DNA of 64,000 bases, from assembly GCA_949296775.1 (NCBI GenBank), contig CASFQA010000002.1, positions 98,305-162,304 of the forward strand, read 5' to 3'. The position numbers and the translations under genes were made by a program. Below the pieces are notes generated by a model that was given only the letters and a program-made list of their open reading frames with translations, did no database searches and was not told the DNA's origin. This DNA is from an uncultured bacterium. GTDB lineage: Bacteria > Bacillota_I > Bacilli_A > RFN20 > CAG-826. This document shows, piece after piece, positions 1 through 64,000 of this stretch. Positions within the stretch are counted from its first letter, which is position 1. Each line of letters opens with the position of its first letter.

Positions 1-695
1 TTGCCATTGCCCATGCAAACGAAAGTCCCGACCTCACCTTTCATGGTAATGTCCTGAACGTCATCGCCGAAAGCAATGGCATCGTCCTTTGCGATATTTA
101 GGTATTTTAGGATATCGGCGATCGCATCGCCTTTTCGGTGATCGCGATCCATTAAATCGACGCCGCATTTCGCAAAACGGAAAAAACGGAATCCCGGCAC
201 CCGTTCCGCGATGATTGGGTCATATTCCTCAGGGGCGAAAACCAATACCCCGATTATCTCCTCGTCCGAATAAGGGTGGACGACTAGGCAACGGTCGTGG
301 AAATAATTGTCATAATCGAAGGCGTATTCGTTGCTCGGCAAGGTCAAGAAACGGGTTCTGGCCGTTACCAATTGAACGCAGAGGCCTAATTCGTCGGTGA
401 CGGTTATCAGTTTCCGGATGAGCGGAACCGGCATCGCCATCTTGCGGACCGTTTTGCTTTTGACCATGGCATAGGCGCCGGCGCAGGCGATGAAACCATC
501 CCAGTGGAAGCCTAAATCAAACGCCCCGAAGTTCCGCAGGGATTCATAAGGCCTGGCCGAGCAAATGAAAACCTTCGTCCCTTGTTTCTTCAGCCTCTTA
601 ATCGCCTGCAGCGCCGAAGGGACGTATTGTTTGTTGGCGTGGTCGTAAAGCGTCCAGTCGACATCGAAAAAAGCGGCTTTCAAAGGTTTGCTCAT
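1..695 (-). CDS. HAD-superfamily (Cof-type) hydrolase, 3' end cut by window edge
   Basis: Reading leftward from the ATG at 695, the protein opens with a hydrophobic strand and FFDVDWTLYD, the HAD motif I with the nucleophile Asp and the acid/base Asp two residues later. ICSARP follows as motif II (Ser/Thr position). Near the window edge it has DHRKGDAIADIL and AFGDDVQDI, which are the Lys motif III and the acidic GD motif IV of Cof-type phosphatases. These enzymes are cytosolic Mg-dependent phosphatases, usually acting on sugar phosphates or related small phosphoesters; the substrate here cannot be told. The start overlaps the stop of the GH2 gene as ATGA, so the two are translationally coupled. 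That suggests a role near glycoside use (inference). The C-terminal few residues lie outside the window. Confidence 0.88.
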   Translation of the reverse strand, partial: MSKPLKAAFFDVDWTLYDHANKQYVPSALQAIKRLKKQGTKVFICSARPYESLRNFGAFDLGFHWDGFIACAGAYAMVKSKTVRKMAMPVPLIRKLITVTDELGLCVQLVTARTRFLTLPSNEYAFDYDNYFHDRCLVVHPYSDEEIIGVLVFAPEEYDPIIAERVPGFRFFRFAKCGVDLMDRDHRKGDAIADILKYLNIAKDDAIAFGDDVQDITMKGEVGTFVCMGNG

Positions 696-2398
696 TTTTG
701 AAACCTCAGCAAAGCGTTGATCTCGCGCATGGATTCCGCATCGATTTTCAGCACCGCCCTATCATAGGTGAGCAAACCGTTGGTTTCATTCTCTACGTCG
801 CTTAACTGGGTATAGATGGCGACGCTTAGGCCTTGCTTTAGCTGCGGAATCACTTGTTCTTCGTATAGGTTTTTGATCTTCCCGGTTAACGCTTCGCCGT
901 TTTTGACTTTGCCATAACCGAAATTCCGTTTGTTGATGAATAGGTGCCCTTTGACCCGGTAGGAATATCCGCCGAACTCGGTCAAAGCCAAGATGCGGTC
1001 GTCGGCTGATAGTTTGACCTTCTTGAAATACACGTGATGGGAGGAAAAATCCCCGCACCCTTGATCGAACCACCCCGAAGTCGAATCGATGAGGCGGGTC
1101 GGATCCAATTCGGAAAGCAGTTGGGTGTTTTTAACGGCATCGAATTGGCCCCACCCTTCGTTAAAGAGGGTATAAATGGCAAGGCTCGTGACGTTATAAA
1201 GGCAATCGACATAGCCTGCTAAGGTTTGGGTGAAGAAAGTGCGGCTCTTTTCCAAACCCCTTCCAAACAACGCCTGTCGTTTCTTTTTCTTGTCATCGAA
1301 GCGATACGGCAAAAACGGGGCGCTGGCGATGAGCCAATTCTTATAAGGCGATCCCCCATTGACTATGTCCTGAATGACCACCATCCCCAAATAATCGCAA
1401 AGGGCGTAAAAACGCATATCCTCGACTTTGATATGTTTCCTCAAGGCATTAAAACCGAGGTTTTTCATGGTCGAGATATCGAAATAAGCCGCTTCAACGG
1501 AAGGACAAGTCAGCCCGGAGTCAGGCCAATATCCTTGATCTAAGACGCCGGAAAGGAACGTCGGCCGCCCATTGAGGCCAAAGACCCGTCGTTCGTTCAT
1601 CATGACCGGCCCAAACTTTCGAAACCCGAATTGGCTGGTGACCTTATCTTCCCCGAAAAGGAGATCGATTTCATACATATTCGGGCTCTCGATGTCCCAA
1701 GGATGGAAGAAAAGCGAGCAATCGATCGGACCATTGAGCAATCCGGAAGCAATCCTATCGCCTTGGTGACGAATCACGTAATGGACGTCGCCTTCTCCGC
1801 GTTTTTTGACATAGACGAGCAACGAGCGATGATCGAAATCGGGATTGAGCCGGAAACATTCGATCCGCTCGCTCGGAACATCCTCGATATAAACCGAACC
1901 ATATATTCCCGACGTCGCGGTATACCAAATTCCCCTTGGGCGATTGCTTTGCTTCCCCCGAGGATAAATGGGCGAATCGGTATCATCGCTAACCTCGACC
2001 TGAAGGACGTTGCCCTCGGTCTTCAATTGGCCAACGACGTATTCAAAGGGAAGATAACCGCCCTCGTGATGGCCAAGATGAGCCCCGTTAAGATAGACGT
2101 CGCAGACTTGATCGACCGCTTGAAACTTAATGACGGTGTGCTCGTTGCGGAAATTGGCCGGGAGATCGAAAACCTTCCGATAATGGAGACGGTCGTCTTT
2201 ACCAACATGGCGAGCGATGCCGCTAGAAGGGGTTTCGACGGCAAACGGAACAACTATTTTCTCGTTGTATTCTTGAGGAAGGAACGGCGTTTTATCCATG
2301 GCGAAATCCCACTCCCCATCAAGCAAAAGGAAAGATTCCCTTCGAAAATACGGATTAGGGTAGGCGAGTCCTGGATAAAGTTGCAACAAGGGTTCCAT
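692..2398 (-). CDS. Glycoside hydrolase family 2 (beta-galactosidase/beta-glucuronidase type)
   Basis: 568 residues. The N-terminal jelly-roll sugar-binding domain is at about 20-170 (DGEWDF near 27-32, RGIWYTATSGIYGSVYIE near 155-172). An Ig-like domain spans about 175-265, and a TIM barrel starts near 270. The acid/base Glu is E414 in LFNEGWGQFD and the nucleophile is probably E474 in LTEFGG. GNALRxH-like GFNALRKHIK near 315 is the usual substrate-contacting loop. It is short for the family and lacks the C-terminal domains of LacZ. No signal peptide is seen, so it is probably cytosolic and acts on imported beta-glycosides. There is no Shine-Dalgarno; the extended -10 at 2409-2417 ends 10 nt before the ATG, so the mRNA is predicted to be leaderless. 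The exact sugar specificity is not resolvable. Confidence 0.92.
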   Translation of the reverse strand: MEPLLQLYPGLAYPNPYFRRESFLLLDGEWDFAMDKTPFLPQEYNEKIVVPFAVETPSSGIARHVGKDDRLHYRKVFDLPANFRNEHTVIKFQAVDQVCDVYLNGAHLGHHEGGYLPFEYVVGQLKTEGNVLQVEVSDDTDSPIYPRGKQSNRPRGIWYTATSGIYGSVYIEDVPSERIECFRLNPDFDHRSLLVYVKKRGEGDVHYVIRHQGDRIASGLLNGPIDCSLFFHPWDIESPNMYEIDLLFGEDKVTSQFGFRKFGPVMMNERRVFGLNGRPTFLSGVLDQGYWPDSGLTCPSVEAAYFDISTMKNLGFNALRKHIKVEDMRFYALCDYLGMVVIQDIVNGGSPYKNWLIASAPFLPYRFDDKKKKRQALFGRGLEKSRTFFTQTLAGYVDCLYNVTSLAIYTLFNEGWGQFDAVKNTQLLSELDPTRLIDSTSGWFDQGCGDFSSHHVYFKKVKLSADDRILALTEFGGYSYRVKGHLFINKRNFGYGKVKNGEALTGKIKNLYEEQVIPQLKQGLSVAIYTQLSDVENETNGLLTYDRAVLKIDAESMREINALLRFQK

Positions 2399-2408
2399 AG
2401 GTTCATAT

Positions 2409-2417
2409 GGTATAGCA
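2409..2417 (-). promoter_or_regulatory. Extended -10 promoter of the GH2-HAD unit
   Basis: On the minus strand TGC followed by TATACC (2417 down to 2409) lies 10 nt before the GH2 ATG. The expected transcription start is about 2402, leaving almost no leader and no room for a ribosome binding site. No good -35 hexamer is visible, as is usual for extended -10 promoters. Confidence 0.55.
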
Positions 2418-2494
2418 AAATTGCTTGGCTTTGCATAAATACCATCGCTTGTTCACTCTTGCTAAGCAAACGAGGAAACCGAAAACCGGCCCGG

Positions 2495-2503
2495 TGCTAT
2501 ACT
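2495..2503 (+). promoter_or_regulatory. Extended -10 promoter of the M24 peptidase (leaderless)
   Basis: TGC followed by TATACT (hexamer 2498-2503). The ATG begins at 2510, exactly where transcription should start, and there is no Shine-Dalgarno between. The site is divergent from the GH2 promoter. Confidence 0.65.
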
Positions 2504-2509
2504 ACCCAC

Positions 2510-3682
2510 ATGCAAATCCAAGGAATCCAACGCTATTTGACCCAAGAGGGAGCCGACGCCTACATCCTTATCGACTACGAGAACAAAAACGCGCCTTTAG
2601 TCAGCCTTCTCGGCAAAGCGATGCTAACCAGGAAAATAATCGCCATCATCCCCAAAAAGGGGAGGCTTCGCTTAGTCGTTCATTCAATTGATGCCGCTTT
2701 GATAAAAGGCTCAGTCGAAGCCGATTTCTATATCTACAAAACATGGACGGAGATGCTTGAGCTCCAAAAATCCGCGTTGGGCGATTGCCAAACCATCTTA
2801 ATGGACTATTCGCCTGACGGATTGTTGATGAGGGTCGCCTCCGCCGACGCCGGGTCTGTCGAATACGTTCGAAGTTTGGGTAAGACAATCAAAAGCTCAG
2901 CCAATTTGCTGCAACAAATAACCGCCGTCTTAACCGACGAGCAATATGCCGAGGAACTGAAAGCCTGCGCGAAAACGCTTAGAATCAAAGATGAAGCTTT
3001 CACCTACATAAAAAAGCAGATCCAAAGCGCCGGGGAAGTGAGCGAATATGCCGTAGCGCAATTTATCGCCAATCGGTTTACCGAGGAAGGAATGGTGTTT
3101 GACGAACCCCCTTTGGTTGCCAGCGGGAAAAACGCCGCCAACCCCCATTATTGCCCCACCCCATCTGCCCACTCGATCCTTCGCGAAGGAGATTTGGTTT
3201 TGATAGATATGTGGGCTAAGGAAAAGAACGAAAATGGGGTCTACGCCGACATCACCTGGATGGGATATATCGGAAAGGAGGTGCCAAAGGAATTCGAACA
3301 ACGCTTCGAGATCATCAAAGCGGCTCGCGATGGGGTCATTTCCTTCCTGAAAAATACCATTGGCACGCGTCCTGTCTACGCATATGAAGCCGACGACGTG
3401 GCAAGGAAAATAATCGGCGAATCGGGATATGGCGATTATTTCATCCACCGAGTCGGCCACAACATCGCGGTTGACATATCCTGCCATGGCCCTGGCGCCA
3501 ACCTCGATAACTACGAGACCCACGACGACCGCTTGCTGCTCGACGGGCTTTCCTTCTCCGATGAGCCGGGGATATATGCCCCGGATTTCGGGATGCGAAC
3601 GGAAACCAACCTCCATATAAAAGGCGGAAAAGTGGTGGTTGTGGCCGGTTTGCAGGATTCCATAATCCCGATCATGAAATGA
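2510..3682 (+). CDS. M24-family Xaa-Pro aminopeptidase-like metallopeptidase
   Basis: 390 residues with the creatinase-like N-terminal domain (about 1-130) and a pita-bread catalytic domain (about 135-390). All five dinuclear-metal ligands are visible: D233 (IDMWAK), D247 (ADITW), H317 (HRVGHNIA), E352 (SDEPGIY) and E365 (RTETNLH). The family removes an N-terminal residue preceding proline from peptides in the cytosol; some relatives have lost Pro specificity. The open frame continues far upstream opposite the GH2 gene. The ATG at 2510 is chosen because the creatinase domain starts there and a promoter -10 ends 6 nt before it, so a longer product is not expected. A strong terminator follows the stop. 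Confidence 0.9.
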   Translation: MQIQGIQRYLTQEGADAYILIDYENKNAPLVSLLGKAMLTRKIIAIIPKKGRLRLVVHSIDAALIKGSVEADFYIYKTWTEMLELQKSALGDCQTILMDYSPDGLLMRVASADAGSVEYVRSLGKTIKSSANLLQQITAVLTDEQYAEELKACAKTLRIKDEAFTYIKKQIQSAGEVSEYAVAQFIANRFTEEGMVFDEPPLVASGKNAANPHYCPTPSAHSILREGDLVLIDMWAKEKNENGVYADITWMGYIGKEVPKEFEQRFEIIKAARDGVISFLKNTIGTRPVYAYEADDVARKIIGESGYGDYFIHRVGHNIAVDISCHGPGANLDNYETHDDRLLLDGLSFSDEPGIYAPDFGMRTETNLHIKGGKVVVVAGLQDSIIPIMK

Positions 3683-3687
3683 AAAAA

Positions 3688-3720
3688 GCGCAGAACATAA
3701 TTCGGTTCTGCGCCTTTTTC
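3688..3720. terminator. Bidirectional intrinsic terminator between M24 peptidase and hsp20
   Basis: Stem GCGCAGAAC (3688-3696) pairs with GTTCTGCGC (3705-3713). A T run follows on the plus strand and an A run precedes it, so it can end the peptidase gene rightward and the hsp20 gene leftward. Confidence 0.9.
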
Positions 3721-3733
3721 TAGGTTATTTCGA

Positions 3734-4174
3734 TTACTTAATGGCAATCGGAGACCCTTCTTCGGGCCGCTTTTGCTGTGGTTTCGGCAAGTCGATGGTA
3801 AGCACCCCGTCATGATACGAGGCGGCGATGTCTTCTTGGTGGATGTCGCCGATATAGTAGCTGCGGGTAACCGAGCCGGAGAAACGTTCCCGATGAACGA
3901 ATCCGTGCTTCTTCTCGCCTTCCGGTTTAATCGAGCGGGATACCTTGGCGGTCACCGTGAGGTAACCGTCCTTCAGCGAAAGGTTGATGTTGTTCTTGTC
4001 GAATCCCGGGAGATCGATTTCCATGACGTATTTGTCATCGAGTTCGCGGATATCGGTCTTCAGCGGAAGCGAACCGAAAGTTTCGGAATTGATGTCGTCG
4101 AAGAAGGAACCGTCATCGAAGAAAGGATCAAGGAAGTTCCCGATGTAGCGATTGAGATTGTAAGCCATATTCAT
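3734..4174 (-). CDS. hsp20: Small heat shock protein Hsp20/alpha-crystallin
   Basis: 146 residues: a short N-terminal region (MAYNLNRYIGNFLDPFF), then an alpha-crystallin domain at about 38-135 with the family signatures DLPGFDKNNINLSLKDGYLTV and a final GVLTIDLPK beta strand. It is an ATP-independent holdase that forms cytosolic oligomers and keeps unfolded clients refoldable. Two possible starts lie close together (4174 and 4168); the second has the better spacing from GGAGG and gives the usual MAYN-type N-terminus. Transcription is very likely HrcA-controlled, because the promoter is flanked by two CIRCE elements. It is a single-gene unit. Confidence 0.95.
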   Translation of the reverse strand: MNMAYNLNRYIGNFLDPFFDDGSFFDDINSETFGSLPLKTDIRELDDKYVMEIDLPGFDKNNINLSLKDGYLTVTAKVSRSIKPEGEKKHGFVHRERFSGSVTRSYYIGDIHQEDIAASYHDGVLTIDLPKPQQKRPEEGSPIAIK

Positions 4175-4192
4175 TTACCTCCAATAGGATTT

Positions 4193-4219
4193 TTAGCACT
4201 CGACTTCTTTAAGTGCTAA
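4193..4219. promoter_or_regulatory. CIRCE operator 1 (HrcA site), overlaps hsp20 transcription start
   Basis: TTAGCACTC, nine bases, then AAGTGCTAA on the plus strand. This is the CIRCE consensus with a single mismatch. It covers the predicted hsp20 transcription start, the classical position for HrcA repression. Confidence 0.93.
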
Positions 4220-4223
4220 CTAA

Positions 4224-4251
4224 ATAATAATAGCCTTTTTAGCAGTGTCAA
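4224..4251 (-). promoter_or_regulatory. Sigma-A type promoter of hsp20
   Basis: On the minus strand a perfect TTGACA (4251-4246) is followed by a 16 bp spacer and TATTAT (4229-4224). The -35 lies inside CIRCE 2, and the start site lies in CIRCE 1. Confidence 0.8.
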
Positions 4252-4265
4252 GTGCTGAGTGCTAA
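4239..4265. promoter_or_regulatory. CIRCE operator 2, overlaps hsp20 -35 and the ybaK stop codon
   Basis: TTAGCAGTG, nine bases, GAGTGCTAA. There are two mismatches to the consensus, both in one arm. The inverted repeat covers the hsp20 -35 box and the last codons of the neighbouring YbaK-type gene. Confidence 0.75.
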
Positions 4266-4729
4266 TTTTTGGTCAAATCCGCAAAAGGAGCTTTCGTAAA
4301 AGCGGATAGATCCATTGGCGATAGGCACACTTGGTAACCGCGTTTGCCGCCAGAAACGTATATTTCATCAAATAGTTGGGCGGTTTCGTCGATAAAGGTC
4401 GGGAACGCTTTCTTCATGCCAATCGGAGAACAACCGCCATGGATATAGCCGGTTAAAGGCAACAGTTCTTTTTGGTGAATCATTTGTATTGATTTGCTTC
4501 GGGTGACTTTAGCCGCCTTCTTAAGGTCTAATTCGGCGTTGACCGGAACGCAGAAAACGAAATGTTCCTTCGACTGGTTTTCCGTGACCAAAGTCTTGAA
4601 AACCTGTTCGGGGTTTTCTCCGATAGAGGAAGCAACGGTCATCCCGTCGGTCGTTTCCGGATCGTAAATCTTTTCTTGGTAAGTTATTCCCGAGGCATCC
4701 AATAAGCGCATGACGTTGGTTTTGTCCAT
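4262..4729 (-). CDS. ybaK: YbaK/EbsC-family aminoacyl-tRNA deacylase
   Basis: 155 residues of a single YbaK/ProX editing domain. The protein shows TLVTENQSKEHFVFCVPVNAELDLKKAAK, the conserved substrate-pocket Lys in KTLV, and the YIHGGCSPIGMKK loop with the GxxSP(I/F)G-type signature of Cys-tRNA(Pro) deacylases. This family hydrolyses Cys mis-attached to tRNA(Pro) in trans, in the cytosol. The start at 4729 fits the family N-terminus and a TATAAT at 4744-4739, which ends 9 nt before the ATG. There is no Shine-Dalgarno, so a leaderless transcript is predicted. The stop codon lies within a CIRCE element of hsp20 and no separate terminator is seen, so some readthrough into hsp20 is possible. Confidence 0.9.
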   Translation of the reverse strand: MDKTNVMRLLDASGITYQEKIYDPETTDGMTVASSIGENPEQVFKTLVTENQSKEHFVFCVPVNAELDLKKAAKVTRSKSIQMIHQKELLPLTGYIHGGCSPIGMKKAFPTFIDETAQLFDEIYVSGGKRGYQVCLSPMDLSAFTKAPFADLTKN

Positions 4730-4738
4730 ACGTCGGGA

Positions 4739-4744
4739 ATTATA
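4739..4744 (-). promoter_or_regulatory. -10 box of ybaK (leaderless)
   Basis: A perfect TATAAT on the minus strand lies 9 nt before the ATG at 4729. The site overlaps the last codons of the upstream membrane-protein region boundary. Confidence 0.6.
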
Positions 4745-4749
4745 GGCGC

Positions 4750-5292
4750 TTAACCGATTATTGTGTCGATAAGCGAGGCCGCCGCCCCAACAAAACCGGT
4801 AACGACGACTAGCCAGGCACCGGCGGCGCAAGTGGCGGTCATGCTGATCAAATCTCCGTTTGACCCTTGCTCAATCAAACCATTCGTCTCGGCGAAGTTG
4901 CCAGGAACACAAAGCATCAAGATGGCCGCTAAGGCAAATAGAACCACTCCAATAAGCCCTACCACTCTGGTAGCGAGCCCTTTCTTCTTAACGCTGATGA
5001 AGGCGCCAAGCAAAGCGACCAAAACGCCGCCCGCCAGCGCGATCAAAGCCACTAAAGCAAGGGGAGAAGCCTTAGCCGTTTCTAGTTCAAGCCCGGCAAA
5101 CGACACTTCCCCGCCGAAAAGTACCTCCGAAGCGGCGAAATCTACAACCAGCGGTTTTAACGGATTGTCGATCGTGTAAGTGACCATGTCGACGGTGAAG
5201 CCGCAAATGAGCCCAACAACCGCCGCAAGGGCCGCCGTCAACATCAAAAGGGTATAAAGTCGAAACCCTGCCTTCTTTTTCTTCTTTGCCAT
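4750..5292 (-). CDS. Small four-helix membrane protein of unknown function
   Basis: 180 residues. The N-terminus is a Lys run (KKKKK) followed by four hydrophobic helices at about 12-32, 80-98, 110-128 and 150-172. A hydrophilic, Asp/Glu-containing loop between helices 1 and 2 (about 33-75) is probably exported by the positive-inside rule. No family is recognised. A good Shine-Dalgarno (AAGGAGG) lies 8 nt before the ATG. It follows the PIN-domain gene on the same strand, but a terminator lies between them, so it is probably its own unit. Its membrane layout resembles the N-terminal part of the membrane protein at 7423-8853, though similarity beyond hydrophobicity is not evident. Confidence 0.75.
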   Translation of the reverse strand: MAKKKKKAGFRLYTLLMLTAALAAVVGLICGFTVDMVTYTIDNPLKPLVVDFAASEVLFGGEVSFAGLELETAKASPLALVALIALAGGVLVALLGAFISVKKKGLATRVVGLIGVVLFALAAILMLCVPGNFAETNGLIEQGSNGDLISMTATCAAGAWLVVVTGFVGAAASLIDTIIG

Positions 5293-5340
5293 GGAAAGCC
5301 TCCTTGTTTATAAATAGATTTTAAGGTACGGACATATATT

Positions 5341-5377
5341 AACAAGAAGAAAAGCCACCGTATTGGACAGGTGGCTT
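5341..5377 (-). terminator. Intrinsic terminator after the PIN-domain gene
   Basis: On the minus strand AAGCCACC pairs with GGTGGCTT (5352-5377), followed by a T-rich tract down to 5341. Confidence 0.85.
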
Positions 5378-5385
5378 AAGTTTGT

Positions 5386-7323
5386 CTAATTACTCTTAGA
5401 CAGCGATTCAAGCAGCGCTTGCAAGTCTGCGAGCGAATAGGATAGCTGACTTGCTTCTTCGGGCTTGAGTTTTTTGACTAAGCTGATTTGCGACTTGATG
5501 TCTTTTTGTTTCTTTTCCGTCGAATAAGTCGAATTGGAAACAACGGACTTCAACCGTTTATCAGCCTTACTGGCTTTTTCAAAATCGGAAGGAGCCGGTT
5601 TCTTTTCCTTCGGAGAAGACGCTTTGGCCTTTGCCGATTTTTTAACCGGCTCTTTGGCTGCCGGCTTTTCCGCGGGGGAGGCGGTTGCCTTTGGCGCGGC
5701 GGCGGTTTTCTTCGTCTTCTTAGCCGTCGGCTTAGCCGCATCTAAGGGTTTGTCGGATTTTCGGGCCTTCCTCTCAATTTTGACTTTCGCCTGATCGGAA
5801 GGAACGCCGATCATTAATCCGGTGCCCTCCGGTACCGCGGCCGTCTCAACGATGACCGGCTTCGGTTCGGTTGGCTTCTCCGCCGGCTTAGGCGCTACTG
5901 CCTTTTTGGTCCGGGTCCGCTTCTTAGTAGCTGGAGCGTCGGGCTTTACCTCAATCGGGGTTAGCTCGGCCGATTTTGGTTCAACCTTAGGTTTCCCCGT
6001 CGATTTGGTCTCAACTTTCTCCTTAACCTTGATTGGCTTATCCTCGGGCATTTTGCCGACCAGCACATAGGCTCGGTAGCCTTTGAAAGCCTGTTCGCAG
6101 GAGAAGGAATATTCCTTAGCCACATACTCGGCTTTGCCCTGCTTTTGGACGCGCTCGGTAAAGAAATCCACGATATTCGCCAAATCAGATTGGGTTATAT
6201 CAAGTGGCCCGTGAGCAATCCGGAAATAAGGAATGGAAGGATCGCGGAACACAAGCCCATAGATCGAGGCCACATCAAGAAGCGAATCCTTGATATTGTG
6301 TCCGAAGCCATACAAGGGCAAATATCCAGACGGCCGACCGTCGCTCTTTTCGGAGGCGCCAGCCTTATCGGGTTTAGCCGATGGGGCCTTCACGACGTTG
6401 CTCTCGGGTTTCGTTGCCGCTTCTTTAGAGACGGAAACCTCGGGTTTACTAGGTTTGCTGACTTCCTTCTTTCCAACGTTGTTTTCAATTTGTTTAGAAG
6501 GTTGTTGCGGGGTTTTTGCCTCTTTTTCCGTCTTTGGTTGCCGAGTTTCGCGAACGATTTTGTTCAATCCGGCGACGTCGACTTTAAGTTTGAGGGTTTT
6601 TACTTCCGCGTATTCTAATTTCGAGAGGAGGCGAAGCTGTTCCTTTGCTTGAGCGAGCAAGCTCAAGCGGTTATAGCCTTTATCCTCAAGATGAGCGGCG
6701 ATCTCCTTATCCTTGGAATAGATAGCCGCCAAATCCGACCTGCGAGTTTCCTCTTTCTTTGCGGTTAGGGTCGGTTTGTCCCGCAAGAAAGAACGGTTTT
6801 GTTTGCTGCTCTCAATATCCGCGCCCCGATTACGTTCGAGGACGCCGTTTTCCCCGATTTTGAAGACATAGACATGGAAGCCGTGTTGCGATACTTGTTC
6901 GTTTAAACGAAGCAAATCCGTCGCTAGCGATTTATCTTGGGTAATGACCGCCAAGCGTTTGTTCAATCGGTCGTAAGAAGCTTGAACGAATATCGCGTTA
7001 TCCGCGAAATTCTGGGTCTTATCTTTTTTCGTCACGGTCAGAAGCTTTTTCCATTTTGCGTGACGGAGAATCTTCAACGCCCTTTTGGCGGCGATCCGCT
7101 TGCTGACGTCTTCTTTGTTCGTGGCGTGTTTCTTCAGCTCTTCGACGCATTTGTAGAAGACGAGGATCGGCTGCTTCGGATTCAGATAACTTTTGGCTCC
7201 AGCCAAGATGTCCATCCAATCTGGGAAATTTGGATCCATGAGAGAGCAAGTATCCACGATCAGATAGTCGAACGGGGCAATCGTTTCGGCTAGCGACGAG
7301 GACTTCTTCTCATCTTTGTACAT
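5386..7323 (-). CDS. PIN-domain protein with long Lys/Pro/Ala-rich tail
   Basis: 645 residues. A PIN nuclease domain occupies about 15-165 with all expected acidic residues: D24 (LIVDTCSLMD), E61 or E62 (KCVEELKK), D108 (FADNAIF), and D130 and D136 (VITQDKSLATD). This arrangement resembles PhoH-linked PIN domains, which cleave RNA. Residues about 240-335 are a charged linker. A compact globular segment lies at about 335-425 (GYLPLYGFGHNIKD through KGYRAYVLVG) with no recognised fold. Residues 430-600 are highly Lys/Pro/Ala rich and look disordered and nucleic-acid binding, before a short C-terminal coil. The Shine-Dalgarno lies unusually far (about 21 nt) from the ATG, with a CA-only spacer. 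A role as an RNA-processing factor is inference. Confidence 0.8.
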   Translation of the reverse strand: MYKDEKKSSSLAETIAPFDYLIVDTCSLMDPNFPDWMDILAGAKSYLNPKQPILVFYKCVEELKKHATNKEDVSKRIAAKRALKILRHAKWKKLLTVTKKDKTQNFADNAIFVQASYDRLNKRLAVITQDKSLATDLLRLNEQVSQHGFHVYVFKIGENGVLERNRGADIESSKQNRSFLRDKPTLTAKKEETRRSDLAAIYSKDKEIAAHLEDKGYNRLSLLAQAKEQLRLLSKLEYAEVKTLKLKVDVAGLNKIVRETRQPKTEKEAKTPQQPSKQIENNVGKKEVSKPSKPEVSVSKEAATKPESNVVKAPSAKPDKAGASEKSDGRPSGYLPLYGFGHNIKDSLLDVASIYGLVFRDPSIPYFRIAHGPLDITQSDLANIVDFFTERVQKQGKAEYVAKEYSFSCEQAFKGYRAYVLVGKMPEDKPIKVKEKVETKSTGKPKVEPKSAELTPIEVKPDAPATKKRTRTKKAVAPKPAEKPTEPKPVIVETAAVPEGTGLMIGVPSDQAKVKIERKARKSDKPLDAAKPTAKKTKKTAAAPKATASPAEKPAAKEPVKKSAKAKASSPKEKKPAPSDFEKASKADKRLKSVVSNSTYSTEKKQKDIKSQISLVKKLKPEEASQLSYSLADLQALLESLSKSN

Positions 7324-7358
7324 TGGTTGTGTTGTTTGGTTGTACTCCTTTCGGCGGC

Positions 7359-7364
7359 ATTATA
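7359..7364 (-). promoter_or_regulatory. -10 box of the PIN-domain gene
   Basis: Minus-strand TATAAT at 7364-7359. The expected start lies just before the AAAGGAG motif, giving a leader of about 30 nt that begins almost directly with the Shine-Dalgarno. Confidence 0.5.
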
Positions 7365-7385
7365 TATCGTGTGCGCCCACAATAA

Positions 7386-7414
7386 AAGCCTGCCGAAGGA
7401 GTGACGGCAGGCTT
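7386..7414 (-). terminator. Intrinsic terminator after the DUF1508 membrane protein
   Basis: AAGCCTGCCG pairs perfectly with CGGCAGGCTT on the minus strand, followed by TTATT. Confidence 0.85.
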
Positions 7415-7422
7415 AGGTCGGA

Positions 7423-8853
7423 TTAGGCGTTTTTGGTCAAGTCGACGATTTTGGCGTCGCCGATGAAGTTCCGGACCGATGTCGCCGCGGAGAACGCCCC
7501 ATCACGGGAGGGGTAGGTCTCACCCATAACCATGATCGAGCCGTTGTCTGAATAGACCCGGAACTGATAACGGTTCTGCTTGTCCTTGGCAATCGAGACC
7601 GAGTCGCCCAGGACTTTCGATTTGATGTTTTCGAAGGCGTTGAGAACCGAGTTCTTTGAAGAGTAATTGGCAGTGACCAACAGCGTCGCCCCGTTAGAAG
7701 CAACCAGCCGGCCTTTCCATTTTTTGCTCTCCTCATCGACGAAGACTTCGAACTTTCCTTTCTGCAACGGGGTCACCGGCCCGAAATCAACCCGCCACTC
7801 GCGAAGCTCTTCCTCGGGGATTTCCTCCAAATCGACGATCCGGCGAGCTTTGCCGAATTTCTTGACCGAATCGAGGGCGCTTTGAGCCAACTGGTAATTT
7901 TGGTAAATTTCGCCGGCGACGATAAGACGCGATTCATTGGCTGTGAATATGTGGAACTGGGCGTAGCCGTTCTTATCGACTTTGATACGCCCGCAATCGG
8001 CCGAGAGGTTTTTCTTTAAAGTGGCAATGCCGTTTTTCGCCCCATCGCGCGTTTTGTAACCCGCCGAAACGAGAAGGATCTCGCCGTTATTGGCTTTTAG
8101 ACGATACTTGAAGAAACCGGCCTCCGGGAACACTTCGTATTTCCCGTTGGTTTTCGTTTCCTTTTTAGTTATCGGGGGCTCTTCGCTCGGCACAGCCTCC
8201 GGCTCCTCTTTCTTTTCCTCCTCGACGGGGGCATCGTTAGCCGGTGCCGGTTTTTTCTCCTCTTCGGACGGAGGGGCCACTTTGTCCTCGGGCTGCACTA
8301 CAACCGAGGCCAAAACCGGTTTGGATTCCTCCTCAGGCGCCGCCTCTTCTAACAAAGTATCATCACTCGCATCCGGAACTATCGGATCAGGGTTCTCGGC
8401 TTTAAGGAGTCCATAAAGAGCAATGGAAGTAACGCCGCAAAGCAGAATGACGCCAGAAAAGACAAGCAAGAGAATAGCAGTCGTATTGGCGGCGATATTG
8501 AGATAAATGACCGAAAGCGCGCCAATTATCCCGAAAAATACCAAGGCTAGGAAAAGGGTTCCAGTCGGGATCAGCCGGAAACGCTGCTTCTGGACCAAAG
8601 CCAAAACAAAGAGAACGATTAGGCAAAGCAGCAGCAAATACAAAGCCCCGGCATATACCCAAGCCAAAGCAGACGCTGTGCCGGCAAGCCCGTCTTGGTC
8701 AAATTTCAATAAAGGAAGGATCGAATTGAACGATTCCCGGAAAACCTCTTCGTCGGCCATGAAGGGGACGACGAAACCGGCAATTCCCAAGACGAGAACC
8801 ACTAAGGTGACAGCGATCATCACCGCGGCCCAGATTTGTTTTTGCTTTTTCAT
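7423..8853 (-). CDS. Membrane-anchored protein with tandem DUF1508 (YegP-like) repeats
   Basis: 476 residues. There are four N-terminal membrane helices at about 8-30, 62-85, 95-115 and 125-148. An acidic Pro/Glu-rich linker follows (about 160-235, many EE and PE runs), then two long C-terminal units at about 238-345 and 365-472. Each unit contains two YegP-like halves: GKYEVFPEAGFFKYRLKANN with GYKTRDGAKNGI, then a second half ending in ARRIVDLEE, repeated as GKFEVFVDEE with NYSSKNSVLNAF and ending in AKIVDL. YegP/DUF1508 folds are small alpha-beta units of unknown biochemical role that occur as tandem repeats; the membrane anchor is the unusual part. By the positive-inside rule the repeats probably lie in the cytosol. 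Confidence 0.8.
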   Translation of the reverse strand: MKKQKQIWAAVMIAVTLVVLVLGIAGFVVPFMADEEVFRESFNSILPLLKFDQDGLAGTASALAWVYAGALYLLLLCLIVLFVLALVQKQRFRLIPTGTLFLALVFFGIIGALSVIYLNIAANTTAILLLVFSGVILLCGVTSIALYGLLKAENPDPIVPDASDDTLLEEAAPEEESKPVLASVVVQPEDKVAPPSEEEKKPAPANDAPVEEEKKEEPEAVPSEEPPITKKETKTNGKYEVFPEAGFFKYRLKANNGEILLVSAGYKTRDGAKNGIATLKKNLSADCGRIKVDKNGYAQFHIFTANESRLIVAGEIYQNYQLAQSALDSVKKFGKARRIVDLEEIPEEELREWRVDFGPVTPLQKGKFEVFVDEESKKWKGRLVASNGATLLVTANYSSKNSVLNAFENIKSKVLGDSVSIAKDKQNRYQFRVYSDNGSIMVMGETYPSRDGAFSAATSVRNFIGDAKIVDLTKNA

Positions 8854-8964
8854 AATTTATAACCTCGGCATTATTGTTAAAGAGAAACCGATTTATTGCA
8901 ATACCCGACAACAAGAAAAATGTAAAATCTCAGTTGCTAAACTTTTTGCCTTATATAGGAATTT

Positions 8965-9090
8965 AAGATAGGAAAAAGGATTTTCTCGCGTTGCCATCAA
9001 ATCTTTTCGTTATTATATTATTAAAACTTAACGAATTTTGTAATCTACGTTTTTAGGCTAAGAAAAAATCTTTTCTCTTTTCCCTATCTT
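8965..9090. repeat. Long imperfect inverted repeat in AT-rich spacer
   Basis: Arm AAGATAGGAAAAAGGATTTT (8965 onward) matches, in inverted orientation, the segment at 9061-9090 that ends in CCCTATCTT. About 75 nt separate the arms. A smaller hairpin TCTTGT/ACAAGA lies at 9087-9106. The stretch lies between rlmD and the DUF1508 gene, and no coding signal is seen in it. Confidence 0.5.
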
Positions 9091-9103
9091 GTTTTTCCCG
9101 ACA

Positions 9104-9128
9104 AGAAAAAACAATGGAAATGCCATTG
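9104..9128 (-). terminator. Intrinsic terminator after rlmD
   Basis: On the minus strand CAATGG, five-base loop, CCATTG (9128-9112), then a run of six T. Confidence 0.75.
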
Positions 9129-9139
9129 ATAACAAGTGG

Positions 9140-10498
9140 TTACCGCAAAGACAAAGCAACCACGGTTTCGACGTGGAAGGTTTGGGGGAACATATCAAAC
9201 GGCTGAATGGCATCAATCTGATATGCCTTTCCTAAATAAGCTACATCCCGCGCCAAAGTGCTCGGGTCGCAAGAAACATAGACTATCCGTTTTGGGCGTA
9301 GTTTAAGCGTGGCTTTGAGGAAACGCTCGTCCGCCCCTTTGCGCGGCGGATCCATGAATAAAACATCAACGGCTTCGCCCTTTTCCGCCATTTTAACCAT
9401 AAACGAAGACGCATCGTCGCAATACATCAGGAAATTGCTGATTCCGTTCCTCTTAGCGTTCCTTATGCCATCATGCACTGCTTGCTTAACGATTTCGACG
9501 GAAATCACTTGCTTCGCGCCTTTCGCGGCGATTAGGCCGATGGTTCCGATGCCCGAATAAGCATCAAAGACAATTTCTTCACCAGAAAGCCGGGCGGCTT
9601 TCATCGCGTACTCATAAAGTTTTTCAGTCATCACCGGGTTGGTTTGATAAAAGGATTTGGCCGAGATTTGGAAACCTACTCCGCAAAGAGAATCCTCAAT
9701 ATAGCCTTTTCCGTAGAGGATCCGTTCCTTTTCCCCTAATATCACCGAGGTGGACCGGGGGTTGATGTTTTGGATGACCGTGGTTATCTCAGGGCATTCC
9801 TTCAACAGGGCTTTAACGAAGTTGTTCCGTCCAGGAAAAGAATCGACCGCGGTTACGATAACAACCATTATCTCCGGCTTATAGTAGCTGGTTTTAATCA
9901 AAACATGGCGCAAAATGCCGGAATGGGAATCCTCGTTATAAGGCTCGATCCGCATCGATTTGAAAAGCTTCTTGCAAGCGGAAAGAATCGGCTGGGAACG
10001 CCGATCTTCGATGTAGCACTCTTCCACCGGGACAATTACGTGGGTGGAGGATTTGTAAAAACCGCAATAGACGTTTCCCCGGTCGTCTTTGGCGAACGGC
10101 ATTTGGATCTTGTTTCGATAAAAATAAGGGTCGTCCATCCCGACGCAAGGAGCGACTTCCGCTTTCATTTTGGCGAGCCGCCGAAACTGCTCCCGAACCT
10201 TTTCGGATTTAAAAGCCAGTTGTGATTGGTAGTCCAGCTGTTGGAAGCAACAGCCGCCGCATGCGTGGCAAATCTTGCAACGCGGTTGGATTCTATTCGG
10301 CGAAACCTTATGAAGCTTTTTGATATTGCCGAATAAAGCCCCGTTCCGTTTGTAGGCGATTTGGACTTCGCCTTCCTCGCCGACGAACATCCCTTCGACG
10401 AAAACAGTTTGTCCTTCGCCTTTGAAAACGCCTTTGCCTTCAAAGGAAAGGTCGACGCAGGCGCCGGAGATAATGTTCTTGGGAAAGGAAGACCCCAT
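9140..10498 (-). CDS. rlmD: 23S rRNA (uracil-C5)-methyltransferase, RlmD/RumA/TrmA family
   Basis: 452 residues. An N-terminal TRAM-like beta barrel (about 10-70) is followed by a Cys cluster CKICHACGGCC at about 76-86 that ligates a 4Fe-4S cluster. The C-terminal SAM-binding Rossmann domain (from about 280) shows FDAYSGIGTIGL (SAM loop), LFMDPPRKG (target-base binding) and YVSCDPSTLARD with the catalytic Cys. The enzyme methylates C5 of a uridine in 23S rRNA using SAM, or a tRNA or paralogous rRNA uridine in some relatives; position specificity (1939, 747 or tRNA 54) cannot be read here. The gene starts 3 nt after the metG stop and has no strong Shine-Dalgarno, so it is probably co-translated with metG. 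Confidence 0.92.
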   Translation of the reverse strand: MGSSFPKNIISGACVDLSFEGKGVFKGEGQTVFVEGMFVGEEGEVQIAYKRNGALFGNIKKLHKVSPNRIQPRCKICHACGGCCFQQLDYQSQLAFKSEKVREQFRRLAKMKAEVAPCVGMDDPYFYRNKIQMPFAKDDRGNVYCGFYKSSTHVIVPVEECYIEDRRSQPILSACKKLFKSMRIEPYNEDSHSGILRHVLIKTSYYKPEIMVVIVTAVDSFPGRNNFVKALLKECPEITTVIQNINPRSTSVILGEKERILYGKGYIEDSLCGVGFQISAKSFYQTNPVMTEKLYEYAMKAARLSGEEIVFDAYSGIGTIGLIAAKGAKQVISVEIVKQAVHDGIRNAKRNGISNFLMYCDDASSFMVKMAEKGEAVDVLFMDPPRKGADERFLKATLKLRPKRIVYVSCDPSTLARDVAYLGKAYQIDAIQPFDMFPQTFHVETVVALSLR

Positions 10499-10501
10499 AG
10501 G

Positions 10502-12109
10502 TTAGGCGGCCGCCTTCTCTTTTGGAGCCGCCATCAAGGAAGCGATGTACTCCGCCTCTTTGGCGGCATCAAGGCGGGGGAATAACGGGTCGCCTTTATT
10601 AATTAGATGATTATCCAGCAAGCCAAATGCCCCGACGTTTTCATAAACGCGCTCTTCCTCGGAAACGCCTAAGGCATCGAATATTTTATCGGCTTTTTCA
10701 ACGAGAATAGGCTTTAACAGCATCCCGGCGGTGAAGAGGACTTCGGCCAAATGGGCCATAACCGAAGCCAGTTCGGCTTTTTTGGATTCATCTTTCGCTA
10801 AGCCCCAGGGAGCGTTGTCTTCGATATATTTGTTCGCCGACGAAACCAATTCCATTACCTTGGCATAGGCTTCGGTTACCTTTAGATCGTCGTTCAACGC
10901 TTCGTAATCTTTGATGGTCGAAAGGCAGAGGTCATGCAACGCCGAATCGAATTGCCCCACCGACCCATGATATTCCGGAATCTTCCCGTCGAAGTACTTC
11001 CCGATCATCGAAACAGTCCGGTTGAGCAGGTTGCCGAGGTTGTTGGCCAGGTCCTGATTGACCCGCATGACGAATTGCTCCGGGGTGAAAACCGGATCGG
11101 AGCCAAACGGAACCTCGCTGACCAGATAATAACGGACCGCGTCGACTCCATACCGCTCGATAAGGGGGTAAGCCGATATGACGTTGCCTTTGGATTTGCT
11201 CATTTTGCCGTCTTTCATCATCAATAAGCCGTGAACAAAGACCCGGCTAGGCTCTCGAAGCCCTAAGGAATGGAGGAACATCGGCCAATAAATGGTGTGG
11301 AAGCGGTTAATATCCGGACCGACGACGTGAACGATTTCGGTTTCCGGATCATTCCAAAAATACTGAAATTTAGAGTCGTCGGCTTGCAAATACCCCAAAG
11401 CCGTTATGTAGTTGGTCAAAGCATCGAGCCAAACATAGACGACATGCTCAGGGTTCTCGGTTACTGGAATGCCCCAATCAAAGGAAGTCCTGGAAACGCA
11501 TAAGTCAAGGAGTCCTGGTTTGATGAAGGTATTCACCATCTCGTTTTTCCGAGTGTCAGGCGTTATGAATTTCGGATTGGCGTCGTAAAAGGAAAGCAGC
11601 CAATCGGAATAGGCTGAGCAACGATAAAAATAGGCTTGCTCGTCTTTTTTCTCGACCGGCCGATGGCATTCGGGGCAAAGATGTTCGGGCCCAACCTGAA
11701 TTTCCGTCCAATAAGATTCCTCGTGAACGCAATACCAGCCCGAGTAAGTCGAAAGGTAGATATCGCCCTTTTCGAGCATTTTCGAGAAGATCTTCTGCAC
11801 CGTCGAAACGTGTCTTTCTTGGGTTGTGCGGATGAAATCGTCGTTGGAAATAGCCATCGCCGACCAAAGCGAGGTATAGCTTTTGGCCACCTCATCGACG
11901 AATTGCTGAGGAGTCACCCCTTTAGCTTGGGCGTTTTTCTCGATTTTCTCGCCGTGCTCATCCAATCCGGTCAAGAAGAACACATCATATCCTCGAAGCC
12001 GTTTCCCCCTAGCGATCACGTCGCACATCGTCGTGCAATAGGCGTGTCCTAAATGGGGTGAGGCCGATGGGTAATAAATCGGGGTCGTGATATAGAACTT
12101 TTTCTTCAT
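10502..12109 (-). CDS. metG: Methionyl-tRNA synthetase
   Basis: 535 residues, class I synthetase. The ATP motif SPHLGH is at about 17-22, KMSKS at about 302-306, and the connective peptide carries a single CPxC-type knuckle (HLCPECHRP near 145). This makes it a short form lacking the C-terminal tRNA-binding Trbp111 domain found in Bacillus MetRS. It charges initiator and elongator tRNA(Met) with Met using ATP. The Shine-Dalgarno GGAG lies 8 nt before the ATG. The upstream rpmE terminator separates it from L31, and the leader is too short for a T-box. It is followed closely by rlmD. Confidence 0.96.
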   Translation of the reverse strand: MKKKFYITTPIYYPSASPHLGHAYCTTMCDVIARGKRLRGYDVFFLTGLDEHGEKIEKNAQAKGVTPQQFVDEVAKSYTSLWSAMAISNDDFIRTTQERHVSTVQKIFSKMLEKGDIYLSTYSGWYCVHEESYWTEIQVGPEHLCPECHRPVEKKDEQAYFYRCSAYSDWLLSFYDANPKFITPDTRKNEMVNTFIKPGLLDLCVSRTSFDWGIPVTENPEHVVYVWLDALTNYITALGYLQADDSKFQYFWNDPETEIVHVVGPDINRFHTIYWPMFLHSLGLREPSRVFVHGLLMMKDGKMSKSKGNVISAYPLIERYGVDAVRYYLVSEVPFGSDPVFTPEQFVMRVNQDLANNLGNLLNRTVSMIGKYFDGKIPEYHGSVGQFDSALHDLCLSTIKDYEALNDDLKVTEAYAKVMELVSSANKYIEDNAPWGLAKDESKKAELASVMAHLAEVLFTAGMLLKPILVEKADKIFDALGVSEEERVYENVGAFGLLDNHLINKGDPLFPRLDAAKEAEYIASLMAAPKEKAAA

Positions 12110-12130
12110 GCGAATATCTCCTCAAGGCAA

Positions 12131-12159
12131 GGAAAGAAAAGCCGCGGCTTATCCGCGGC
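12131..12159 (-). terminator. Intrinsic terminator after rpmE
   Basis: Minus-strand stem GCCGCGG/CCGCGGC with a five-base loop and a T-rich tail. Confidence 0.85.
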
Positions 12160-12186
12160 CATCATACCATTTGTTGTGATTAGTCG

Positions 12187-12402
12187 TTACTTATTTCCGT
12201 TGGCTTTGGCGAGCTTCTTGTTGAAGCGGTCAATCCGGCCGTCGGCGGCAACAAACCGTTGCTTGCCAGTGTAGAACGGATGGCAGTTCGAGCAGGTATC
12301 GACTTTGATTTCCTTAAGGGTCGAGCCGGTCTCGAAGGCGGAACCGCAGGTGGTGCAGGTAACGACGCACTTGTGGTATTCCGGATGGATGTCTTTCTTC
12401 AT
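12187..12402 (-). CDS. rpmE: Ribosomal protein L31 (zinc-ribbon form)
   Basis: 71 residues. The protein has the family opening [15 protein letters not shown], a zinc ribbon formed by CTTC and CSNC, and the diagnostic [23 protein letters not shown] tail. It is a component of the 50S subunit at the intersubunit bridge. The ATG at 12402 is chosen because AAAGGAG lies 7 nt upstream and the L31 N-terminus begins there; an in-frame extension to 12522 has no family similarity. The Cys-containing form is the one usually used under zinc sufficiency. Confidence 0.97.
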
Positions 12403-12488
12403 GTTTTTTACTCCTTTCGCCGTGCGATCGGTCGCCGCACAGAGAGTTACGAGCAAACGATACACAAGTGGCGAGCCTGAATCAACGT

Positions 12489-12503
12489 CCAATTTATAAT
12501 TGG
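12489..12503. promoter_or_regulatory. Palindrome with -10-like core upstream of rpmE
   Basis: CCAATT, three bases, AATTGG: a perfect 6 bp inverted repeat around a TATA-type core. It lies about 85 nt before the rpmE start and could be an operator or a promoter element. The flanking stretch 12504-12700 shows no gene. Confidence 0.3.
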
Positions 12504-12700
12504 AGTTTAAAAAGGGTCCCAAGCCTTTGTTTGGATTCCCTACTCGCTTAATCGTTCAATTCGTTTGTAAGGAAAAGATACCAATATCAAGGTTTCTAAA
12601 ATTACATTGACGAATCTTTTCCAGCTGTATTTTCAATTGGAACTCATTGAAAAGAATCGCCAGAATAATTGTCAATATTAAGACTCGATAGGAAGCGAGT

Positions 12701-13303
12701 TTAATGGGTGCCGACCAATTCGATTAAGTCATTGGGTCGAACGAGCATCGCTTTCTCGTAACTGACTTTCATGTCTTGCTTGATATCAAATAGCATGCCG
12801 GGCTTCATGTGATAGGGGATAAGGTGATGGGGTTTGATTATCTCGGCGCACCGACTGGCTTCTTCGGGACCCATATTGAACACACCATCGATTGGCAAAA
12901 AGGCATAATCAACTCCCATCTTCCCAATTTGTTCCATATATGGCACGTAATCGGTGTCGCCGGCGACATAAAGCAATGCTCCATCCACGCTGATCAAGTA
13001 ACCGACGCATTCGTTCGTCGGGTGGTTTTTGTTGCCCGCTGGGACCGCTTGGACATGAACGCCAAAGTAATCGAAGTCCAAATATTGGCCATCGATTAGG
13101 GCGTCTTTGGCTCGGATGATGACCGTCGTTTCCTTGAGTTTCACCAAATTAATCCCGTTGTGGTCGTAGTGCTCGTGGGTTATCAGCACCAAATCAGCCG
13201 GATAAGAGTATCCCTCACCAGCGAACGGATCGACGAAAACAACGTGCCCGTCGTTAGTCTCAATCCGGAGCGAAGCGTGTCCTTGGTAGAAAAGTTTAGC
13301 CAT
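12701..13303 (-). CDS. UPF0173-type metallo-beta-lactamase-fold hydrolase
   Basis: 200 residues. The metallo-beta-lactamase motif is THEHYDHNGI (about 44-53), with further metal ligands in NHPTNECVGY, AGDTDYVPYM and the final LIPYHMKPG. It matches the YtkL/UPF0173 group of small MBL-fold hydrolases whose physiological substrate is uncertain. The ATG at 13303 is preceded by AAGGAGG at good spacing. It overlaps the end of the upstream gene by 8 nt, so the two form an operon. Confidence 0.88.
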   Translation of the reverse strand: MAKLFYQGHASLRIETNDGHVVFVDPFAGEGYSYPADLVLITHEHYDHNGINLVKLKETTVIIRAKDALIDGQYLDFDYFGVHVQAVPAGNKNHPTNECVGYLISVDGALLYVAGDTDYVPYMEQIGKMGVDYAFLPIDGVFNMGPEEASRCAEIIKPHHLIPYHMKPGMLFDIKQDMKVSYEKAMLVRPNDLIELVGTH

Positions 13304-13892
13304 GCCGATCGTCCTCCTTGAAATAGATTTTACGCCATTCCGAACAAAAATACTTTTCGGGAACAAGCCAAATTTCCGGGCTGATTGAACGGCTCTGGAA
13401 AAAGATATTCAAGCCCAAATGAAAATTGGGATAAAGGTCAACTCGCCGTTCGACAACCGACAAGGTCATTAACTCGGAACTATATTCGGGGGGTATCTCG
13501 AAATAGGAGGCCTTGGCTAACGAATCGCGGATCTTCCAGTATATCTGCTCCTTCCGGTGGAGCTTCGGGTCCTGCCTCCCCAACTCCAGCAACGCTCCGG
13601 CGGTCCGCCTAAACGAATCAAGAGACGTCTTGGCCAAAGAAGGATTGACTAACACCCAAGTGGGGATTACCGGGTCGCCGCCGCTTACTAGGCATTCCTT
13701 AAAGCAATAGCCGAACCCGATTTCCCCCTCTTTAACCAATTTTTCCCTTTTCGCATGGGCTTTGGAAAAAACATCGAGAAGCCAATCCAGGCCACGCTTG
13801 CCGCAAACAGCCTTGATATCCTCGTTGTTAAGCTGGCGCTTTATCGAATCCCAATAGGCGTTTTGCTGCTGTAAGACTTCAGATAAATCCAT
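13296..13892 (-). CDS. Conserved-looking protein of unknown function
   Basis: About 198 residues, soluble, with no signal peptide or membrane helix and no recognised motif. It has a helical N-terminal part (MDLSEVLQQQNAYWDSIKRQL), then GEIGFGYCFKECLVSGGDPVIPTWVLVNPS and a C-terminal LGLNIFFQSRSISPEIWLVPEKYFCSEWRKIYF. The start is taken at 13892 rather than 13901, because a TACAAT -10 (13905-13900) covers the earlier ATG and ends 7 nt before the later one; there is no Shine-Dalgarno. The product is read together with the MBL-fold hydrolase that it overlaps. A functional link is only suggested by this coupling. Confidence 0.75.
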   Translation of the reverse strand: MDLSEVLQQQNAYWDSIKRQLNNEDIKAVCGKRGLDWLLDVFSKAHAKREKLVKEGEIGFGYCFKECLVSGGDPVIPTWVLVNPSLAKTSLDSFRRTAGALLELGRQDPKLHRKEQIYWKIRDSLAKASYFEIPPEYSSELMTLSVVERRVDLYPNFHLGLNIFFQSRSISPEIWLVPEKYFCSEWRKIYFKEDDRHG

Positions 13893-13899
13893 AACGGTC

Positions 13900-13905
13900 A
13901 TTGTA
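13900..13905 (-). promoter_or_regulatory. -10 box (leaderless) of the unknown gene at 13296-13892
   Basis: Minus-strand TACAAT ends 7 nt before the ATG at 13892. It is divergent from the tldD promoter. Confidence 0.45.
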
Positions 13906-13922
13906 ATATCGGAATTAAAAGA

Positions 13923-13928
13923 TACACT
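13923..13928 (+). promoter_or_regulatory. -10 box of tldD-tldE
   Basis: TACACT at 13923-13928 gives a start near 13935 and a leader of about 30 nt that contains AAGGAG before the ATG at 13965. This is an ordinary led transcript, in contrast with its divergent neighbour. Confidence 0.4.
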
Positions 13929-13964
13929 ATCTAAGTTTTCCGTTCACGGAAAGAAGGAGCATCA

Positions 13965-15371
13965 ATGATATCGAAATCGCTTGCCCTCCAAGTATTGAAC
14001 GCCTGCCTCGCCACCGGCGGGGATTACGCCGAGATATATTTGGAGGAAAACCACCCCGTTTCCATAACCCTGGAAAATGGGAAAGTCGAAACCGTCTCCA
14101 CCCCCATCACCTACGGGGCGGGGATTCGAATCCTCCAAGGAACCCAATCGGTCTATGGATCAACTTCGGACTTAAGGAAGAAGAACCTTTTGTCTTTAGC
14201 CGCCCGGCTATCTTCCTCTTTCTCCGGAGAAAGGCAAATCACCGTCAACAAGATTGTCAAAAACCGGGTCAAGAACATTAGTCCGATCAAAATCCATTTA
14301 AACGAGGTTCCGGTTGAAGAAAAAGTTGCTTGGCTTAAGAAAGGCTACGAAGCCGCCAAAGCGGTCGATTCCCGCATCGTCCGCATTCGAACAAGTTTCC
14401 TTAATACCTCAAAATCCGTGCAAATCTTCACTGCCGAGAATGAAATCGGCTACGAATCGGTAAACGCGGAAGAGCGAGGAAGGTTTGCGGTCGAAGCGGT
14501 GGCGAAGGACGGGGAAGCCATCGAATCGGCCTTCGCCGGACCTGGCCGCAGCGGAGGATGGGAGTATTTCACCGAACAGTTAGACGTGGAGAAGGTCAGC
14601 CGAAAGGCGGCCGAGAAGGCCATTCGCCTGCTCACGGCCAAGGAGTGTCCTTCCGGACGTTATACCGTCGTCGTCGGCAACGGTTGGGGCGGGGTTCTCT
14701 TCCACGAGGCTTGCGGCCATAGCTTGGAGGCGACTGCTACCGGAAAAGGTCTTTCGGTCTTCTCCCATAGCATCGGCAAGCAAATCGCCTCCCCCATCGT
14801 CACCGCCTATGACGATGGAACCATCCCCAACGAATGGGGGTCGAACAACATTGATTCCGAAGGGAAGAAAACCCAAAAGAACCTTTTGATCAAAGACGGC
14901 GTCTGCGTTGGCTTTTTAGTCGACAAGCTTGGCGGAAGGAGGTTGAAGATGGAGCCTAATGGCTGCTCAAGGCGACAAGACTACACTTTCGCCCCGACCT
15001 CGCGGATGTCCAACACTTACATCGCCCCGGGAAAAGACAGCCCGGAAGACATAATCAAAGACACGAAGCTCGGGATATACGTCGCTGACTTCGGCGGCGG
15101 TTCAGTCGAGCCGACGACCGGCGAATTCAACTTCTCGGCCTCGGAGGCCTACATTATCCGGGACGGTCATTTGGCCGAACCGGTCAAAGGCTGCACCTTG
15201 ATTGGCTCAGGAAAAGAAGTTTTGATGAATATCGATCGCGTCGGAAACGACTGTGATTTAGGTCAAGGCAACTGCGGTTCGCTTTCGGGCTCGGTGCCGG
15301 TAAACGTCGGTCAGCCCACCATCCGCATCAAAGAAATCACCGTTGGAGGACGGGGAGGTAAATTAGAATGA
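13965..15371 (+). CDS. tldD: Metallopeptidase TldD
   Basis: 468 residues, peptidase family U62/PmbA-TldD. The zinc site is visible as HEACGH at about 247-252 (LFHEACGHSLEA), with the third Cys ligand expected in the C-terminal domain near SGKEVLMNIDRVGNDCDLGQGNCG. TldD forms a heterodimer with TldE, and the pair degrades unfolded peptides threaded into the cavity. Known roles are microcin B17 and CcdA processing. The Shine-Dalgarno AAGGAG precedes the ATG. It overlaps tldE by 4 nt (ATGA). Confidence 0.95.
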   Translation: MISKSLALQVLNACLATGGDYAEIYLEENHPVSITLENGKVETVSTPITYGAGIRILQGTQSVYGSTSDLRKKNLLSLAARLSSSFSGERQITVNKIVKNRVKNISPIKIHLNEVPVEEKVAWLKKGYEAAKAVDSRIVRIRTSFLNTSKSVQIFTAENEIGYESVNAEERGRFAVEAVAKDGEAIESAFAGPGRSGGWEYFTEQLDVEKVSRKAAEKAIRLLTAKECPSGRYTVVVGNGWGGVLFHEACGHSLEATATGKGLSVFSHSIGKQIASPIVTAYDDGTIPNEWGSNNIDSEGKKTQKNLLIKDGVCVGFLVDKLGGRRLKMEPNGCSRRQDYTFAPTSRMSNTYIAPGKDSPEDIIKDTKLGIYVADFGGGSVEPTTGEFNFSASEAYIIRDGHLAEPVKGCTLIGSGKEVLMNIDRVGNDCDLGQGNCGSLSGSVPVNVGQPTIRIKEITVGGRGGKLE

Positions 15372-16690
15372 AAATCGAAAAGTTCTTCGAGTTGGCCAAG
15401 CAAGCCGGGATCGGCCAATCGCAGCTGCAAGTCATCAAAAGCTCCTCGACGAAAATCCGCCTTTTCCGGGGCGAGATCGACGAATTCAAAATCAAGGAAT
15501 CCCAAACCATAATCGCCTGCGGGATTTATGAAGGAAAATTCGGGTCGGCGATTTCCGAAAAACTCGACGAACAAGCGCTGGAAACCTTGATTGAGTCAAT
15601 AAAGCGCAACGCCTCGATATCGGAAAAACCCGATGAAGTCGGCTTATTCGCCGGATCGGCCAAGTACAAAAAGAAAAACATCTATTCCTCGGAACTGCAC
15701 AATACCCCAATCAGCGAAAAGATCGCTTTGCTAAAAAGGCTGGAGAAGGCGATAAAGTCTTATGACCCACGGATAACCGACGCCGATTCCGTCACTTACG
15801 CCGAATCGGAAAGCGACGTCGCCTTCTACAATTCGCTGGGGTTGAAACTAAAGCAAAAAGGCAATTACTTCTATTTTGTCGCGGGAGCCGTCGCCGAAGA
15901 AAACGGTGAGGTCAAAACTTATTACGATGAGCATTTTGGCACCGACCTCAAAGCCTTCAGCCCCGAAGAAATGGCAAAACGCATTTGCGATAAAGCTTTG
16001 GCTAAGTTCCATTGGTTCACCTGCCGGTCAGGAAAATATCCAACCGTCCTCGATCGAACGGTCTTTGCTTCGCTGCTTGATTATTTCCTGGAATCGACCG
16101 TGGCCGACAACGTCCAACGACACACCTCCTTCTTGGAGGGGAAGCTCAACGAAAAGGTCGGCTCGAGCAAATTGACCATCGAGGAACGCCCGTTGGAGAA
16201 AACCCCTTTTTACTCCTACTTCGACGACGAAGGGGTGGCGACGTGCAACAAGACCATCGTTAAATCCGGGCGTCTGCTAACCTACCTATACAATCGGGAA
16301 ACCGCCAAAAAAGACGGGGTCGAAACCACCGGCAACGCCACTTGGAGAGGCGGGAAAATCGGAACCGGCTACACCTCAATCTACGTCAAAAAGGGCAAAC
16401 AAACCTTCGATGAGCTGATCGCCCCCGTCAAAGAAGGGGTCTATATCACCGAAATCGCCGGCCTCGGAACCGGGATGAACGCCCGCTCGGGCAACTTCTC
16501 CTGCCAAGCCGAAGGCTATTGGATTAAAGACGGAAAGATCGAAAGGCCCTTAAGCCTTATCACTCTCTCGGGCAACCTGCTCCAGCTCATGAAAGACATC
16601 AAGGCCTTCGATAATCGCGCCCAACTGGATTCCTCATCCATCTGCAACGCCGATTGCTTAATCAAAAAGCTTTCGATAGGCGGCGAATAA
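15368..16690 (+). CDS. tldE: TldE/PmbA, partner subunit of TldD
   Basis: 440 residues, same superfamily as TldD but without the HExxxH zinc motif, as expected for the non-catalytic partner. The family C-terminal pattern GVYITEIAGLGTGMNARSGNFSCQAEGYWIKDGKI is present at about 350-385. The overlap with the tldD stop implies coupled translation and 1:1 assembly. It ends at a bidirectional terminator. Confidence 0.95.
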   Translation: MKIEKFFELAKQAGIGQSQLQVIKSSSTKIRLFRGEIDEFKIKESQTIIACGIYEGKFGSAISEKLDEQALETLIESIKRNASISEKPDEVGLFAGSAKYKKKNIYSSELHNTPISEKIALLKRLEKAIKSYDPRITDADSVTYAESESDVAFYNSLGLKLKQKGNYFYFVAGAVAEENGEVKTYYDEHFGTDLKAFSPEEMAKRICDKALAKFHWFTCRSGKYPTVLDRTVFASLLDYFLESTVADNVQRHTSFLEGKLNEKVGSSKLTIEERPLEKTPFYSYFDDEGVATCNKTIVKSGRLLTYLYNRETAKKDGVETTGNATWRGGKIGTGYTSIYVKKGKQTFDELIAPVKEGVYITEIAGLGTGMNARSGNFSCQAEGYWIKDGKIERPLSLITLSGNLLQLMKDIKAFDNRAQLDSSSICNADCLIKKLSIGGE

Positions 16691-16699
16691 AAACAATAA

Positions 16700-16724
16700 A
16701 AGCCGGACTTCGCAAATCCGGCTT
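16700..16724. terminator. Bidirectional terminator between tldE and the M50-like gene
   Basis: AAGCCGGA (16700-16707) pairs with TCCGGCTT (16717-16724). A T-rich tail is on the right and an A-rich tract on the left, so it serves both converging genes. Confidence 0.85.
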
Positions 16725-16738
16725 TTCTTATCCTCGTC

Positions 16739-17995
16739 TTACTTGTTTTGTTCGGAAGATTCGCCATCTTCCTTCTTTTCCTCGGCGGGCTTGCCTTCTT
16801 TTTCTTTCGCGTTCTTTTCCTCGTTGTCGTTTTTAGAGGGTTCTTCTGGCTTAGCCCATGGAAGGTCGGGTAGATTCCAGGTGGGATGCAGCTTCTTGGC
16901 CAAAGCGAGGTTGGCTTCAAGCAAAGCCCGATCGACTTTCTCTTTGGTCTTATCCAATCCTTTATAGACTTTCTCGACCTTATCAAGCGCGAAATAGGCT
17001 TCGGTTTCGCTTTCCTCGATCAAAGCCGAGATAAGCAAATAGCAACGAAGGGCCGCGGGCGAGGAGACATTGGAGATGTATTTCTTAACGTTATCGTTAA
17101 GGTCTTCCTTATACATTTTGATGCCATCTCGCGGATTGGCGGAGGAAAGGAGGATCGAAAGCTTAAGGGCCCCGGCCTCGTTGACGAGGTTGGGGTTGAC
17201 CTTTTCGGCGGTCATCAGCTTATCGATTATTTTCGAAGCGGATCCAACGTCGCCTTTAGCCAAATCGGCATAGACGACATTAAGATTCAAGTTGAACGTG
17301 AGGTCGGTCAAATCGTCGTAGACCACCGGGGAGGGAACCGGTTGGCCTAATTCGACGGCTTCGTCCGCCAAAAGCAAGTCGTTGTAAGCTTTTTTGTTGG
17401 TCGGTTTGGAAACCAAAACCATCAAATAGCCATCGGTGGTCGAATCCAAGTGGGCGGGGAAGTAATCGTAAATATAGATCATCCCGCCGACGACTAGGCA
17501 GCAAACAGCGAAAATCTGCAGCCAGCCGGCCGTCGAATCGGTGCTTTGGGTGATCAAAAATTTCGAGACCGACATCAAAACCACCATTATGACGACCTCG
17601 ATAAGGAAATAGATGAGCGGGAAAGCGACATAGCCGGCTAACGAAGATTTTTCCCGGTCCTTAGGCGCGACTTTGGTTTCGCCGGTTAACCCATCGAAAC
17701 TGTGAAACCCGATTTTCTTTCCGGTCGCGGTCTTTTTAAACCCAAAGCCCAAAACAATGAAACTACGAAGGCGCAGTTTCCCGATTTTCGCGCCGGTCAA
17801 ATGCCCAAGTTCCAACAAAATCGAATTAAGCAGGATGCCGGCGACAATCGAAAGGATTATCAAAACGATTGGGTTGATGCCGACGCTGTTGCTGAACTGG
17901 CTGGTCATCGGTCGAATCCAAACCAAGCCTGCGACGATAGCCAAAGCAAACATCACTACATAGACAACGAAAACCGCGAAGTCATTCTTCTTCAT
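16739..17995 (-). CDS. M50 (site-2 protease)-like membrane protein with degenerate zinc motif
   Basis: 418 residues. Membrane helices lie at about 8-28, 42-65, 127-148 and 155-180. The second helix carries LLELGHLTGAKIGKLRLRSF, which aligns with the HExGHxxxA zinc motif of site-2 proteases, but the first His is Leu. Further on, FPAHLDSTTDGYL keeps the P...DG pattern of the third zinc ligand. The C-terminal 200 residues are helical, and the tail is Lys/Glu-rich and disordered. Loss of one of three zinc ligands suggests a non-proteolytic homologue, perhaps a binding subunit. It is the last gene of the six-gene operon; its Shine-Dalgarno overlaps the preceding stop. Confidence 0.7.
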   Translation of the reverse strand: MKKNDFAVFVVYVVMFALAIVAGLVWIRPMTSQFSNSVGINPIVLIILSIVAGILLNSILLELGHLTGAKIGKLRLRSFIVLGFGFKKTATGKKIGFHSFDGLTGETKVAPKDREKSSLAGYVAFPLIYFLIEVVIMVVLMSVSKFLITQSTDSTAGWLQIFAVCCLVVGGMIYIYDYFPAHLDSTTDGYLMVLVSKPTNKKAYNDLLLADEAVELGQPVPSPVVYDDLTDLTFNLNLNVVYADLAKGDVGSASKIIDKLMTAEKVNPNLVNEAGALKLSILLSSANPRDGIKMYKEDLNDNVKKYISNVSSPAALRCYLLISALIEESETEAYFALDKVEKVYKGLDKTKEKVDRALLEANLALAKKLHPTWNLPDLPWAKPEEPSKNDNEEKNAKEKEGKPAEEKKEDGESSEQNK

Positions 17996-17999
17996 ACCT

Positions 18000-19184
18000 T
18001 TACTCCTTTGTTTTCAATAAGCGGGAAAATATTTCCATCACATCCTCCGCCTCTAGTGATTGGGGGTAACAGCCAATCACACGTGTTCTGTTACCGGTGG
18101 CTAGATTAACCAAAGGATCAATGTCGCTTTCGCTGAGCCCCAATTCGTTTAATGTCTTGGGCATGCCGATGGAAATAAAGAAATCCCTCATCGACCCGAT
18201 GGCTATTATAGACGTTTCCTCATCGTTATGGCCAACAATATCGAAAACCCGCCGACCAAGCTTTGCGAGCTTGGCTTGATTTTCTTTTCGCTTAACCGCG
18301 GCCCAAGCCGGCCAAATCAAAGCGACGCCGGCTCCATGCGTAATTTTTGGGGCATAGCCGCTTAAAGCGTGCTCGAGAGGGTGAACGACGAAGAAGAATT
18401 GTTTGCCGAGGCCGGTTAATCCATTATGGGAAAGGGTGCTGTTGAGCATGACTTTGGCCCGGGCGGAATAGTCGCTCGGGCTGCAAAGAAGGCACCGGGC
18501 GGCTTGAATGGTATCCTTTATCAAATCCAACGCCCACTCATCGGAGAGCTCATCGCCCTCGCCGGGATCGAAGTAGCGTTCCAAGGAATGCATGATTATG
18601 TCGGAAATCCCAGCAAAAGTCTGATATGTCGGACAAGAAAAAGTTAATTCGGGGTTCTCGATGGCGAATCGAGGCCGTACTAGATCGCTGTTAAAACCTT
18701 GCTTTATACCCAATGCGTCATCTTGGATAACGCAGGAGTTCGACCCCTCGGATCCGGCGCTGGCCAAAGTCAAAATCGCCCCGACTGGCAGTGCCTTCTC
18801 AACCTGGGCTTTCTTCAAATTGAAATCGAATGGATCGCCGCCGTAATAAAACCCAGCCGCAATAGCCTTGGCCGTATCGATAACCGAGCCCCCGCCGATT
18901 GCCAAAACGTAATCAACGTTCTCTTTCCGGGCCAAAGCCACTCCCTCGCGCACTTTTTCGGCCACCGGATTAGGGCGGATGCCGCTTAATTCGCGGTAAC
19001 TGATTCCTTTTTCCAGAAGATGGCTTTCGACCTCGCCCAAAAGTCCGGTTTCCCTGATGCGGTTGGAACCATAAACGATCAGCACGATCTGCGCCCGTTC
19101 AAGGGCGAGGATTTCCCCCACCCGGCTTTCTTTGCCGCGACCGAAATATATCTTCGTGGGGGCCACGAAATCGAAATCTATCAT
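18000..19184 (-). CDS. Iron-containing (type III) alcohol dehydrogenase
   Basis: 394 residues. The NAD(P)-binding motif GGGSVIDTAKAIAAG is at about 93-107. The iron ligands are visible in SDIIMHSLERYF (Asp and His), in PLEHALSGY and in THGAGVAL. Overall it resembles butanol dehydrogenase BdhA/YqhD: it reduces aldehydes to alcohols (or the reverse) in the cytosol with NAD(P)H. It overlaps the TetR-type gene by 4 nt (ATGA). Substrate choice cannot be told; fermentation and aldehyde detoxification are both plausible. Confidence 0.93.
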   Translation of the reverse strand: MIDFDFVAPTKIYFGRGKESRVGEILALERAQIVLIVYGSNRIRETGLLGEVESHLLEKGISYRELSGIRPNPVAEKVREGVALARKENVDYVLAIGGGSVIDTAKAIAAGFYYGGDPFDFNLKKAQVEKALPVGAILTLASAGSEGSNSCVIQDDALGIKQGFNSDLVRPRFAIENPELTFSCPTYQTFAGISDIIMHSLERYFDPGEGDELSDEWALDLIKDTIQAARCLLCSPSDYSARAKVMLNSTLSHNGLTGLGKQFFFVVHPLEHALSGYAPKITHGAGVALIWPAWAAVKRKENQAKLAKLGRRVFDIVGHNDEETSIIAIGSMRDFFISIGMPKTLNELGLSESDIDPLVNLATGNRTRVIGCYPQSLEAEDVMEIFSRLLKTKE

Positions 19185-19738
19185 TTGCTCTCCTCTTTTT
19201 TGGCGATCTCCAGCAAATCCGGCAAAAGGATAGTGACTATCGCTTCGTTAAGCTTTCCCATTCGCCGACCGAATTTCTCCGGCGTCAGTTTCGGGTCTTT
19301 GAAGCAATAACCGAACTCATCGGAAATTAGGTGCGAGAAACGGCGGGCCACCGCCCGGAGGCTTTCGATCTTCAAGTCGGCCGGCGGGTTTTTGGTCCAA
19401 AGCAAAAGCAATTTGGCGTTCAGCTTTCCGAAGAGGAAATCATCGGTTAAATCCCGAGCCGCCGAATTATAAGTCGCCCGCAGGAAAGAGAAGTTCTCCT
19501 TGACGTAAGCCAATAAGGCTTTGACCGATTCTTTTGGCCCTTTGGCCCGGTCCAGGCTCGGAAGCGATTCGTTGAGGAAAATGGCGGCGATCAAATCGTA
19601 AATGTCTTGGTAATGGTAATAGAAGGTTTGCCGGTGGCACCCGCATTTGGCGCACAAAGTCGTGACGTTGATGTCCTCGAGGGGGACTTCCGCCATCATC
19701 TCTTTCAAGGCGTGTTTGAATTTTGCCTCCGTGATCAT
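19181..19738 (-). CDS. TetR/AcrR-family transcriptional regulator
   Basis: 185 residues. A helix-turn-helix DNA-binding domain is at about 5-55 (ITEAKFKHALKEMMAEVPLEDINVTTLCAKCGCHRQTFYYHYQDIYDLI). The three-helix pattern with TFYYHYxxIYDL is typical of the dihydroxyacetone-kinase-regulator (DhaS-like) branch of TetR proteins, followed by a helical ligand domain. The start is placed at 19738, because this ATG overlaps the psuG stop as ATGA. It is inside the operon it may control, whose promoter carries a 21 bp palindrome at 26111-26131. Confidence 0.85.
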   Translation of the reverse strand: MITEAKFKHALKEMMAEVPLEDINVTTLCAKCGCHRQTFYYHYQDIYDLIAAIFLNESLPSLDRAKGPKESVKALLAYVKENFSFLRATYNSAARDLTDDFLFGKLNAKLLLLWTKNPPADLKIESLRAVARRFSHLISDEFGYCFKDPKLTPEKFGRRMGKLNEAIVTILLPDLLEIAKKEESK

Positions 19739-20649
19739 ACCCCTTCCTTTTCCATCTTGGCTAAGCAAACGGCGATTTGCGAACCGAGTTTCGCGTTGTT
19801 CAACACCAAATCTATATTAGTATCCAAAGACTTCCCGCCGCTATACTCAACCACCTTTTTAAGCAAGAACGGGGTTACGTCCTTCCCTTTTACCCCCTCT
19901 TCCTCGGCTTCCTTGACCGCCCTATCGACAATCGAATCGATGAACTCATGCGGCAAAGCGAATTCCTCGGGCACCGGATTGCTGATCAAGACCCCGCCCG
20001 ACAAAGACAAATCCTTTTTGGCTTTGATGATGGAGGCCGCTTCTTCGGGGGAGGCGAAAGCATAATCGACCGGGCAGCCGGATGAAGACGAATAGAAACA
20101 AGCGAAATCTTTTTCTTTGTTGGAAAGCACGGTTACGCCTTTGGTCTCCAAATATTCGAGGGTCTTGGGGATGTCGAGAATGGCTTTGGCCCCCGAGCAG
20201 ATAACCGTCACTGGGCACGACCCCAGTTCCTCTAAATCCCGGGAGACGTCAAAGGTATGCTCCGCCCCTCGGTGGACACCGCCAATCCCGCCGGTAACGA
20301 ATATCTCAATGCCGGCCATCGAAGCGCAAAGCATGGTGGCGGAAACCGTGGTCGCCCCCCACATCTTTTTAGCCACAACAATCGGCAAATCGCGTTTAGA
20401 AACTTTGCAAATCCCTTTTCTTTTTCCAAATTCTTCGATTTCCTCACTCTTCATGCCGACAACGATTTCCCCGTCGATTATGCCGATGGTGGCCGGGATT
20501 GCCCCGTTCTCGCGAACGGTCTTTTCCACCGCCAATGCGGTCTCGACGTTTCGCGGATAAGGCATTCCGTGGCTGATGATGGTCGACTCTAAAGCGACCA
20601 CTGGAAGTTTTTGCGCCAAGGCCTTGGCGACTTCTAAATTAATTCTCAC
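19735..20649 (-). CDS. psuG: Pseudouridine-5'-phosphate glycosidase
   Basis: 304 residues with the complete PsuG signature: PVVALESTIISHGMPYPRNVETA near 15-37, ATIGIIDGEIVVGM, KVSKRDLP, WGATTVSATM and VFVTGGIGGVHRGAE near 115-130. It cleaves the C-glycosidic bond of pseudouridine 5'-phosphate to uracil and ribose 5-phosphate; the conserved Lys forms the ring-opened intermediate. The usual pseudouridine kinase psuK is not adjacent. The start is GTG at 20649 with AAGGAGG before it, overlapping the ATPase stop by 11 nt. Confidence 0.95.
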   Translation of the reverse strand: MRINLEVAKALAQKLPVVALESTIISHGMPYPRNVETALAVEKTVRENGAIPATIGIIDGEIVVGMKSEEIEEFGKRKGICKVSKRDLPIVVAKKMWGATTVSATMLCASMAGIEIFVTGGIGGVHRGAEHTFDVSRDLEELGSCPVTVICSGAKAILDIPKTLEYLETKGVTVLSNKEKDFACFYSSSSGCPVDYAFASPEEAASIIKAKKDLSLSGGVLISNPVPEEFALPHEFIDSIVDRAVKEAEEEGVKGKDVTPFLLKKVVEYSGGKSLDTNIDLVLNNAKLGSQIAVCLAKMEKEGV

Positions 20650-23140
20650 GTTCTTCCTCCTTCTTCGGCAGCAACATTGAAGTCAGGTAATTCAAGCCGA
20701 AATACATCGCCCCAACAACCAAAAGCGAGAGAATCAAGGCGATGATCAACCCGTAATTAAATCCATCCCAGGTAATGCCAAGCAGTTTGCCGCGGATGAA
20801 GAAATCCCCGATCAAAACGCCGGCCCCAACGATTGAGGCGGCCGTGAAGACGAATATCCGATAACCGTTGAACGGATAGCAAACAAAACCCAAAACGAAG
20901 TAACTGAATAGGGTAAAGTTAAGAACCGCGAAGGTCTTGGTGAGTTCCAAAACCACCTCCGAGTCCGTTGGGTTGCTGATGAAGAGGTGGGGATTGGCCA
21001 TCGACAAAATGTAAGGGACAAGGGAAATCACGACCGAACAAATGCCCGCTGGGCAAGCCTTGACGATGATATTCTTTATGAAGGAGCCGCGTAGCCTCTC
21101 GTTGGATGGCTGCAAAGCCAAGAAGAACGCCGACCCTCCGATAGTCACGATTTCCCAAATAATCAAATTGGCCGTCGAGAAAGGATAGGAATACTCCGGC
21201 CCCATCCCCAACGCCAACAAAGAGAAGAAGAAGGTCATGACTACGGCGAAGATGGTTTTGGTGAGGAAAAGTGAGCAAGTCCGTTGAAGGTTGTTGATGA
21301 CTCGCCGCCCTTGGGCGACGACATCAGGCAATTTCGAGAAATTCGAATCCAAGGAAACTAGGTGGGAAACGTTTTTGGCCGCATCGGAGCCGGAAGCCAT
21401 GGCGATTGAGCAGTCAGCGACTTTCAAGGCGAGGATATCGTTAACCCCGTCGCCGGTCATCGCTACTTTGTGGCCTTGCTTTTTGAAGGTCTCGACCAAA
21501 ACCGCTTTCTGTTCGGGGTTTACCCGGCCGAAAACCGAATAGGAACGGGCAAGGCGGGCGGTCTCTTCGATCGAGACCCCTTCCAAAGAAACGAATTGAT
21601 CGGCTTTTTCCACCCCGACGCGGCGAGCGATTTCGCTGACGGTCACCGGATCGTCGCCGGAAATGATCTTGATATCGACGCCGTTCGATTTAAACCACTC
21701 GATATTCTCTTTGGCGTCGTCTTTGATGTGGTCCGATAGCGTAACCACCCCGATTAACTCACAGCTTTTTGAAACCCGACCGTTTTCGATTGGCTTCTTG
21801 CTCCGGGCCACCACCAGGCAGCGATAGCCTTCCCGGCTCTTGGATTTGATGATCCGCTCAGTCCGGAAATCCGCTTTCGCTGGCACGAAACCGTACGCCC
21901 CGAAAACAAACGTCTCTCCGTTAAGCAAAGTAACGGCGGAGTATTTGAGCTCGGAATCAAAGGGGATGCATTCCTCCATCGGTTCGTGGCAATCCGACCC
22001 GTAATAAGCTTTTAAGGCGTTCGCGGTGGCGTTGGTGTCGTGGGTGTAATGGAGAACGCTCGCGACGGCATAAGCTATATTGACCTTTTGGTTTTTCCCC
22101 ACCGGAATCTCTTCGGATAAAGTCATCGTCCCATCGGTTAAGGTTCCGGTTTTGTCCAAGCAAAGAACATCGATCCTAGCCAACATCTCAATGCAGTAAA
22201 GTTGCTGCACCAATACCCGTTTCTTAGCCAAAGCCACAACCCCAACGGCCAAGGAAAGGGAGGTTAGGAGGAACATCCCGGTTGGAAGCATCGCCACCAA
22301 GGAGCCGGAAAGGCTTTCGACAAAGGAAACAAGCCTTTTGTCCAAGGTTAAGAACACCTCGTTGAAGGTGGCTCCGTGTTGGAAACGGGGCACGGCATAA
22401 GTCGCGGTCGTCATGACGCCAAAAAGCAAAGCCAAAGAGCAACAGATGATCATGATGATGTTGATCGAGCGCTTAATTTCCGATTTCGGACGAGAGAATT
22501 GCTTGGCGCTGGCTTGAATCGATTCGACGTAATTGGCCGATCCGACCTTCGTCACCTGGGCCACGCAAGTGCCTTTGGTTAAATAGGTGCTGGCTAAAAT
22601 CTCGTCTCCGGGATTCTTCGGCACCGGGACCGATTCCCCGGTCAGCATCGATTCGTCGACCGAGATTTTCCCTTCGATAATCCGGCAATCGGCCGGAACG
22701 GCGTCGCCGGCCTTCAACGTGATGATGTCGGAAAGAACGATGTCGTTGGCCGAAAGATCCATGTGGCGGCCACTGCGGATAACGTCGACCCGCGGATCGA
22801 CGGAAACGCGCAGCTTATCGACCAAATGCCGCGCGTGGATATCTTGAATCAACCCGATGGTGATGTTGGCTGACAAAATTACCATAAACACGTAATGGGA
22901 TATAGAAAGCCCCACCGCCACCATCATGGCGAAAACCAAGAAGAGGATGATGTTCAGGAAGTTGAATAAGTTGTCGAAAAGAATACGGCCGTAGCTTTTG
23001 GTGACTTGTTTTTTGGTTTTGTTGGTAAGGTTGGCTTCGTTACGGGCTTCGACCTGCTCGCTATTCAGGCCAAACCGACTGTCAACCTCATAATGAGGAG
23101 CCGCCACAATGCGGTCGTTGGTTCTTTTTCTTCGCCCCAT
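20639..23140 (-). CDS. CtpE-like cation-transporting P-type ATPase
   Basis: 833 residues. The actuator TGES loop is at about 166 (MLTGESVPVP). The phosphorylation motif DKTGTLTDG is at about 330, where D is phosphorylated, and the hinge TGDGVNDILALKVADC is near 560. The membrane motif before phosphorylation is MLPTGMFLLTS rather than PEGL, CPC or CPH. That fits the CtpE-type group, which is linked to Ca2+ uptake, rather than heavy-metal P1B pumps. About ten membrane helices are expected. It starts 2 nt after the ABC transporter stop. Ion specificity is inferred only from motif class. Confidence 0.9.
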   Translation of the reverse strand: MGRRKRTNDRIVAAPHYEVDSRFGLNSEQVEARNEANLTNKTKKQVTKSYGRILFDNLFNFLNIILFLVFAMMVAVGLSISHYVFMVILSANITIGLIQDIHARHLVDKLRVSVDPRVDVIRSGRHMDLSANDIVLSDIITLKAGDAVPADCRIIEGKISVDESMLTGESVPVPKNPGDEILASTYLTKGTCVAQVTKVGSANYVESIQASAKQFSRPKSEIKRSINIIMIICCSLALLFGVMTTATYAVPRFQHGATFNEVFLTLDKRLVSFVESLSGSLVAMLPTGMFLLTSLSLAVGVVALAKKRVLVQQLYCIEMLARIDVLCLDKTGTLTDGTMTLSEEIPVGKNQKVNIAYAVASVLHYTHDTNATANALKAYYGSDCHEPMEECIPFDSELKYSAVTLLNGETFVFGAYGFVPAKADFRTERIIKSKSREGYRCLVVARSKKPIENGRVSKSCELIGVVTLSDHIKDDAKENIEWFKSNGVDIKIISGDDPVTVSEIARRVGVEKADQFVSLEGVSIEETARLARSYSVFGRVNPEQKAVLVETFKKQGHKVAMTGDGVNDILALKVADCSIAMASGSDAAKNVSHLVSLDSNFSKLPDVVAQGRRVINNLQRTCSLFLTKTIFAVVMTFFFSLLALGMGPEYSYPFSTANLIIWEIVTIGGSAFFLALQPSNERLRGSFIKNIIVKACPAGICSVVISLVPYILSMANPHLFISNPTDSEVVLELTKTFAVLNFTLFSYFVLGFVCYPFNGYRIFVFTAASIVGAGVLIGDFFIRGKLLGITWDGFNYGLIIALILSLLVVGAMYFGLNYLTSMLLPKKEEEREN

Positions 23141-23141
23141 G

Positions 23142-26084
23142 CTACTCGCTCCTTAAACAACGGACTGGGTCGCGCTTGGCGGCGATCCGCGAAGGGACGA
23201 ACCCTGACAGGAAGGCCAATAGAATGGCCAGAATCACCAAAATGATTCCGTGCCACCAAGCCAACGAAGCTATCGAGCCTAGACCGTTGCCCGGGAAAAT
23301 ATTATCAATAATCAGATTAATTGGTATACACAGCAGCAAAGTCATCAAGATGCCGATGAGCCCAGCAACCCCGCCGATGAGGACACATTCGGCTTCGAAT
23401 ATCCGGCCCACGTCTTTCTTTCTGGCTCCACAAGCGCGCAAAACGCCGATTTCTTTCGTCCTTTCGACCACCGAAACATAGGTAATGATGGCGGTCATGA
23501 CCGATGAAACCAACAAGGAAATCGAGGCAAAAACGATCAAGACGGCCGATATGACGTCGATCATGGTTGCGATGGTGTCGGTGAAATCGGACATCACGTC
23601 GGAATAGATAATCTGATCTTTGTCCATCTTTCCCTCGTTAAGGCTGTCAAGGTAACTCAGGATCGTCGGTTTGTCGACTAAGGTCTTCGGAAAAATAAGG
23701 ATCGAGGATATGGTGGAGTAGGAGTTGGAGACCGCCATCAGATCAGCGACATTCGGATTCCCGCTTGGATCAAAGAACCCGTCGCCCATCAGCCAAGAAA
23801 ATAAGGTAAGCACGCCGGATTCATCCATTAGGCTTTCCAAATCGATCGAATTGAAGGACGAGCCCAAGGCCGAGCACCAAGAAAGAAACGAGTTCACCGA
23901 AGTGGTGTTGGTGACGCTGCCGGTCGCCGGGCGATAGATTATCGCGTTCCCCAAAATATCGTTCATCACCGAAGAATCCAACGATATCGAACCGGTTTCC
24001 GCCATTTGCTTCAAGGCGTTTTTCATAACCAGGTTCAGCCCTTCGTTGAGGTTTTTCAATCCATCTAACGTCACGCGGTCCTCGCCTTCCCCATACCCCC
24101 ACGCATCGGTTGGGACAAACCAATTACGGCTTTGCAGCTCGGCCAACTGATGGCCGGGCTGGCCTTCCTCGGAATCTTTCACGATCAGTTGAGTGAGTTG
24201 GCTGGTATAAGCCAAAGAGGCCGGCATCAACGAAAGGTAGGAATCGGGGTTCGGGCGGAGCACGCCGACGATTTTCAGATCGGTCGGATGATAAATTTCG
24301 TCGTTATTGTAAACGGCGGTCACGGACGGCTCAGGGTAACTGACGATTTCTTTTTCGGTTTTGTCGCCAACGAACTCCATGCTTTCGATGAAGGCTTGGT
24401 AATCGCCGTTAAGCAAGGCGGCCCTGTCGCCATTTAGCTGAACGTTTTCGTAGCAATGGACGCTATCGACTTCCGGAGTGGCGCCGCCCGACAGATAGTA
24501 ATCGCTATTGGTGTAGACTTTGTATTTCTTATAGTCCTCGTCATTCGCTCCGTCATAGACGATGTCGGAGAAATCGATTTGCTTTTCGTCATCATCCATA
24601 TATTCGAAGTCGGCGTTGGAATCGATGATTCCGATGGCTTGCAACGTATTGATGTCGATTCGGTTATAGTTATCGACGACCAGAACCATTTCGTCCGCGG
24701 CGGTCGGGAACTTCCCGTAGATCACATCGTATAATCCTTCCATCGCTTCCTCGTCGCCGTAAAGCTCATGGATTACGCTGGTCGGCAAAGAGGTGACGGA
24801 GGAAACGGCGCTCGAAAACATGCCGGCTTGTTGGTATTGGTTTAATGAGCGGATGCGCCCGGTGTCGCCATCCTCGGCCAGAAAATGGAAATCGAGCCCA
24901 TCGTGGTTTTCCATAATCGAAAAGACCAATCCATAGGCGGGGTTATTCGGGTCATCCATCATGGCATAAAGTTTGTCAATGTAATCTTGGGTTATGTTGT
25001 TCTGGTGAGCGATGAACATTGACGACGCCGAAGAATCGTAAACCCGTAGCAGCCCATCGTCGGGATAAAGATCTTTTGAGGTATATTCCTGCTCATCGCT
25101 CTCCTTGATGGAATAGACCGTCGGCGAGATGGTGATGGGGACGCTGGAAGCGACCGAAGTCTCAACGTCCGCGATATAATTCGAGAAACCATTGGAAGTG
25201 GCGAGTACCAAAGCCACCCCGATTATGCCGATTGAGCAGGCGACGGCGGTCAAAGCGGTCCGCCCTTTCTTGGTCAAAACGTTTTGGGTCGAGGAACGAA
25301 GAGCCGTTAAGAAGGACATCGAGGTTTTTCGCCCTCTTTCCTCATAAACGTCTTCTTCCAGCGGCGAGAGCCCATTCGCAGACAAAGGGGCGGTGTCGCC
25401 GATTATCTCGCCATCCCGCATCCGGATGATCCGATCGGAGTATTTTTTGGCCAGTTTTTCGTTATGGGTGACCACGATGACGCAGCGATCCTTGGCCATG
25501 TCCTTGATGAGATCCATGACCTGGATCGAGGTTTCGGAATCCAAAGCCCCCGTCGGTTCGTCGGCCAAGATAATCTCCGGGTCGTTAACCAAAGCCCGGG
25601 CGATGGCGACCCGCTGCATTTGCCCACCGCTAAGCTCGTTTGGCTTTTTCTTCATCATCGAGCCTAAGCCGACCCTAATTAGCACATCCTCGGCTTTTTT
25701 GGCCCGCTCCTTCGGCCCGACCCCCGCGAGTTGCAAAGGCAATTCGACGTTTTGGAGAATACTCATGTGGGGGATAAGGTTATACGACTGGAAAACGAAA
25801 CCGATTCTTTTGTTTCGGAAATTGTCCCAATCGGCGTCTTTGAAGTCCTTTGTCGATTTCCCCTCGACCAGCAAATCGCCTTCGGTATAGCGGTCTAGGC
25901 CGCCGATGATGTTGAGCAAAGTGGTTTTTCCCGACCCCGATTCCCCGAGGATCGAAACGAAGCCGACCGACGGAAAACAAAGGGATAGGTCTTTAATCGC
26001 GGTGAAAGGGATGTTCTCAACGTAATAGTCTTTCTTGATGTGCCGCAATTCAAGCGAGACGGAACCAGTGGTATCGGGCGACAT
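23142..26084 (-). CDS. MacB-like ABC transporter, fused ATPase and permease
   Basis: 980 residues. The N-terminal ATPase domain (about 10-240) has Walker A LGESGSGKTTL near 46, signature LSGGQMQR near 155, and Walker B IILADEPTGALDS near 170. The first membrane helix is at about 275-298, followed by a large extracytoplasmic domain of about 500 residues. A FtsX-type permease block is at the C-terminus with three helices (about 850-970). This MacB/FtsX topology is used as mechanotransmission machinery to push peptides, lipoproteins or antimicrobials, not as a classical importer. It is the first gene of the operon; SD GAGG is upstream, and the extended -10 sits under a palindromic operator. Confidence 0.92.
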   Translation of the reverse strand: MSPDTTGSVSLELRHIKKDYYVENIPFTAIKDLSLCFPSVGFVSILGESGSGKTTLLNIIGGLDRYTEGDLLVEGKSTKDFKDADWDNFRNKRIGFVFQSYNLIPHMSILQNVELPLQLAGVGPKERAKKAEDVLIRVGLGSMMKKKPNELSGGQMQRVAIARALVNDPEIILADEPTGALDSETSIQVMDLIKDMAKDRCVIVVTHNEKLAKKYSDRIIRMRDGEIIGDTAPLSANGLSPLEEDVYEERGRKTSMSFLTALRSSTQNVLTKKGRTALTAVACSIGIIGVALVLATSNGFSNYIADVETSVASSVPITISPTVYSIKESDEQEYTSKDLYPDDGLLRVYDSSASSMFIAHQNNITQDYIDKLYAMMDDPNNPAYGLVFSIMENHDGLDFHFLAEDGDTGRIRSLNQYQQAGMFSSAVSSVTSLPTSVIHELYGDEEAMEGLYDVIYGKFPTAADEMVLVVDNYNRIDINTLQAIGIIDSNADFEYMDDDEKQIDFSDIVYDGANDEDYKKYKVYTNSDYYLSGGATPEVDSVHCYENVQLNGDRAALLNGDYQAFIESMEFVGDKTEKEIVSYPEPSVTAVYNNDEIYHPTDLKIVGVLRPNPDSYLSLMPASLAYTSQLTQLIVKDSEEGQPGHQLAELQSRNWFVPTDAWGYGEGEDRVTLDGLKNLNEGLNLVMKNALKQMAETGSISLDSSVMNDILGNAIIYRPATGSVTNTTSVNSFLSWCSALGSSFNSIDLESLMDESGVLTLFSWLMGDGFFDPSGNPNVADLMAVSNSYSTISSILIFPKTLVDKPTILSYLDSLNEGKMDKDQIIYSDVMSDFTDTIATMIDVISAVLIVFASISLLVSSVMTAIITYVSVVERTKEIGVLRACGARKKDVGRIFEAECVLIGGVAGLIGILMTLLLCIPINLIIDNIFPGNGLGSIASLAWWHGIILVILAILLAFLSGFVPSRIAAKRDPVRCLRSE

Positions 26085-26100
26085 AAAAACCTCTTAGGGG

Positions 26101-26131
26101 CTAATGTATTATAGCAAAGATACTTTGCTAT
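26101..26131 (-). promoter_or_regulatory. Operator-promoter of the six-gene ABC/ATPase/psuG operon
   Basis: Minus-strand TGC TATAAT forms an extended -10 (26116-26108) and gives a start near 26101. It is overlaid by a perfect inverted repeat with arms ATAGCAAAG and CTTTGCTAT separated by three bases (26111-26131). An operator covering the -10 is a typical repressor layout; the operon's own TetR-type gene is a candidate binder (inference). Confidence 0.7.
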
Positions 26132-26300
26132 GGCGCTTATTATCCGCACGAAAATGCATCAGCGCTAACCATCGAAAAACAAAACCGAACTCAGATAAAA
26201 AATTCCGCAAAACGCATTTAGTTCAATTCGTTATGGCATAACTCAAAAAACTTAATACAAACCATGTTATTTAAAGTTTTCAGCGCAAAAATTGAATGGT

Positions 26301-26750
26301 TTATTCGTTTTTCCCATTTCGTTGGTTGGCGAAAAACCGATTGAGCAAACTCGCCGATTTTGCCTCTTCCTCGCCGAAATATACCAAAGGGCTCGCATAA
26401 GCGTCTTTGGAGGAAAAAAGGTGGTAGGCCGATTCCGCCCCGTACCGCTCGTCCTTGGCCGCGCAATGCAACGAGCGAACTCGCGCCTGCTTAATGGCGC
26501 CCGCGCACATAAGGCACGGCTCTAAGGTGACGTAAACGGCGCATCCATCAAGGGCCCAGCGCCCAAGTTGCTTAGCCGCCTCTTTCATCGCCGATATCTC
26601 CGCATGCCCGCTGATATCGAGTTCGCGTTCGCGCTTATTGTGCCCTCGGCCGATAATCCGGCCGTCTTTGACAACCACCGCCCCCACCGGGACTTCGTCT
26701 TCTTCTAGGGCTATCTGAGCCTCTTTTAAGGCTTCTATCATGTAATCCAT
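26301..26750 (-). CDS. tadA: tRNA-adenosine deaminase TadA
   Basis: 149 residues of the cytidine-deaminase fold. The zinc and catalytic residues are SGHAEISAMKEA (His and proton-shuttling Glu, about 52-60) and the TLEPCLMCAGAI dyad of Cys. It deaminates A34 of tRNA(Arg)-ACG to inosine. The start at 26750 gives the usual MDYMIEALKEAQIALEE N-terminus. There is no Shine-Dalgarno, and the gene follows the SRP RNA by only about 18 nt, with a TATCTT -10 candidate ending 8 nt before the ATG. A longer in-frame extension would run back into the SRP RNA and is rejected. Confidence 0.94.
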   Translation of the reverse strand: MDYMIEALKEAQIALEEDEVPVGAVVVKDGRIIGRGHNKRERELDISGHAEISAMKEAAKQLGRWALDGCAVYVTLEPCLMCAGAIKQARVRSLHCAAKDERYGAESAYHLFSSKDAYASPLVYFGEEEAKSASLLNRFFANQRNGKNE

Positions 26751-26758
26751 CGAAGTAA

Positions 26759-26788
26759 AAGATAAACAAAACCACCGCACAGGAGCAA
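26759..26788 (-). promoter_or_regulatory. Candidate tadA promoter embedded in SRP RNA 3' end
   Basis: Minus-strand TTGCTC (26788-26783), an 18 bp spacer, and TATCTT (26764-26759). The -35 lies within the 3' arm of the SRP RNA, and the start would be at the tadA ATG. Confidence 0.4.
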
Positions 26789-26849
26789 GACGTTTAAGGC
26801 TGCTTGGTTCCCCACCTGACCTGGTTCGCGCCCCGCCCCTCGCGATGGC
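26768..26849 (-). ncRNA. ffs: Signal recognition particle RNA, small bacterial type
   Basis: About 82 nt. The apical domain is diagnostic: CAGGTCAGG, then TGG-GGAA-CCA tetraloop stem, then AGCAGCC, which are the conserved internal-loop sequences contacted by Ffh. The 5' CCATCGC (26848-26842) pairs with the 3' GCGGTGG (26778-26772), and inner segments AGGGGC/GCTCCT and GGGGCG/CGTCTT extend the hairpin, followed by TTTT. A TATAAT -10 (26861-26856) predicts a start at about 26849. It partners Ffh in co-translational membrane targeting. Its place next to tadA echoes the tadA-scr linkage in Bacillus, but here it precedes tadA. Confidence 0.92.
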
Positions 26850-26855
26850 GTGAGG

Positions 26856-26861
26856 ATTATA
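26856..26861 (-). promoter_or_regulatory. -10 box of the SRP RNA
   Basis: Minus-strand TATAAT at 26861-26856, 7 nt before the predicted RNA 5' end. It lies just beyond the serS terminator. Confidence 0.65.
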
Positions 26862-26873
26862 TGCCAACACTAA

Positions 26874-26900
26874 GCAAAAAGAAAGAGGGCCGAAGCCCTC
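26874..26900 (-). terminator. Intrinsic terminator after serS
   Basis: Minus-strand GAGGGC, TTCG loop, GCCCTC, followed by a T-rich run. Confidence 0.93.
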
Positions 26901-26906
26901 TGAACT

Positions 26907-28187
26907 TTATTTCTTGATCGGCTTCAAGACTTCGATTCCACCTAGGTATTTCCGCAAAACCTCCGGAACGACGACCGAGCCGTCGGCTTGTTGGAATTGT
27001 TCCACCATCGCCGGGAAAACCCGGGAAGTCGCGAGCCCTGATCCGTTTAAGGTGTGGCAATATTTGGTTTTGCCGTTCTCATCCTTATACCGGATCATGC
27101 CCCGCCTCGCTTGGTAGTCCCGCGCGTTGGAAACCGAAGAGACTTCTTTGTATATCCCCATCGACGGTATCCAAACCTCGATATCGTAAGTCCGCGCCAT
27201 CGAATGGGAACAATCGCCAGCTGCTAATTTGTCGATTTGATAGGTCAAACCCAACCCCTCAACCAGCTTCTTGGCCTTGTTGACCATTTCCTCGAAGGCG
27301 GCGTCGCTTCCTTCTTGGGTCGTATATTGGACCATTTCCACCTTGTTGAATTGGTATCCGCGGATCATGCCCCGCTCCTCCGTCCGGTAAGAACCGGCTT
27401 CTTTTCGATAGCAAGGGGTATAGGCGAAGTATTTCCGCGGTAAATCCGAAAGCGAAAGAATCTCGTTCCGGTGAAGGTTAACCAATGCCGTCTCGGCGGT
27501 CGGAAGGAGGAATTTCTTCGGTTCGGCTCCTTCAAGCCAGAAAACATCTTCCGCAAACTTCGGGAATTGCCCGGCGGTATAGCCGGAATCGTAGTTCAGC
27601 AGATGAGGAGGGAGGATCATCTCGTACCCGTCAGACAAATGGCTTTCGATGAAATAATTCAGCAAAGCCCATTCAAGCCGCGCCCCTAAGTTGGTGTAAA
27701 CCCAGGTTCCGGTTCCGGAAATCTTCGCCGCCCGTTTGTAATCGATCAGGCCGAGCGATTCGCAAAGCTCAACGTGGTTCTTAGCCGGGAAATCGAACTT
27801 CCTTTCCTCGCCGAAATGATAGATTGGCTGATTGTCCTCTTTTCCGCCGGAAGCTAAATCCTCGTCCGGCAAATTCGGCAGGACCTCAACCAATTCCTTA
27901 ATCTGTTTTTCAACGCTGGCGAGTTCTTCCTCTTTGCTTTTGTTCATCGCGCCGAGCCGCTTGACTTCCTCGAAGATCGGCTTGACGTCTTCGCCGGCCT
28001 TATTTTTGGCCGGGACCGAAGCGCTCAGCTTATTCTGCTCGGCCTTATTCGCCTCGACTTCCTTAAGCAAAGACAAACGTTTGGCCGAAAGGTCCTGAAT
28101 CGGCTGAGGGTCGAAATCCCAGAGTTTTTTCGCCAAAGCCTCCTTGACGTAATCCGGCTTTTCGAGAATGAGTTTGATATCAATCAT
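26907..28187 (-). CDS. serS: Seryl-tRNA synthetase
   Basis: 426 residues, class II synthetase. The N-terminal tRNA-binding coiled coil is at about 25-105. Motif 2 is seen as FAYTPCYRKEAGSYRTEERGMIRGYQFNKVEMVQ at about 260-293, and motif 3 as GSGLATSRVFPAMVEQ near 387-400. It charges tRNA(Ser) (and tRNA(Sec) where present) with Ser. The Shine-Dalgarno AAGGAG lies within the end of the glycosyltransferase gene, which it overlaps by 8 nt. It is the last gene of the recF-gyrB-gyrA operon. Confidence 0.97.
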   Translation of the reverse strand: MIDIKLILEKPDYVKEALAKKLWDFDPQPIQDLSAKRLSLLKEVEANKAEQNKLSASVPAKNKAGEDVKPIFEEVKRLGAMNKSKEEELASVEKQIKELVEVLPNLPDEDLASGGKEDNQPIYHFGEERKFDFPAKNHVELCESLGLIDYKRAAKISGTGTWVYTNLGARLEWALLNYFIESHLSDGYEMILPPHLLNYDSGYTAGQFPKFAEDVFWLEGAEPKKFLLPTAETALVNLHRNEILSLSDLPRKYFAYTPCYRKEAGSYRTEERGMIRGYQFNKVEMVQYTTQEGSDAAFEEMVNKAKKLVEGLGLTYQIDKLAAGDCSHSMARTYDIEVWIPSMGIYKEVSSVSNARDYQARRGMIRYKDENGKTKYCHTLNGSGLATSRVFPAMVEQFQQADGSVVVPEVLRKYLGGIEVLKPIKK

Positions 28188-29184
28188 GTTTTTCTCCTTC
28201 CAATATAGAGGTGTAGTAGGCCGACAGATTGGCGGCTTGCCTATTGACGCTTAGTCCCTTTGCGTAGCTCGCCGCTGGAATTATAGTCTCGTTCGCCTGA
28301 CCGGCGTAAAACTTCTTAAGATAGGAGACGGCTTCTTCGGCTGATTGGCAACGGACAACGAGCTTCTCCCAATCAGACAAATCGCTTAAGGCGTTAGGGC
28401 CAACCGTCAGCACTTGCGAAGAGGAGGCGAAAGCCTCGGCCACGCCGATGAAGTCAGGGGCGGGATCGGTGACGATATAAGCCGATGAATGGGCTAGCAG
28501 CGAGCGAAACAAATCTCCGCTGGTAAGACGGAAGACCCGGCAATTCTCTGGAGCGGTCGCGCAGGCTACGGAATAAGACAAGCTGCCTCGATGACGCGGA
28601 GCCCCGAAAAAGAAGAAACGGACATCGGGTAAACAAGAGGCGATTTCGTATAGTTTGCGCACCCCGTTTCTGTTTTTGTAAGAGCCAAGCGTGACGCAAA
28701 CCTTTTCTTCGGGCCTCACCGCGAAATAACGGAGTCCGGCGTTGAGTTCGCTTTCGGGCTCGGAATAGAGGTAGGAGTGAAGCGATGGGCGAAGGACTTC
28801 CACCCGGGCGCTTACCCCGTTATTCAAGCAAAACGTTTTCGCGTTTTCCGAAGGAACCAAGACTAAGTCGGCGGCATCAAGGAATCGGCGGCTTCGCTTG
28901 GGCAAACGGATTCCCCCGCGCTCATCGACCCTAAGAAGCCGGGCCTCGGGGTCATGCTCGCAATAGAAGGCTGAGACGACCGTTTTTACCCCCGCCTCTT
29001 TGAAATCGCGGAGTTTGGCTTCGTCGCGAAGGGAGATAAAATGCGCGATATCAGGCGAGGATAACGGGCCATCGACCCAGGCAATCCCCGCCTTTTCGCA
29101 CAAAGCCTTTATCGTTTTCCTAAGCCTCGCCCCCTCGAAGACCTCAAGGCAAGGAGAGGGCGAGTAGTGAACGAGGACTTTCAT
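28180..29184 (-). CDS. Glycosyltransferase, GT-B fold (GT4-like)
   Basis: 334 residues. The protein shows a two-domain GT-B layout: an N-terminal acceptor part, then an RPSLHSYLYSEPESE hinge and a C-terminal Rossmann domain (VCVTLGSYKNRNGVRKLYEI; DFIGVAEAFASSSQVLTVG near 265-283), where the PDFIGVAEAFASS segment corresponds to the EGFGLxxxEAMA-type nucleotide-sugar site of GT4. Several family residues are diverged, so donor and acceptor are unknown; glycolipid or surface polysaccharide synthesis is the usual role. The start ATG overlaps the gyrA stop by one base (TGATG). Confidence 0.78.
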   Translation of the reverse strand: MKVLVHYSPSPCLEVFEGARLRKTIKALCEKAGIAWVDGPLSSPDIAHFISLRDEAKLRDFKEAGVKTVVSAFYCEHDPEARLLRVDERGGIRLPKRSRRFLDAADLVLVPSENAKTFCLNNGVSARVEVLRPSLHSYLYSEPESELNAGLRYFAVRPEEKVCVTLGSYKNRNGVRKLYEIASCLPDVRFFFFGAPRHRGSLSYSVACATAPENCRVFRLTSGDLFRSLLAHSSAYIVTDPAPDFIGVAEAFASSSQVLTVGPNALSDLSDWEKLVVRCQSAEEAVSYLKKFYAGQANETIIPAASYAKGLSVNRQAANLSAYYTSILEGEKHD

Positions 29185-31895
29185 CAATCGTCTAAGGCGT
29201 CCGGAGTCACAACCGGTTCGTTAGTCGGGGCTTCGGCCTCTTCGACGGCCTCTTCCTCAGCCATATCCTCGTCGACTTCTTCCTCATCGGAATGGGGAAT
29301 GATGGCAATCGAGGCGACTTTGGTCCGGTCATCGACCGCGATGATTTTGACGCCTTGCGTATTCCGTCCAGCGATTTTGATTTCGGCGATCGGAGTCCGG
29401 ATGACGATGCCGGATTGGGTGACGACCAAGAGGTCCTCGTCGCCGTTTACCGCCCGGACGGCGCAGAGATCGCCAGTCTTAGAGGTGGTTTTGATCGTAA
29501 TGACCCCTTTGGCCCCACGGGAAGTGAGCCGATAGCCATCGTAGGTTCTGATCGAGCCATCCTCCATGGTGATTTCGGTATCTTTGGAGTAGGAGATCTT
29601 CCCATAGCCATGGGTGGTAAGCACCAGTATCTTGTCGCCTTCGAGCGAGGAGGTGGCGCCGACGATTTCCGACCCATCGTCAAGGTTCATGCCCTTGACC
29701 CCGGCCGCGGTCCGGCCCATATCCCGGACTTCTTCCTCGTTGAAGGAGCAAAGCTTGCCGTTGCTCGAAGCCAAGGAGATGATGGCGGTCCCGTCGGTCC
29801 GCTTGACGTCGAAGAGATCGTCGCCGTCTTTCAAGCCGACCGCGATCTTCCCGTTGGTGTGGATCGAGGCGAATTGCTTTAGCGAGGTCCGTTTGACGAT
29901 GCCGCGTTTCGAGACGAAGAGGAGGTAATTGTTTTCCGGATAATCGTCGCAAGAAACGATCGCCACGACCTTCTCGTCTTTGTCGAGGTTGAGGAAATTC
30001 TGGGCCGGCATCCCTTTGCCAATGCGCCCGGAGTCGGGGATTTGGTAACCGCGTAAACGATAGACTCGGCCAAACGAAGAGAAGAAGAGGATGTCGGTGT
30101 GGGTTTTGGTGTGAACGATTAGCTTGACGATGTCCCCGCCGACCGTCTTCATGCCGGTGATGCCGCGGCCACCGCGGTGCTGAGCGGAGAAGGTATCGTC
30201 GTCAACCCGCTTGATATAGCCGTTTTTGGTCAAGGCGATGATGATGTTCTTCTGCGGGATCAAGTCCTCGTTCTCGATATCGGCGGCTTCATCGGAAATC
30301 TCGGTGAGTCGCTTGTCGCCGAACTTGTCTTTGATCTCAGTGAGTTCCTTGACCATAAGGTCGACGATGTTGTCGCGGGAAGAGAGGAGCCGATTGTACT
30401 CGGCGATGTTGGCCTCGAGTTTTTCTTTCTCGGCCAAGAGCTTGTCTTGCTCAATCCCCTGGAGGCGGCGTAACGTCATGGCCAGGATGGCTTGGCACTG
30501 GGCGTCACTTAGTCCGAAGACCTCGTTGAGCCTGGCGGTTGATTCGGCGTCATCTTTGGAAGAGCGGATGATGGCGATGACCTCATCGATGTGGTCGTGA
30601 GCCAATATCAAGCCAACAACGATGTGATGACGGTCGGTGTCTTTCTTTAAAAGGAAGCGGGTTCTGCGGGTTAAAACCTTAACTTGGAAGTCGGAATAAT
30701 CTTTGAGGATCGAGGTGATAGGCAAGGTTTTCGGCTCGCCGTTTTCCAAGCAAAGATTGATAATGCCAAAGTTGGTTTGGAGGTCGGTGTGCTTAAGCAG
30801 GTTGTTGGCGACGACTTCGGGGATGCAGTCTTTCCGAATCTCGATGACGACCCGAATGCCTTCCTTGTTCGATTCGTCACGGACGTCGGTGATGCCATCT
30901 ATGACTTTGTCGCGAACCAGGGTCCCGATTTGCTGGACCATGTTGGCTTTGTTGACTTGGTAGGGGACCTCGGTGACGACGATCCGGGATTTGCCATTGT
31001 CCATCTCCTCGATGTGGTATTTCGAACGGATGGTGATGGTTCCGGTTCCGGTCTGATAAGCATCGAGGATGCCTTGCCGACCCAAGATAATGCCGCCAGT
31101 CGGGAAGTCCGGCCCCGGAAGATAGCTTTGCATTATCTCGGCCGGAGTTAAATCCGGGTTCTTGGAAATGGCGATGACGGCGTCGATGGCTTCGCTTAGG
31201 TTGTGAGGTGCCATGTTGGTCGCCATACCGACCGCGATGCCTTGCGAACCATTGACAAGCAGGTTCGGGAAGCGGGAAGGAAGGACTTCGGGCTCAGTTT
31301 CCGAACCGTCGTAGTTATCGACGAAATCGACGGTATCGCAATTGATGTCACGAACCATCTCCAACGATAACTTGTTCATCCGCGCCTCGGTATAACGCAT
31401 GGCGGCGGCTTCGTCGCCGTCGATGGAGCCAAAGTTGCCGTGCCCATCGACTAGCGGATAGCGGAGGGAGAAAGGCTGAGCCAAACGGACGAGGGTTCCG
31501 TAAAGAGCGGAGTCGCCGTGAGGGTGATACTTACCCATGACGTCGCCGACGATACGGGCGCATTTCTTATACGGGGAAGTCGGGTACATCCCCATCTCGT
31601 TCATCCCGAAGATGATCCGGCGTTGAACGGGCTTGAAGCCATCGCGAACATCGGGGATCGCTCGGGAGACGATGACCGACATCGAGTAGTCGAGGAAGGC
31701 GGTCCGAACTTCGTCGGTTACATCGCGATCGGTCAGACCGGGGATGATGCCGGAAATAGCCGCTTCTTGGCCGAACATGGCGTCGGCTGATTGCATGCCC
31801 TCCATCGACCCTTTGTGGACAGGGGCCGAGGATTCCTCGTTTTCGGCGGGCGATTCTTCGCCTTCGGGAGTGATTTTCTTTTCGTCGTTATCCAT
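29184..31895 (-). CDS. gyrA: DNA gyrase subunit A
   Basis: 903 residues. The N-terminal breakage-reunion domain has [19 protein letters not shown] near 60-78 and the catalytic Tyr in AMRYTEARM near 150. The QRRGGRG-type GyrA box appears as [12 protein letters not shown] near 575, which distinguishes gyrase from topoisomerase IV, and the six-bladed C-terminal wrapping domain extends to about 860. The extreme C-terminus is acidic ([20 protein letters not shown]). It works with GyrB to introduce negative supercoils. A good Shine-Dalgarno sits 15 nt after the gyrB stop. Confidence 0.98.
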
Positions 31896-31910
31896 TGCTT
31901 TTCTCCTCCA

Positions 31911-35021
<3,111 letters not shown>

Positions 35022-35025
<4 letters not shown>

Positions 35026-35246
35026 GCTTCGATCAAGTAAGCGTCTCCCTCGATCGCGACGAGGTCGCCGGGCCGGAGCTTTCGGCCTCGCCGATTCTCC
35101 TTCTCCCCATTGACTTCGATTGCGTGGGTCGCCAGATACGCCTTCGCTTCGCCGCCGAAGCCGATGATGGAGACGAATTTCAGCAATTGCCCCAACGTAA
35201 TGTATTCGGTGCGGATGCGGACTGTTTGCGGCGCCTTGTTACCCAT
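35022..35246 (-). CDS. yaaA: S4-domain RNA-binding protein YaaA/RlbA
   Basis: 74 residues of a single S4 domain: TLGQLLKFVSIIGFGGEAKAYLATHAIEVNGEKENRRGRKLRPGD. The dnaN-yaaA-recF position is conserved across Firmicutes and the protein is linked to ribosome assembly. It opens the recF-gyrB-gyrA-serS operon here: a terminator lies just upstream, and TAAACT (35258-35253) ends 6 nt before the ATG, so the message is predicted to be leaderless. Confidence 0.93.
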
Positions 35247-35252
35247 GCCCTT

Positions 35253-35271
35253 AGTTTACTACTACGTAGTA
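35253..35271 (-). promoter_or_regulatory. Promoter of yaaA-recF-gyrBA with adjoining palindrome
   Basis: The -10 TAAACT is at 35258-35253 on the minus strand. It is directly preceded by the perfect 12 bp palindrome TACTACGTAGTA (35260-35271), which also touches the dnaN terminator. Confidence 0.5.
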
Positions 35272-35300
35272 AAAAACGGTAGACTTTTCTACCGTTTTTT
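35271..35300 (-). terminator. Intrinsic terminator after dnaN
   Basis: AAAAAACGGTAGA and its complement TCTACCGTTTTTT surround a four-base loop. A U tract on the minus strand follows. The stem symmetry makes it possibly bidirectional. Confidence 0.9.
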
Positions 35301-35326
35301 TGAGTGATTTTCAAACGCCCAGCCGA

Positions 35327-36448
35327 TCAATAGACGTGAAGCGGCGTAATAAGCTCTACCGAGGAATCGTCGCTGGGGCTGCGGACTATAAAAGGCCGAC
35401 TTTCGGTTTGGAAGCAAAGCTCGATATCTTCGCTCCGCAGGGCTTTGATGGCCTCGCTTACAAGCAGCGAATTGATGGCGACCTCCATCCGTTCACCGGT
35501 ATAGCGGAAGTTGTTAATTTCTTCGTTGGCCGACCCTTTCTCGCGATTCTTGATCGAAAGCTCGATCTTCTCGTCGGACATCAAAAGCTTGATGGCGTTG
35601 TCCCTGGCGTTGGAAAGAACCGAGACCCGCTCGATCGCCGAAAGGAATTCCTGAGAATTGACTTGAAGGACGTAATTGAAGATTTTCGGGAAGGCGGCGG
35701 AAAGGTTCGGGTAAGTCCCAGGAATCAAACGGGACGAAACGACGGCTCCGTCGAAAGAGAAGAGGGCTTGCTTATCGGAAACGGCAACGTCGACGGTTTT
35801 GGCGCCTTCGAACAGCCCAACGATATCCAGAAGGCTTTTGGCGGGGATGTTAACCGACAAATCCAAATCCGAATCGACGGCGATCTTCTTGGTGGCGACC
35901 CGAGCGGAGTCGGTGGCGATGGCGGAAAGGGTCCCGCCGCGCAAGGTGAGGCTAATGGCGGTCAAAATAGCGTCCTGAGCGGTTTTAGCCGCGGCGTGGG
36001 CACATTGTTCAACCAGGGACGCAAAGTCGTTGCGCTTGACCGTGAAGGTTTTGCCAACGGCCTCCAAAACGATGTCGGGGTATTCGTCGGCCGAGATGCA
36101 ATTAAGCTTGTAACTGGTGCGATTATCGCCGATTTTCGCCACCGAATTATCGATGACGTCGAAGGAGACCGTCTCGCCTTCCATTTTTCTGGCCCCTTCG
36201 GTTAAGGTGTAGGCGTTAACCAAGGTTGCACCTTGCTGGTAATTGGTGATGATCGGTTTGTCGCCAATCATATAAGGAACCGTGGAGCGGACGGTTATCT
36301 CCCCGTTGGTTCCGGTAACCTCTAAGCCTTTTTCCGTCAAATCCAATTTAACGTTGTCGAGGATCGGCATCGGGTTTTTGGATGATATGGCTTTCGACGC
36401 GCTCAGCAGCGCCTTGAGGAATTGGTTTCGATCAATATTGAGTCTCAT
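35327..36448 (-). CDS. dnaN: DNA polymerase III beta subunit (sliding clamp)
   Basis: 373 residues, three homologous clamp domains of about 120 residues each. Family segments include the KAISSKNPMPILDNVKLDL opening near 16-34, SFSDG-type loops and the C-terminal FIVRSPSDDSSVELITPLHVY, close to the usual VRP(V/I)..Y end. It encircles DNA and tethers Pol III and other factors. Shine-Dalgarno GGAGG lies about 12 nt before the ATG. A perfect DnaA box lies in its upstream region, as is usual in Firmicutes. Confidence 0.97.
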   Translation of the reverse strand: MRLNIDRNQFLKALLSASKAISSKNPMPILDNVKLDLTEKGLEVTGTNGEITVRSTVPYMIGDKPIITNYQQGATLVNAYTLTEGARKMEGETVSFDVIDNSVAKIGDNRTSYKLNCISADEYPDIVLEAVGKTFTVKRNDFASLVEQCAHAAAKTAQDAILTAISLTLRGGTLSAIATDSARVATKKIAVDSDLDLSVNIPAKSLLDIVGLFEGAKTVDVAVSDKQALFSFDGAVVSSRLIPGTYPNLSAAFPKIFNYVLQVNSQEFLSAIERVSVLSNARDNAIKLLMSDEKIELSIKNREKGSANEEINNFRYTGERMEVAINSLLVSEAIKALRSEDIELCFQTESRPFIVRSPSDDSSVELITPLHVY

Positions 36449-36527
36449 TTTTCCGGGGAGCCTCCATTAATATTCTTCGTCTTTAATCTATAAATTTTTT
36501 AATAACAATAATAAGGGCGGTGGAAAC

Positions 36528-36536
36528 TGTGGATAA
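36528..36536 (-). promoter_or_regulatory. DnaA box between dnaA and dnaN
   Basis: A perfect TTATCCACA on the minus strand. Together with the boxes upstream of dnaA it gives a split (bipartite) origin like that of Bacillus. Confidence 0.8.
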
Positions 36537-36614
36537 CTTGCGTTTTCTGCAGCGAGGCAATGATAGCATATAAGCGAGTGCTGGGAAACTTTTATTTTTA
36601 TAAAATAAATAGTC

Positions 36615-37982
36615 CTAGCTTAATCGTCTTTTCAACTCAGAAATGGCAATCGCCATATCGGGGTCAGTTTTCAACGAGTTTTCCACTTTCTTTACACCGT
36701 TTATCACCGTGGCGTGATCCTTCCCTCCGAAAGCCTCGCCGATTTTCGAGAACGGGGCGTCGAGCAGATCGCGGATCAGGTACATGGCTATATGCCGGGC
36801 CATCGAGATTCGGGCGATGCGGATTTTTCCGGTCAGCTGCGAGGGGGTTAGCGAGTAGAAGTCCGCGACTTTGGCGATGATCTTCTCTTCGTTCAACGCC
36901 GATTTGTCTTCTTTTGCCCCCGACAGACTCTTTAAAGCCTTTTCCGCCGAGTCCATGGTAATGTGCTTGGTTGGGTTCAAATTGATCGTGCAGAATATCA
37001 GCCGGTTCAAAGCCCCTTCCAGTTCGCGGACGTTTTTGGAGAACTTGGAGGCGATGAAGTTGATGACCTCGTCGTCGAAATCCTCGGGGTTTAGGCCGTT
37101 GGCCTCTATCTTCATCCGCAGTATTCGGACGGAGGTATCGACGTCGGGCCTTTGGATCGGCAAAACCAGCCCTTGGGTAAAACGGGTCCTTAAGCGATCG
37201 TCGAGGCCGTCGAGCCTCTCGGGTGGCTGGTCGCTCGTCATAACGATTTGCCGCCCTTTATTGACCAAGGCCTGGAATACCACGAAGAACATCTCCATCG
37301 TCTTCTTCTTACCAACGATATATTGAATATCGTCAATCAAAAAGACGTCGACGTCTTCGCGGAAATACTTAGCCAGCGAGTTGTCCTCTTTTGAGCCGGT
37401 GGCGTATTGGACGTATTCGTCGACAAAATCCGAGGCGGAGATACAAAGGATCCTCATCGATGGATACTTTTCTTTTATCGAGTTGCCAATGGCGTGCAGC
37501 AAGTGGGTTTTTCCGAGCCCGGATTCGCTATAAAGCAGCAGCGGGTTGAACATTCTACCAGGGGTGGAAGCGATCATCACTGAGGCTTGAAAAGGTTCGT
37601 TATTCGATGAACCAACGACAAAATTATCGAAAGTAAAGTTTGGGTTAAGGTAGGCCTCCGGAAAGAATTCTGGCCCTTTCTTTTCTTCGGACTTCTCCTC
37701 CCCCACATCTTCCTTTGATACGAACTCAAGAAGGAAATCGGTCCCGGTTATATCGTCTATAAATGACTTGAGGTCGCCGGCGTAGCTCTTCTCGATAACT
37801 TTAGCCGCCAACTTTGTCGAGACGACGATTTTTATTTTGTTCCCCTCAATCGAGATTATCTTCGACCCATCGAAAAAAGTGTCAATTATCCTTTGCCCGT
37901 CGGGCTCAGCGGAGAGCTTTTCGGCCATCTTCTTCATGGCCGCCGTCCATATTTCTTCCAATTGGGTTACGGTTTCGTTCAT
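36615..37982 (-). CDS. dnaA: Chromosomal replication initiator DnaA
   Basis: 455 residues from the ATG at 37982. Domain I (MNETVTQLEEIW onward) binds DnaB/DnaD-type partners. Domain III is AAA+ with Walker A PLLLYSESGLGKTHLLHA near 150-167 and Walker B VFLIDDIQYIVGK near 212. Domain IV ends with the DHATVINGVKKVE DNA-binding signature near 425. It unwinds the origin as an ATP oligomer. The 62-residue in-frame extension up to 38168 runs through DnaA boxes and shows no family similarity, so the internal ATG is used. No clear Shine-Dalgarno is visible. Confidence 0.96.
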   Translation of the reverse strand: MNETVTQLEEIWTAAMKKMAEKLSAEPDGQRIIDTFFDGSKIISIEGNKIKIVVSTKLAAKVIEKSYAGDLKSFIDDITGTDFLLEFVSKEDVGEEKSEEKKGPEFFPEAYLNPNFTFDNFVVGSSNNEPFQASVMIASTPGRMFNPLLLYSESGLGKTHLLHAIGNSIKEKYPSMRILCISASDFVDEYVQYATGSKEDNSLAKYFREDVDVFLIDDIQYIVGKKKTMEMFFVVFQALVNKGRQIVMTSDQPPERLDGLDDRLRTRFTQGLVLPIQRPDVDTSVRILRMKIEANGLNPEDFDDEVINFIASKFSKNVRELEGALNRLIFCTINLNPTKHITMDSAEKALKSLSGAKEDKSALNEEKIIAKVADFYSLTPSQLTGKIRIARISMARHIAMYLIRDLLDAPFSKIGEAFGGKDHATVINGVKKVENSLKTDPDMAIAISELKRRLS

Positions 37983-38108
37983 GGTTTTGCTCGGTATGAA
38001 TTTACCCGTGTTGAGCGCGCGAATCAAGGGTGGCGGAAAGAAAATCAAATTATTCACCGAAAGATAAAGAGAAAACGGCTTTTGGTCGAAAGAATTTAAG
38101 TTTTCCAC

Positions 38109-38323
38109 TTTTCCACAAAACCCTATGACGGTGGATAATTTTCGAAAGGAAAATCTGGTGGAAAACACGCTGTTTTCAAGACCTATCCACCAATATTTTG
38201 TCTAAAATTCTATTGTATTTTTCGAAAGTATTTGATTTTGTCCACCGTTTTCAACAAAGTTTATCCACACAATAGGTGAAAAACTTTTAAAATGTGACTT
38301 ATCCACCGTAATTTTGTTGATAA
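38109..38323. other. oriC: Chromosomal origin of replication (oriC)
   Basis: The dnaA-rpmH spacer holds a DnaA-box cluster. The perfect TTATCCACA is at 38261-38269. One-mismatch boxes are TTATCCACC at 38299-38307, TTATCCACC on the minus strand at 38138-38130, CTATCCACC at 38183-38191, TTTTCCACA at 38109-38117 and TTATCAACA on the minus strand at 38323-38315. An AT-rich block at about 38190-38240 is a candidate unwinding element. Genes diverge from this point, and the coupled box before dnaN completes the arrangement. Confidence 0.92.
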
Positions 38324-38369
38324 CTTTTGGCCTGGTTTTGCCGGTTCGTATACGTGCGCGCTTTAATTG

Positions 38370-38398
38370 TTGCCCGACTGTTACCGAATCCGTATAAT
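38370..38398 (+). promoter_or_regulatory. Promoter of rpmH-rnpA-yidC-jag
   Basis: TTGCCC (38370-38375), a 17 bp spacer, and TATAAT (38393-38398). Confidence 0.75.
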
Positions 38399-38429
38399 GG
38401 CCGGTGCATTACGTATAAGGAGACCGTTT

Positions 38430-38564
38430 ATGAAGAAAACCTATCAGCCTTCGAAAAAGAAACACGCCAATAAAGCCGGGTTCCGTGCTCGGATGGCGAC
38501 CCCGACCGGGCGCGCCGTTTTGGCTCGTCGCCGCGCTAAAGGCCGCGCGAAAATCGCTGACTAA
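38430..38564 (+). CDS. rpmH: Ribosomal protein L34
   Basis: 44 residues: [18 protein letters not shown] followed by [24 protein letters not shown], the complete L34 pattern. It is a small basic component of the 50S subunit near the peptide exit region. TAAGGAGA precedes the ATG at good spacing. It is always next to rnpA in bacterial origins of this type. The longer in-frame reading from 38367 is not used. Confidence 0.98.
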
Positions 38565-38569
38565 TCGGA

Positions 38570-38911
38570 ATGAAAAGGCTCAATCGCGTTAAGGCTCACC
38601 AAGATTTCGACCGAATAATCCGAAACGGTCAGAAAATAAAAACCAAAAACTTCAGCCTTAGCTATTTGCCTGCTTCTCCCGATCAGAATTACACTCGAAT
38701 CGGCATCGCCGTTGGGAAATCCAATGGCGGAGCCGTTACCCGCGTTAAGGAGAAGAGGCAAGTGAGAGCGATGCTAGCCAAGCGGAACGATTATTCGCTC
38801 CCGATCGATCTCATCATCGTCATCCGCCCCTGCTACTCGACCGAGGCGTATGAGGCAAACGAGGAAGAGCTCAACGCTTCCTTGGACCAGATAAGGGAAA
38901 AGCTCAATTGA
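38570..38911 (+). CDS. rnpA: Ribonuclease P protein component
   Basis: 113 residues. FSLSYLPASP and RIGIAVGKSNGGAVTRVKEKRQVRAML contain the region of the conserved RNR motif, but here the central residues read TRVKEKRQVR instead of xRNRxKRxxR, so Asn is replaced. The subunit helps RNase P RNA bind the pre-tRNA leader. It starts 5 nt after the rpmH stop without a clear Shine-Dalgarno and overlaps yidC. Confidence 0.93.
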   Translation: MKRLNRVKAHQDFDRIIRNGQKIKTKNFSLSYLPASPDQNYTRIGIAVGKSNGGAVTRVKEKRQVRAMLAKRNDYSLPIDLIIVIRPCYSTEAYEANEEELNASLDQIREKLN

Positions 38912-40605
38912 AACACAATAAAAAGACCAAATTGCTTGGATTCGGCGCCCTCCTCCTTGGCGGGGTGCTGCTTTCAAGCTGCACCGCGAACTTCTGCAAC
39001 GCCCAAGACAAGGCCCATATGGCTTATCCGTATGAGCAGGGCGTCACCATTTATGTCGATAAGGAAGGTTATGAAGCCGTCAAAGCCGACGAGAACCTTT
39101 CCAAATTAATCGCCGAGGAAGAGGAAAGGGGCATCGCCGGCCCCGCTTTCGTCGATGACGAAGGCAAAGCCATAAACGATAACGTTTACAAATACGTCCC
39201 CTACGAATTGGGGGCTGAGGGCCAAATCACCTTCACCGCCTCCAAGGCGAAAGGGTTGCTGCAGCCCAGCATCATCGATTCGGCTTTTTCCTCGGGCTAT
39301 GCCATTCCGAGCGTCGAGTATTGGGCCTCGATCGATGATTTCGTTTTGAATGCCGCCACTTACTTGTCGGAGAATCCAACCGCCGTTTACTCTCCGACTG
39401 CCGACGGACGCAACCAAGCTTCCGCCGATTACATCAAAGGACTTACCGTCGAGGACATTAACCCTTACGCCGAGCCTGATGAATACGGTGCTGACGGGAA
39501 GCTTTCCGAAGCCAACCCCAACAGCATTCTTCGGAATTACGGTTACGTTAAATTCACCGGAGAATCCGGAGAGTTCATGGGCTATTACAATCAATGGGCC
39601 AATATCCTCTATGGTTCGGACGAACCGGGTTTGGGGATGGATAACTGTCCAACCCAGGATTTCCTGACCGCTTACGAAAACGCCGTTTTGAACAAGGTTA
39701 ATTCCAACCGGTCGTGTATCGCCACCCAAGACGGCCTGTTCGGTCATTACGGCGCCCACAACGACTGGGAGGTCAACATATCCAAGAAATCTTGGGGTTA
39801 CGCCTGGGGGTTGGGATTCCTTGAGGGCTTGCTCGTCTACCCGGTTTCCTGGCTGGTTGATACCTTCGCCTATTCTTTCGATCCGTTGCTAAGCGGCGTC
39901 GGTCAGATCGGAGCCTTGATCCTGGTCACCATCATCGTCCGCGGCTTGTTGCTTTTGGTCACCTTCCCGACCACGATGGACACCCAAAAGATGCAGGCTT
40001 TGCAGCCTGAATTGGCTAAATTGCAGGCGAAATACCCCAACTCCAACACCAATCAAGCCGAAAAGGCCCGGATGGCGCAGGAGCAAATGGCTTTGTACAA
40101 ACGACATAAGATTCATCCGTTCCGCCAAATCCTCGTCTTAATCATTCAGTTCCCGGTCTTCATCTGCGTTTGGTCTGGCTTACAGGGTTCGGCCGCTCTC
40201 TCTTCCGGTTCGGTTTTGAACCTCAACCTATCTGATACCATTTCGTCGATTCTATTCGACGTCTCCGCCCCTCATTGGTATTACAATACCACCGGTTGGT
40301 GGACGGCTCTGATCTTATTCATACTCATGGCCGCCATTCAGATAATGTCGATGCTTTTGCCTCGGATTATCCAGAAAATCCAACTGAAAAAGCAACCGAA
40401 GCTAGGGAAGAACCCTGCGGCGAACTCGCAGCAAAAGCAGATGAAATGGGTCTCCATCTTCATCATGGGCTTCACCATTTTGATGGGCTTCTTCCTGCCG
40501 TCGGCCATGGCCGTTTACTGGTTGATCGGTGGCCTTATCTCCATCGCTCAGACCGGCATTACCCAGTTGATTATGGCGAAAGCCAAGAAAAAGAGGACTA
40601 AATAA
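38908..40605 (+). CDS. yidC: YidC/Oxa1 membrane protein insertase with large lipoprotein ectodomain
   Basis: 565 residues. The start is TTG at 38908, overlapping the rnpA stop. A lipoprotein signal ends LLGGVLLSSC with the lipobox Cys at position 25. A hydrophilic exported domain of about 260 residues precedes the membrane core, longer than in typical Gram-positive SpoIIIJ/YidC (about 260 total). The core (about 300-560) shows the positively charged VRGLLLLVTFPTT segment and QKMQALQPELAKLQAKYPN loop of the family. It inserts membrane proteins with or without SecYEG. Confidence 0.93.
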   Translation: MKHNKKTKLLGFGALLLGGVLLSSCTANFCNAQDKAHMAYPYEQGVTIYVDKEGYEAVKADENLSKLIAEEEERGIAGPAFVDDEGKAINDNVYKYVPYELGAEGQITFTASKAKGLLQPSIIDSAFSSGYAIPSVEYWASIDDFVLNAATYLSENPTAVYSPTADGRNQASADYIKGLTVEDINPYAEPDEYGADGKLSEANPNSILRNYGYVKFTGESGEFMGYYNQWANILYGSDEPGLGMDNCPTQDFLTAYENAVLNKVNSNRSCIATQDGLFGHYGAHNDWEVNISKKSWGYAWGLGFLEGLLVYPVSWLVDTFAYSFDPLLSGVGQIGALILVTIIVRGLLLLVTFPTTMDTQKMQALQPELAKLQAKYPNSNTNQAEKARMAQEQMALYKRHKIHPFRQILVLIIQFPVFICVWSGLQGSAALSSGSVLNLNLSDTISSILFDVSAPHWYYNTTGWWTALILFILMAAIQIMSMLLPRIIQKIQLKKQPKLGKNPAANSQQKQMKWVSIFIMGFTILMGFFLPSAMAVYWLIGGLISIAQTGITQLIMAKAKKKRTK

Positions 40606-41219
40606 TGAAGGAATTTACCGCGAAAACCGTTGAGGAAGCCGTAGCCGAAGCTTGCCAAGCCCTTGGCGTCAAAGAAACTTCGCTAGTCTATGGCATCAAG
40701 GAAGAGAAGAAAGGACTATTCAAGAAAAGCGCCACCATCGAAGTGTACGAAATCGAGGATGCGGCGGCTTATATTGAAGAGTATCTTCGCAATGCCTTGA
40801 AGGCGCTTGGCGTTGAGGCCACCACCGTGTCGGCCATCGAAGAAGACGTCATTAAGGTGACCATCGATTCCCCTCGGAACCCGATTGTCATCGGGAAAAA
40901 CGGCAAAACGCTCCAAGCTCTGAATGAGGTCGCCAAAGTCGCCTTGTCGACTAAGTTCCGGCATCGCTACCGCATCGTTCTCGATGTCGGCGGTTACAAA
41001 GAAGACCGCTACGCCCGCATCGCCCGCATCGCTAGGCGGGTTGCCCATGATGTTGTCCGGAGCCATGTCGATGTCTCGTTGGATCCGATGACTCCCGACG
41101 AACGGAGAGTCGTCCACAACGCGTTATCAAATTATCGCGGAGTGAAAACCGAATCCTTCGGCGAAGGGGCGAACCGGGCGGTTCATATCGAATACGTTCC
41201 TGACGAGGAAGACAAATAA
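40605..41219 (+). CDS. khpB: RNA-binding protein Jag/KhpB (KH and R3H domains)
   Basis: 204 residues. The Jag_N domain is at about 1-50 (EEAVAEACQALGVKET and the K-rich GLFKKSATIEV). A KH domain with IGKNGKTLQALNEVAKVAL is near 105-123. The R3H domain is near 145-200, with RRVAHDVVRSHVDVSLDPMTPDERRVVHNAL. It works with KhpA in post-transcriptional control of cell division and envelope growth. It overlaps the yidC stop by one base (TAATG), so it is coupled. Confidence 0.95.
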   Translation: MKEFTAKTVEEAVAEACQALGVKETSLVYGIKEEKKGLFKKSATIEVYEIEDAAAYIEEYLRNALKALGVEATTVSAIEEDVIKVTIDSPRNPIVIGKNGKTLQALNEVAKVALSTKFRHRYRIVLDVGGYKEDRYARIARIARRVAHDVVRSHVDVSLDPMTPDERRVVHNALSNYRGVKTESFGEGANRAVHIEYVPDEEDK

Positions 41220-41224
41220 AGTTC

Positions 41225-41247
41225 GGCCGTCTCAATGACGGCCTTTT
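41225..41247 (+). terminator. Intrinsic terminator after jag, abutting mnmE
   Basis: GGCCGTC (41225-41231), loop, GACGGCC (41237-41243), then TTTT. Only 6 nt remain before the mnmE start codon. Confidence 0.7.
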
Positions 41248-41253
41248 GCTATC

Positions 41254-42579
41254 ATGGAAACAATCGTAGCCTTGGCGACCCCGCCATTGAAAAGCGCCCT
41301 TGCCTTAATTCGCGTTTCCGGGGATGACGCTTTTTCGATTTCTTCGCAATTGTTTTCAAAATCATTGCAAAACATAGTTAAACCAACGTTAAAACACGGA
41401 GTTTTATCTTGGAAAAATCAAGTGATAGACGATGTGGTTTTGCTGTGTTATCCTGCCGAAAAATCTATGACCGGCGAGCCGGTTATAGAAGTTTCTTGCC
41501 ATGGTTCGATGCTAATCGCCAACCAGATAATCAACGCCTACCTCTCTAGCGGCGCTCGGTATGCAAAACCGGGCGAATTCACCTTGCGGGCGTTTCTAAA
41601 CGGCAAGATGGATTTGGTTGAGGCGGAGGCGGTAAACGACTTGATTAACGCTTCAACGGAGGCTGCGAAAGACCTTTCTTTGAAGTCGCTTAAAGGAGAG
41701 GCTTCCTCGCTGTTCGCGCCTGTAAAAGATCGAATCGCCTCCTTGTTGGCTTTGCTGGAAACGAACATCGATTTCCCTGAGTACGAAGAAATCGAGCAAG
41801 CCTCTTTTTCCGAAGTTTCCAGAGAATGCGCCTCGATCATGGATGACTTATCGTCGCTTATACGCGGCGGCGAAGAAGGAAAGATTGTCAAAGAAGGCAT
41901 AAAAATCGCGATTTTAGGCGAGCCCAACGTCGGAAAATCCTCCCTCCTAAACGCTTTGCTCGGAGAGGACAAAGCTATCGTTACGGCTATTCCAGGGACG
42001 ACTAGAGACGTTGTTGAAGGGGAATTTTCAATAGGCGGAATCCCAATCAAGTTGCTTGATACTGCCGGGATTCGCGAATCTGATGACGAGGTGGAACGCA
42101 TCGGCATCGGCAAGTCTTTGCAGGCCAAGGAGTCGGCCGATCTTATCATTGTGGTCTTAGACGCTTCGTCTGCCCCCTCAGACAAAGACGAGACATTGCT
42201 TAAAGATTGCGACCCAGGCAAAACCATCGTCGTTTATAACAAGGTCGATTTATCCAAGCCAAAGGAAGACGGAAAAATATACATATCCGCGAAGCGAAAC
42301 GAAGTAGAACCGTTGAAAAAGGCGATACTCGACCATTTGCATCTAAGCGATTCGTCTTTCTCATCCCCCTCTTTGTCAAACGATCGGCAACTAGGCTTGC
42401 TTCGGCAGGTCTACGCCTGTCTTGAGCAAGCGAAAAACGATGCTGAGGCGGAGGTTGGGATCGATTTAGTGTCATCGTTGCTGCTGAATGCCTATAATCT
42501 ATCGCGCGAATTGTTGGGGCTAGACCCGACTCTCGACCTGACCGACGAGATCTTTTCTCGTTTCTGCGTAGGTAAATAG
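41254..42579 (+). CDS. mnmE: tRNA modification GTPase MnmE
   Basis: 441 residues. The N-terminal tetrahydrofolate-binding domain opens METIVALATPPLKSALALIRVSGDDAF. A helical region surrounds the G domain with P-loop GEPNVGKSSLLNAL near 228-241, switch TTRDVVEGEF and G3 LDTAGIRE, and G4 NKVD. The last residues are FCVGK, a form of the C-terminal CIGK motif. With MnmG it builds cmnm5U34 in tRNA; mnmG is not in the window. There is no Shine-Dalgarno, and the jag terminator directly precedes the ATG, so how it is translated is unclear. Confidence 0.97.
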   Translation: METIVALATPPLKSALALIRVSGDDAFSISSQLFSKSLQNIVKPTLKHGVLSWKNQVIDDVVLLCYPAEKSMTGEPVIEVSCHGSMLIANQIINAYLSSGARYAKPGEFTLRAFLNGKMDLVEAEAVNDLINASTEAAKDLSLKSLKGEASSLFAPVKDRIASLLALLETNIDFPEYEEIEQASFSEVSRECASIMDDLSSLIRGGEEGKIVKEGIKIAILGEPNVGKSSLLNALLGEDKAIVTAIPGTTRDVVEGEFSIGGIPIKLLDTAGIRESDDEVERIGIGKSLQAKESADLIIVVLDASSAPSDKDETLLKDCDPGKTIVVYNKVDLSKPKEDGKIYISAKRNEVEPLKKAILDHLHLSDSSFSSPSLSNDRQLGLLRQVYACLEQAKNDAEAEVGIDLVSSLLLNAYNLSRELLGLDPTLDLTDEIFSRFCVGK

Positions 42580-42580
42580 C

Positions 42581-43357
42581 ATGTTTTATATCGATTCCCA
42601 TTGTCATTTAAATGAATCTAGGCTTTATCAGGAAGCCGACCGGATTATCGATTCTGCTTTCGAAGCCGGAGTTAAAACGTTGTTGGTTGTCGGGTGGGAC
42701 TTCGAATCGTCTGTTCGGGCGGTTGAACTTGCCTCTAGACGCGACGGGGTCTATGCCGCGATTGGTTTTCATCCGGAAAACCTCGATGGCATCAACGAGG
42801 ACGCGATTTCTCGAATGGCGGAACTTGCCAGCAACAAAAAAGTCATCGCCATCGGAGAGATAGGCCTCGACTATTACTGGCAATCCGACGAACAGACCAA
42901 GATTAAGCAAAAAGAATGGTTTCGCCGGCAGTTAATGTTAGCACGCGATCTCGATTTACCGGTTAGTATTCACGCAAGGGAAGCGACCCAGGATGTTTAT
43001 GACATTTTGAAGGAAATCGAGGTTCCGAGGAAAGGCGTCCTTCACTGCTATTCCGGTTCAGCGGAAATGTTGGCTGAATTTTGCAAACTCGGCTATTACT
43101 TTGGGTTCGACGGGCCTATCACCTATAAGAACGCTAAGGAACCGAAGCGGAGCTGCTTGGCTTGCCCGTTGGATCGGATATTGTCGGAAACCGACTCCCC
43201 ATATTTGCCTCCGACCCCGCATAGAGGGGAGACGAATTACCCGTCCTATATACCATTAATAGTGGAGGAAATGGCGAAAATTCATTCGAAATCCAGCGAA
43301 AATGTAGCTATAGCAATTAAAGACAATTTTCAAAAATTGTTCCACGTGAAACTATGA
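42581..43357 (+). CDS. tatD: TatD-family DNase/deacylase
   Basis: 258 residues of amidohydrolase fold: DSHCHLN near 5-11 (two metal His), GFHPEN, GEIGLDYYW near 95 with metal Glu, IHAREA, HCYSGS and SETDSPYLPP near 207. The family are metal-dependent 3'-5' DNases, some with D-aminoacyl-tRNA deacylase activity. It lies 1 nt after mnmE and before rnmV, whose start it overlaps by 4 nt. Confidence 0.95.
   Translation: MFYIDSHCHLNESRLYQEADRIIDSAFEAGVKTLLVVGWDFESSVRAVELASRRDGVYAAIGFHPENLDGINEDAISRMAELASNKKVIAIGEIGLDYYWQSDEQTKIKQKEWFRRQLMLARDLDLPVSIHAREATQDVYDILKEIEVPRKGVLHCYSGSAEMLAEFCKLGYYFGFDGPITYKNAKEPKRSCLACPLDRILSETDSPYLPPTPHRGETNYPSYIPLIVEEMAKIHSKSSENVAIAIKDNFQKLFHVKL
43338..43353. promoter_or_regulatory. 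parS: parS-like site 1, at the rnmV start
   Basis: TGTTCCACGTGAAACT: a 15/16 match to the Bacillus parS (TGTTCCACGTGAAACA) with the palindromic CACGTG core. The rnmV ATG follows directly. Confidence 0.85.
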
Positions 43358-43896
43358 AAAAGACCCCATTTCCAGCCTTAATTGTTGTTGAAGGAGCGAC
43401 AGACAAGGCTTTAATCGCGTCTTTTCTCGAATGTGAAATTGTAACGGTGAACGGTTCAGCTGTTCCACGTGAAACTTTAGAATATCTTCGGGAAGCTTCC
43501 AAAACCCGGACGATCGTTATTTTGACCGACCCTGATTATCCGGGCAAACGAATTCGGGACACCATCGCCAACTACGTTCCGTTGGCTAAGCACGCCTTTA
43601 TCCCCAAAGAAAAAGCTATCAAACGGCATAAGGTTGGCGTAGCCGAATCGGATCGTGACACGATAATGCAGGCGTTGGGCAACCTTGTCCCGGCATCAAA
43701 GGCCGAAGTCAGCGATTTGCTTTATTCCGATTTGTTGGAACTTGGCCTTGTGGGCCCCGATTCTCGAATGCGTCGGGAATGGTTGGAGAAAAAACTCCAT
43801 TTAGGATACGGCAACGGGAAAACGTTGTTGAATCGTTTGAAGGCCTGCGGTTACACCAAAGAGCAGATAAAGGAGGCGCTTAATGGATCGGAGTAA
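43354..43896 (+). CDS. rnmV: Ribonuclease M5 (5S rRNA maturase)
   Basis: 180 residues of TOPRIM family: ALIVVEGATDKALIASFL near 8-25 with the catalytic Glu, TRTIVILTDPDYPGKRIRDTIANY near 50-75 with the DxD motif, and VAESDRDTIMQALGNL. It trims 5S rRNA precursors, in Bacillus together with ribosomal protein L18. The ATG overlaps tatD by 4 nt. Two parS-like sites lie at and inside the 5' end of the gene; the second encodes residues near 37-41 (AVPRET). Confidence 0.95.
   Translation: MKKTPFPALIVVEGATDKALIASFLECEIVTVNGSAVPRETLEYLREASKTRTIVILTDPDYPGKRIRDTIANYVPLAKHAFIPKEKAIKRHKVGVAESDRDTIMQALGNLVPASKAEVSDLLYSDLLELGLVGPDSRMRREWLEKKLHLGYGNGKTLLNRLKACGYTKEQIKEALNGSE
43461..43476. promoter_or_regulatory. 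parS: parS-like site 2, inside rnmV
   Basis: A second identical copy, TGTTCCACGTGAAACT, lies 123 bp to the right of the first, within the coding sequence of rnmV. Confidence 0.85.
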
Positions 43897-44692
43897 ATAT
43901 TTTGCTCGGATCGCCGAATACAGATTGTTGGCGAAAAAAGAGGTTGGGCAAAATTTCTTGATCGATGCGGACGTCGCGTCGAGGATCGTTTCCTTGTTAG
44001 ATGTGAACCACGGCGACAAGGTGCTGGAAATCGGCTGCGGAGCTGGATCCCTAAGCTATTTTCTGACCGAAAAAGAAGCGTCGGTCGACCTCATCGACAT
44101 CGACGAAGGGCTTTTAACCAAACTGAAGGAAGATTTCACCGACAACAAATGGGTCAATATCCTTCAAGCGAACGCCATGGTTTATGACTATAGGCCATAT
44201 ACCAAAATCATCGGAAACCTCCCGTATTACATAACGTCCGGGATTATCGAAAGAGCTTTGCTTTTGGGCAGCGGCTGCACTAAATTCGTCTTCATGGTTC
44301 AGAAAGAAGCCGCCGACCGTCTATTGGCCAAGCCGAAGACCAAGGACTACTCCCCGTTGGCGGTTTTGATTCGGCTGCTGACCGAACCCAAAATCGAGTT
44401 CAAAGTTGGCCGCGCTTGCTTCGCCCCGCCACCGCACGTCGATTCGGCGGTCGTCAGTTTTTCCAGCAAAGAGGTCGACCGTGAAAAAGCCATTAAAGCT
44501 TTTAAAATAGCGACTATTTGCTTTCAAAAGCGGCGCAAAACCTTAATAAATAATTTGGAATCCATAATTAAAGACAAAGAAAAAATAAAGCAAATACTTA
44601 TTAAAAATGGATTGGATTTGGCCGTCAGGGCCGAACAATTGACCCCAGAACAATATTTATCGCTCACCGAAGAGGAAATTCTTGTAAAATAA
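43883..44692 (+). CDS. rsmA: 16S rRNA dimethyladenosine transferase KsgA/RsmA
   Basis: 269 residues. SAM motif VLEIGCGAGSLSYFL near 47-61 and catalytic NLPYYITSG near 112-120. It dimethylates the two adjacent adenines in the 3' terminal helix of 16S rRNA, a late step in 30S assembly. It overlaps rnmV by 14 nt, with the AAAGGAGG-like Shine-Dalgarno in the rnmV end; the ksgA-rnmV link is conserved in Firmicutes. Confidence 0.97.
   Translation: MDRSKYFARIAEYRLLAKKEVGQNFLIDADVASRIVSLLDVNHGDKVLEIGCGAGSLSYFLTEKEASVDLIDIDEGLLTKLKEDFTDNKWVNILQANAMVYDYRPYTKIIGNLPYYITSGIIERALLLGSGCTKFVFMVQKEAADRLLAKPKTKDYSPLAVLIRLLTEPKIEFKVGRACFAPPPHVDSAVVSFSSKEVDREKAIKAFKIATICFQKRRKTLINNLESIIKDKEKIKQILIKNGLDLAVRAEQLTPEQYLSLTEEEILVK
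44685..44690 (+). promoter_or_regulatory. Candidate -10 of ispE (near-leaderless)
   Basis: TAAAAT inside the last codons of rsmA, ending 10 nt before the ispE ATG. No Shine-Dalgarno is seen at ispE. Confidence 0.35.
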
Positions 44693-44700
44693 CTGCACAT

Positions 44701-45546
44701 ATGGACATGAAATCCTATGCGAAAATCAACGTTTCGCTCCGCGTCCTCGGAAAAAGAGAGGACGGGTATCACGACCTTGAAATGGTCAATCTCCCGATCG
44801 AACTTCATGACGTGGTTTCGGTCGAAAAAATCGCCGGCGGGGACACCTACATAGTTTGTGATGATCTTCGCTTGATGGGCTTGAAGACCAACCTTTGTCA
44901 AAAAGCCGTCGAGGCCATGAGAAATCGTTACCATTTCAAAGAAAACTTTATGATCCACATTCATAAAGAGATCCCTTTTGCCGCAGGATTGGGCGGCGGT
45001 TCTTCAAACGCCGCCTGTGTCATGATGGCGATAAACTCTTTGCTGAAACTAAAAGCCAGCATCGATGATTTGGTTGAGCTTGGTCGACCCTTGGGAGCGG
45101 ACATCCCCTTCTTTTTCTATCTGAAGCCAGCCAAAGTTACGGGAATCGGCGAGATTGTCGAGCCGATAAAATGTGACCACCCCTATTACTGTTTGCTGGT
45201 CAAGCCCGAGAAAGGCCTCTCGACGAAGGATGTTTTCGTCGCTTGCGACGAATTTGAGGCAAAACGGATCGACACCGAGGGTGTTATAAAAGGCTTGGAA
45301 AATGGCGACGATGATTTTGTTTCGCGTTCCATCGGCAACGACCTTATGCCGGCGGCTGTCAAATTGCTGCCGGAGGTTGGCGAGATCTACGCCTCCCTTA
45401 TGGACGACGGCTTTACCCTTTGCCAGATGTCGGGTTCCGGGTCGACCGTTTACGCCCTTTCGACAAACCTTAAAAAATGCAAAGAAGCCGAACGGAAATA
45501 CTCGAAGCTCGGCTATGTATCTATTCTTACTAAGACGCTTTTGTAA
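44701..45546 (+). CDS. ispE: 4-diphosphocytidyl-2-C-methyl-D-erythritol kinase
   Basis: 281 residues, GHMP kinase: SYAKINVSLRVLGKREDGYHDL near 5-26, ATP-binding IPFAAGLGGGSSNAACVMMA near 92-110 and the C-terminal MSGSGSTVYAL. It phosphorylates the 2-hydroxyl in the MEP isoprenoid pathway, showing that this pathway rather than mevalonate is used. The ATG may be at 44701 or at the second ATG at 44707, which fits the family N-terminus (MKSYAKIN) better; no Shine-Dalgarno precedes either. Confidence 0.95.
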   Translation: MDMKSYAKINVSLRVLGKREDGYHDLEMVNLPIELHDVVSVEKIAGGDTYIVCDDLRLMGLKTNLCQKAVEAMRNRYHFKENFMIHIHKEIPFAAGLGGGSSNAACVMMAINSLLKLKASIDDLVELGRPLGADIPFFFYLKPAKVTGIGEIVEPIKCDHPYYCLLVKPEKGLSTKDVFVACDEFEAKRIDTEGVIKGLENGDDDFVSRSIGNDLMPAAVKLLPEVGEIYASLMDDGFTLCQMSGSGSTVYALSTNLKKCKEAERKYSKLGYVSILTKTLL

Positions 45547-45557
45547 AGGAGTACCCC

Positions 45558-46955
45558 ATGAATAAATTTGCAATTATCCTAGCCGCTGGCAAAGGAACGA
45601 GAATGAAGAGCTTACGAAGCGATGTTTCTAAGGTCTCGTTCCCGATTTTAGGCCGTCCGATGGTCCGTTATGTCCTTGAGGCACTGAAACCGTTGGGGAT
45701 GGACGAAATCGTCACTGTCGTAGGTTTTGGTGGCGAAATGACCAAATCGGTAGTCGAAGATAGTTCGGAAGTCGTTTGGCAAAACGAACAAAAAGGCACC
45801 GGCCACGCTGTAATGATGGCTTCGGAGATCCTTGAGGATAAAGAGGGAATGACCATCATTTGCTGTGGTGACACCCCTTTATTGACCGACAAAACCTTAT
45901 CCGCCCTACTTTCCAGCCACGAAACCAACCACAACGACTTGACGATTCTGACTTCTATCGTCGACCACCCCCAAGGATACGGTAGGATTGTAAAAAAGCA
46001 CGGTCGCGTCGAACGAATCGTCGAGCAAAAAGATTGCACTCCCAAAGAGGCGGAGATCAAAGAAGTAAATGCCGGAGTCTATGTTTTCGACAACGCCGAG
46101 CTGTTCAAGGATCTCAAAAGGCTAACCCCGAATAACGCCGCTGGAGAATATTATCTTACCGACGTCATCGCCATGTTCGTGAAAGACGGCAAGAAAGTAT
46201 CGACTTTTTCTGTCGCCGACGTGAACGAAACCATGGGCGTGAACGACCGTTATCAGCTTTCTAAAGCCGCGAAAATCATCCGTCATCGGATTAATAAAGC
46301 ATTGATGCTGTCGGGGGTTTCAATCGAAGATCCTGACACCGTTTACGTTTCGCCCAACTCGGTTATCGGGCAGGACACCGTTATTCGTCCAAACACTTAT
46401 ATTCTCGATCATTCCAAGGTTGGATCCGGAAATGTCATCGGCCCGAACACCTACATCGAAAGAACGGAAATCGGGGACGACAACACAGTAGATTCGTGCC
46501 ATTTAACCGATGTAAAAGTTGGGAACAAAACCACGCTTGGGCCCTATTTCCGGGCTCGGAAAGGCGCGGTAATCCGCGACGGCGCCCACATAGGCAATTT
46601 CAACGAGCTCAAAAACGTTGATTTCGGAGAAGGCAGCAAATGCGCCCATCTTTCCTATCTTGGCGATGCGTCTATCGGCAAGGAAGTCAATATAGGGTGC
46701 GGGTCGATAATCGCCAATTACGACGGCGTTAACAAGTTCTCGTCGAGCATTGGGGGCCATGCATTCATCGGATCCGGGACAACGCTTATATCGCCTGTGA
46801 ACGTCGGCGAATACGGATTTACGGCCGCTGGATCGACCATAAATCGCGATGTCGAACCCCACGCCATGGCAATTGCCCGTTCGCGCCAAGAGAACAAAGA
46901 AGGCTATGCTGACGTCTTCCACGCCAAGGCTTTAAGCAAAAAAGAAAGCAAATAG
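45558..46955 (+). CDS. glmU: Bifunctional GlmU: GlcNAc-1-P uridyltransferase / glucosamine-1-P acetyltransferase
   Basis: 465 residues. The uridyltransferase domain begins FAIILAAGKGTRMKS near 3-17, with QKGTGHAVMMA and NAGVYVF. The C-terminal left-handed beta helix (hexapeptide repeats, about 255-440) has the acetyl-CoA region GCGSIIANYDGVNKFSSSIGGHAFIGSGTTLISPV. It makes UDP-GlcNAc for peptidoglycan and other envelope polymers, so the cell probably retains a wall. AAGGAG precedes the ATG at 7 nt spacing. Confidence 0.97.
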   Translation: MNKFAIILAAGKGTRMKSLRSDVSKVSFPILGRPMVRYVLEALKPLGMDEIVTVVGFGGEMTKSVVEDSSEVVWQNEQKGTGHAVMMASEILEDKEGMTIICCGDTPLLTDKTLSALLSSHETNHNDLTILTSIVDHPQGYGRIVKKHGRVERIVEQKDCTPKEAEIKEVNAGVYVFDNAELFKDLKRLTPNNAAGEYYLTDVIAMFVKDGKKVSTFSVADVNETMGVNDRYQLSKAAKIIRHRINKALMLSGVSIEDPDTVYVSPNSVIGQDTVIRPNTYILDHSKVGSGNVIGPNTYIERTEIGDDNTVDSCHLTDVKVGNKTTLGPYFRARKGAVIRDGAHIGNFNELKNVDFGEGSKCAHLSYLGDASIGKEVNIGCGSIIANYDGVNKFSSSIGGHAFIGSGTTLISPVNVGEYGFTAAGSTINRDVEPHAMAIARSRQENKEGYADVFHAKALSKKESK

Positions 46956-46958
46956 CCT

Positions 46959-47213
46959 ATGGTGGTAACTGAGTGTTACGGCAAGAATATCTATCTTGGC
47001 GACCAACTCGTTGGTTATATTTCCCGTTTGCCGGACGGCGACTCAGCGTGGTATATCGCCGGAAGAAAGGCAGCGCGAATGACCGCGGATGGAAAAATCG
47101 TAATAGCCGGAAAAGTAGTTGGATATATTGACGATTTTGGAGATATCTACATACAGGGTAAACGTCGTGGGCAGATAAGCCCTGGGAACGACTTACTGTT
47201 GGAGTCGCTATAA
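46959..47213 (+). CDS. Small beta-rich protein of unknown function
   Basis: 84 residues, apparently cytosolic, with no signal peptide and one Cys. Short degenerate repeats of the form GK-x-IYLG-x-x-VGYI are visible: NIYLGDQLVGYISR, KIVIAGKVVGYIDD and DIYIQGKRRGQI. They suggest three beta-hairpins like a small beta-solenoid or barrel. It starts 3 nt after glmU, ends just before a strong terminator, and is therefore likely cotranscribed. I do not recognise a family. Its position at the end of an origin-proximal operon argues that it is real. Confidence 0.7.
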   Translation: MVVTECYGKNIYLGDQLVGYISRLPDGDSAWYIAGRKAARMTADGKIVIAGKVVGYIDDFGDIYIQGKRRGQISPGNDLLLESL

Positions 47214-47222
47214 ACATTACGA

Positions 47223-47248
47223 ACCGCCTTCCAAGAAGGCGGTTTTTT
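47223..47248 (+). terminator. Intrinsic terminator after the glmU operon
   Basis: ACCGCCTTC, short loop, GAAGGCGGT, then a run of T. Confidence 0.92.
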
Positions 47249-47406
47249 CTATGCAAAAACTCAAAAACAAGCTATGAAAATAATTTACCAGATATTTTCT
47301 TCGTGTTGCGTATTTAATTTTGAAATTAGCTAGGATAGAGTAGGGAAAGACTTTACTTTATCACTAAAACTTTATAAAAAAGATAGTTAATATCGAATGA
47401 ATATTA

Positions 47407-47468
47407 TAATGATAATGTAGAGGACCATTATAAACAAACCGTGTTGATAAAGAAATAATGATAATGTA
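47407..47468. repeat. 13 bp direct repeat
   Basis: TAATGATAATGTA occurs at 47407-47419 and again at 47456-47468, 49 bp apart. Each copy is -10-like, so these could be tandem regulatory sites. Confidence 0.5.
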
Positions 47469-47563
47469 AAAGTGTGAAAGTACATTGAAAAGTTTCATCA
47501 AATTTTACAAAGAACCATTCTTTGACCAATTGTCTATGTTCTTATTTCTGATATAAGGGCAGA

Positions 47564-47695
47564 CTAAATAAACAGCGGTTTTAGATTGATCGTTTTTATG
47601 TGTTCGCTTACTTTGTCCAACGCTTCTAATTCAAAAATAAAAGGTTTTTTGTTGACAACTCCATATTTGGTTTGTTTGTAAAGAAGTGTTTCCAT
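47564..47695 (-). CDS. Possible small ORF, 43 codons
   Basis: Starts METLLYKQTKYGVV and ends HIKTINLKPLFI; the composition is protein-like and free of low complexity, unlike the rest of the spacer. A purine-rich AGAAGAAA lies a few bases upstream, and CATAAT or TAATAT further up can act as -10. It could be a genuine small protein or the C-terminal remnant of a decayed gene. No family is recognised and only base-composition plausibility supports it. Confidence 0.3.
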   Translation of the reverse strand: METLLYKQTKYGVVNKKPFIFELEALDKVSEHIKTINLKPLFI

Positions 47696-48339
47696 ATATA
47701 TTTTCTTCTATATTATGGGATTTGACATTAAATACGAAAAAGTTCGATCAATTCCTATGTTTTTTTGTTTGTTTGAATTGTGTTTGAAAAACTGCGGGTA
47801 AAATGTCATTAAAAAGGCATGAATGTTAATCGTGCTGGAACCTTGGATGCTTTATGCCTTAAGTTATCCGGTTTTTGGCTTCTTGGCTCCTTTAGCTCTA
47901 ACGTGTTCTACGTGGTCTTAAATAAAAATGTTGGGCGACAATGTTAATGCCGCATTATATTTTCAAAGTGATTTTCGCTGTTTTTAGGCCGTTTAGTGGC
48001 GGTGGGGTTGGCGAATGTTGCCAAAATCCGCGCTTTCACCCACAAATAGGGTGAGGCGAAAGCTCAATGCCTGTTTGCTAATTGTCTGATGCTATCTAAC
48101 TTCTTTTCGTTAGCCATAATCGTTTCCTTCCGTGCCTGGCGGGCAATTCGTAGTAGCAAAATCTTCTTCAACGCGAATTCGAGGAATCGTCCAGACTTTT
48201 CTTTCGCGGATTTGAAGACGAGTCTGTCGCTTTGTGGGCTTAAAAAGGGCTTACGCAGAACCTTTTGTTAATGGCTGGGCCCGTCTATCAGTTGGTTGAT
48301 AATCAGTTCCTTGCGCGTGTTTGCCGAGCTTTTTGGGCA

Positions 48340-48371
48340 CAAAAAAGCCGCCTCCCGCGAAGGAGACGGCT
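48340..48371 (-). terminator. Intrinsic terminator after ppdK
   Basis: Minus-strand AGCCGTCTCC pairs with GGGAGGCGGCT (one mismatch), then TTTTTT. Confidence 0.9.
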
Positions 48372-48395
48372 GGAAGTCACAGTTGTGGCTAGAAA

Positions 48396-51059
48396 TTACT
48401 TTTTGGCCGCGGCTTGACGCTCGTGAGTGATAGTCGCTTGAGCGGCCGCTAAACGAGCAAGCGGGACGCGGAACGGCGAGCAGGAGACGTAGTCGAGTCC
48501 GGCGGCATCATAGAACATGATGGAAGCCGGATCGCCGCCAGTTTCGCCGCAAACGCCGACAAGGAGGTCCGGGCGGGTCGCACGGCCGCGCTCGACCGCG
48601 ATCTTGATGAGCTCGCCGACGCCTTCGACGTCAACGGTCTGGAACGGGTCGAACTCGTAGATCTTCTTGTCGTAATAGTATTGGAGGAAAGCGCCAGCAT
48701 CGTCACGGGAGAAGCCCATGGTGAGCTGGGTGAGGTCGTTGGTTCCGAAGGAGAAGAATTCAGCCTCTTTGGCAACGTTGCCGGCCTGGAGGGCGCCTCT
48801 CGGGACCTCGATCATGGTGCCGACGTGGTAATGGAGCTTCTTGCCTTCTTTCTCCATTTCCTTTTCGACGGCTTCGACAACGATGTTCTTGGCGAACTTG
48901 AATTCCTTAAGCTCGCCGGTGAGCGGGATCATGATTTCCGGCTCGACGTCTTTGCCTAAGTCCTTGCTGGCCTTGATGGCGGCTTGGATGATGGCGGTCG
49001 CCTGCATCCGGTAGATTTCCGGGTAAGCGACGCAAAGACGGACGCCACGGAAGCCCATCATTGGGTTGGCTTGGTGGAGCTGGTTGATCCGGTCGCGGAC
49101 CTTCTGTTCAGAAACGTTGAGTTTCTCGGCCAAATCCTTGATGTTCTTGGCATCATCGATGGTCGGAAGGAATTCGTGTAGAGGCGGATCGAGGAGACGG
49201 ATGCAGACCATGTCGTCGGGTGCGGACATGTACATCTTATAGAAGTCGTCGACCTGATACGGACGAATCCGCTCGAGGGCGGCTTCCCGCTGCTCGGTGG
49301 TCTCGGAGAGAATCATCGAACGCATATTGAGGATCCGGTCGTCGGCGAAGAACATACGTTCAGTCCGGCAGAGGCCAATGCCCTCGGCGCCGAATTTATG
49401 GGCGTTATCCGCGTCGAGCGGGGTATTGCAGTTGGCGCGGATCTTCAGCCGGCGATATTTGTCGGCCCAGCCCATTAAACGGCCGAAGTTGCCGCCGAGA
49501 TCGGCCGGGACCATGGCGATTTCGCCATCGTAGACATAGCCGGTGGAGCCGTCGACGGAGACGACGTCGCCGTCGTGATAGACCTTGTCGCCGATAGTCA
49601 TGGTGCGAGCGGTTTCGTCGATGATGGCATCGGTGCAGCCGGCGACGCAGCATTTGCCCATCGAACGGGCGACGACCGCGGCGTGGGAAGTCATGCCGCC
49701 ACGGGCGGTGATGATGGCTTCCGAGTTAACCATGCCGATGATGTCTTCCGGCGAGGTTTCGGCCCGGCAGAGAACGACCTTGACACCAGCATCGTGCTTT
49801 TCTTTGCACTCATCGGCGTCGAAGACGAGATGGCCGGTGCCGGCACCCGGGGAGGCCGGAAGCCCTTTGAGGACCGGGGTATGCTTCTTGAGGTCAGCGG
49901 GATCGAAAGTGGGGTGGAGAAGGTCGTTGAGACGAGCCGGCTCAACGCGGAGGCAGGCTTCCTTCTCATCGATTAAGCCTTCGTCGACGAGATCGCAGGC
50001 GATCTTGAGGGCTGCCCGGGCGGTACGTTTGCCGTTACGGGCCTGGAGGAAATAGAGCTTGCCTTTTTCGATGGTGTACTCCATATCCTGCATATCATGG
50101 AAATAATTCTCCATCCGTTTGATGGTGGCCATGAATTCCTCGTAGACCTTCGGCATCCGCTTGGCGAGCTCATCGATGTGGAGCGGGGTGCGAATGCCGG
50201 CGACGACGTCTTCGCCTTGGGCGTTCGGAAGGAATTCGGCGTAGATTTTCTTCTCGCCGGTCGACGGGTCACGGGAGAACGCGACCCCGGTTCCCGAATC
50301 TTCGCCCATGTTGCCGAAGACCATGGTCTGGACGTTGACGGCGGTGCCCCATTCATAGGGGATGCCGTTCATTTGGCGATAGACGTTGGCCCGTTCGTTG
50401 TCCCAGCTGCGGAAGACGGCCGCGACCGCTTCTTTGAGTTGGACATACGGATCGGCGGGGAAATCCTCGCCGAAGGTCTTCTTGTAATAAGCTTTGTAAT
50501 CTTTGACCAAGCCCTTGAGTTGCTCGGTGGTGACCTCGGTATCGAGCTTATAGCCGTTGTCTTCTTTGATTTTGTCGAGCATGGCGTCCATGTTGGTCCG
50601 CGGATGCCCTTTGGCGATGTTGGTGAACATCAAGATGAAGCGGCGATAGGAGTCCCAAGCGAAACGCTCGTTCCCGGTCGCTTCGGCGAGTTCGACGACG
50701 GTCTCATCGTTCAAGCCAAGGTTGAGGATGGTGTCCATCATGCCCGGCATAGAGACGCGAGCGCCCGAACGGACGGAGACGAGGAGGGGGGTTCCTTTTC
50801 CGCCACCGAAGGCTTTGTTGTTGATCTTTTCGACGTCGTGGACGTGGGCGACGACATCTTCCCACACGGAATCGGGGATCTTCTTCCCGGATTCATAGTA
50901 GAGGTTGCAGGCTTCGGTCGTGATCGTGAAGCCTTGGGGGATGTTGACCCCGGCGGCGGTCATTTCGACAAGACCTTTGCCCTTCCCACCAAGAAGCTCT
51001 TTGCCTAATTTGGCTTCATGGGCTTCTTTGAAGGAATAAACGTACTTCTTTTCTGCCAT
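48396..51059 (-). CDS. ppdK: Pyruvate, phosphate dikinase
   Basis: 887 residues. The N-terminal ATP-grasp domain opens with LLGGKGKGLVEMTAAGVNIPQGFTI near 22-46 and continues VSVRSGARVSMPGMMDTILNLG. The phosphohistidine domain has GGMTSHAAVVARSMGKCCV near 450-470 with the catalytic His. The C-terminal barrel has EPEIMIPLTGE and GTNDLTQLTMGFSRDDA near 770-790. It interconverts PEP, AMP and PPi with pyruvate, ATP and Pi, so glycolysis may run with PPi, which is common in anaerobic Firmicutes. It is divergent from the FGGY kinase over a palindromic operator. Confidence 0.97.
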   Translation of the reverse strand: MAEKKYVYSFKEAHEAKLGKELLGGKGKGLVEMTAAGVNIPQGFTITTEACNLYYESGKKIPDSVWEDVVAHVHDVEKINNKAFGGGKGTPLLVSVRSGARVSMPGMMDTILNLGLNDETVVELAEATGNERFAWDSYRRFILMFTNIAKGHPRTNMDAMLDKIKEDNGYKLDTEVTTEQLKGLVKDYKAYYKKTFGEDFPADPYVQLKEAVAAVFRSWDNERANVYRQMNGIPYEWGTAVNVQTMVFGNMGEDSGTGVAFSRDPSTGEKKIYAEFLPNAQGEDVVAGIRTPLHIDELAKRMPKVYEEFMATIKRMENYFHDMQDMEYTIEKGKLYFLQARNGKRTARAALKIACDLVDEGLIDEKEACLRVEPARLNDLLHPTFDPADLKKHTPVLKGLPASPGAGTGHLVFDADECKEKHDAGVKVVLCRAETSPEDIIGMVNSEAIITARGGMTSHAAVVARSMGKCCVAGCTDAIIDETARTMTIGDKVYHDGDVVSVDGSTGYVYDGEIAMVPADLGGNFGRLMGWADKYRRLKIRANCNTPLDADNAHKFGAEGIGLCRTERMFFADDRILNMRSMILSETTEQREAALERIRPYQVDDFYKMYMSAPDDMVCIRLLDPPLHEFLPTIDDAKNIKDLAEKLNVSEQKVRDRINQLHQANPMMGFRGVRLCVAYPEIYRMQATAIIQAAIKASKDLGKDVEPEIMIPLTGELKEFKFAKNIVVEAVEKEMEKEGKKLHYHVGTMIEVPRGALQAGNVAKEAEFFSFGTNDLTQLTMGFSRDDAGAFLQYYYDKKIYEFDPFQTVDVEGVGELIKIAVERGRATRPDLLVGVCGETGGDPASIMFYDAAGLDYVSCSPFRVPLARLAAAQATITHERQAAAKK

Positions 51060-51104
51060 TTTTTCCTCCTAATGACATTTATGGGTAGTAAACCCAGCGA
51101 AAAG

Positions 51105-51139
51105 ATTTTATCACACCGGCTCTTATTCTTAGAATAAGA
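51105..51139 (-). promoter_or_regulatory. ppdK promoter with 19 bp palindromic operator
   Basis: Minus-strand TGA TAAAAT is an extended -10 (51113-51105). The perfect palindrome TCTTATTCT-T-AGAATAAGA (51121-51139) covers the -35 region 17 bp upstream. The leader carries TTAGGAGG before the ATG. Confidence 0.65.
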
Positions 51140-51208
51140 AAATGGGTAGGTTTTGCATTCCTCTATATCTTTGCGCGAAGTTATGGCGTTTCTTTTTTCC
51201 ATTTGGCA

Positions 51209-51214
51209 TAAAAT
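51209..51214 (+). promoter_or_regulatory. -10 box of the FGGY kinase
   Basis: TAAAAT at 51209-51214, start near 51221, leaving about 11 nt of leader with a weak purine tract GAAAGAG. Confidence 0.4.
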
Positions 51215-51231
51215 AGGCGAGAAAGAGCCTT

Positions 51232-52797
51232 ATGAACAATTCGCCATTGATACTAACCATCGACTTCGGGACCCAATCGGTTCGGACTTCCGTTTTTGAC
51301 TCGACCGGCAGTTGTTTAGCCAGCGAGAAAGAGGAATACGACCCTCCGTATTTCTCCTCTAAACCCGGCTACGCCGAGCAGTCGCCGGACTATTACTATG
51401 CTTGCCTATGCCGTTGCACCAACCGCCTAAGCAGCAACAATCAACCGTTGTTGCCTCGGGTTAAAGGCGTCACCATGACTTGCTTCCGCGATACCGCGGT
51501 GCTTTTGGATAAGGAATGCAATATCGTGCGGCCGGCTATCCTTTGGCTCGACCAAAGATACGCCCACAACAAAAGGAAATTGCCCTGGCTTTCGAAGACT
51601 TTGTTTTCCGTCGTCAGAATGACCGAGACGGTCAACATGAACATGCGCCGGACCATGGCCAATTGGTATCAGGAGAACGAACCGGACAATTGGGCCAAAG
51701 CCGATAAATACGTCTCCATCTCAACCTATTTTCTTTTTCGGCTCACCGGCCAACTGGTCGACACCCCGTCCAACTACACCGGCCACTACCCTTTGAATTA
51801 TCGGAAGCAGAAGTTCTATGACAAACCCGAGACCAATCTCAAAGGGCAAATCTTCGGCATTCGGAAGGATCAGCTTTGCGAACTGCGCCCGGCGGGATCG
51901 AAGCTCGGCGAGATAAGCGATAAGGCGGCTTCGGAAACCGGGTTGCCGGCGGGGCTCGCGATTTATGCCGCCGGGTCGGACAAGTCCTGTGAGACGTTAG
52001 GCTCAGGCGTTTATGATTCTTCCCTTGCGTCTTTGTCTTACGGAACCGCCTGCTCGCTCGAGACCGTTACCAAGAAATACATCGAGCCATACCCCTTTCT
52101 TCCCTGCTACCCAAGCGTGCAAAACGGATATTTTAACTTAGATTTGCAGGTTTATCGTGGCTACTGGACCATTAATTGGTTTTTAAAAGAATTCGGGGCG
52201 ATGAACATCAACGATATGGTCATCGAGATCGTGGACCCCGAGGAATACGATAAGCGGCTTTTGGAAATCGCCCCCGGATCTGACGGCCTTATCCTTCAGC
52301 CTTATTGGGGGAGTCAGTTGGAAAAGCCCTGCGTCAAAGGATCGATAGTCGGCTTTTCCGACAGCACGACCAAATTCCATGTTTACAAAGCCTTGGTCGA
52401 GGGCATCGCTTACGAGCTTCGGATGGGGATGGAAAGATTCGAGAAAAAACTCCATCGCAAGTTTGACGCCATCCGGATCGCAGGCGGCGGATCGAAGTCG
52501 GATGCCGTTTGTCAAGTGACGGCCGATGTCTTCGGCAAGCCGGTTGTTCGGGTTCAAACCAACGAAACCTCCTCTTTGGGGGCGGCCATCGCCGGCTTCT
52601 TGGCCATCGGCGTTTATCCCGATACCAAAACCGCGGTCGACCAGATGGTCCACGTCTCGCAAACCTTTTATCCAGATAAAGAAAAGCACGCCATTTACGA
52701 CGAGCTTTTCTACGGTGCTTACGCAAAACTTTATAAACGATTGCGGAAGACTTATAAATTCTTATTCAACTGGACGTTGAAGGATCGGGGCGAATAG
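51232..52797 (+). CDS. FGGY-family carbohydrate kinase
   Basis: 521 residues in the hexokinase/actin ATPase fold. The N-terminal phosphate loop is LTIDFGTQSVRTSVFD near 8-23, the ATP site GxGS-type ASLSYGTACSLET near 260, and the C-terminal signature IRIAGGGSKSDAVCQVTADVFGKPVVR near 415-440. It phosphorylates a sugar or polyol (xylulose-, ribulose- or glycerol-kinase relatives); the substrate cannot be told. The stop is 2 nt from the converging TetR gene, and the upstream spacer is shared with ppdK. Confidence 0.9.
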   Translation: MNNSPLILTIDFGTQSVRTSVFDSTGSCLASEKEEYDPPYFSSKPGYAEQSPDYYYACLCRCTNRLSSNNQPLLPRVKGVTMTCFRDTAVLLDKECNIVRPAILWLDQRYAHNKRKLPWLSKTLFSVVRMTETVNMNMRRTMANWYQENEPDNWAKADKYVSISTYFLFRLTGQLVDTPSNYTGHYPLNYRKQKFYDKPETNLKGQIFGIRKDQLCELRPAGSKLGEISDKAASETGLPAGLAIYAAGSDKSCETLGSGVYDSSLASLSYGTACSLETVTKKYIEPYPFLPCYPSVQNGYFNLDLQVYRGYWTINWFLKEFGAMNINDMVIEIVDPEEYDKRLLEIAPGSDGLILQPYWGSQLEKPCVKGSIVGFSDSTTKFHVYKALVEGIAYELRMGMERFEKKLHRKFDAIRIAGGGSKSDAVCQVTADVFGKPVVRVQTNETSSLGAAIAGFLAIGVYPDTKTAVDQMVHVSQTFYPDKEKHAIYDELFYGAYAKLYKRLRKTYKFLFNWTLKDRGE

Positions 52798-52799
52798 CC

Positions 52800-53420
52800 T
52801 TAGCAATCAATTTCGCTTAAAGGCTTTTTCATCAGCATCCCGAACAGCACGTCACCCGAGGTGAATTTCTTTTCTGAGCGCGGGGCGCAGGCTAAGCGAA
52901 GTTCGGTTTCGATCATCAAGGCCATGGCCCGGCTTATTTCGGCTGGGTCCCCGGCAATGGCGTTGCCTTCTTCCTGGGCTTTGGCAATCAAGACCGCCAA
53001 GGCACCCGCTAGATCGTAACGTTTGGCTTTTTCGTAGATGTCGTAAGGCAGGCCTTTCGCTTGGTAAGCCCGCACGGCGATGGAGCCAGCGTAAAGAGTC
53101 CGGATGTCGGCGTCTTTGAATTTGTCATAGGATTCCGAGATCATCTTGATGCCGGCGGTGCCCCCTTTGGCTAAAGCCGCTTCAAGCGGGGGAACGGCGT
53201 TGGTCGCCTCAATCATCTCGTTCCAAACCGCCGCGAAGACGTCTTCCTTCGATTCGAAATAGTGATAGAAAAGGCCGTGCGAGCAGCGGCTGGCGTTGGT
53301 GATATCATCGATGGCGACGGCGCCGAAACCTTTGATAGCGAAAACTTTGAGCGAAGTGTCGAGCAACTTACCCCTTCTTTTGTCTTTTACCGCCTGATTT
53401 TGTTCTGGTGATCTTGGCAT
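52800..53420 (-). CDS. TetR/AcrR-family transcriptional regulator
   Basis: 206 residues. The DNA-binding domain is at about 14-60, with KLLDTSLKVFAIKGFGAVAIDDITNASRCSHGLFYHYFESKEDVF, a good TetR helix-turn-helix (GLFYHYF is the recognition helix). The rest is a helical ligand and dimer domain. SD GGGAGG lies upstream. The gene converges on the FGGY kinase and might regulate it or ppdK, but this is only suggested by position. An inverted repeat GATAA/TTATC lies in its own leader. Confidence 0.9.
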   Translation of the reverse strand: MPRSPEQNQAVKDKRRGKLLDTSLKVFAIKGFGAVAIDDITNASRCSHGLFYHYFESKEDVFAAVWNEMIEATNAVPPLEAALAKGGTAGIKMISESYDKFKDADIRTLYAGSIAVRAYQAKGLPYDIYEKAKRYDLAGALAVLIAKAQEEGNAIAGDPAEISRAMALMIETELRLACAPRSEKKFTSGDVLFGMLMKKPLSEIDC

Positions 53421-53677
53421 ATTGGAAACCTCCCAATGTCAATATACTACGATAACGATTTTTATCATAGGTGGATTGAGAAAGAAATCAACTTTTGATC
53501 TTATAAGAGGCAAATATGGAAAAAACCGGATTTCGCAGGTTTTATTGTTCTTCCCTATTAGAAATGGATCTTCTTATTTGGACGCGGTTTTTGTTTGGTT
53601 GACAAAAATCACCATAAAATCTAGATTTCCTAGAGTGAAGTCAAGGTTTAAGTCAACGAGAAAAAAGGTCGAAGGTA

Positions 53678-53686
53678 TGGTAATAT
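53678..53686 (+). promoter_or_regulatory. Extended -10 of the flavodoxin-pth-mfd unit (leaderless)
   Basis: TGG TAATAT (hexamer 53681-53686); the ATG is at 53696, 9 nt after it, with no Shine-Dalgarno. Confidence 0.6.
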
Positions 53687-53695
53687 CCTCTCGCT

Positions 53696-54235
53696 ATGAA
53701 AACCTTAGTTTTATATACATCGAACACCGGCTCAACCCAGCGTTATGCCGAGAACTTGGCTTCGGCCCTCAACGCCGATTGCTTCCCGTTGAAAAAATTC
53801 AAATGGAAGAAGATCGATGAGTATGGGCTGATCATCTACGGCGGCTGGGTGCAGGGCGGCAAAATCAAAGGCGTTTCCGATTTCCTGGCCCATTACGATG
53901 ACCTGGAAACGAAGAACGTCATCATTTTCTCTTCCGGGATGGTCGTCCCTTCAAAAGAAGGCCGGGCCGTCATCATCGATTCCAACATCCTCGACGTTTA
54001 TCACGTCCGTTATTACCAGCTGCGCGGAAGCTTTGACCTCAGCAAACTCAACTTCCTCCAAAGGGCGATGATCAAAATGTATTTCCAACAGATCGAAAAC
54101 GACCCGAACGCCAACGTCGGTTACAAAAACTTATTGGAATTCCTCGATGAGCCGCTCGATTATTATGACCGCGAGGGGGTTGATAAGATTTTGGCTATCT
54201 CCAGGAAGATCTTAGCAGGGGAAGGCGAGAAGTGA
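53696..54235 (+). CDS. Flavodoxin-domain protein
   Basis: 179 residues. The FMN phosphate loop TSNTGSTQRYAENLAS is near 8-23, and GLIIYGGWVQGGKIKGVSDFL near 45-65 supplies the ring-contact loop. It is longer than a plain flavodoxin and resembles the flavodoxin-like group that includes HemG protoporphyrinogen oxidase. Electron-transfer role is probable; partners are unknown. It is read with pth by a GTGA overlap. Confidence 0.87.
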   Translation: MKTLVLYTSNTGSTQRYAENLASALNADCFPLKKFKWKKIDEYGLIIYGGWVQGGKIKGVSDFLAHYDDLETKNVIIFSSGMVVPSKEGRAVIIDSNILDVYHVRYYQLRGSFDLSKLNFLQRAMIKMYFQQIENDPNANVGYKNLLEFLDEPLDYYDREGVDKILAISRKILAGEGEK

Positions 54236-54789
54236 AATTAATCGTTGGGCTCGGAAACCCTGGTTCCCAATACGAAGGGACCCGGCATAACATGGGCTAT
54301 GAGGCGCTCGATGTTTTTGCCGATATGTGCCGAGCCAGCTTCGACAAAAGCGGATTCAAAGGCGTTTATGCGGTGGTCAACAACCCTTCCTTGCCGGAAA
54401 AGGTTATTTTGCTGAAGCCGGAAACCTATATGAATCTATCCGGCGATTCGGTTCAACCGTTGATGGCGTTTTATAAGATCGATATCGAAGATCTAGTGGT
54501 CGTCTATGACGATATGGCTTTGGAGCCGGGCGTTATTCGCCTACGTCCAGCCGGCTCGAGCGGATCCCACAAAGGCATGCAGAACATTATCGATCGGTTG
54601 GGGAGCGATCGAATCAAGCGAATTCGAATCGGCATCGGCGAGCCTCCCCACGGTGGGGCGGATTTCGTTTTGTCAAAACCCCGAGGGGAGGAAAAGACGA
54701 GGCTTGACGCCGCCAAAGAGGATGCGGCCCTCGCCATCCGGGATTATTTGCTTCACGATTTCGCCTACGCGATGAACCATCATAACTAA
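54232..54789 (+). CDS. pth: Peptidyl-tRNA hydrolase
   Basis: 185 residues: MKLIVGLGNPGSQYEGTRHNMGYEALD at the N-terminus contains the catalytic His (RHNMG), and VVYDDMALEPGVIRLRPAGSSGSHKGMQNI has the catalytic Asp. The start codon is GTG at 54232, overlapping the flavodoxin stop. It recycles peptidyl-tRNA released from stalled ribosomes. The gene order pth-mfd is conserved in Firmicutes. Confidence 0.96.
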   Translation: MKLIVGLGNPGSQYEGTRHNMGYEALDVFADMCRASFDKSGFKGVYAVVNNPSLPEKVILLKPETYMNLSGDSVQPLMAFYKIDIEDLVVVYDDMALEPGVIRLRPAGSSGSHKGMQNIIDRLGSDRIKRIRIGIGEPPHGGADFVLSKPRGEEKTRLDAAKEDAALAIRDYLLHDFAYAMNHHN

Positions 54790-54826
54790 GGAGAAATTTA
54801 CGGAACTCCTCGATCGCATCAAAACC

Positions 54827-57800
54827 TTGGAGGTGTTTAAAAAGCTTCGGCTGGGGAAAGGGCGTTTTGTCGTTGAGGAGACGCTGGGCGCCGGGCTGCT
54901 TTTTGCCGCCTTATACAAAGACCAACCGGCTGATTACGCCCTGTTGGCCTCCAACCAATACAACGCCCAACGCCTTTATGAGTTTTTGCTAAACTTCCTA
55001 AGCGAAGAGGAAGTGGTGTTTTTCCCGGCGGACGAATTGCTCCGGGCCGAATCGCTTTCCTCTTCCCGCGAATTGCTGTCCCAGCGCCTTTATGGGCTCC
55101 ACCAACTCTTGAAGCCCGGGAAAAAGATCCTAGTCACCCACCCGAGCGCCGCTTTAAGGTTTTTGCCTGATCCGAAACGCTTCGCCGCCGAGACCACCGT
55201 GGTGAAAAAAGGCTCGACGCTTGATCTTAGTCAACTGAAGAAACGACTGGTCAATCTCGGCTATGAAGGGGTCAATAAGGTCGACCATTCCCTGCAGTTC
55301 GCTTCCCGAGGTGATATCCTGGACGTCTATACCGTCGCTTATCCCGATCCGGTCCGAATTGAGTTTTGGGGCGACGAGGTCGATTCGATAAGGACGTTTG
55401 ACCCCCAGACGCAGGAGTCAAGGCGAGAACTTGAGGAATGCTCTGTCTTGCCGGCGAGCGACATCTTCCTTGACGAAGAGGAAAAAGCCTTGGTCGACAA
55501 AGAGATCGACCAGCGGCTCGCCCAAGCTCGGAACTTGATCGCCCCTGAGCTTTTTGACAACCTCAAAGCCACGGCGGGCGACGCGAAGACCCGTTTGGCC
55601 GATCATGATTATCGACCAGGGTTATACAAATATTTCGGCTTATTGAAACCCCACCATTCGGTTTTGGAGTATTTTGCCCCAGACATCGTTTATCTTTGCA
55701 ATTCCGACGCTTTTTCCTCCTCGGTTCAAATGCTTAGCAAAGAAGCAAATTCCTACTTAACCGACTTGCTTTTGCAGGGATTATGCCTCCCTTCGCTTTC
55801 CCAATACCTTTCTTTTGACCAAGCGATCCCTGCTTCCTCGCGGTTAGTGAAAGGCGAGCCTTTTTCCACCAAACCCGACGACTTGGTTTTTCAAGCCCAC
55901 AAGATTGCCATCACCGGCAAATCCCTGTCCGCCATTTTGCCGACCATCCAAAGCTATCTTTCCACCAACGACAAAGTCGTGCTGTGCCTAAGCGAGCCCC
56001 ATCAAGAGAAAACGGTGAAAGAATTCTTGTCTGATGGGGGAGTCGAGTTCGAGGACGTCGAGGGTTTGTCTTTGCCGTCTGGGCGGGTCGGCTTTTCCCG
56101 TAACGGCTTAAGCGAAGGGTTCGAAGTCCCTTGCCTCGGGGTGGCCTATTTATCGGCCAACGAGCTGTTTGGCCGGCGCATCGTCAATTCGCGCTTCACC
56201 TCCCGTTTTAAGGAAGCGACCATTCTTCGGTCATACGAAGATCTTCGCCAAGGCGATTACGTGGTTCATGAGTACAACGGCATCGGGCAATTTATCGACG
56301 TCCAGACCATCGAGGTCGATGGGGTCCACCGGGATTTCCTCCACATCGCTTATGCCAACAACGAATACCTCTATGTCCCGCTGGAGCAATTTCGTCTCGT
56401 TCGAAAGTATGCCGGGCGCGAAGGGGCCGCCCCCAAATTGTCCAGCCTTTCGAGCAAGGAGTGGGAAAAGAAGAAAAAGAAAATCAAAAGCCGGATTAAC
56501 GAATTGGCTGACCGGCTTATCGCTCTTTACGGGGAAAGGGCCAACCAAAGAGGGTACGCTTTTCTCCCAGACGACGAGCTGCAACGGCAATTTGAGGAAG
56601 AATTCCCCTATCAGCTGACTGATGACCAGCAAAAAGCGGTCGACGCCATAAAAAGCGACATGGAGAAGCCGGAAATCATGGACCGCCTGATCTGCGGCGA
56701 TGTTGGGTTTGGCAAAACCGAAGTGGCGTTCCGGGCTGCCTTCAAGGCCATCGACAACGGAAAACAAGTGGCTTTGCTTTGCCCAACCACCTTATTGGCC
56801 CGCCAACATTACGAAGTGGCGATGGAGCGTTTTTCCTCTTTTGGCGTTCATATCGCCTTGTTCTCAAGGTTGATTCCCGAAGCGACCCAAAAGGCCAATC
56901 TGAAGTTGATCGAAGAAGGGAAGATCGACTTGGTTATCGGGACCCACCGTTTGCTGTCGAAGGATTTCCGTTTCCACGATTTGGGCCTGCTCATCGTCGA
57001 TGAGGAACAGCGGTTTGGGGTTGAGCAGAAGGAATGGATAAAGGAAAAGAAGAAGGAGGTCGACGTCTTGACGTTAAGCGCCACCCCTATCCCGAGGACA
57101 CTGCAGATGTCTTTGGTCGGCATTCGCCCGATGTCGGAGATCAACACCGCGCCGTCTTCGAGGATGCCGATTCAAACCTATGTCACCCCTTATTCCCCGG
57201 CGGTGGTCGACGAACTGATTGCCCGGGAACTGGCTAGGGGAGGGCAGGTTTTCTACGTTCATAACAAAGTCATGTCGATCTACGCCACGGCCTATAAGAT
57301 TTCTTCTCGAAACCCCCAAGCCCAAGTGGGGGTAGTCCATGGGCAGATGGACAAGGAAGAAATCGAGTCGGTCATGGCCGATTTCTATGATGGAAAACTC
57401 AACGTACTGGTTTGCACTTCGATCGTGGAAAACGGCATCGACATTCCTAACGCCAACATGATAATCGTCGAGGACGCCGATACTTTCGGCTTGTCGCAGC
57501 TATATCAAATCAAAGGCCGGGTCGGGCGCGGGCAGCGAATCGCCTACGCCTATTTGATGTATCGGGCGAAGAAAAACATGAATGAGGACGCCAAAAAACG
57601 CCTTCAAGCCATTCAGGAATTCACCGAATTGGGATCCGGCTACAAAATCGCCCAACGGGACTTAATGATCCGTGGGGCGGGCGACATCCTCGGGCCCGAA
57701 CAAGCCGGCTTTATCGATTCGGTCGGCCTCGACTTATATTTGAAGATGCTTAACGAGGCGGTCAGCGAAAAGAAAAACGGGAAAGAGGAGGAGCCGCCGA

Positions 57801-58270
57801 AACCGAAGAAACTATTTGACGTCGACGCCTATATTCCGAAAGAGTACGCGAATAAATCCGACAAAATCGAACTTTATCAAGAATTGGAGTCAATCAATAA
57901 CGAAGTTGACCTTAATGCCTTCGAGAAAAAGCTTCGGGATATATACGGCCGTCTGCCCGAAGAGGTAAAGCTGCTGATCGTCAAAGCCAGGATCGACATC
58001 CTCTCCGAATCGATTGAGTTCGAGTCGGTCAAAGAGGACCGCGATTTGATATTCATCACTTTGTCTAACGAATTCACCTCCGTCTCCGGAATCGGCAACG
58101 ACCTCTTTAATCTGCTGGTCCCCTATCTTAGCAGCCTCTCGGTTTCCTATTCGAACAAGAAACTGGTCATTCGCCTCCGGAAAGGGGAGGGCGACGAATG
58201 GCTCAAGACCTTGGAGAAAGTGCTGCGGTGTTCGATTAAGGCATACGAATCTAGGGTTAGCCAAAAATAG
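54827..58270 (+). CDS. mfd: Transcription-repair coupling factor Mfd
   Basis: 1147 residues from the TTG at 54827. Domain order: UvrB-like N-terminal module (about 1-340), RNA polymerase-interacting domain near 480-545 (DYVVHEYNGIGQFIDVQTIEVDG), RecG-like helicase with Walker A CGDVGFGKTEVAFRAAFKA near 625 and IVDEEQRFGVEQK near 725, motif VI GRVGRGQR near 900, and the regulatory C-terminal domain. It removes RNA polymerase stalled at lesions and recruits UvrA. A good Shine-Dalgarno AAGGAG (54788-54793) lies 6 nt before an in-frame ACG at 54800. A start there would add nine residues and is probably the true one. Confidence 0.95.
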   Translation: MEVFKKLRLGKGRFVVEETLGAGLLFAALYKDQPADYALLASNQYNAQRLYEFLLNFLSEEEVVFFPADELLRAESLSSSRELLSQRLYGLHQLLKPGKKILVTHPSAALRFLPDPKRFAAETTVVKKGSTLDLSQLKKRLVNLGYEGVNKVDHSLQFASRGDILDVYTVAYPDPVRIEFWGDEVDSIRTFDPQTQESRRELEECSVLPASDIFLDEEEKALVDKEIDQRLAQARNLIAPELFDNLKATAGDAKTRLADHDYRPGLYKYFGLLKPHHSVLEYFAPDIVYLCNSDAFSSSVQMLSKEANSYLTDLLLQGLCLPSLSQYLSFDQAIPASSRLVKGEPFSTKPDDLVFQAHKIAITGKSLSAILPTIQSYLSTNDKVVLCLSEPHQEKTVKEFLSDGGVEFEDVEGLSLPSGRVGFSRNGLSEGFEVPCLGVAYLSANELFGRRIVNSRFTSRFKEATILRSYEDLRQGDYVVHEYNGIGQFIDVQTIEVDGVHRDFLHIAYANNEYLYVPLEQFRLVRKYAGREGAAPKLSSLSSKEWEKKKKKIKSRINELADRLIALYGERANQRGYAFLPDDELQRQFEEEFPYQLTDDQQKAVDAIKSDMEKPEIMDRLICGDVGFGKTEVAFRAAFKAIDNGKQVALLCPTTLLARQHYEVAMERFSSFGVHIALFSRLIPEATQKANLKLIEEGKIDLVIGTHRLLSKDFRFHDLGLLIVDEEQRFGVEQKEWIKEKKKEVDVLTLSATPIPRTLQMSLVGIRPMSEINTAPSSRMPIQTYVTPYSPAVVDELIARELARGGQVFYVHNKVMSIYATAYKISSRNPQAQVGVVHGQMDKEEIESVMADFYDGKLNVLVCTSIVENGIDIPNANMIIVEDADTFGLSQLYQIKGRVGRGQRIAYAYLMYRAKKNMNEDAKKRLQAIQEFTELGSGYKIAQRDLMIRGAGDILGPEQAGFIDSVGLDLYLKMLNEAVSEKKNGKEEEPPKPKKLFDVDAYIPKEYANKSDKIELYQELESINNEVDLNAFEKKLRDIYGRLPEEVKLLIVKARIDILSESIEFESVKEDRDLIFITLSNEFTSVSGIGNDLFNLLVPYLSSLSVSYSNKKLVIRLRKGEGDEWLKTLEKVLRCSIKAYESRVSQK

Positions 58271-58383
58271 GTTTTTGTTGTTTTGGCAGCTGATTTGCGG
58301 GCGTTTTTATCCAAAACAAAAACTTTTCGCTGACGGAATTAGATGTTCGGACTACATATTTATCGAAAGGGAATGCAACAACC

Positions 58384-58414
58384 TTCCCTTTTAGAAAAGG
58401 GAATGTGCTAAACT
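58384..58414 (+). promoter_or_regulatory. rqcP promoter with palindromic operator
   Basis: TTCCCTTTT-AG-AAAAGGGAA (58384-58403) is a perfect 9 bp inverted repeat. It is followed by extended -10 TGC TAAACT (58406-58414). A third half site AAAGGGAATG lies just before the repeat. The start would fall at the ATG at 58422. Confidence 0.6.
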
Positions 58415-58421
58415 ATTCCCG

Positions 58422-58697
58422 ATGCGGATCGACAAGTTCCTTAAGGTCAGCCGGCTCATCAAGCGGCGCGAACTCGCCAAGCAGCTTTGCGAGGCGGGGG
58501 ATATCCTGATCAACGGCAAACCCGCCAAACCGAGTTCGGAGGTCGAGGAGGGCCAGCGCCTTAGCCTTACCGTCGGACGTCATCGGATCGAAGCCGAAGT
58601 GAAGATGGTTCGGCCTTATGCCAGCAAGGAACAAGCGGAAGCGATGTTTGCGATCCTAAGCGATGAAATAATTAAAGAGGAGGAATTCCATGCTTGA
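58422..58697 (+). CDS. rqcP: S4-domain ribosome quality-control factor RqcP/YabO
   Basis: 91 residues with an S4 domain: MRIDKFLKVSRLIKRRELAKQLCEAGDILINGKPAKPSSEVEEGQRL. RqcP acts with RqcH in alanine tailing of nascent chains on stalled 50S subunits. The gene sits between mfd and tilS exactly as in Bacillus. There is no Shine-Dalgarno; -10 TAAACT ends 7 nt before the ATG, so a leaderless message is predicted. It overlaps the tilS start by 8 nt. Confidence 0.92.
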   Translation: MRIDKFLKVSRLIKRRELAKQLCEAGDILINGKPAKPSSEVEEGQRLSLTVGRHRIEAEVKMVRPYASKEQAEAMFAILSDEIIKEEEFHA

Positions 58698-59946
58698 TTA
58701 CAAATTCGAGAAAAACGCCACCTATTTGGTAGCCGGGACCTATGGACCGGATTCGATGGCCCTGATCGATATGTTGGCCCATGAAGAAGGGCGGATCATC
58801 GTCTGCGCCGTCAACTACCATAAATTCGCCGAATCCAACGCCGACTTCTCCTCCCTTCAGTTTTATTGCGAAGCGAAGAACATTGAATTCCGGGGCCTGG
58901 ACACCGATAGCCTGCCCGCGGAGAAAAAATACGTCGAGGGATCGGACTTCAAAGATTGGGCCCGTGATATCCGTTATTCTTTCTTCAAGGAGATTTATAC
59001 CAAAGAAAAGGCCTCCGCTCTCTTCCTCGCCCATCAGCAGGACGATTTGATCGAAACGTATTTGCTGCAAAAGCAAAGGAAAGCCCATGTTGCCCATTAT
59101 GGCTTGGCCGCGATTTCCACCGTCGACGACATGATCGTCGTTCGCCCGCTGCTCAATTTCTCCCGTCAAGACCTACTGGATTATAACGCTGAGCACCGGG
59201 TGCCGTATTCGGCCTCCGACGCCACCTTCCAAGACCAATATATCCGGAACCCCATTCGGCGCGACGTCATATCGAAGCTCAGCGAGATCGATCGCGACAA
59301 CATCCTCAACGAGATGCGGGCGGCCAACGATGAAACCATCGGTTTGGTCAAAAACCTAACTTCGAAAATCGAAGAGGGCGAGGAACTCGACATTCGCGGG
59401 CTCATCGCCTTGCCGCGCGACGAGTTTGCCTCCACCTTGGTCAAATTCGTTTCGAAAACCGATTCGGCGGTCAACTTGAAAGCCGAGGATATCGCCGGGA
59501 TCCGGAAGATGTGCTTAGCCCCTCAGCCGAACCTGACTTACAAGCTGTCCCCGACCACCTTCGTCATCAAGGAGTATGACGTCATCACCATCGGTCATGA
59601 CCCGGACGAACTTCCGTATTGCCTTACGCTCGATAAGCCCGGGGTTTTGGATACCGACGCTTTCTATCTCGATTTCACGATGGGGGCGGAAGACCGGAAC
59701 ATCCATGAAGACGACTATCCGTTGACCATCCGTTCGGTTTTGCCGGCGGACACCTACGTTGTCCACGGATTCCTCGAACCGGTTCGCCGTCTCTATTCGG
59801 TTTGGAAGATGCCGTTGGCCCTGCGTTCGATTTGGCCGGTTTTCCTGAACAAGGACGGAAAGATCATCTACGTCCCGACCTTCCGGGCCGATTTCCGGGA
59901 ATACCATACCTCTATCCTTCGCATCAAATTTGCCGAAAAGAAATAA
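58690..59946 (+). CDS. tilS: tRNA(Ile)-lysidine synthetase TilS with eroded PP-loop
   Basis: 418 residues. The N-terminal N-type ATP pyrophosphatase domain (about 1-200) has the PP-loop position VAGTYGPDSMALIDML near 13-28, where SGGxDS reads TYGPDS. Downstream family motifs are kept: LAHQQDDLIETYLLQKQR near 115-132 and FQDQYIRNPIRRDVIS near 180-195. The C-terminal domain follows (about 320-415). TilS adds lysine to C34 of tRNA(Ile2), which is normally essential for AUA reading. SD AGAGGAGG precedes the ATG. Position in the mfd-rqcP-tilS-ftsH cluster supports the assignment. Confidence 0.85.
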   Translation: MLDYKFEKNATYLVAGTYGPDSMALIDMLAHEEGRIIVCAVNYHKFAESNADFSSLQFYCEAKNIEFRGLDTDSLPAEKKYVEGSDFKDWARDIRYSFFKEIYTKEKASALFLAHQQDDLIETYLLQKQRKAHVAHYGLAAISTVDDMIVVRPLLNFSRQDLLDYNAEHRVPYSASDATFQDQYIRNPIRRDVISKLSEIDRDNILNEMRAANDETIGLVKNLTSKIEEGEELDIRGLIALPRDEFASTLVKFVSKTDSAVNLKAEDIAGIRKMCLAPQPNLTYKLSPTTFVIKEYDVITIGHDPDELPYCLTLDKPGVLDTDAFYLDFTMGAEDRNIHEDDYPLTIRSVLPADTYVVHGFLEPVRRLYSVWKMPLALRSIWPVFLNKDGKIIYVPTFRADFREYHTSILRIKFAEKK

Positions 59947-59963
59947 AAACCGGCGCATTTATT

Positions 59964-59991
59964 TTGACAACCGACATCAATGTAGTAAGTT
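59964..59991 (+). promoter_or_regulatory. Candidate ftsH promoter
   Basis: A perfect TTGACA (59964-59969), a 16 bp spacer and weak TAAGTT (59986-59991). Confidence 0.4.
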
Positions 59992-60035
59992 TCCCTTGCG
60001 TCTACTAGACGTTGCACCAACATTAAGGAGATAAC

Positions 60036-62216
60036 ATGAACGACGGACCTGCACCACAAAAACGAAGTGCCTTCTCGGTAATCCTCCCGTATATACTCAT
60101 GATCGCGACGGTCGGCCTTTTCATTTGGCTCATCGTCTCTAGCTCGGTCGGGAAACCGGTCGAATGGGCTCGCAGCCAGATTGACGACAACGTCGGTTAC
60201 TCGTTGGTTCTCGATGAGGAAAGCGGCCAACTCGAAGGCGAGCTCAACCACGAGGCAGCCGAGTATCGGGTTTATGCCGTTGAAGTCACCCAAGGCTATA
60301 AAGCCGTCTCCGTCACCGGCGGCTATATTGATGCGAACAACCGTTTCGGGACCTTCACGGTTCGGATCGAAGAGGAAGTTTGGTCGGGCGATGGATCTGG
60401 CTTTAGGTACATCGATGCCGATGGCAACGAAGGCGACCACGCTTATTACAGCGCCATTTTCCAATCCTGCGTCGCTTATGCCGAAGCTCATCCGATTCAA
60501 GGCGTCAATGCTTACTATCGCGTTTTAGACGGCTTCGAGGTTTCTTGGTGGGATTCCTGGGGCCCGACGATCGTGATGCTCGTCATCACCGTCTTGTTGG
60601 CCTTCTGGATTCTTTCCCGACTCAACAAATCGGTTTCGGGAATGAACAATTCCGCCTTCTCTTTCAATAAGTCGCCGGCCCGAAAAGCCAATAGCAAAGT
60701 CCGCTTTACCGATGTCGCCGGCTGCGACGAGGAAAAGGCCGAGATGGTCGAACTCGTCGAATATCTCAAAGACCCGCATAAATATTCAAAATTCGGGGCG
60801 CGCCTCCCCAAAGGCGTCTTGCTTATCGGGCCTCCGGGCACCGGCAAGACCCTTTTAGCCAAAGCGGTCGCCGGGGAAGCGGGCGTCCCCTTCTATTCGA
60901 TTTCCGGCTCGGATTTCGTCGAGATGTATGTCGGCGTCGGCGCCGGACGGGTCCGGGATTTGTTCCGCCGGGCCAAAGAAACCGCCCCTTGTTTGATCTT
61001 CATCGATGAAATCGACGCGGTTGGCCGCCAAAGAGGCGCCGGATTAGGCGGAGGCAACGACGAACGCGAGCAAACCCTCAACCAGTTACTCGTCGAAATG
61101 GACGGTTTCGAAGCCAACTCCGGCATCTTGGTCATCGCCGCGACCAACCGGGACGACGTCCTTGATCCGGCTTTGCGTCGGGCGGGCCGGTTTGACCGGA
61201 CCATCACCGTTTCCTTGCCGGATAAAGCCGGTCGGGAAGCTATCTTCAAAGTCCATGCCAAAAACAAAACCTTGGCCGGGGACGTCAATTTCGCCGCTTT
61301 GGCCAAACGGACCGTTGGTTTCTCGGGCGCGGACATCGATAACGTGTTGAACGAAGCGGCGATCCTGGCGGTTAGGGAAAACAAGCCGGCAATCGATCTC
61401 TCTGATATCGATGAGGCTATCGATCGGCGGATTTCCGGGCCGGCCAAATCGAGCCGCTCGATGTCGGAGCAAGAACGGAAGGAAGTGGCGTATCACGAAG
61501 CCGGACACGCCGTCATCGGCATCAATCTCCCTTATTCCGACAAGGTTCAGAAGATCACCATTATCCCGCGCGGCAATACCGGCGGCCATGTCCTCATGAC
61601 GCCGGAAGACGACCGGTTCCTTCTAACCAAAAACGAGCTCATCGCTCGGATCACCGGTCTATTGGGCGGTCGGACCTCGGAAGAGATTTTCTTCCAAGAC
61701 GTGACGACGGGAGCCAGCAACGACATTGAGCAAGCCACCCGCTTGGCCCGCTTGATGGTCACGGAGTTCGGCATGTCAGACCTCGGGCCTATCCAATACG
61801 AAAAGGATACCGGCTCCGTCTTCTTGGGCCGCGATTACAATTCCACCCAAAGGAATTTCTCGACCCAAATCGCTTTCGAAATCGATAAGGCGGTTCGCCG
61901 CATCATCGAGGAGGCCCACGAGAAAGCCCGTGAGCTCTTGCTTAAACATAAGGATCAGGTCGTTTTGATCGCCGAGACCCTGTTGGAGAAAGAAACCATC
62001 ACCGCCGAAGAGATCGAATATCTCTGCGCCCACGGGACTCTGCCGCCGAAACCTGAGCCGAAAAAGGACGAACCAGCCATCCCGGCTGAGGAAACTCCGC
62101 TTATACCGCCTCCCCCGAGCCCGAAACAAGGGGATGATGGCAAAGCGGCCGAGGAGACCTCGACCGAGCCGTCGTCGCCTAGCGACGACAAACCCGAAGG
62201 CGGGCACCAAGCCTAA
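60036..62216 (+). CDS. ftsH: ATP-dependent zinc metalloprotease FtsH
   Basis: 726 residues. Membrane helices lie at about 12-34 and 175-198 with the exported domain between. The AAA+ module has Walker [21 protein letters not shown] near 270, Walker [13 protein letters not shown] near 328 and second region of homology [11 protein letters not shown] near 385. The zinc motif HEAGHAVIG is near 488, and the third ligand lies in [12 protein letters not shown] near 560. The C-terminal 45 residues are Pro-rich and disordered. It degrades membrane proteins and unstable regulators. SD AAGGAG lies before the ATG. Confidence 0.98.
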
Positions 62217-62221
62217 GGTTA

Positions 62222-62248
62222 AACCGTCTAGTCTTCTAGGCGGTTTTT
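62222..62248 (+). terminator. Intrinsic terminator after ftsH
   Basis: AACCGTCTAG, short loop, CTAGGCGGTT (one G-U pair), then TTTT. Confidence 0.9.
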
Positions 62249-62265
62249 ATTTGAAAGGAGAGAAC

Positions 62266-62880
62266 ATGAAAGCGTTATTAATCAACGGATCGCCCCGAAT
62301 CAAGGGGAACACCGCCCTCGCCTTAGAGGAAGTGGGGAAGACATTGGAGAAGGAAGGTTTTGAGGTCAAGACGCTTAACGTCGGCCACCTTCCGATCCGC
62401 GGCTGCTTAGCTTGCGGGTATTGTCGCGCGAACGGGGAATGCGCGATAAAAGACGTCGTCAACGAAACGAGGCCATTCTTTCTTGAAGCCGATGCCATAA
62501 TCGTCGGAAGCCCGGTTTATTTCGCTCAGGCCAATGGCACCTTGCTCAGTTACCTTCAACGAATGTTCTATTCGACGAAAACCGATTGGAACTACAAAGT
62601 CGGGGCGGCCATCGCGGTCGCAAGACGGGCAGGGACGGTCTCCGCCTTCGATCAGCTGAACAAATTCTTCTCCATCAAGGGGATGAGCATCGCCACCTCA
62701 ACTTATTGGAATGATGTTTTCGGAGGCGCGGAGGGGGAAGCGAAGCAAGACGAAGAAGGGCTTCAGACCTTGCGCAACCTCGCCCGTCACATCGCCTTCT
62801 TGAGCAAGGCCATCGGCAAAGAGAAAGAAACGTCGTCTATTGAAAACGAGACGGCCGCTCATACCAATTTCATCAGATAA
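62266..62880 (+). CDS. Iron-sulfur flavoprotein / NADPH-dependent FMN reductase family
   Basis: 204 residues. FMN-phosphate loop INGSPRIKGNTALALEEVG is near 5-23, and ADAIIVGSPVYFAQANGTLLSYLQR near 80-104 is the flavin-ring loop. Between them a compact Cys motif CLACGYCRANGEC (CX2CX2CX5C, about 46-58) resembles the 4Fe-4S ligands of archaeal and clostridial Isf. It likely transfers electrons from reduced ferredoxin or NAD(P)H. SD AAAGGAG precedes the ATG; it is a separate unit after the ftsH terminator. In related proteins the Cys are sometimes used for disulfides only, so cluster binding is probable rather than certain. Confidence 0.88.
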   Translation: MKALLINGSPRIKGNTALALEEVGKTLEKEGFEVKTLNVGHLPIRGCLACGYCRANGECAIKDVVNETRPFFLEADAIIVGSPVYFAQANGTLLSYLQRMFYSTKTDWNYKVGAAIAVARRAGTVSAFDQLNKFFSIKGMSIATSTYWNDVFGGAEGEAKQDEEGLQTLRNLARHIAFLSKAIGKEKETSSIENETAAHTNFIR

Positions 62881-62906
62881 CCCCGCAGAAATCGGATAAC
62901 GTAATC

Positions 62907-62940
62907 AAAAAGGCTTCCGTGGTTTGCCAGGAAGCCTTTT
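62907..62940. terminator. Bidirectional terminator between the flavoprotein and the ABC exporter
   Basis: AAAAGGCTTCC and GGAAGCCTTTT form a long perfect stem, with T runs on either strand. Confidence 0.9.
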
Positions 62941-62942
62941 GC

Positions 62943-64000
62943 TTATTCGAAGGAGAACTGCGAGTTATACAAGGATGCGTAGAACCCGTTTTGGGCCATC
63001 AAGGAGTCGTGGGTCCCTTGCTCGACGATGTTCCCGTCGCGCATCACGAGTATCAAGTCGGCGTTTTTGATCGTCGAGAGGCGGTGGGCGATGACGAAGG
63101 AGGTCCGCCCTTTGGTTAGGTTGTCCATCGCCTCCTGAATCAGCTCTTCCGTCCGGGTGTCGACGTTGGAGGTCGCTTCGTCGAGGATGAGCAATGGGGC
63201 TTTCCTGATCATGGCTCGGGCGATGGTCATCAACTGCTTTTGGCCGGCGGAAATCGAACCCGCGCTTTCGAGATGGCAATCGAATTTGCCGGGCAAGGTT
63301 CGGATGAAGTGATAGATGTTGGCTTGCTTAGCGATCTCCTTCAGTTCCTCGTCGCCAATGACCGGGCTATTGTAAAGGAGATTGTCGCGCATGGTTCCGT
63401 CGAATACCCAGGTATCCTGCAGCACCATGCCGAATATGTCATGGATTTCCTCCCGCGTTATGTCCTTGGTCGAGATGCCGTCGATTAGAATTTCCCCGGA
63501 GTTGATTTCGTAGAAGCGCATCAACAAGTTGACCATGGTGGTCTTGCCCGCCCCGGTCGGCCCGACGATGGCGACTTTCGAACCGGGCCTTATCTTGGCC
63601 GAGAAGTCGTGGATGATCTCCCGGGTTTCGTCATAGGAAAAACAGACATGACGGAACTCGACTCCCCCTTTGACCTTGACCCGCCCGTTCTCATCGACGG
63701 GGAAATACCGCTTTTTGTCGCTTTCGTCGGCCATCTCCTTTTCCTCCAAGAAGTCAAAGACCCGCTTGGAGGCGGCGGTCGTGGTTTGCAAGGTGTTCAT
63801 GGCCTGGGCGATCTGCGACATCGGCTGCTGGAACAGGCGGACATAGACCAAGAAAGCCGAGATGGTGCCGAAGCTGACTCCGGCGTCGACGTCGGAAACG
63901 ATCAACAATCCGCCGACGACCAAGACGGCGATATAGGCGAAGTAGGAGATGAAGCTCATCAACGGCTGCATTAAGCCGCCGAAGAATTGGGCTTTGAACA
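62943..64000 (-). CDS. ABC exporter with fused membrane and ATPase domains, 5' end cut by window edge
   Basis: The visible 352 codons start within the membrane domain (MSFISYFAYIAVLVVGG and AFLVYVRLFQQPMSQIAQA) and contain the complete nucleotide-binding domain: Walker A IVGPTGAGKTTMVNLL, signature SAGQKQLMTIARAM, Walker B PLLILDEATSNVDTRTE and the H-loop VIAHRLST. This is the half-transporter layout of multidrug/lipid exporters (MsbA/LmrA type). The signature reads SAGQK rather than LSGGQ. The in-frame reading continues past 64000, so the start is not in view. Such exporters usually pair with a second half-transporter gene. Confidence 0.92.
   Translation of the reverse strand, partial: FKAQFFGGLMQPLMSFISYFAYIAVLVVGGLLIVSDVDAGVSFGTISAFLVYVRLFQQPMSQIAQAMNTLQTTTAASKRVFDFLEEKEMADESDKKRYFPVDENGRVKVKGGVEFRHVCFSYDETREIIHDFSAKIRPGSKVAIVGPTGAGKTTMVNLLMRFYEINSGEILIDGISTKDITREEIHDIFGMVLQDTWVFDGTMRDNLLYNSPVIGDEELKEIAKQANIYHFIRTLPGKFDCHLESAGSISAGQKQLMTIARAMIRKAPLLILDEATSNVDTRTEELIQEAMDNLTKGRTSFVIAHRLSTIKNADLILVMRDGNIVEQGTHDSLMAQNGFYASLYNSQFSFE

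Follow-up and report, generated by a model that had tools for sequence, protein, structure and literature searches.

A candidate operator of apparently recent origin over the promoter of an ABC transporter and P-type ATPase operon in three sister species

The 64,000-nucleotide stretch of bacterial DNA analyzed here (herein referred to as the window) carries a perfect inverted repeat at the head of an operon that encodes its own TetR-family regulator, which raises the question of whether the repeat is an operator and, if it is, whether the regulator encoded in the operon is the protein that binds it. The repeat spans positions 26111–26131 and is a 21-bp, 9-3-9 palindrome (ATAGCAAAG-ATA-CTTTGCTAT) situated 27–47 bases upstream of the ABC transporter start codon (ATG at 26084), which in turn lies downstream of a Shine–Dalgarno-like AAGAGG (26090–26095, minus strand). 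On the minus strand, TG at 26116–26115 and TATAAT at 26113–26108 make up an extended −10 (TGCTATAAT, 26108–26116) that is overlapped by the downstream arm of the palindrome, the gene-proximal arm ending in TAT, the first half of TATAAT. We read the promoter as an extended −10 because a consensus promoter scan returned no −35/−10 pair and no recognizable −35. The locus therefore has the two features expected of an operator for a dimeric repressor, namely dyad symmetry (a perfect 9-3-9 repeat in three species) and overlap with the promoter, here with the TGCTATAAT predicted from the sequence. The sequence-only reading had described arms perfectly inverted around three bases, lying over an extended −10; coordinates and letters prove exact, and its further proposal of an operator over the operon promoter is well supported, both by where the palindrome lies and by its symmetric conservation in three species. 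We set aside a MerR-type site, which would lie between a −35 and a −10, since this palindrome extends into the −10 and no −35 is conserved in the window's species.

The operon comprises six tightly packed minus-strand open reading frames that touch or overlap. In order of transcription these are an ABC transporter with a MacB-like ATPase fused to an FtsX-type permease (980 aa, 23142–26084), a P-type ATPase (833 aa, 20639–23140), a member of the PsuG/Indigoidine_A family (304 aa, 19735–20649), a DhaS-like TetR-family regulator (185 aa, 19181–19738) whose ATG overlaps the psuG stop, an iron-containing alcohol dehydrogenase (ADH; 394 aa, 18000–19184) and a membrane protein (16739–17995) that is kept with the operon across the genus. 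Profile matches (Indigoidine_A and Fe-ADH among them) uphold the names first given to the ABC, P-type ATPase, PsuG and alcohol dehydrogenase genes, and the TetR name holds as DhaS-like, although under Pfam's own cut-off; the label "degenerate M50-like" for the last gene finds no profile support, this protein having no profile match at E 0.001 and a single weak, unrelated-looking match at E 0.046. The conserved upstream neighbor, which we take to be tadA from reading its sequence, lies at 26301–26870 on the same strand. Across the genus the order is serS-tadA-ABC-P-ATPase-PsuG-TetR-ADH-(membrane protein), facing TldE/TldD; tadA, ABC, and TetR are present in all 20 of the other genus loci, some of which are cut by contig ends, and PsuG, P-ATPase, or ADH is missing in some. 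Related genera share a similar gene order with TetR proteins 36–40% identical, some having no ABC gene at that place. To our knowledge, no inducer is known for this operon (ABC exporter, P-type ATPase, PsuG, and ADH).

Considered from its own sequence alone, the palindrome is only mildly improbable. Dinucleotide shuffling of the 216-bp intergenic gap produced a perfectly inverted pair of arms, each 9 bp or longer, in 28 of 2,000 shuffles. The 64-kb window contains two perfect repeats with such arms and a 3-base spacer, against four summed over 12 shuffled windows, and when spacers of 0–8 are allowed it contains seven, against one to five in each of the 12. Because these odds are only mildly unusual, the case for an operator rests on the relatives, that is, on three species and one paired substitution.

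Of the 30 other members of the genus, 21 have nearly full-length matches to the ABC gene, and the two closest of these, the sister species G009 and G028, encode proteins 84–85% identical to that of the window's species (G000) and 91.5% identical to each other. Both sisters carry a perfect 9-3-9 palindrome at the ABC promoter (ATAACAAAG-CTT-CTTTGTTAT in G009 and ATAGCAAAG-TTT-CTTTGCTAT in G028), at a distance from the start codon that agrees with the window within two bases. Across the three species, the upstream arm (26123–26131 in the window) has eight invariant columns out of nine, compared with one of the three spacer columns and 48 of the 168 other upstream columns; fourfold-degenerate sites in the ABC gene are 50–67% identical, and the DNA around the palindrome is near saturation. 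The ninth column is a paired change: G009 has A for G in one arm and T for C in the other. This change falls at the unconstrained n of TGnTATAAT and so leaves the promoter untouched while preserving the symmetry; the extended −10 reads TGTTATAAT in G009 and TGCTATAAT in G028 and in G014, the next closest species (ABC 69% identical). The promoter of G014 has TTTTGCTATAAT without the mirror arm. By parsimony, given the C common to G000, G028, and the G014 half-site, both substitutions probably fell on the G009 branch. Arms conserved between diverged flanks and this one paired event together suggest that the symmetry itself is under selection, and sister-species conservation with the compensatory pair puts the palindrome well beyond chance.

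The palindrome is also confined and unique. It is perfect in 3 of the 31 genus genomes and absent in that form from the other 28, and in each of the three it is single-copy with any spacer of 2–12; a search for further promoters bearing it in the window's genome found the one perfect copy, and four further places match only with three mismatches. Copies with up to two mismatches occur in 11 of 31 genomes (a reversed control pattern matches in 6 of 31), and those other than the three perfect ones lie elsewhere in the genome, not at the ABC promoter. A scan of the genome_contigs collection with the palindrome extended by AAT, in which records close to that of the window may have been omitted, returned two contigs, both from sister species. 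The promoter comparison covered the genus members other than seven whose ABC gene is missing or truncated at the end of a contig (G005, G006, G008, G011, G013, G015, and G017), with the promoters of G020 and G021 read by eye only.

A different inverted repeat, TTTATACAnTGTATAAA, is far more widely distributed at the same operon. In the tadA–ABC gap, all 20 of the other genus members have a match of at least 12/16 to TTTATACAnTGTATAAA, where the shuffled mean is near 10; in 16 of these the score is reached by at most 5 of 500 shuffles, and the weaker cases are G029 (34 of 500), G019 (24), G010 (22), and G025 (10). Because the consensus was itself derived by visual inspection of these promoters, the scores are partly circular, the safeguard being the shuffles and reversed controls, which score 9–11 in the 20 genus members. 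The motif further scores 14/16 before the P-ATPase gene in G027, where the ABC gene is missing from this place, and in G036, which belongs to another genus; it is absent in G034 and G032. The score of the window's species is 9, lower than in its own shuffles; judged against its relatives, this species has lost the TTTATACAnTGTATAAA site at the ABC promoter, whereas G009 and G028 carry both TTTATACAnTGTATAAA and the palindrome with centers 40 bp apart. The two elements are alike in being inverted repeats at the promoter of one operon; TTTATACAnTGTATAAA differs in sequence, in its one-base center, in usually lying further upstream, and in its loss at this promoter in the window's species.

The TTTATACAnTGTATAAA motif is not restricted to this operon. 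In the window's genome the same motif, as TTATACACTGTATAA at G000:C2:55676 (outside the window), precedes nrdD, as it also does in both sisters and, as a stronger or weaker match, in most of the remaining members of the genus. G004 has two further sites, near genes that are presumably glutathione-peroxidase-like and DUF362-like (named from reading their sequences). If the TetR controls its own operon throughout the genus, TTTATACAnTGTATAAA would be the more natural site for it; since the motif also stands before nrdD, it may instead be the target of a regulator with a broader reach, in which case the operon TetR would have no known site. The 7-1-7 layout of TTTATACAnTGTATAAA recalls Fur boxes. 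The Fur family was rejected as the general binder, given that 14 of 28 genus genomes have no PF01475 match (G000, G009, and G014 among them) and several of these carry the motif. A text search of the literature found no paper matching a TATACA motif of the TTTATACAnTGTATAAA type.

The operon regulator is, by sequence and modeled fold, a DhaS-like TetR protein. It scores 15.4 against Pfam TetR_N (PF00440), below the cut-off of 24, and 43.7 bits against NCBIfam DhaS (TIGR02366), below the equivalog cut-off of 129; phmmer against the PDB returned 4mk6 (E 4.7e-9) and the DhaS structure 2iu5 (E 0.0068), and the predicted structure (pLDDT 94.5) has as its best fold matches 4mk6 (E 4.7e-7, TM 0.73) and 2iu5. 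Despite the subthreshold PF00440 score, a TetR_N helix-turn-helix in an all-helical fold places it in the TetR family. Likeness to DhaS, the activator of dhaKLM, thus extends to sequence and fold (as for its relative 4mk6), but the score is below the cut-off, the operon here has no dha genes, and DhaS is annotated as an activator. The published DhaS operator is not known to resemble the 26111–26131 palindrome. Text searches of the literature gave no usable operator sequence for SczA or DhaS and no related paper for ATAGCAAAG as an operator.

Whether this TetR binds the palindrome, as the sequence-only reading had suggested and as autoregulation of the operon would imply, depends on how its linkage is set against its constancy. 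The gene lies inside the operon and stays with it in every genus operon compared; the palindrome is single-copy in each genome, a pattern that usually indicates a regulator encoded nearby; a reading by eye of the genes within about 26 kb of it showed no other regulator; the older site is gone from the window's species, where the TetR is still intact; and a symmetric dimer site over a promoter suits a TetR repressor, the TetR fold being confidently predicted. Promoter-overlapping operators of TetR-family repressors generally have likewise a dyad of some 20 bp across the −10 region and a tetR gene in the controlled operon, but here the palindrome does not accompany the tetR gene through the genus and binding is putative. 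All 21 genus members compared share one recognition helix, HRQTFYYH (the G024 and G030 proteins are apparently the same and do not count as independent), and 18 of them have no palindrome, so that the helix does not track a palindrome found in 3 of 31 genomes. The only nearby TetR change unique to the three species is T26, and this position is itself variable (A, S, E, V) in species carrying the other motif; the half-sites of the palindrome and TTTATACAnTGTATAAA do not superimpose; and all 20 of the other genus promoters tested carry TTTATACAnTGTATAAA, a different palindrome. A helix that is constant while the palindrome occurs in only three TetR-carrying species makes this protein a poor candidate, and we regard its binding here as unlikely. 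We lean slightly towards an operator bound by some other protein.

Two further explanations dispense with a DNA-binding protein, and we consider each of them improbable. The palindrome might act as an RNA hairpin, a 3′ end or attenuator in serS-tadA read-through transcripts: a 43-base piece with the 9-bp stem has a folding energy of −8.8 kcal/mol, and symmetric change is likewise expected of an RNA stem. In a 71-base context, however, the hairpin is unremarkable (z −0.30); no minus-strand U-tract follows the stem, as an intrinsic terminator would require, and the only terminator-like match is on the plus strand, whereas the flanking tadA and ABC genes are both on the minus strand. The palindrome has no Rfam match, and, as the stem lies across the −10, it would presumably be missing from transcripts that start at the operon promoter. 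The other explanation is that a chance palindrome has been kept merely through the promoter and shared descent. The shuffles of the intergenic gap lend this some room, but conservation is equal in the arm outside the promoter and in the promoter arm, and the single change in the former has its counterpart in the latter.

The palindrome is thus very probably an operator, that is, a repressor landing site. We hypothesize that it would be bound by a symmetric dimeric protein that covers the extended −10 and blocks RNA polymerase, thereby repressing the ABC-P-ATPase-PsuG-TetR-ADH operon. The palindrome would have arisen in the common ancestor of the three sister species, when an upstream mirror arm became fitted to the TTTGCTATAAT of an existing promoter, and its binder is probably other than the operon TetR, whose helix is constant in a genus that otherwise uses TTTATACAnTGTATAAA. 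More tentatively, and with somewhat less than even confidence, we suggest an operator replacement in progress, in which a second, unrelated 21-bp operator was gained in that ancestor, two species keep both sites and the window's species has lost TTTATACAnTGTATAAA at this promoter; the operon would have passed to a different regulator, its TetR remaining intact and perhaps serving only other targets such as nrdD.

Promoter-overlapping operators are already known as a kind, and the value of this one lies in making a possible regulatory rewiring amenable to study. If the replacement is real, the genus would provide a compact natural series, running from the old site alone through both sites to the new site alone, for an operon changing its regulator, and would illustrate an in-operon regulator that is kept while the operon changes hands. 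A regulator gene within an operon would then be insufficient ground for assigning the nearest palindrome to that regulator.

Several observations stand apart from these questions. The nrdD loci (L114, G000:C2 near 55676–56150; L113, L115, and others) have a long leader after TTATACACTGTATAA with short G/C-rich blocks conserved in the genus, such as GCACGACCCCTAAAGGGT; three of the loci gave no Rfam match and the leader alignment is too poor to test pairing, and a possible unnamed leader RNA is one reading. The ABC promoter of G022 (L022) has another perfect 9-3-9 palindrome, CTTTTAATA-TGC-TATTAAAAG, just before the ABC start, which may be due to chance, some 20 promoters having been read. Within the window, a perfect long inverted repeat (AAAACGGTAG...CTACCGTTTT, 35273–35298) lies between the open reading frames at 35022–35246 and 35327–36448, and a second, canonical-looking TetR-like open reading frame (52800–53420, minus strand) is divergent from one that appears by eye to be flavodoxin-like (53696–54235).
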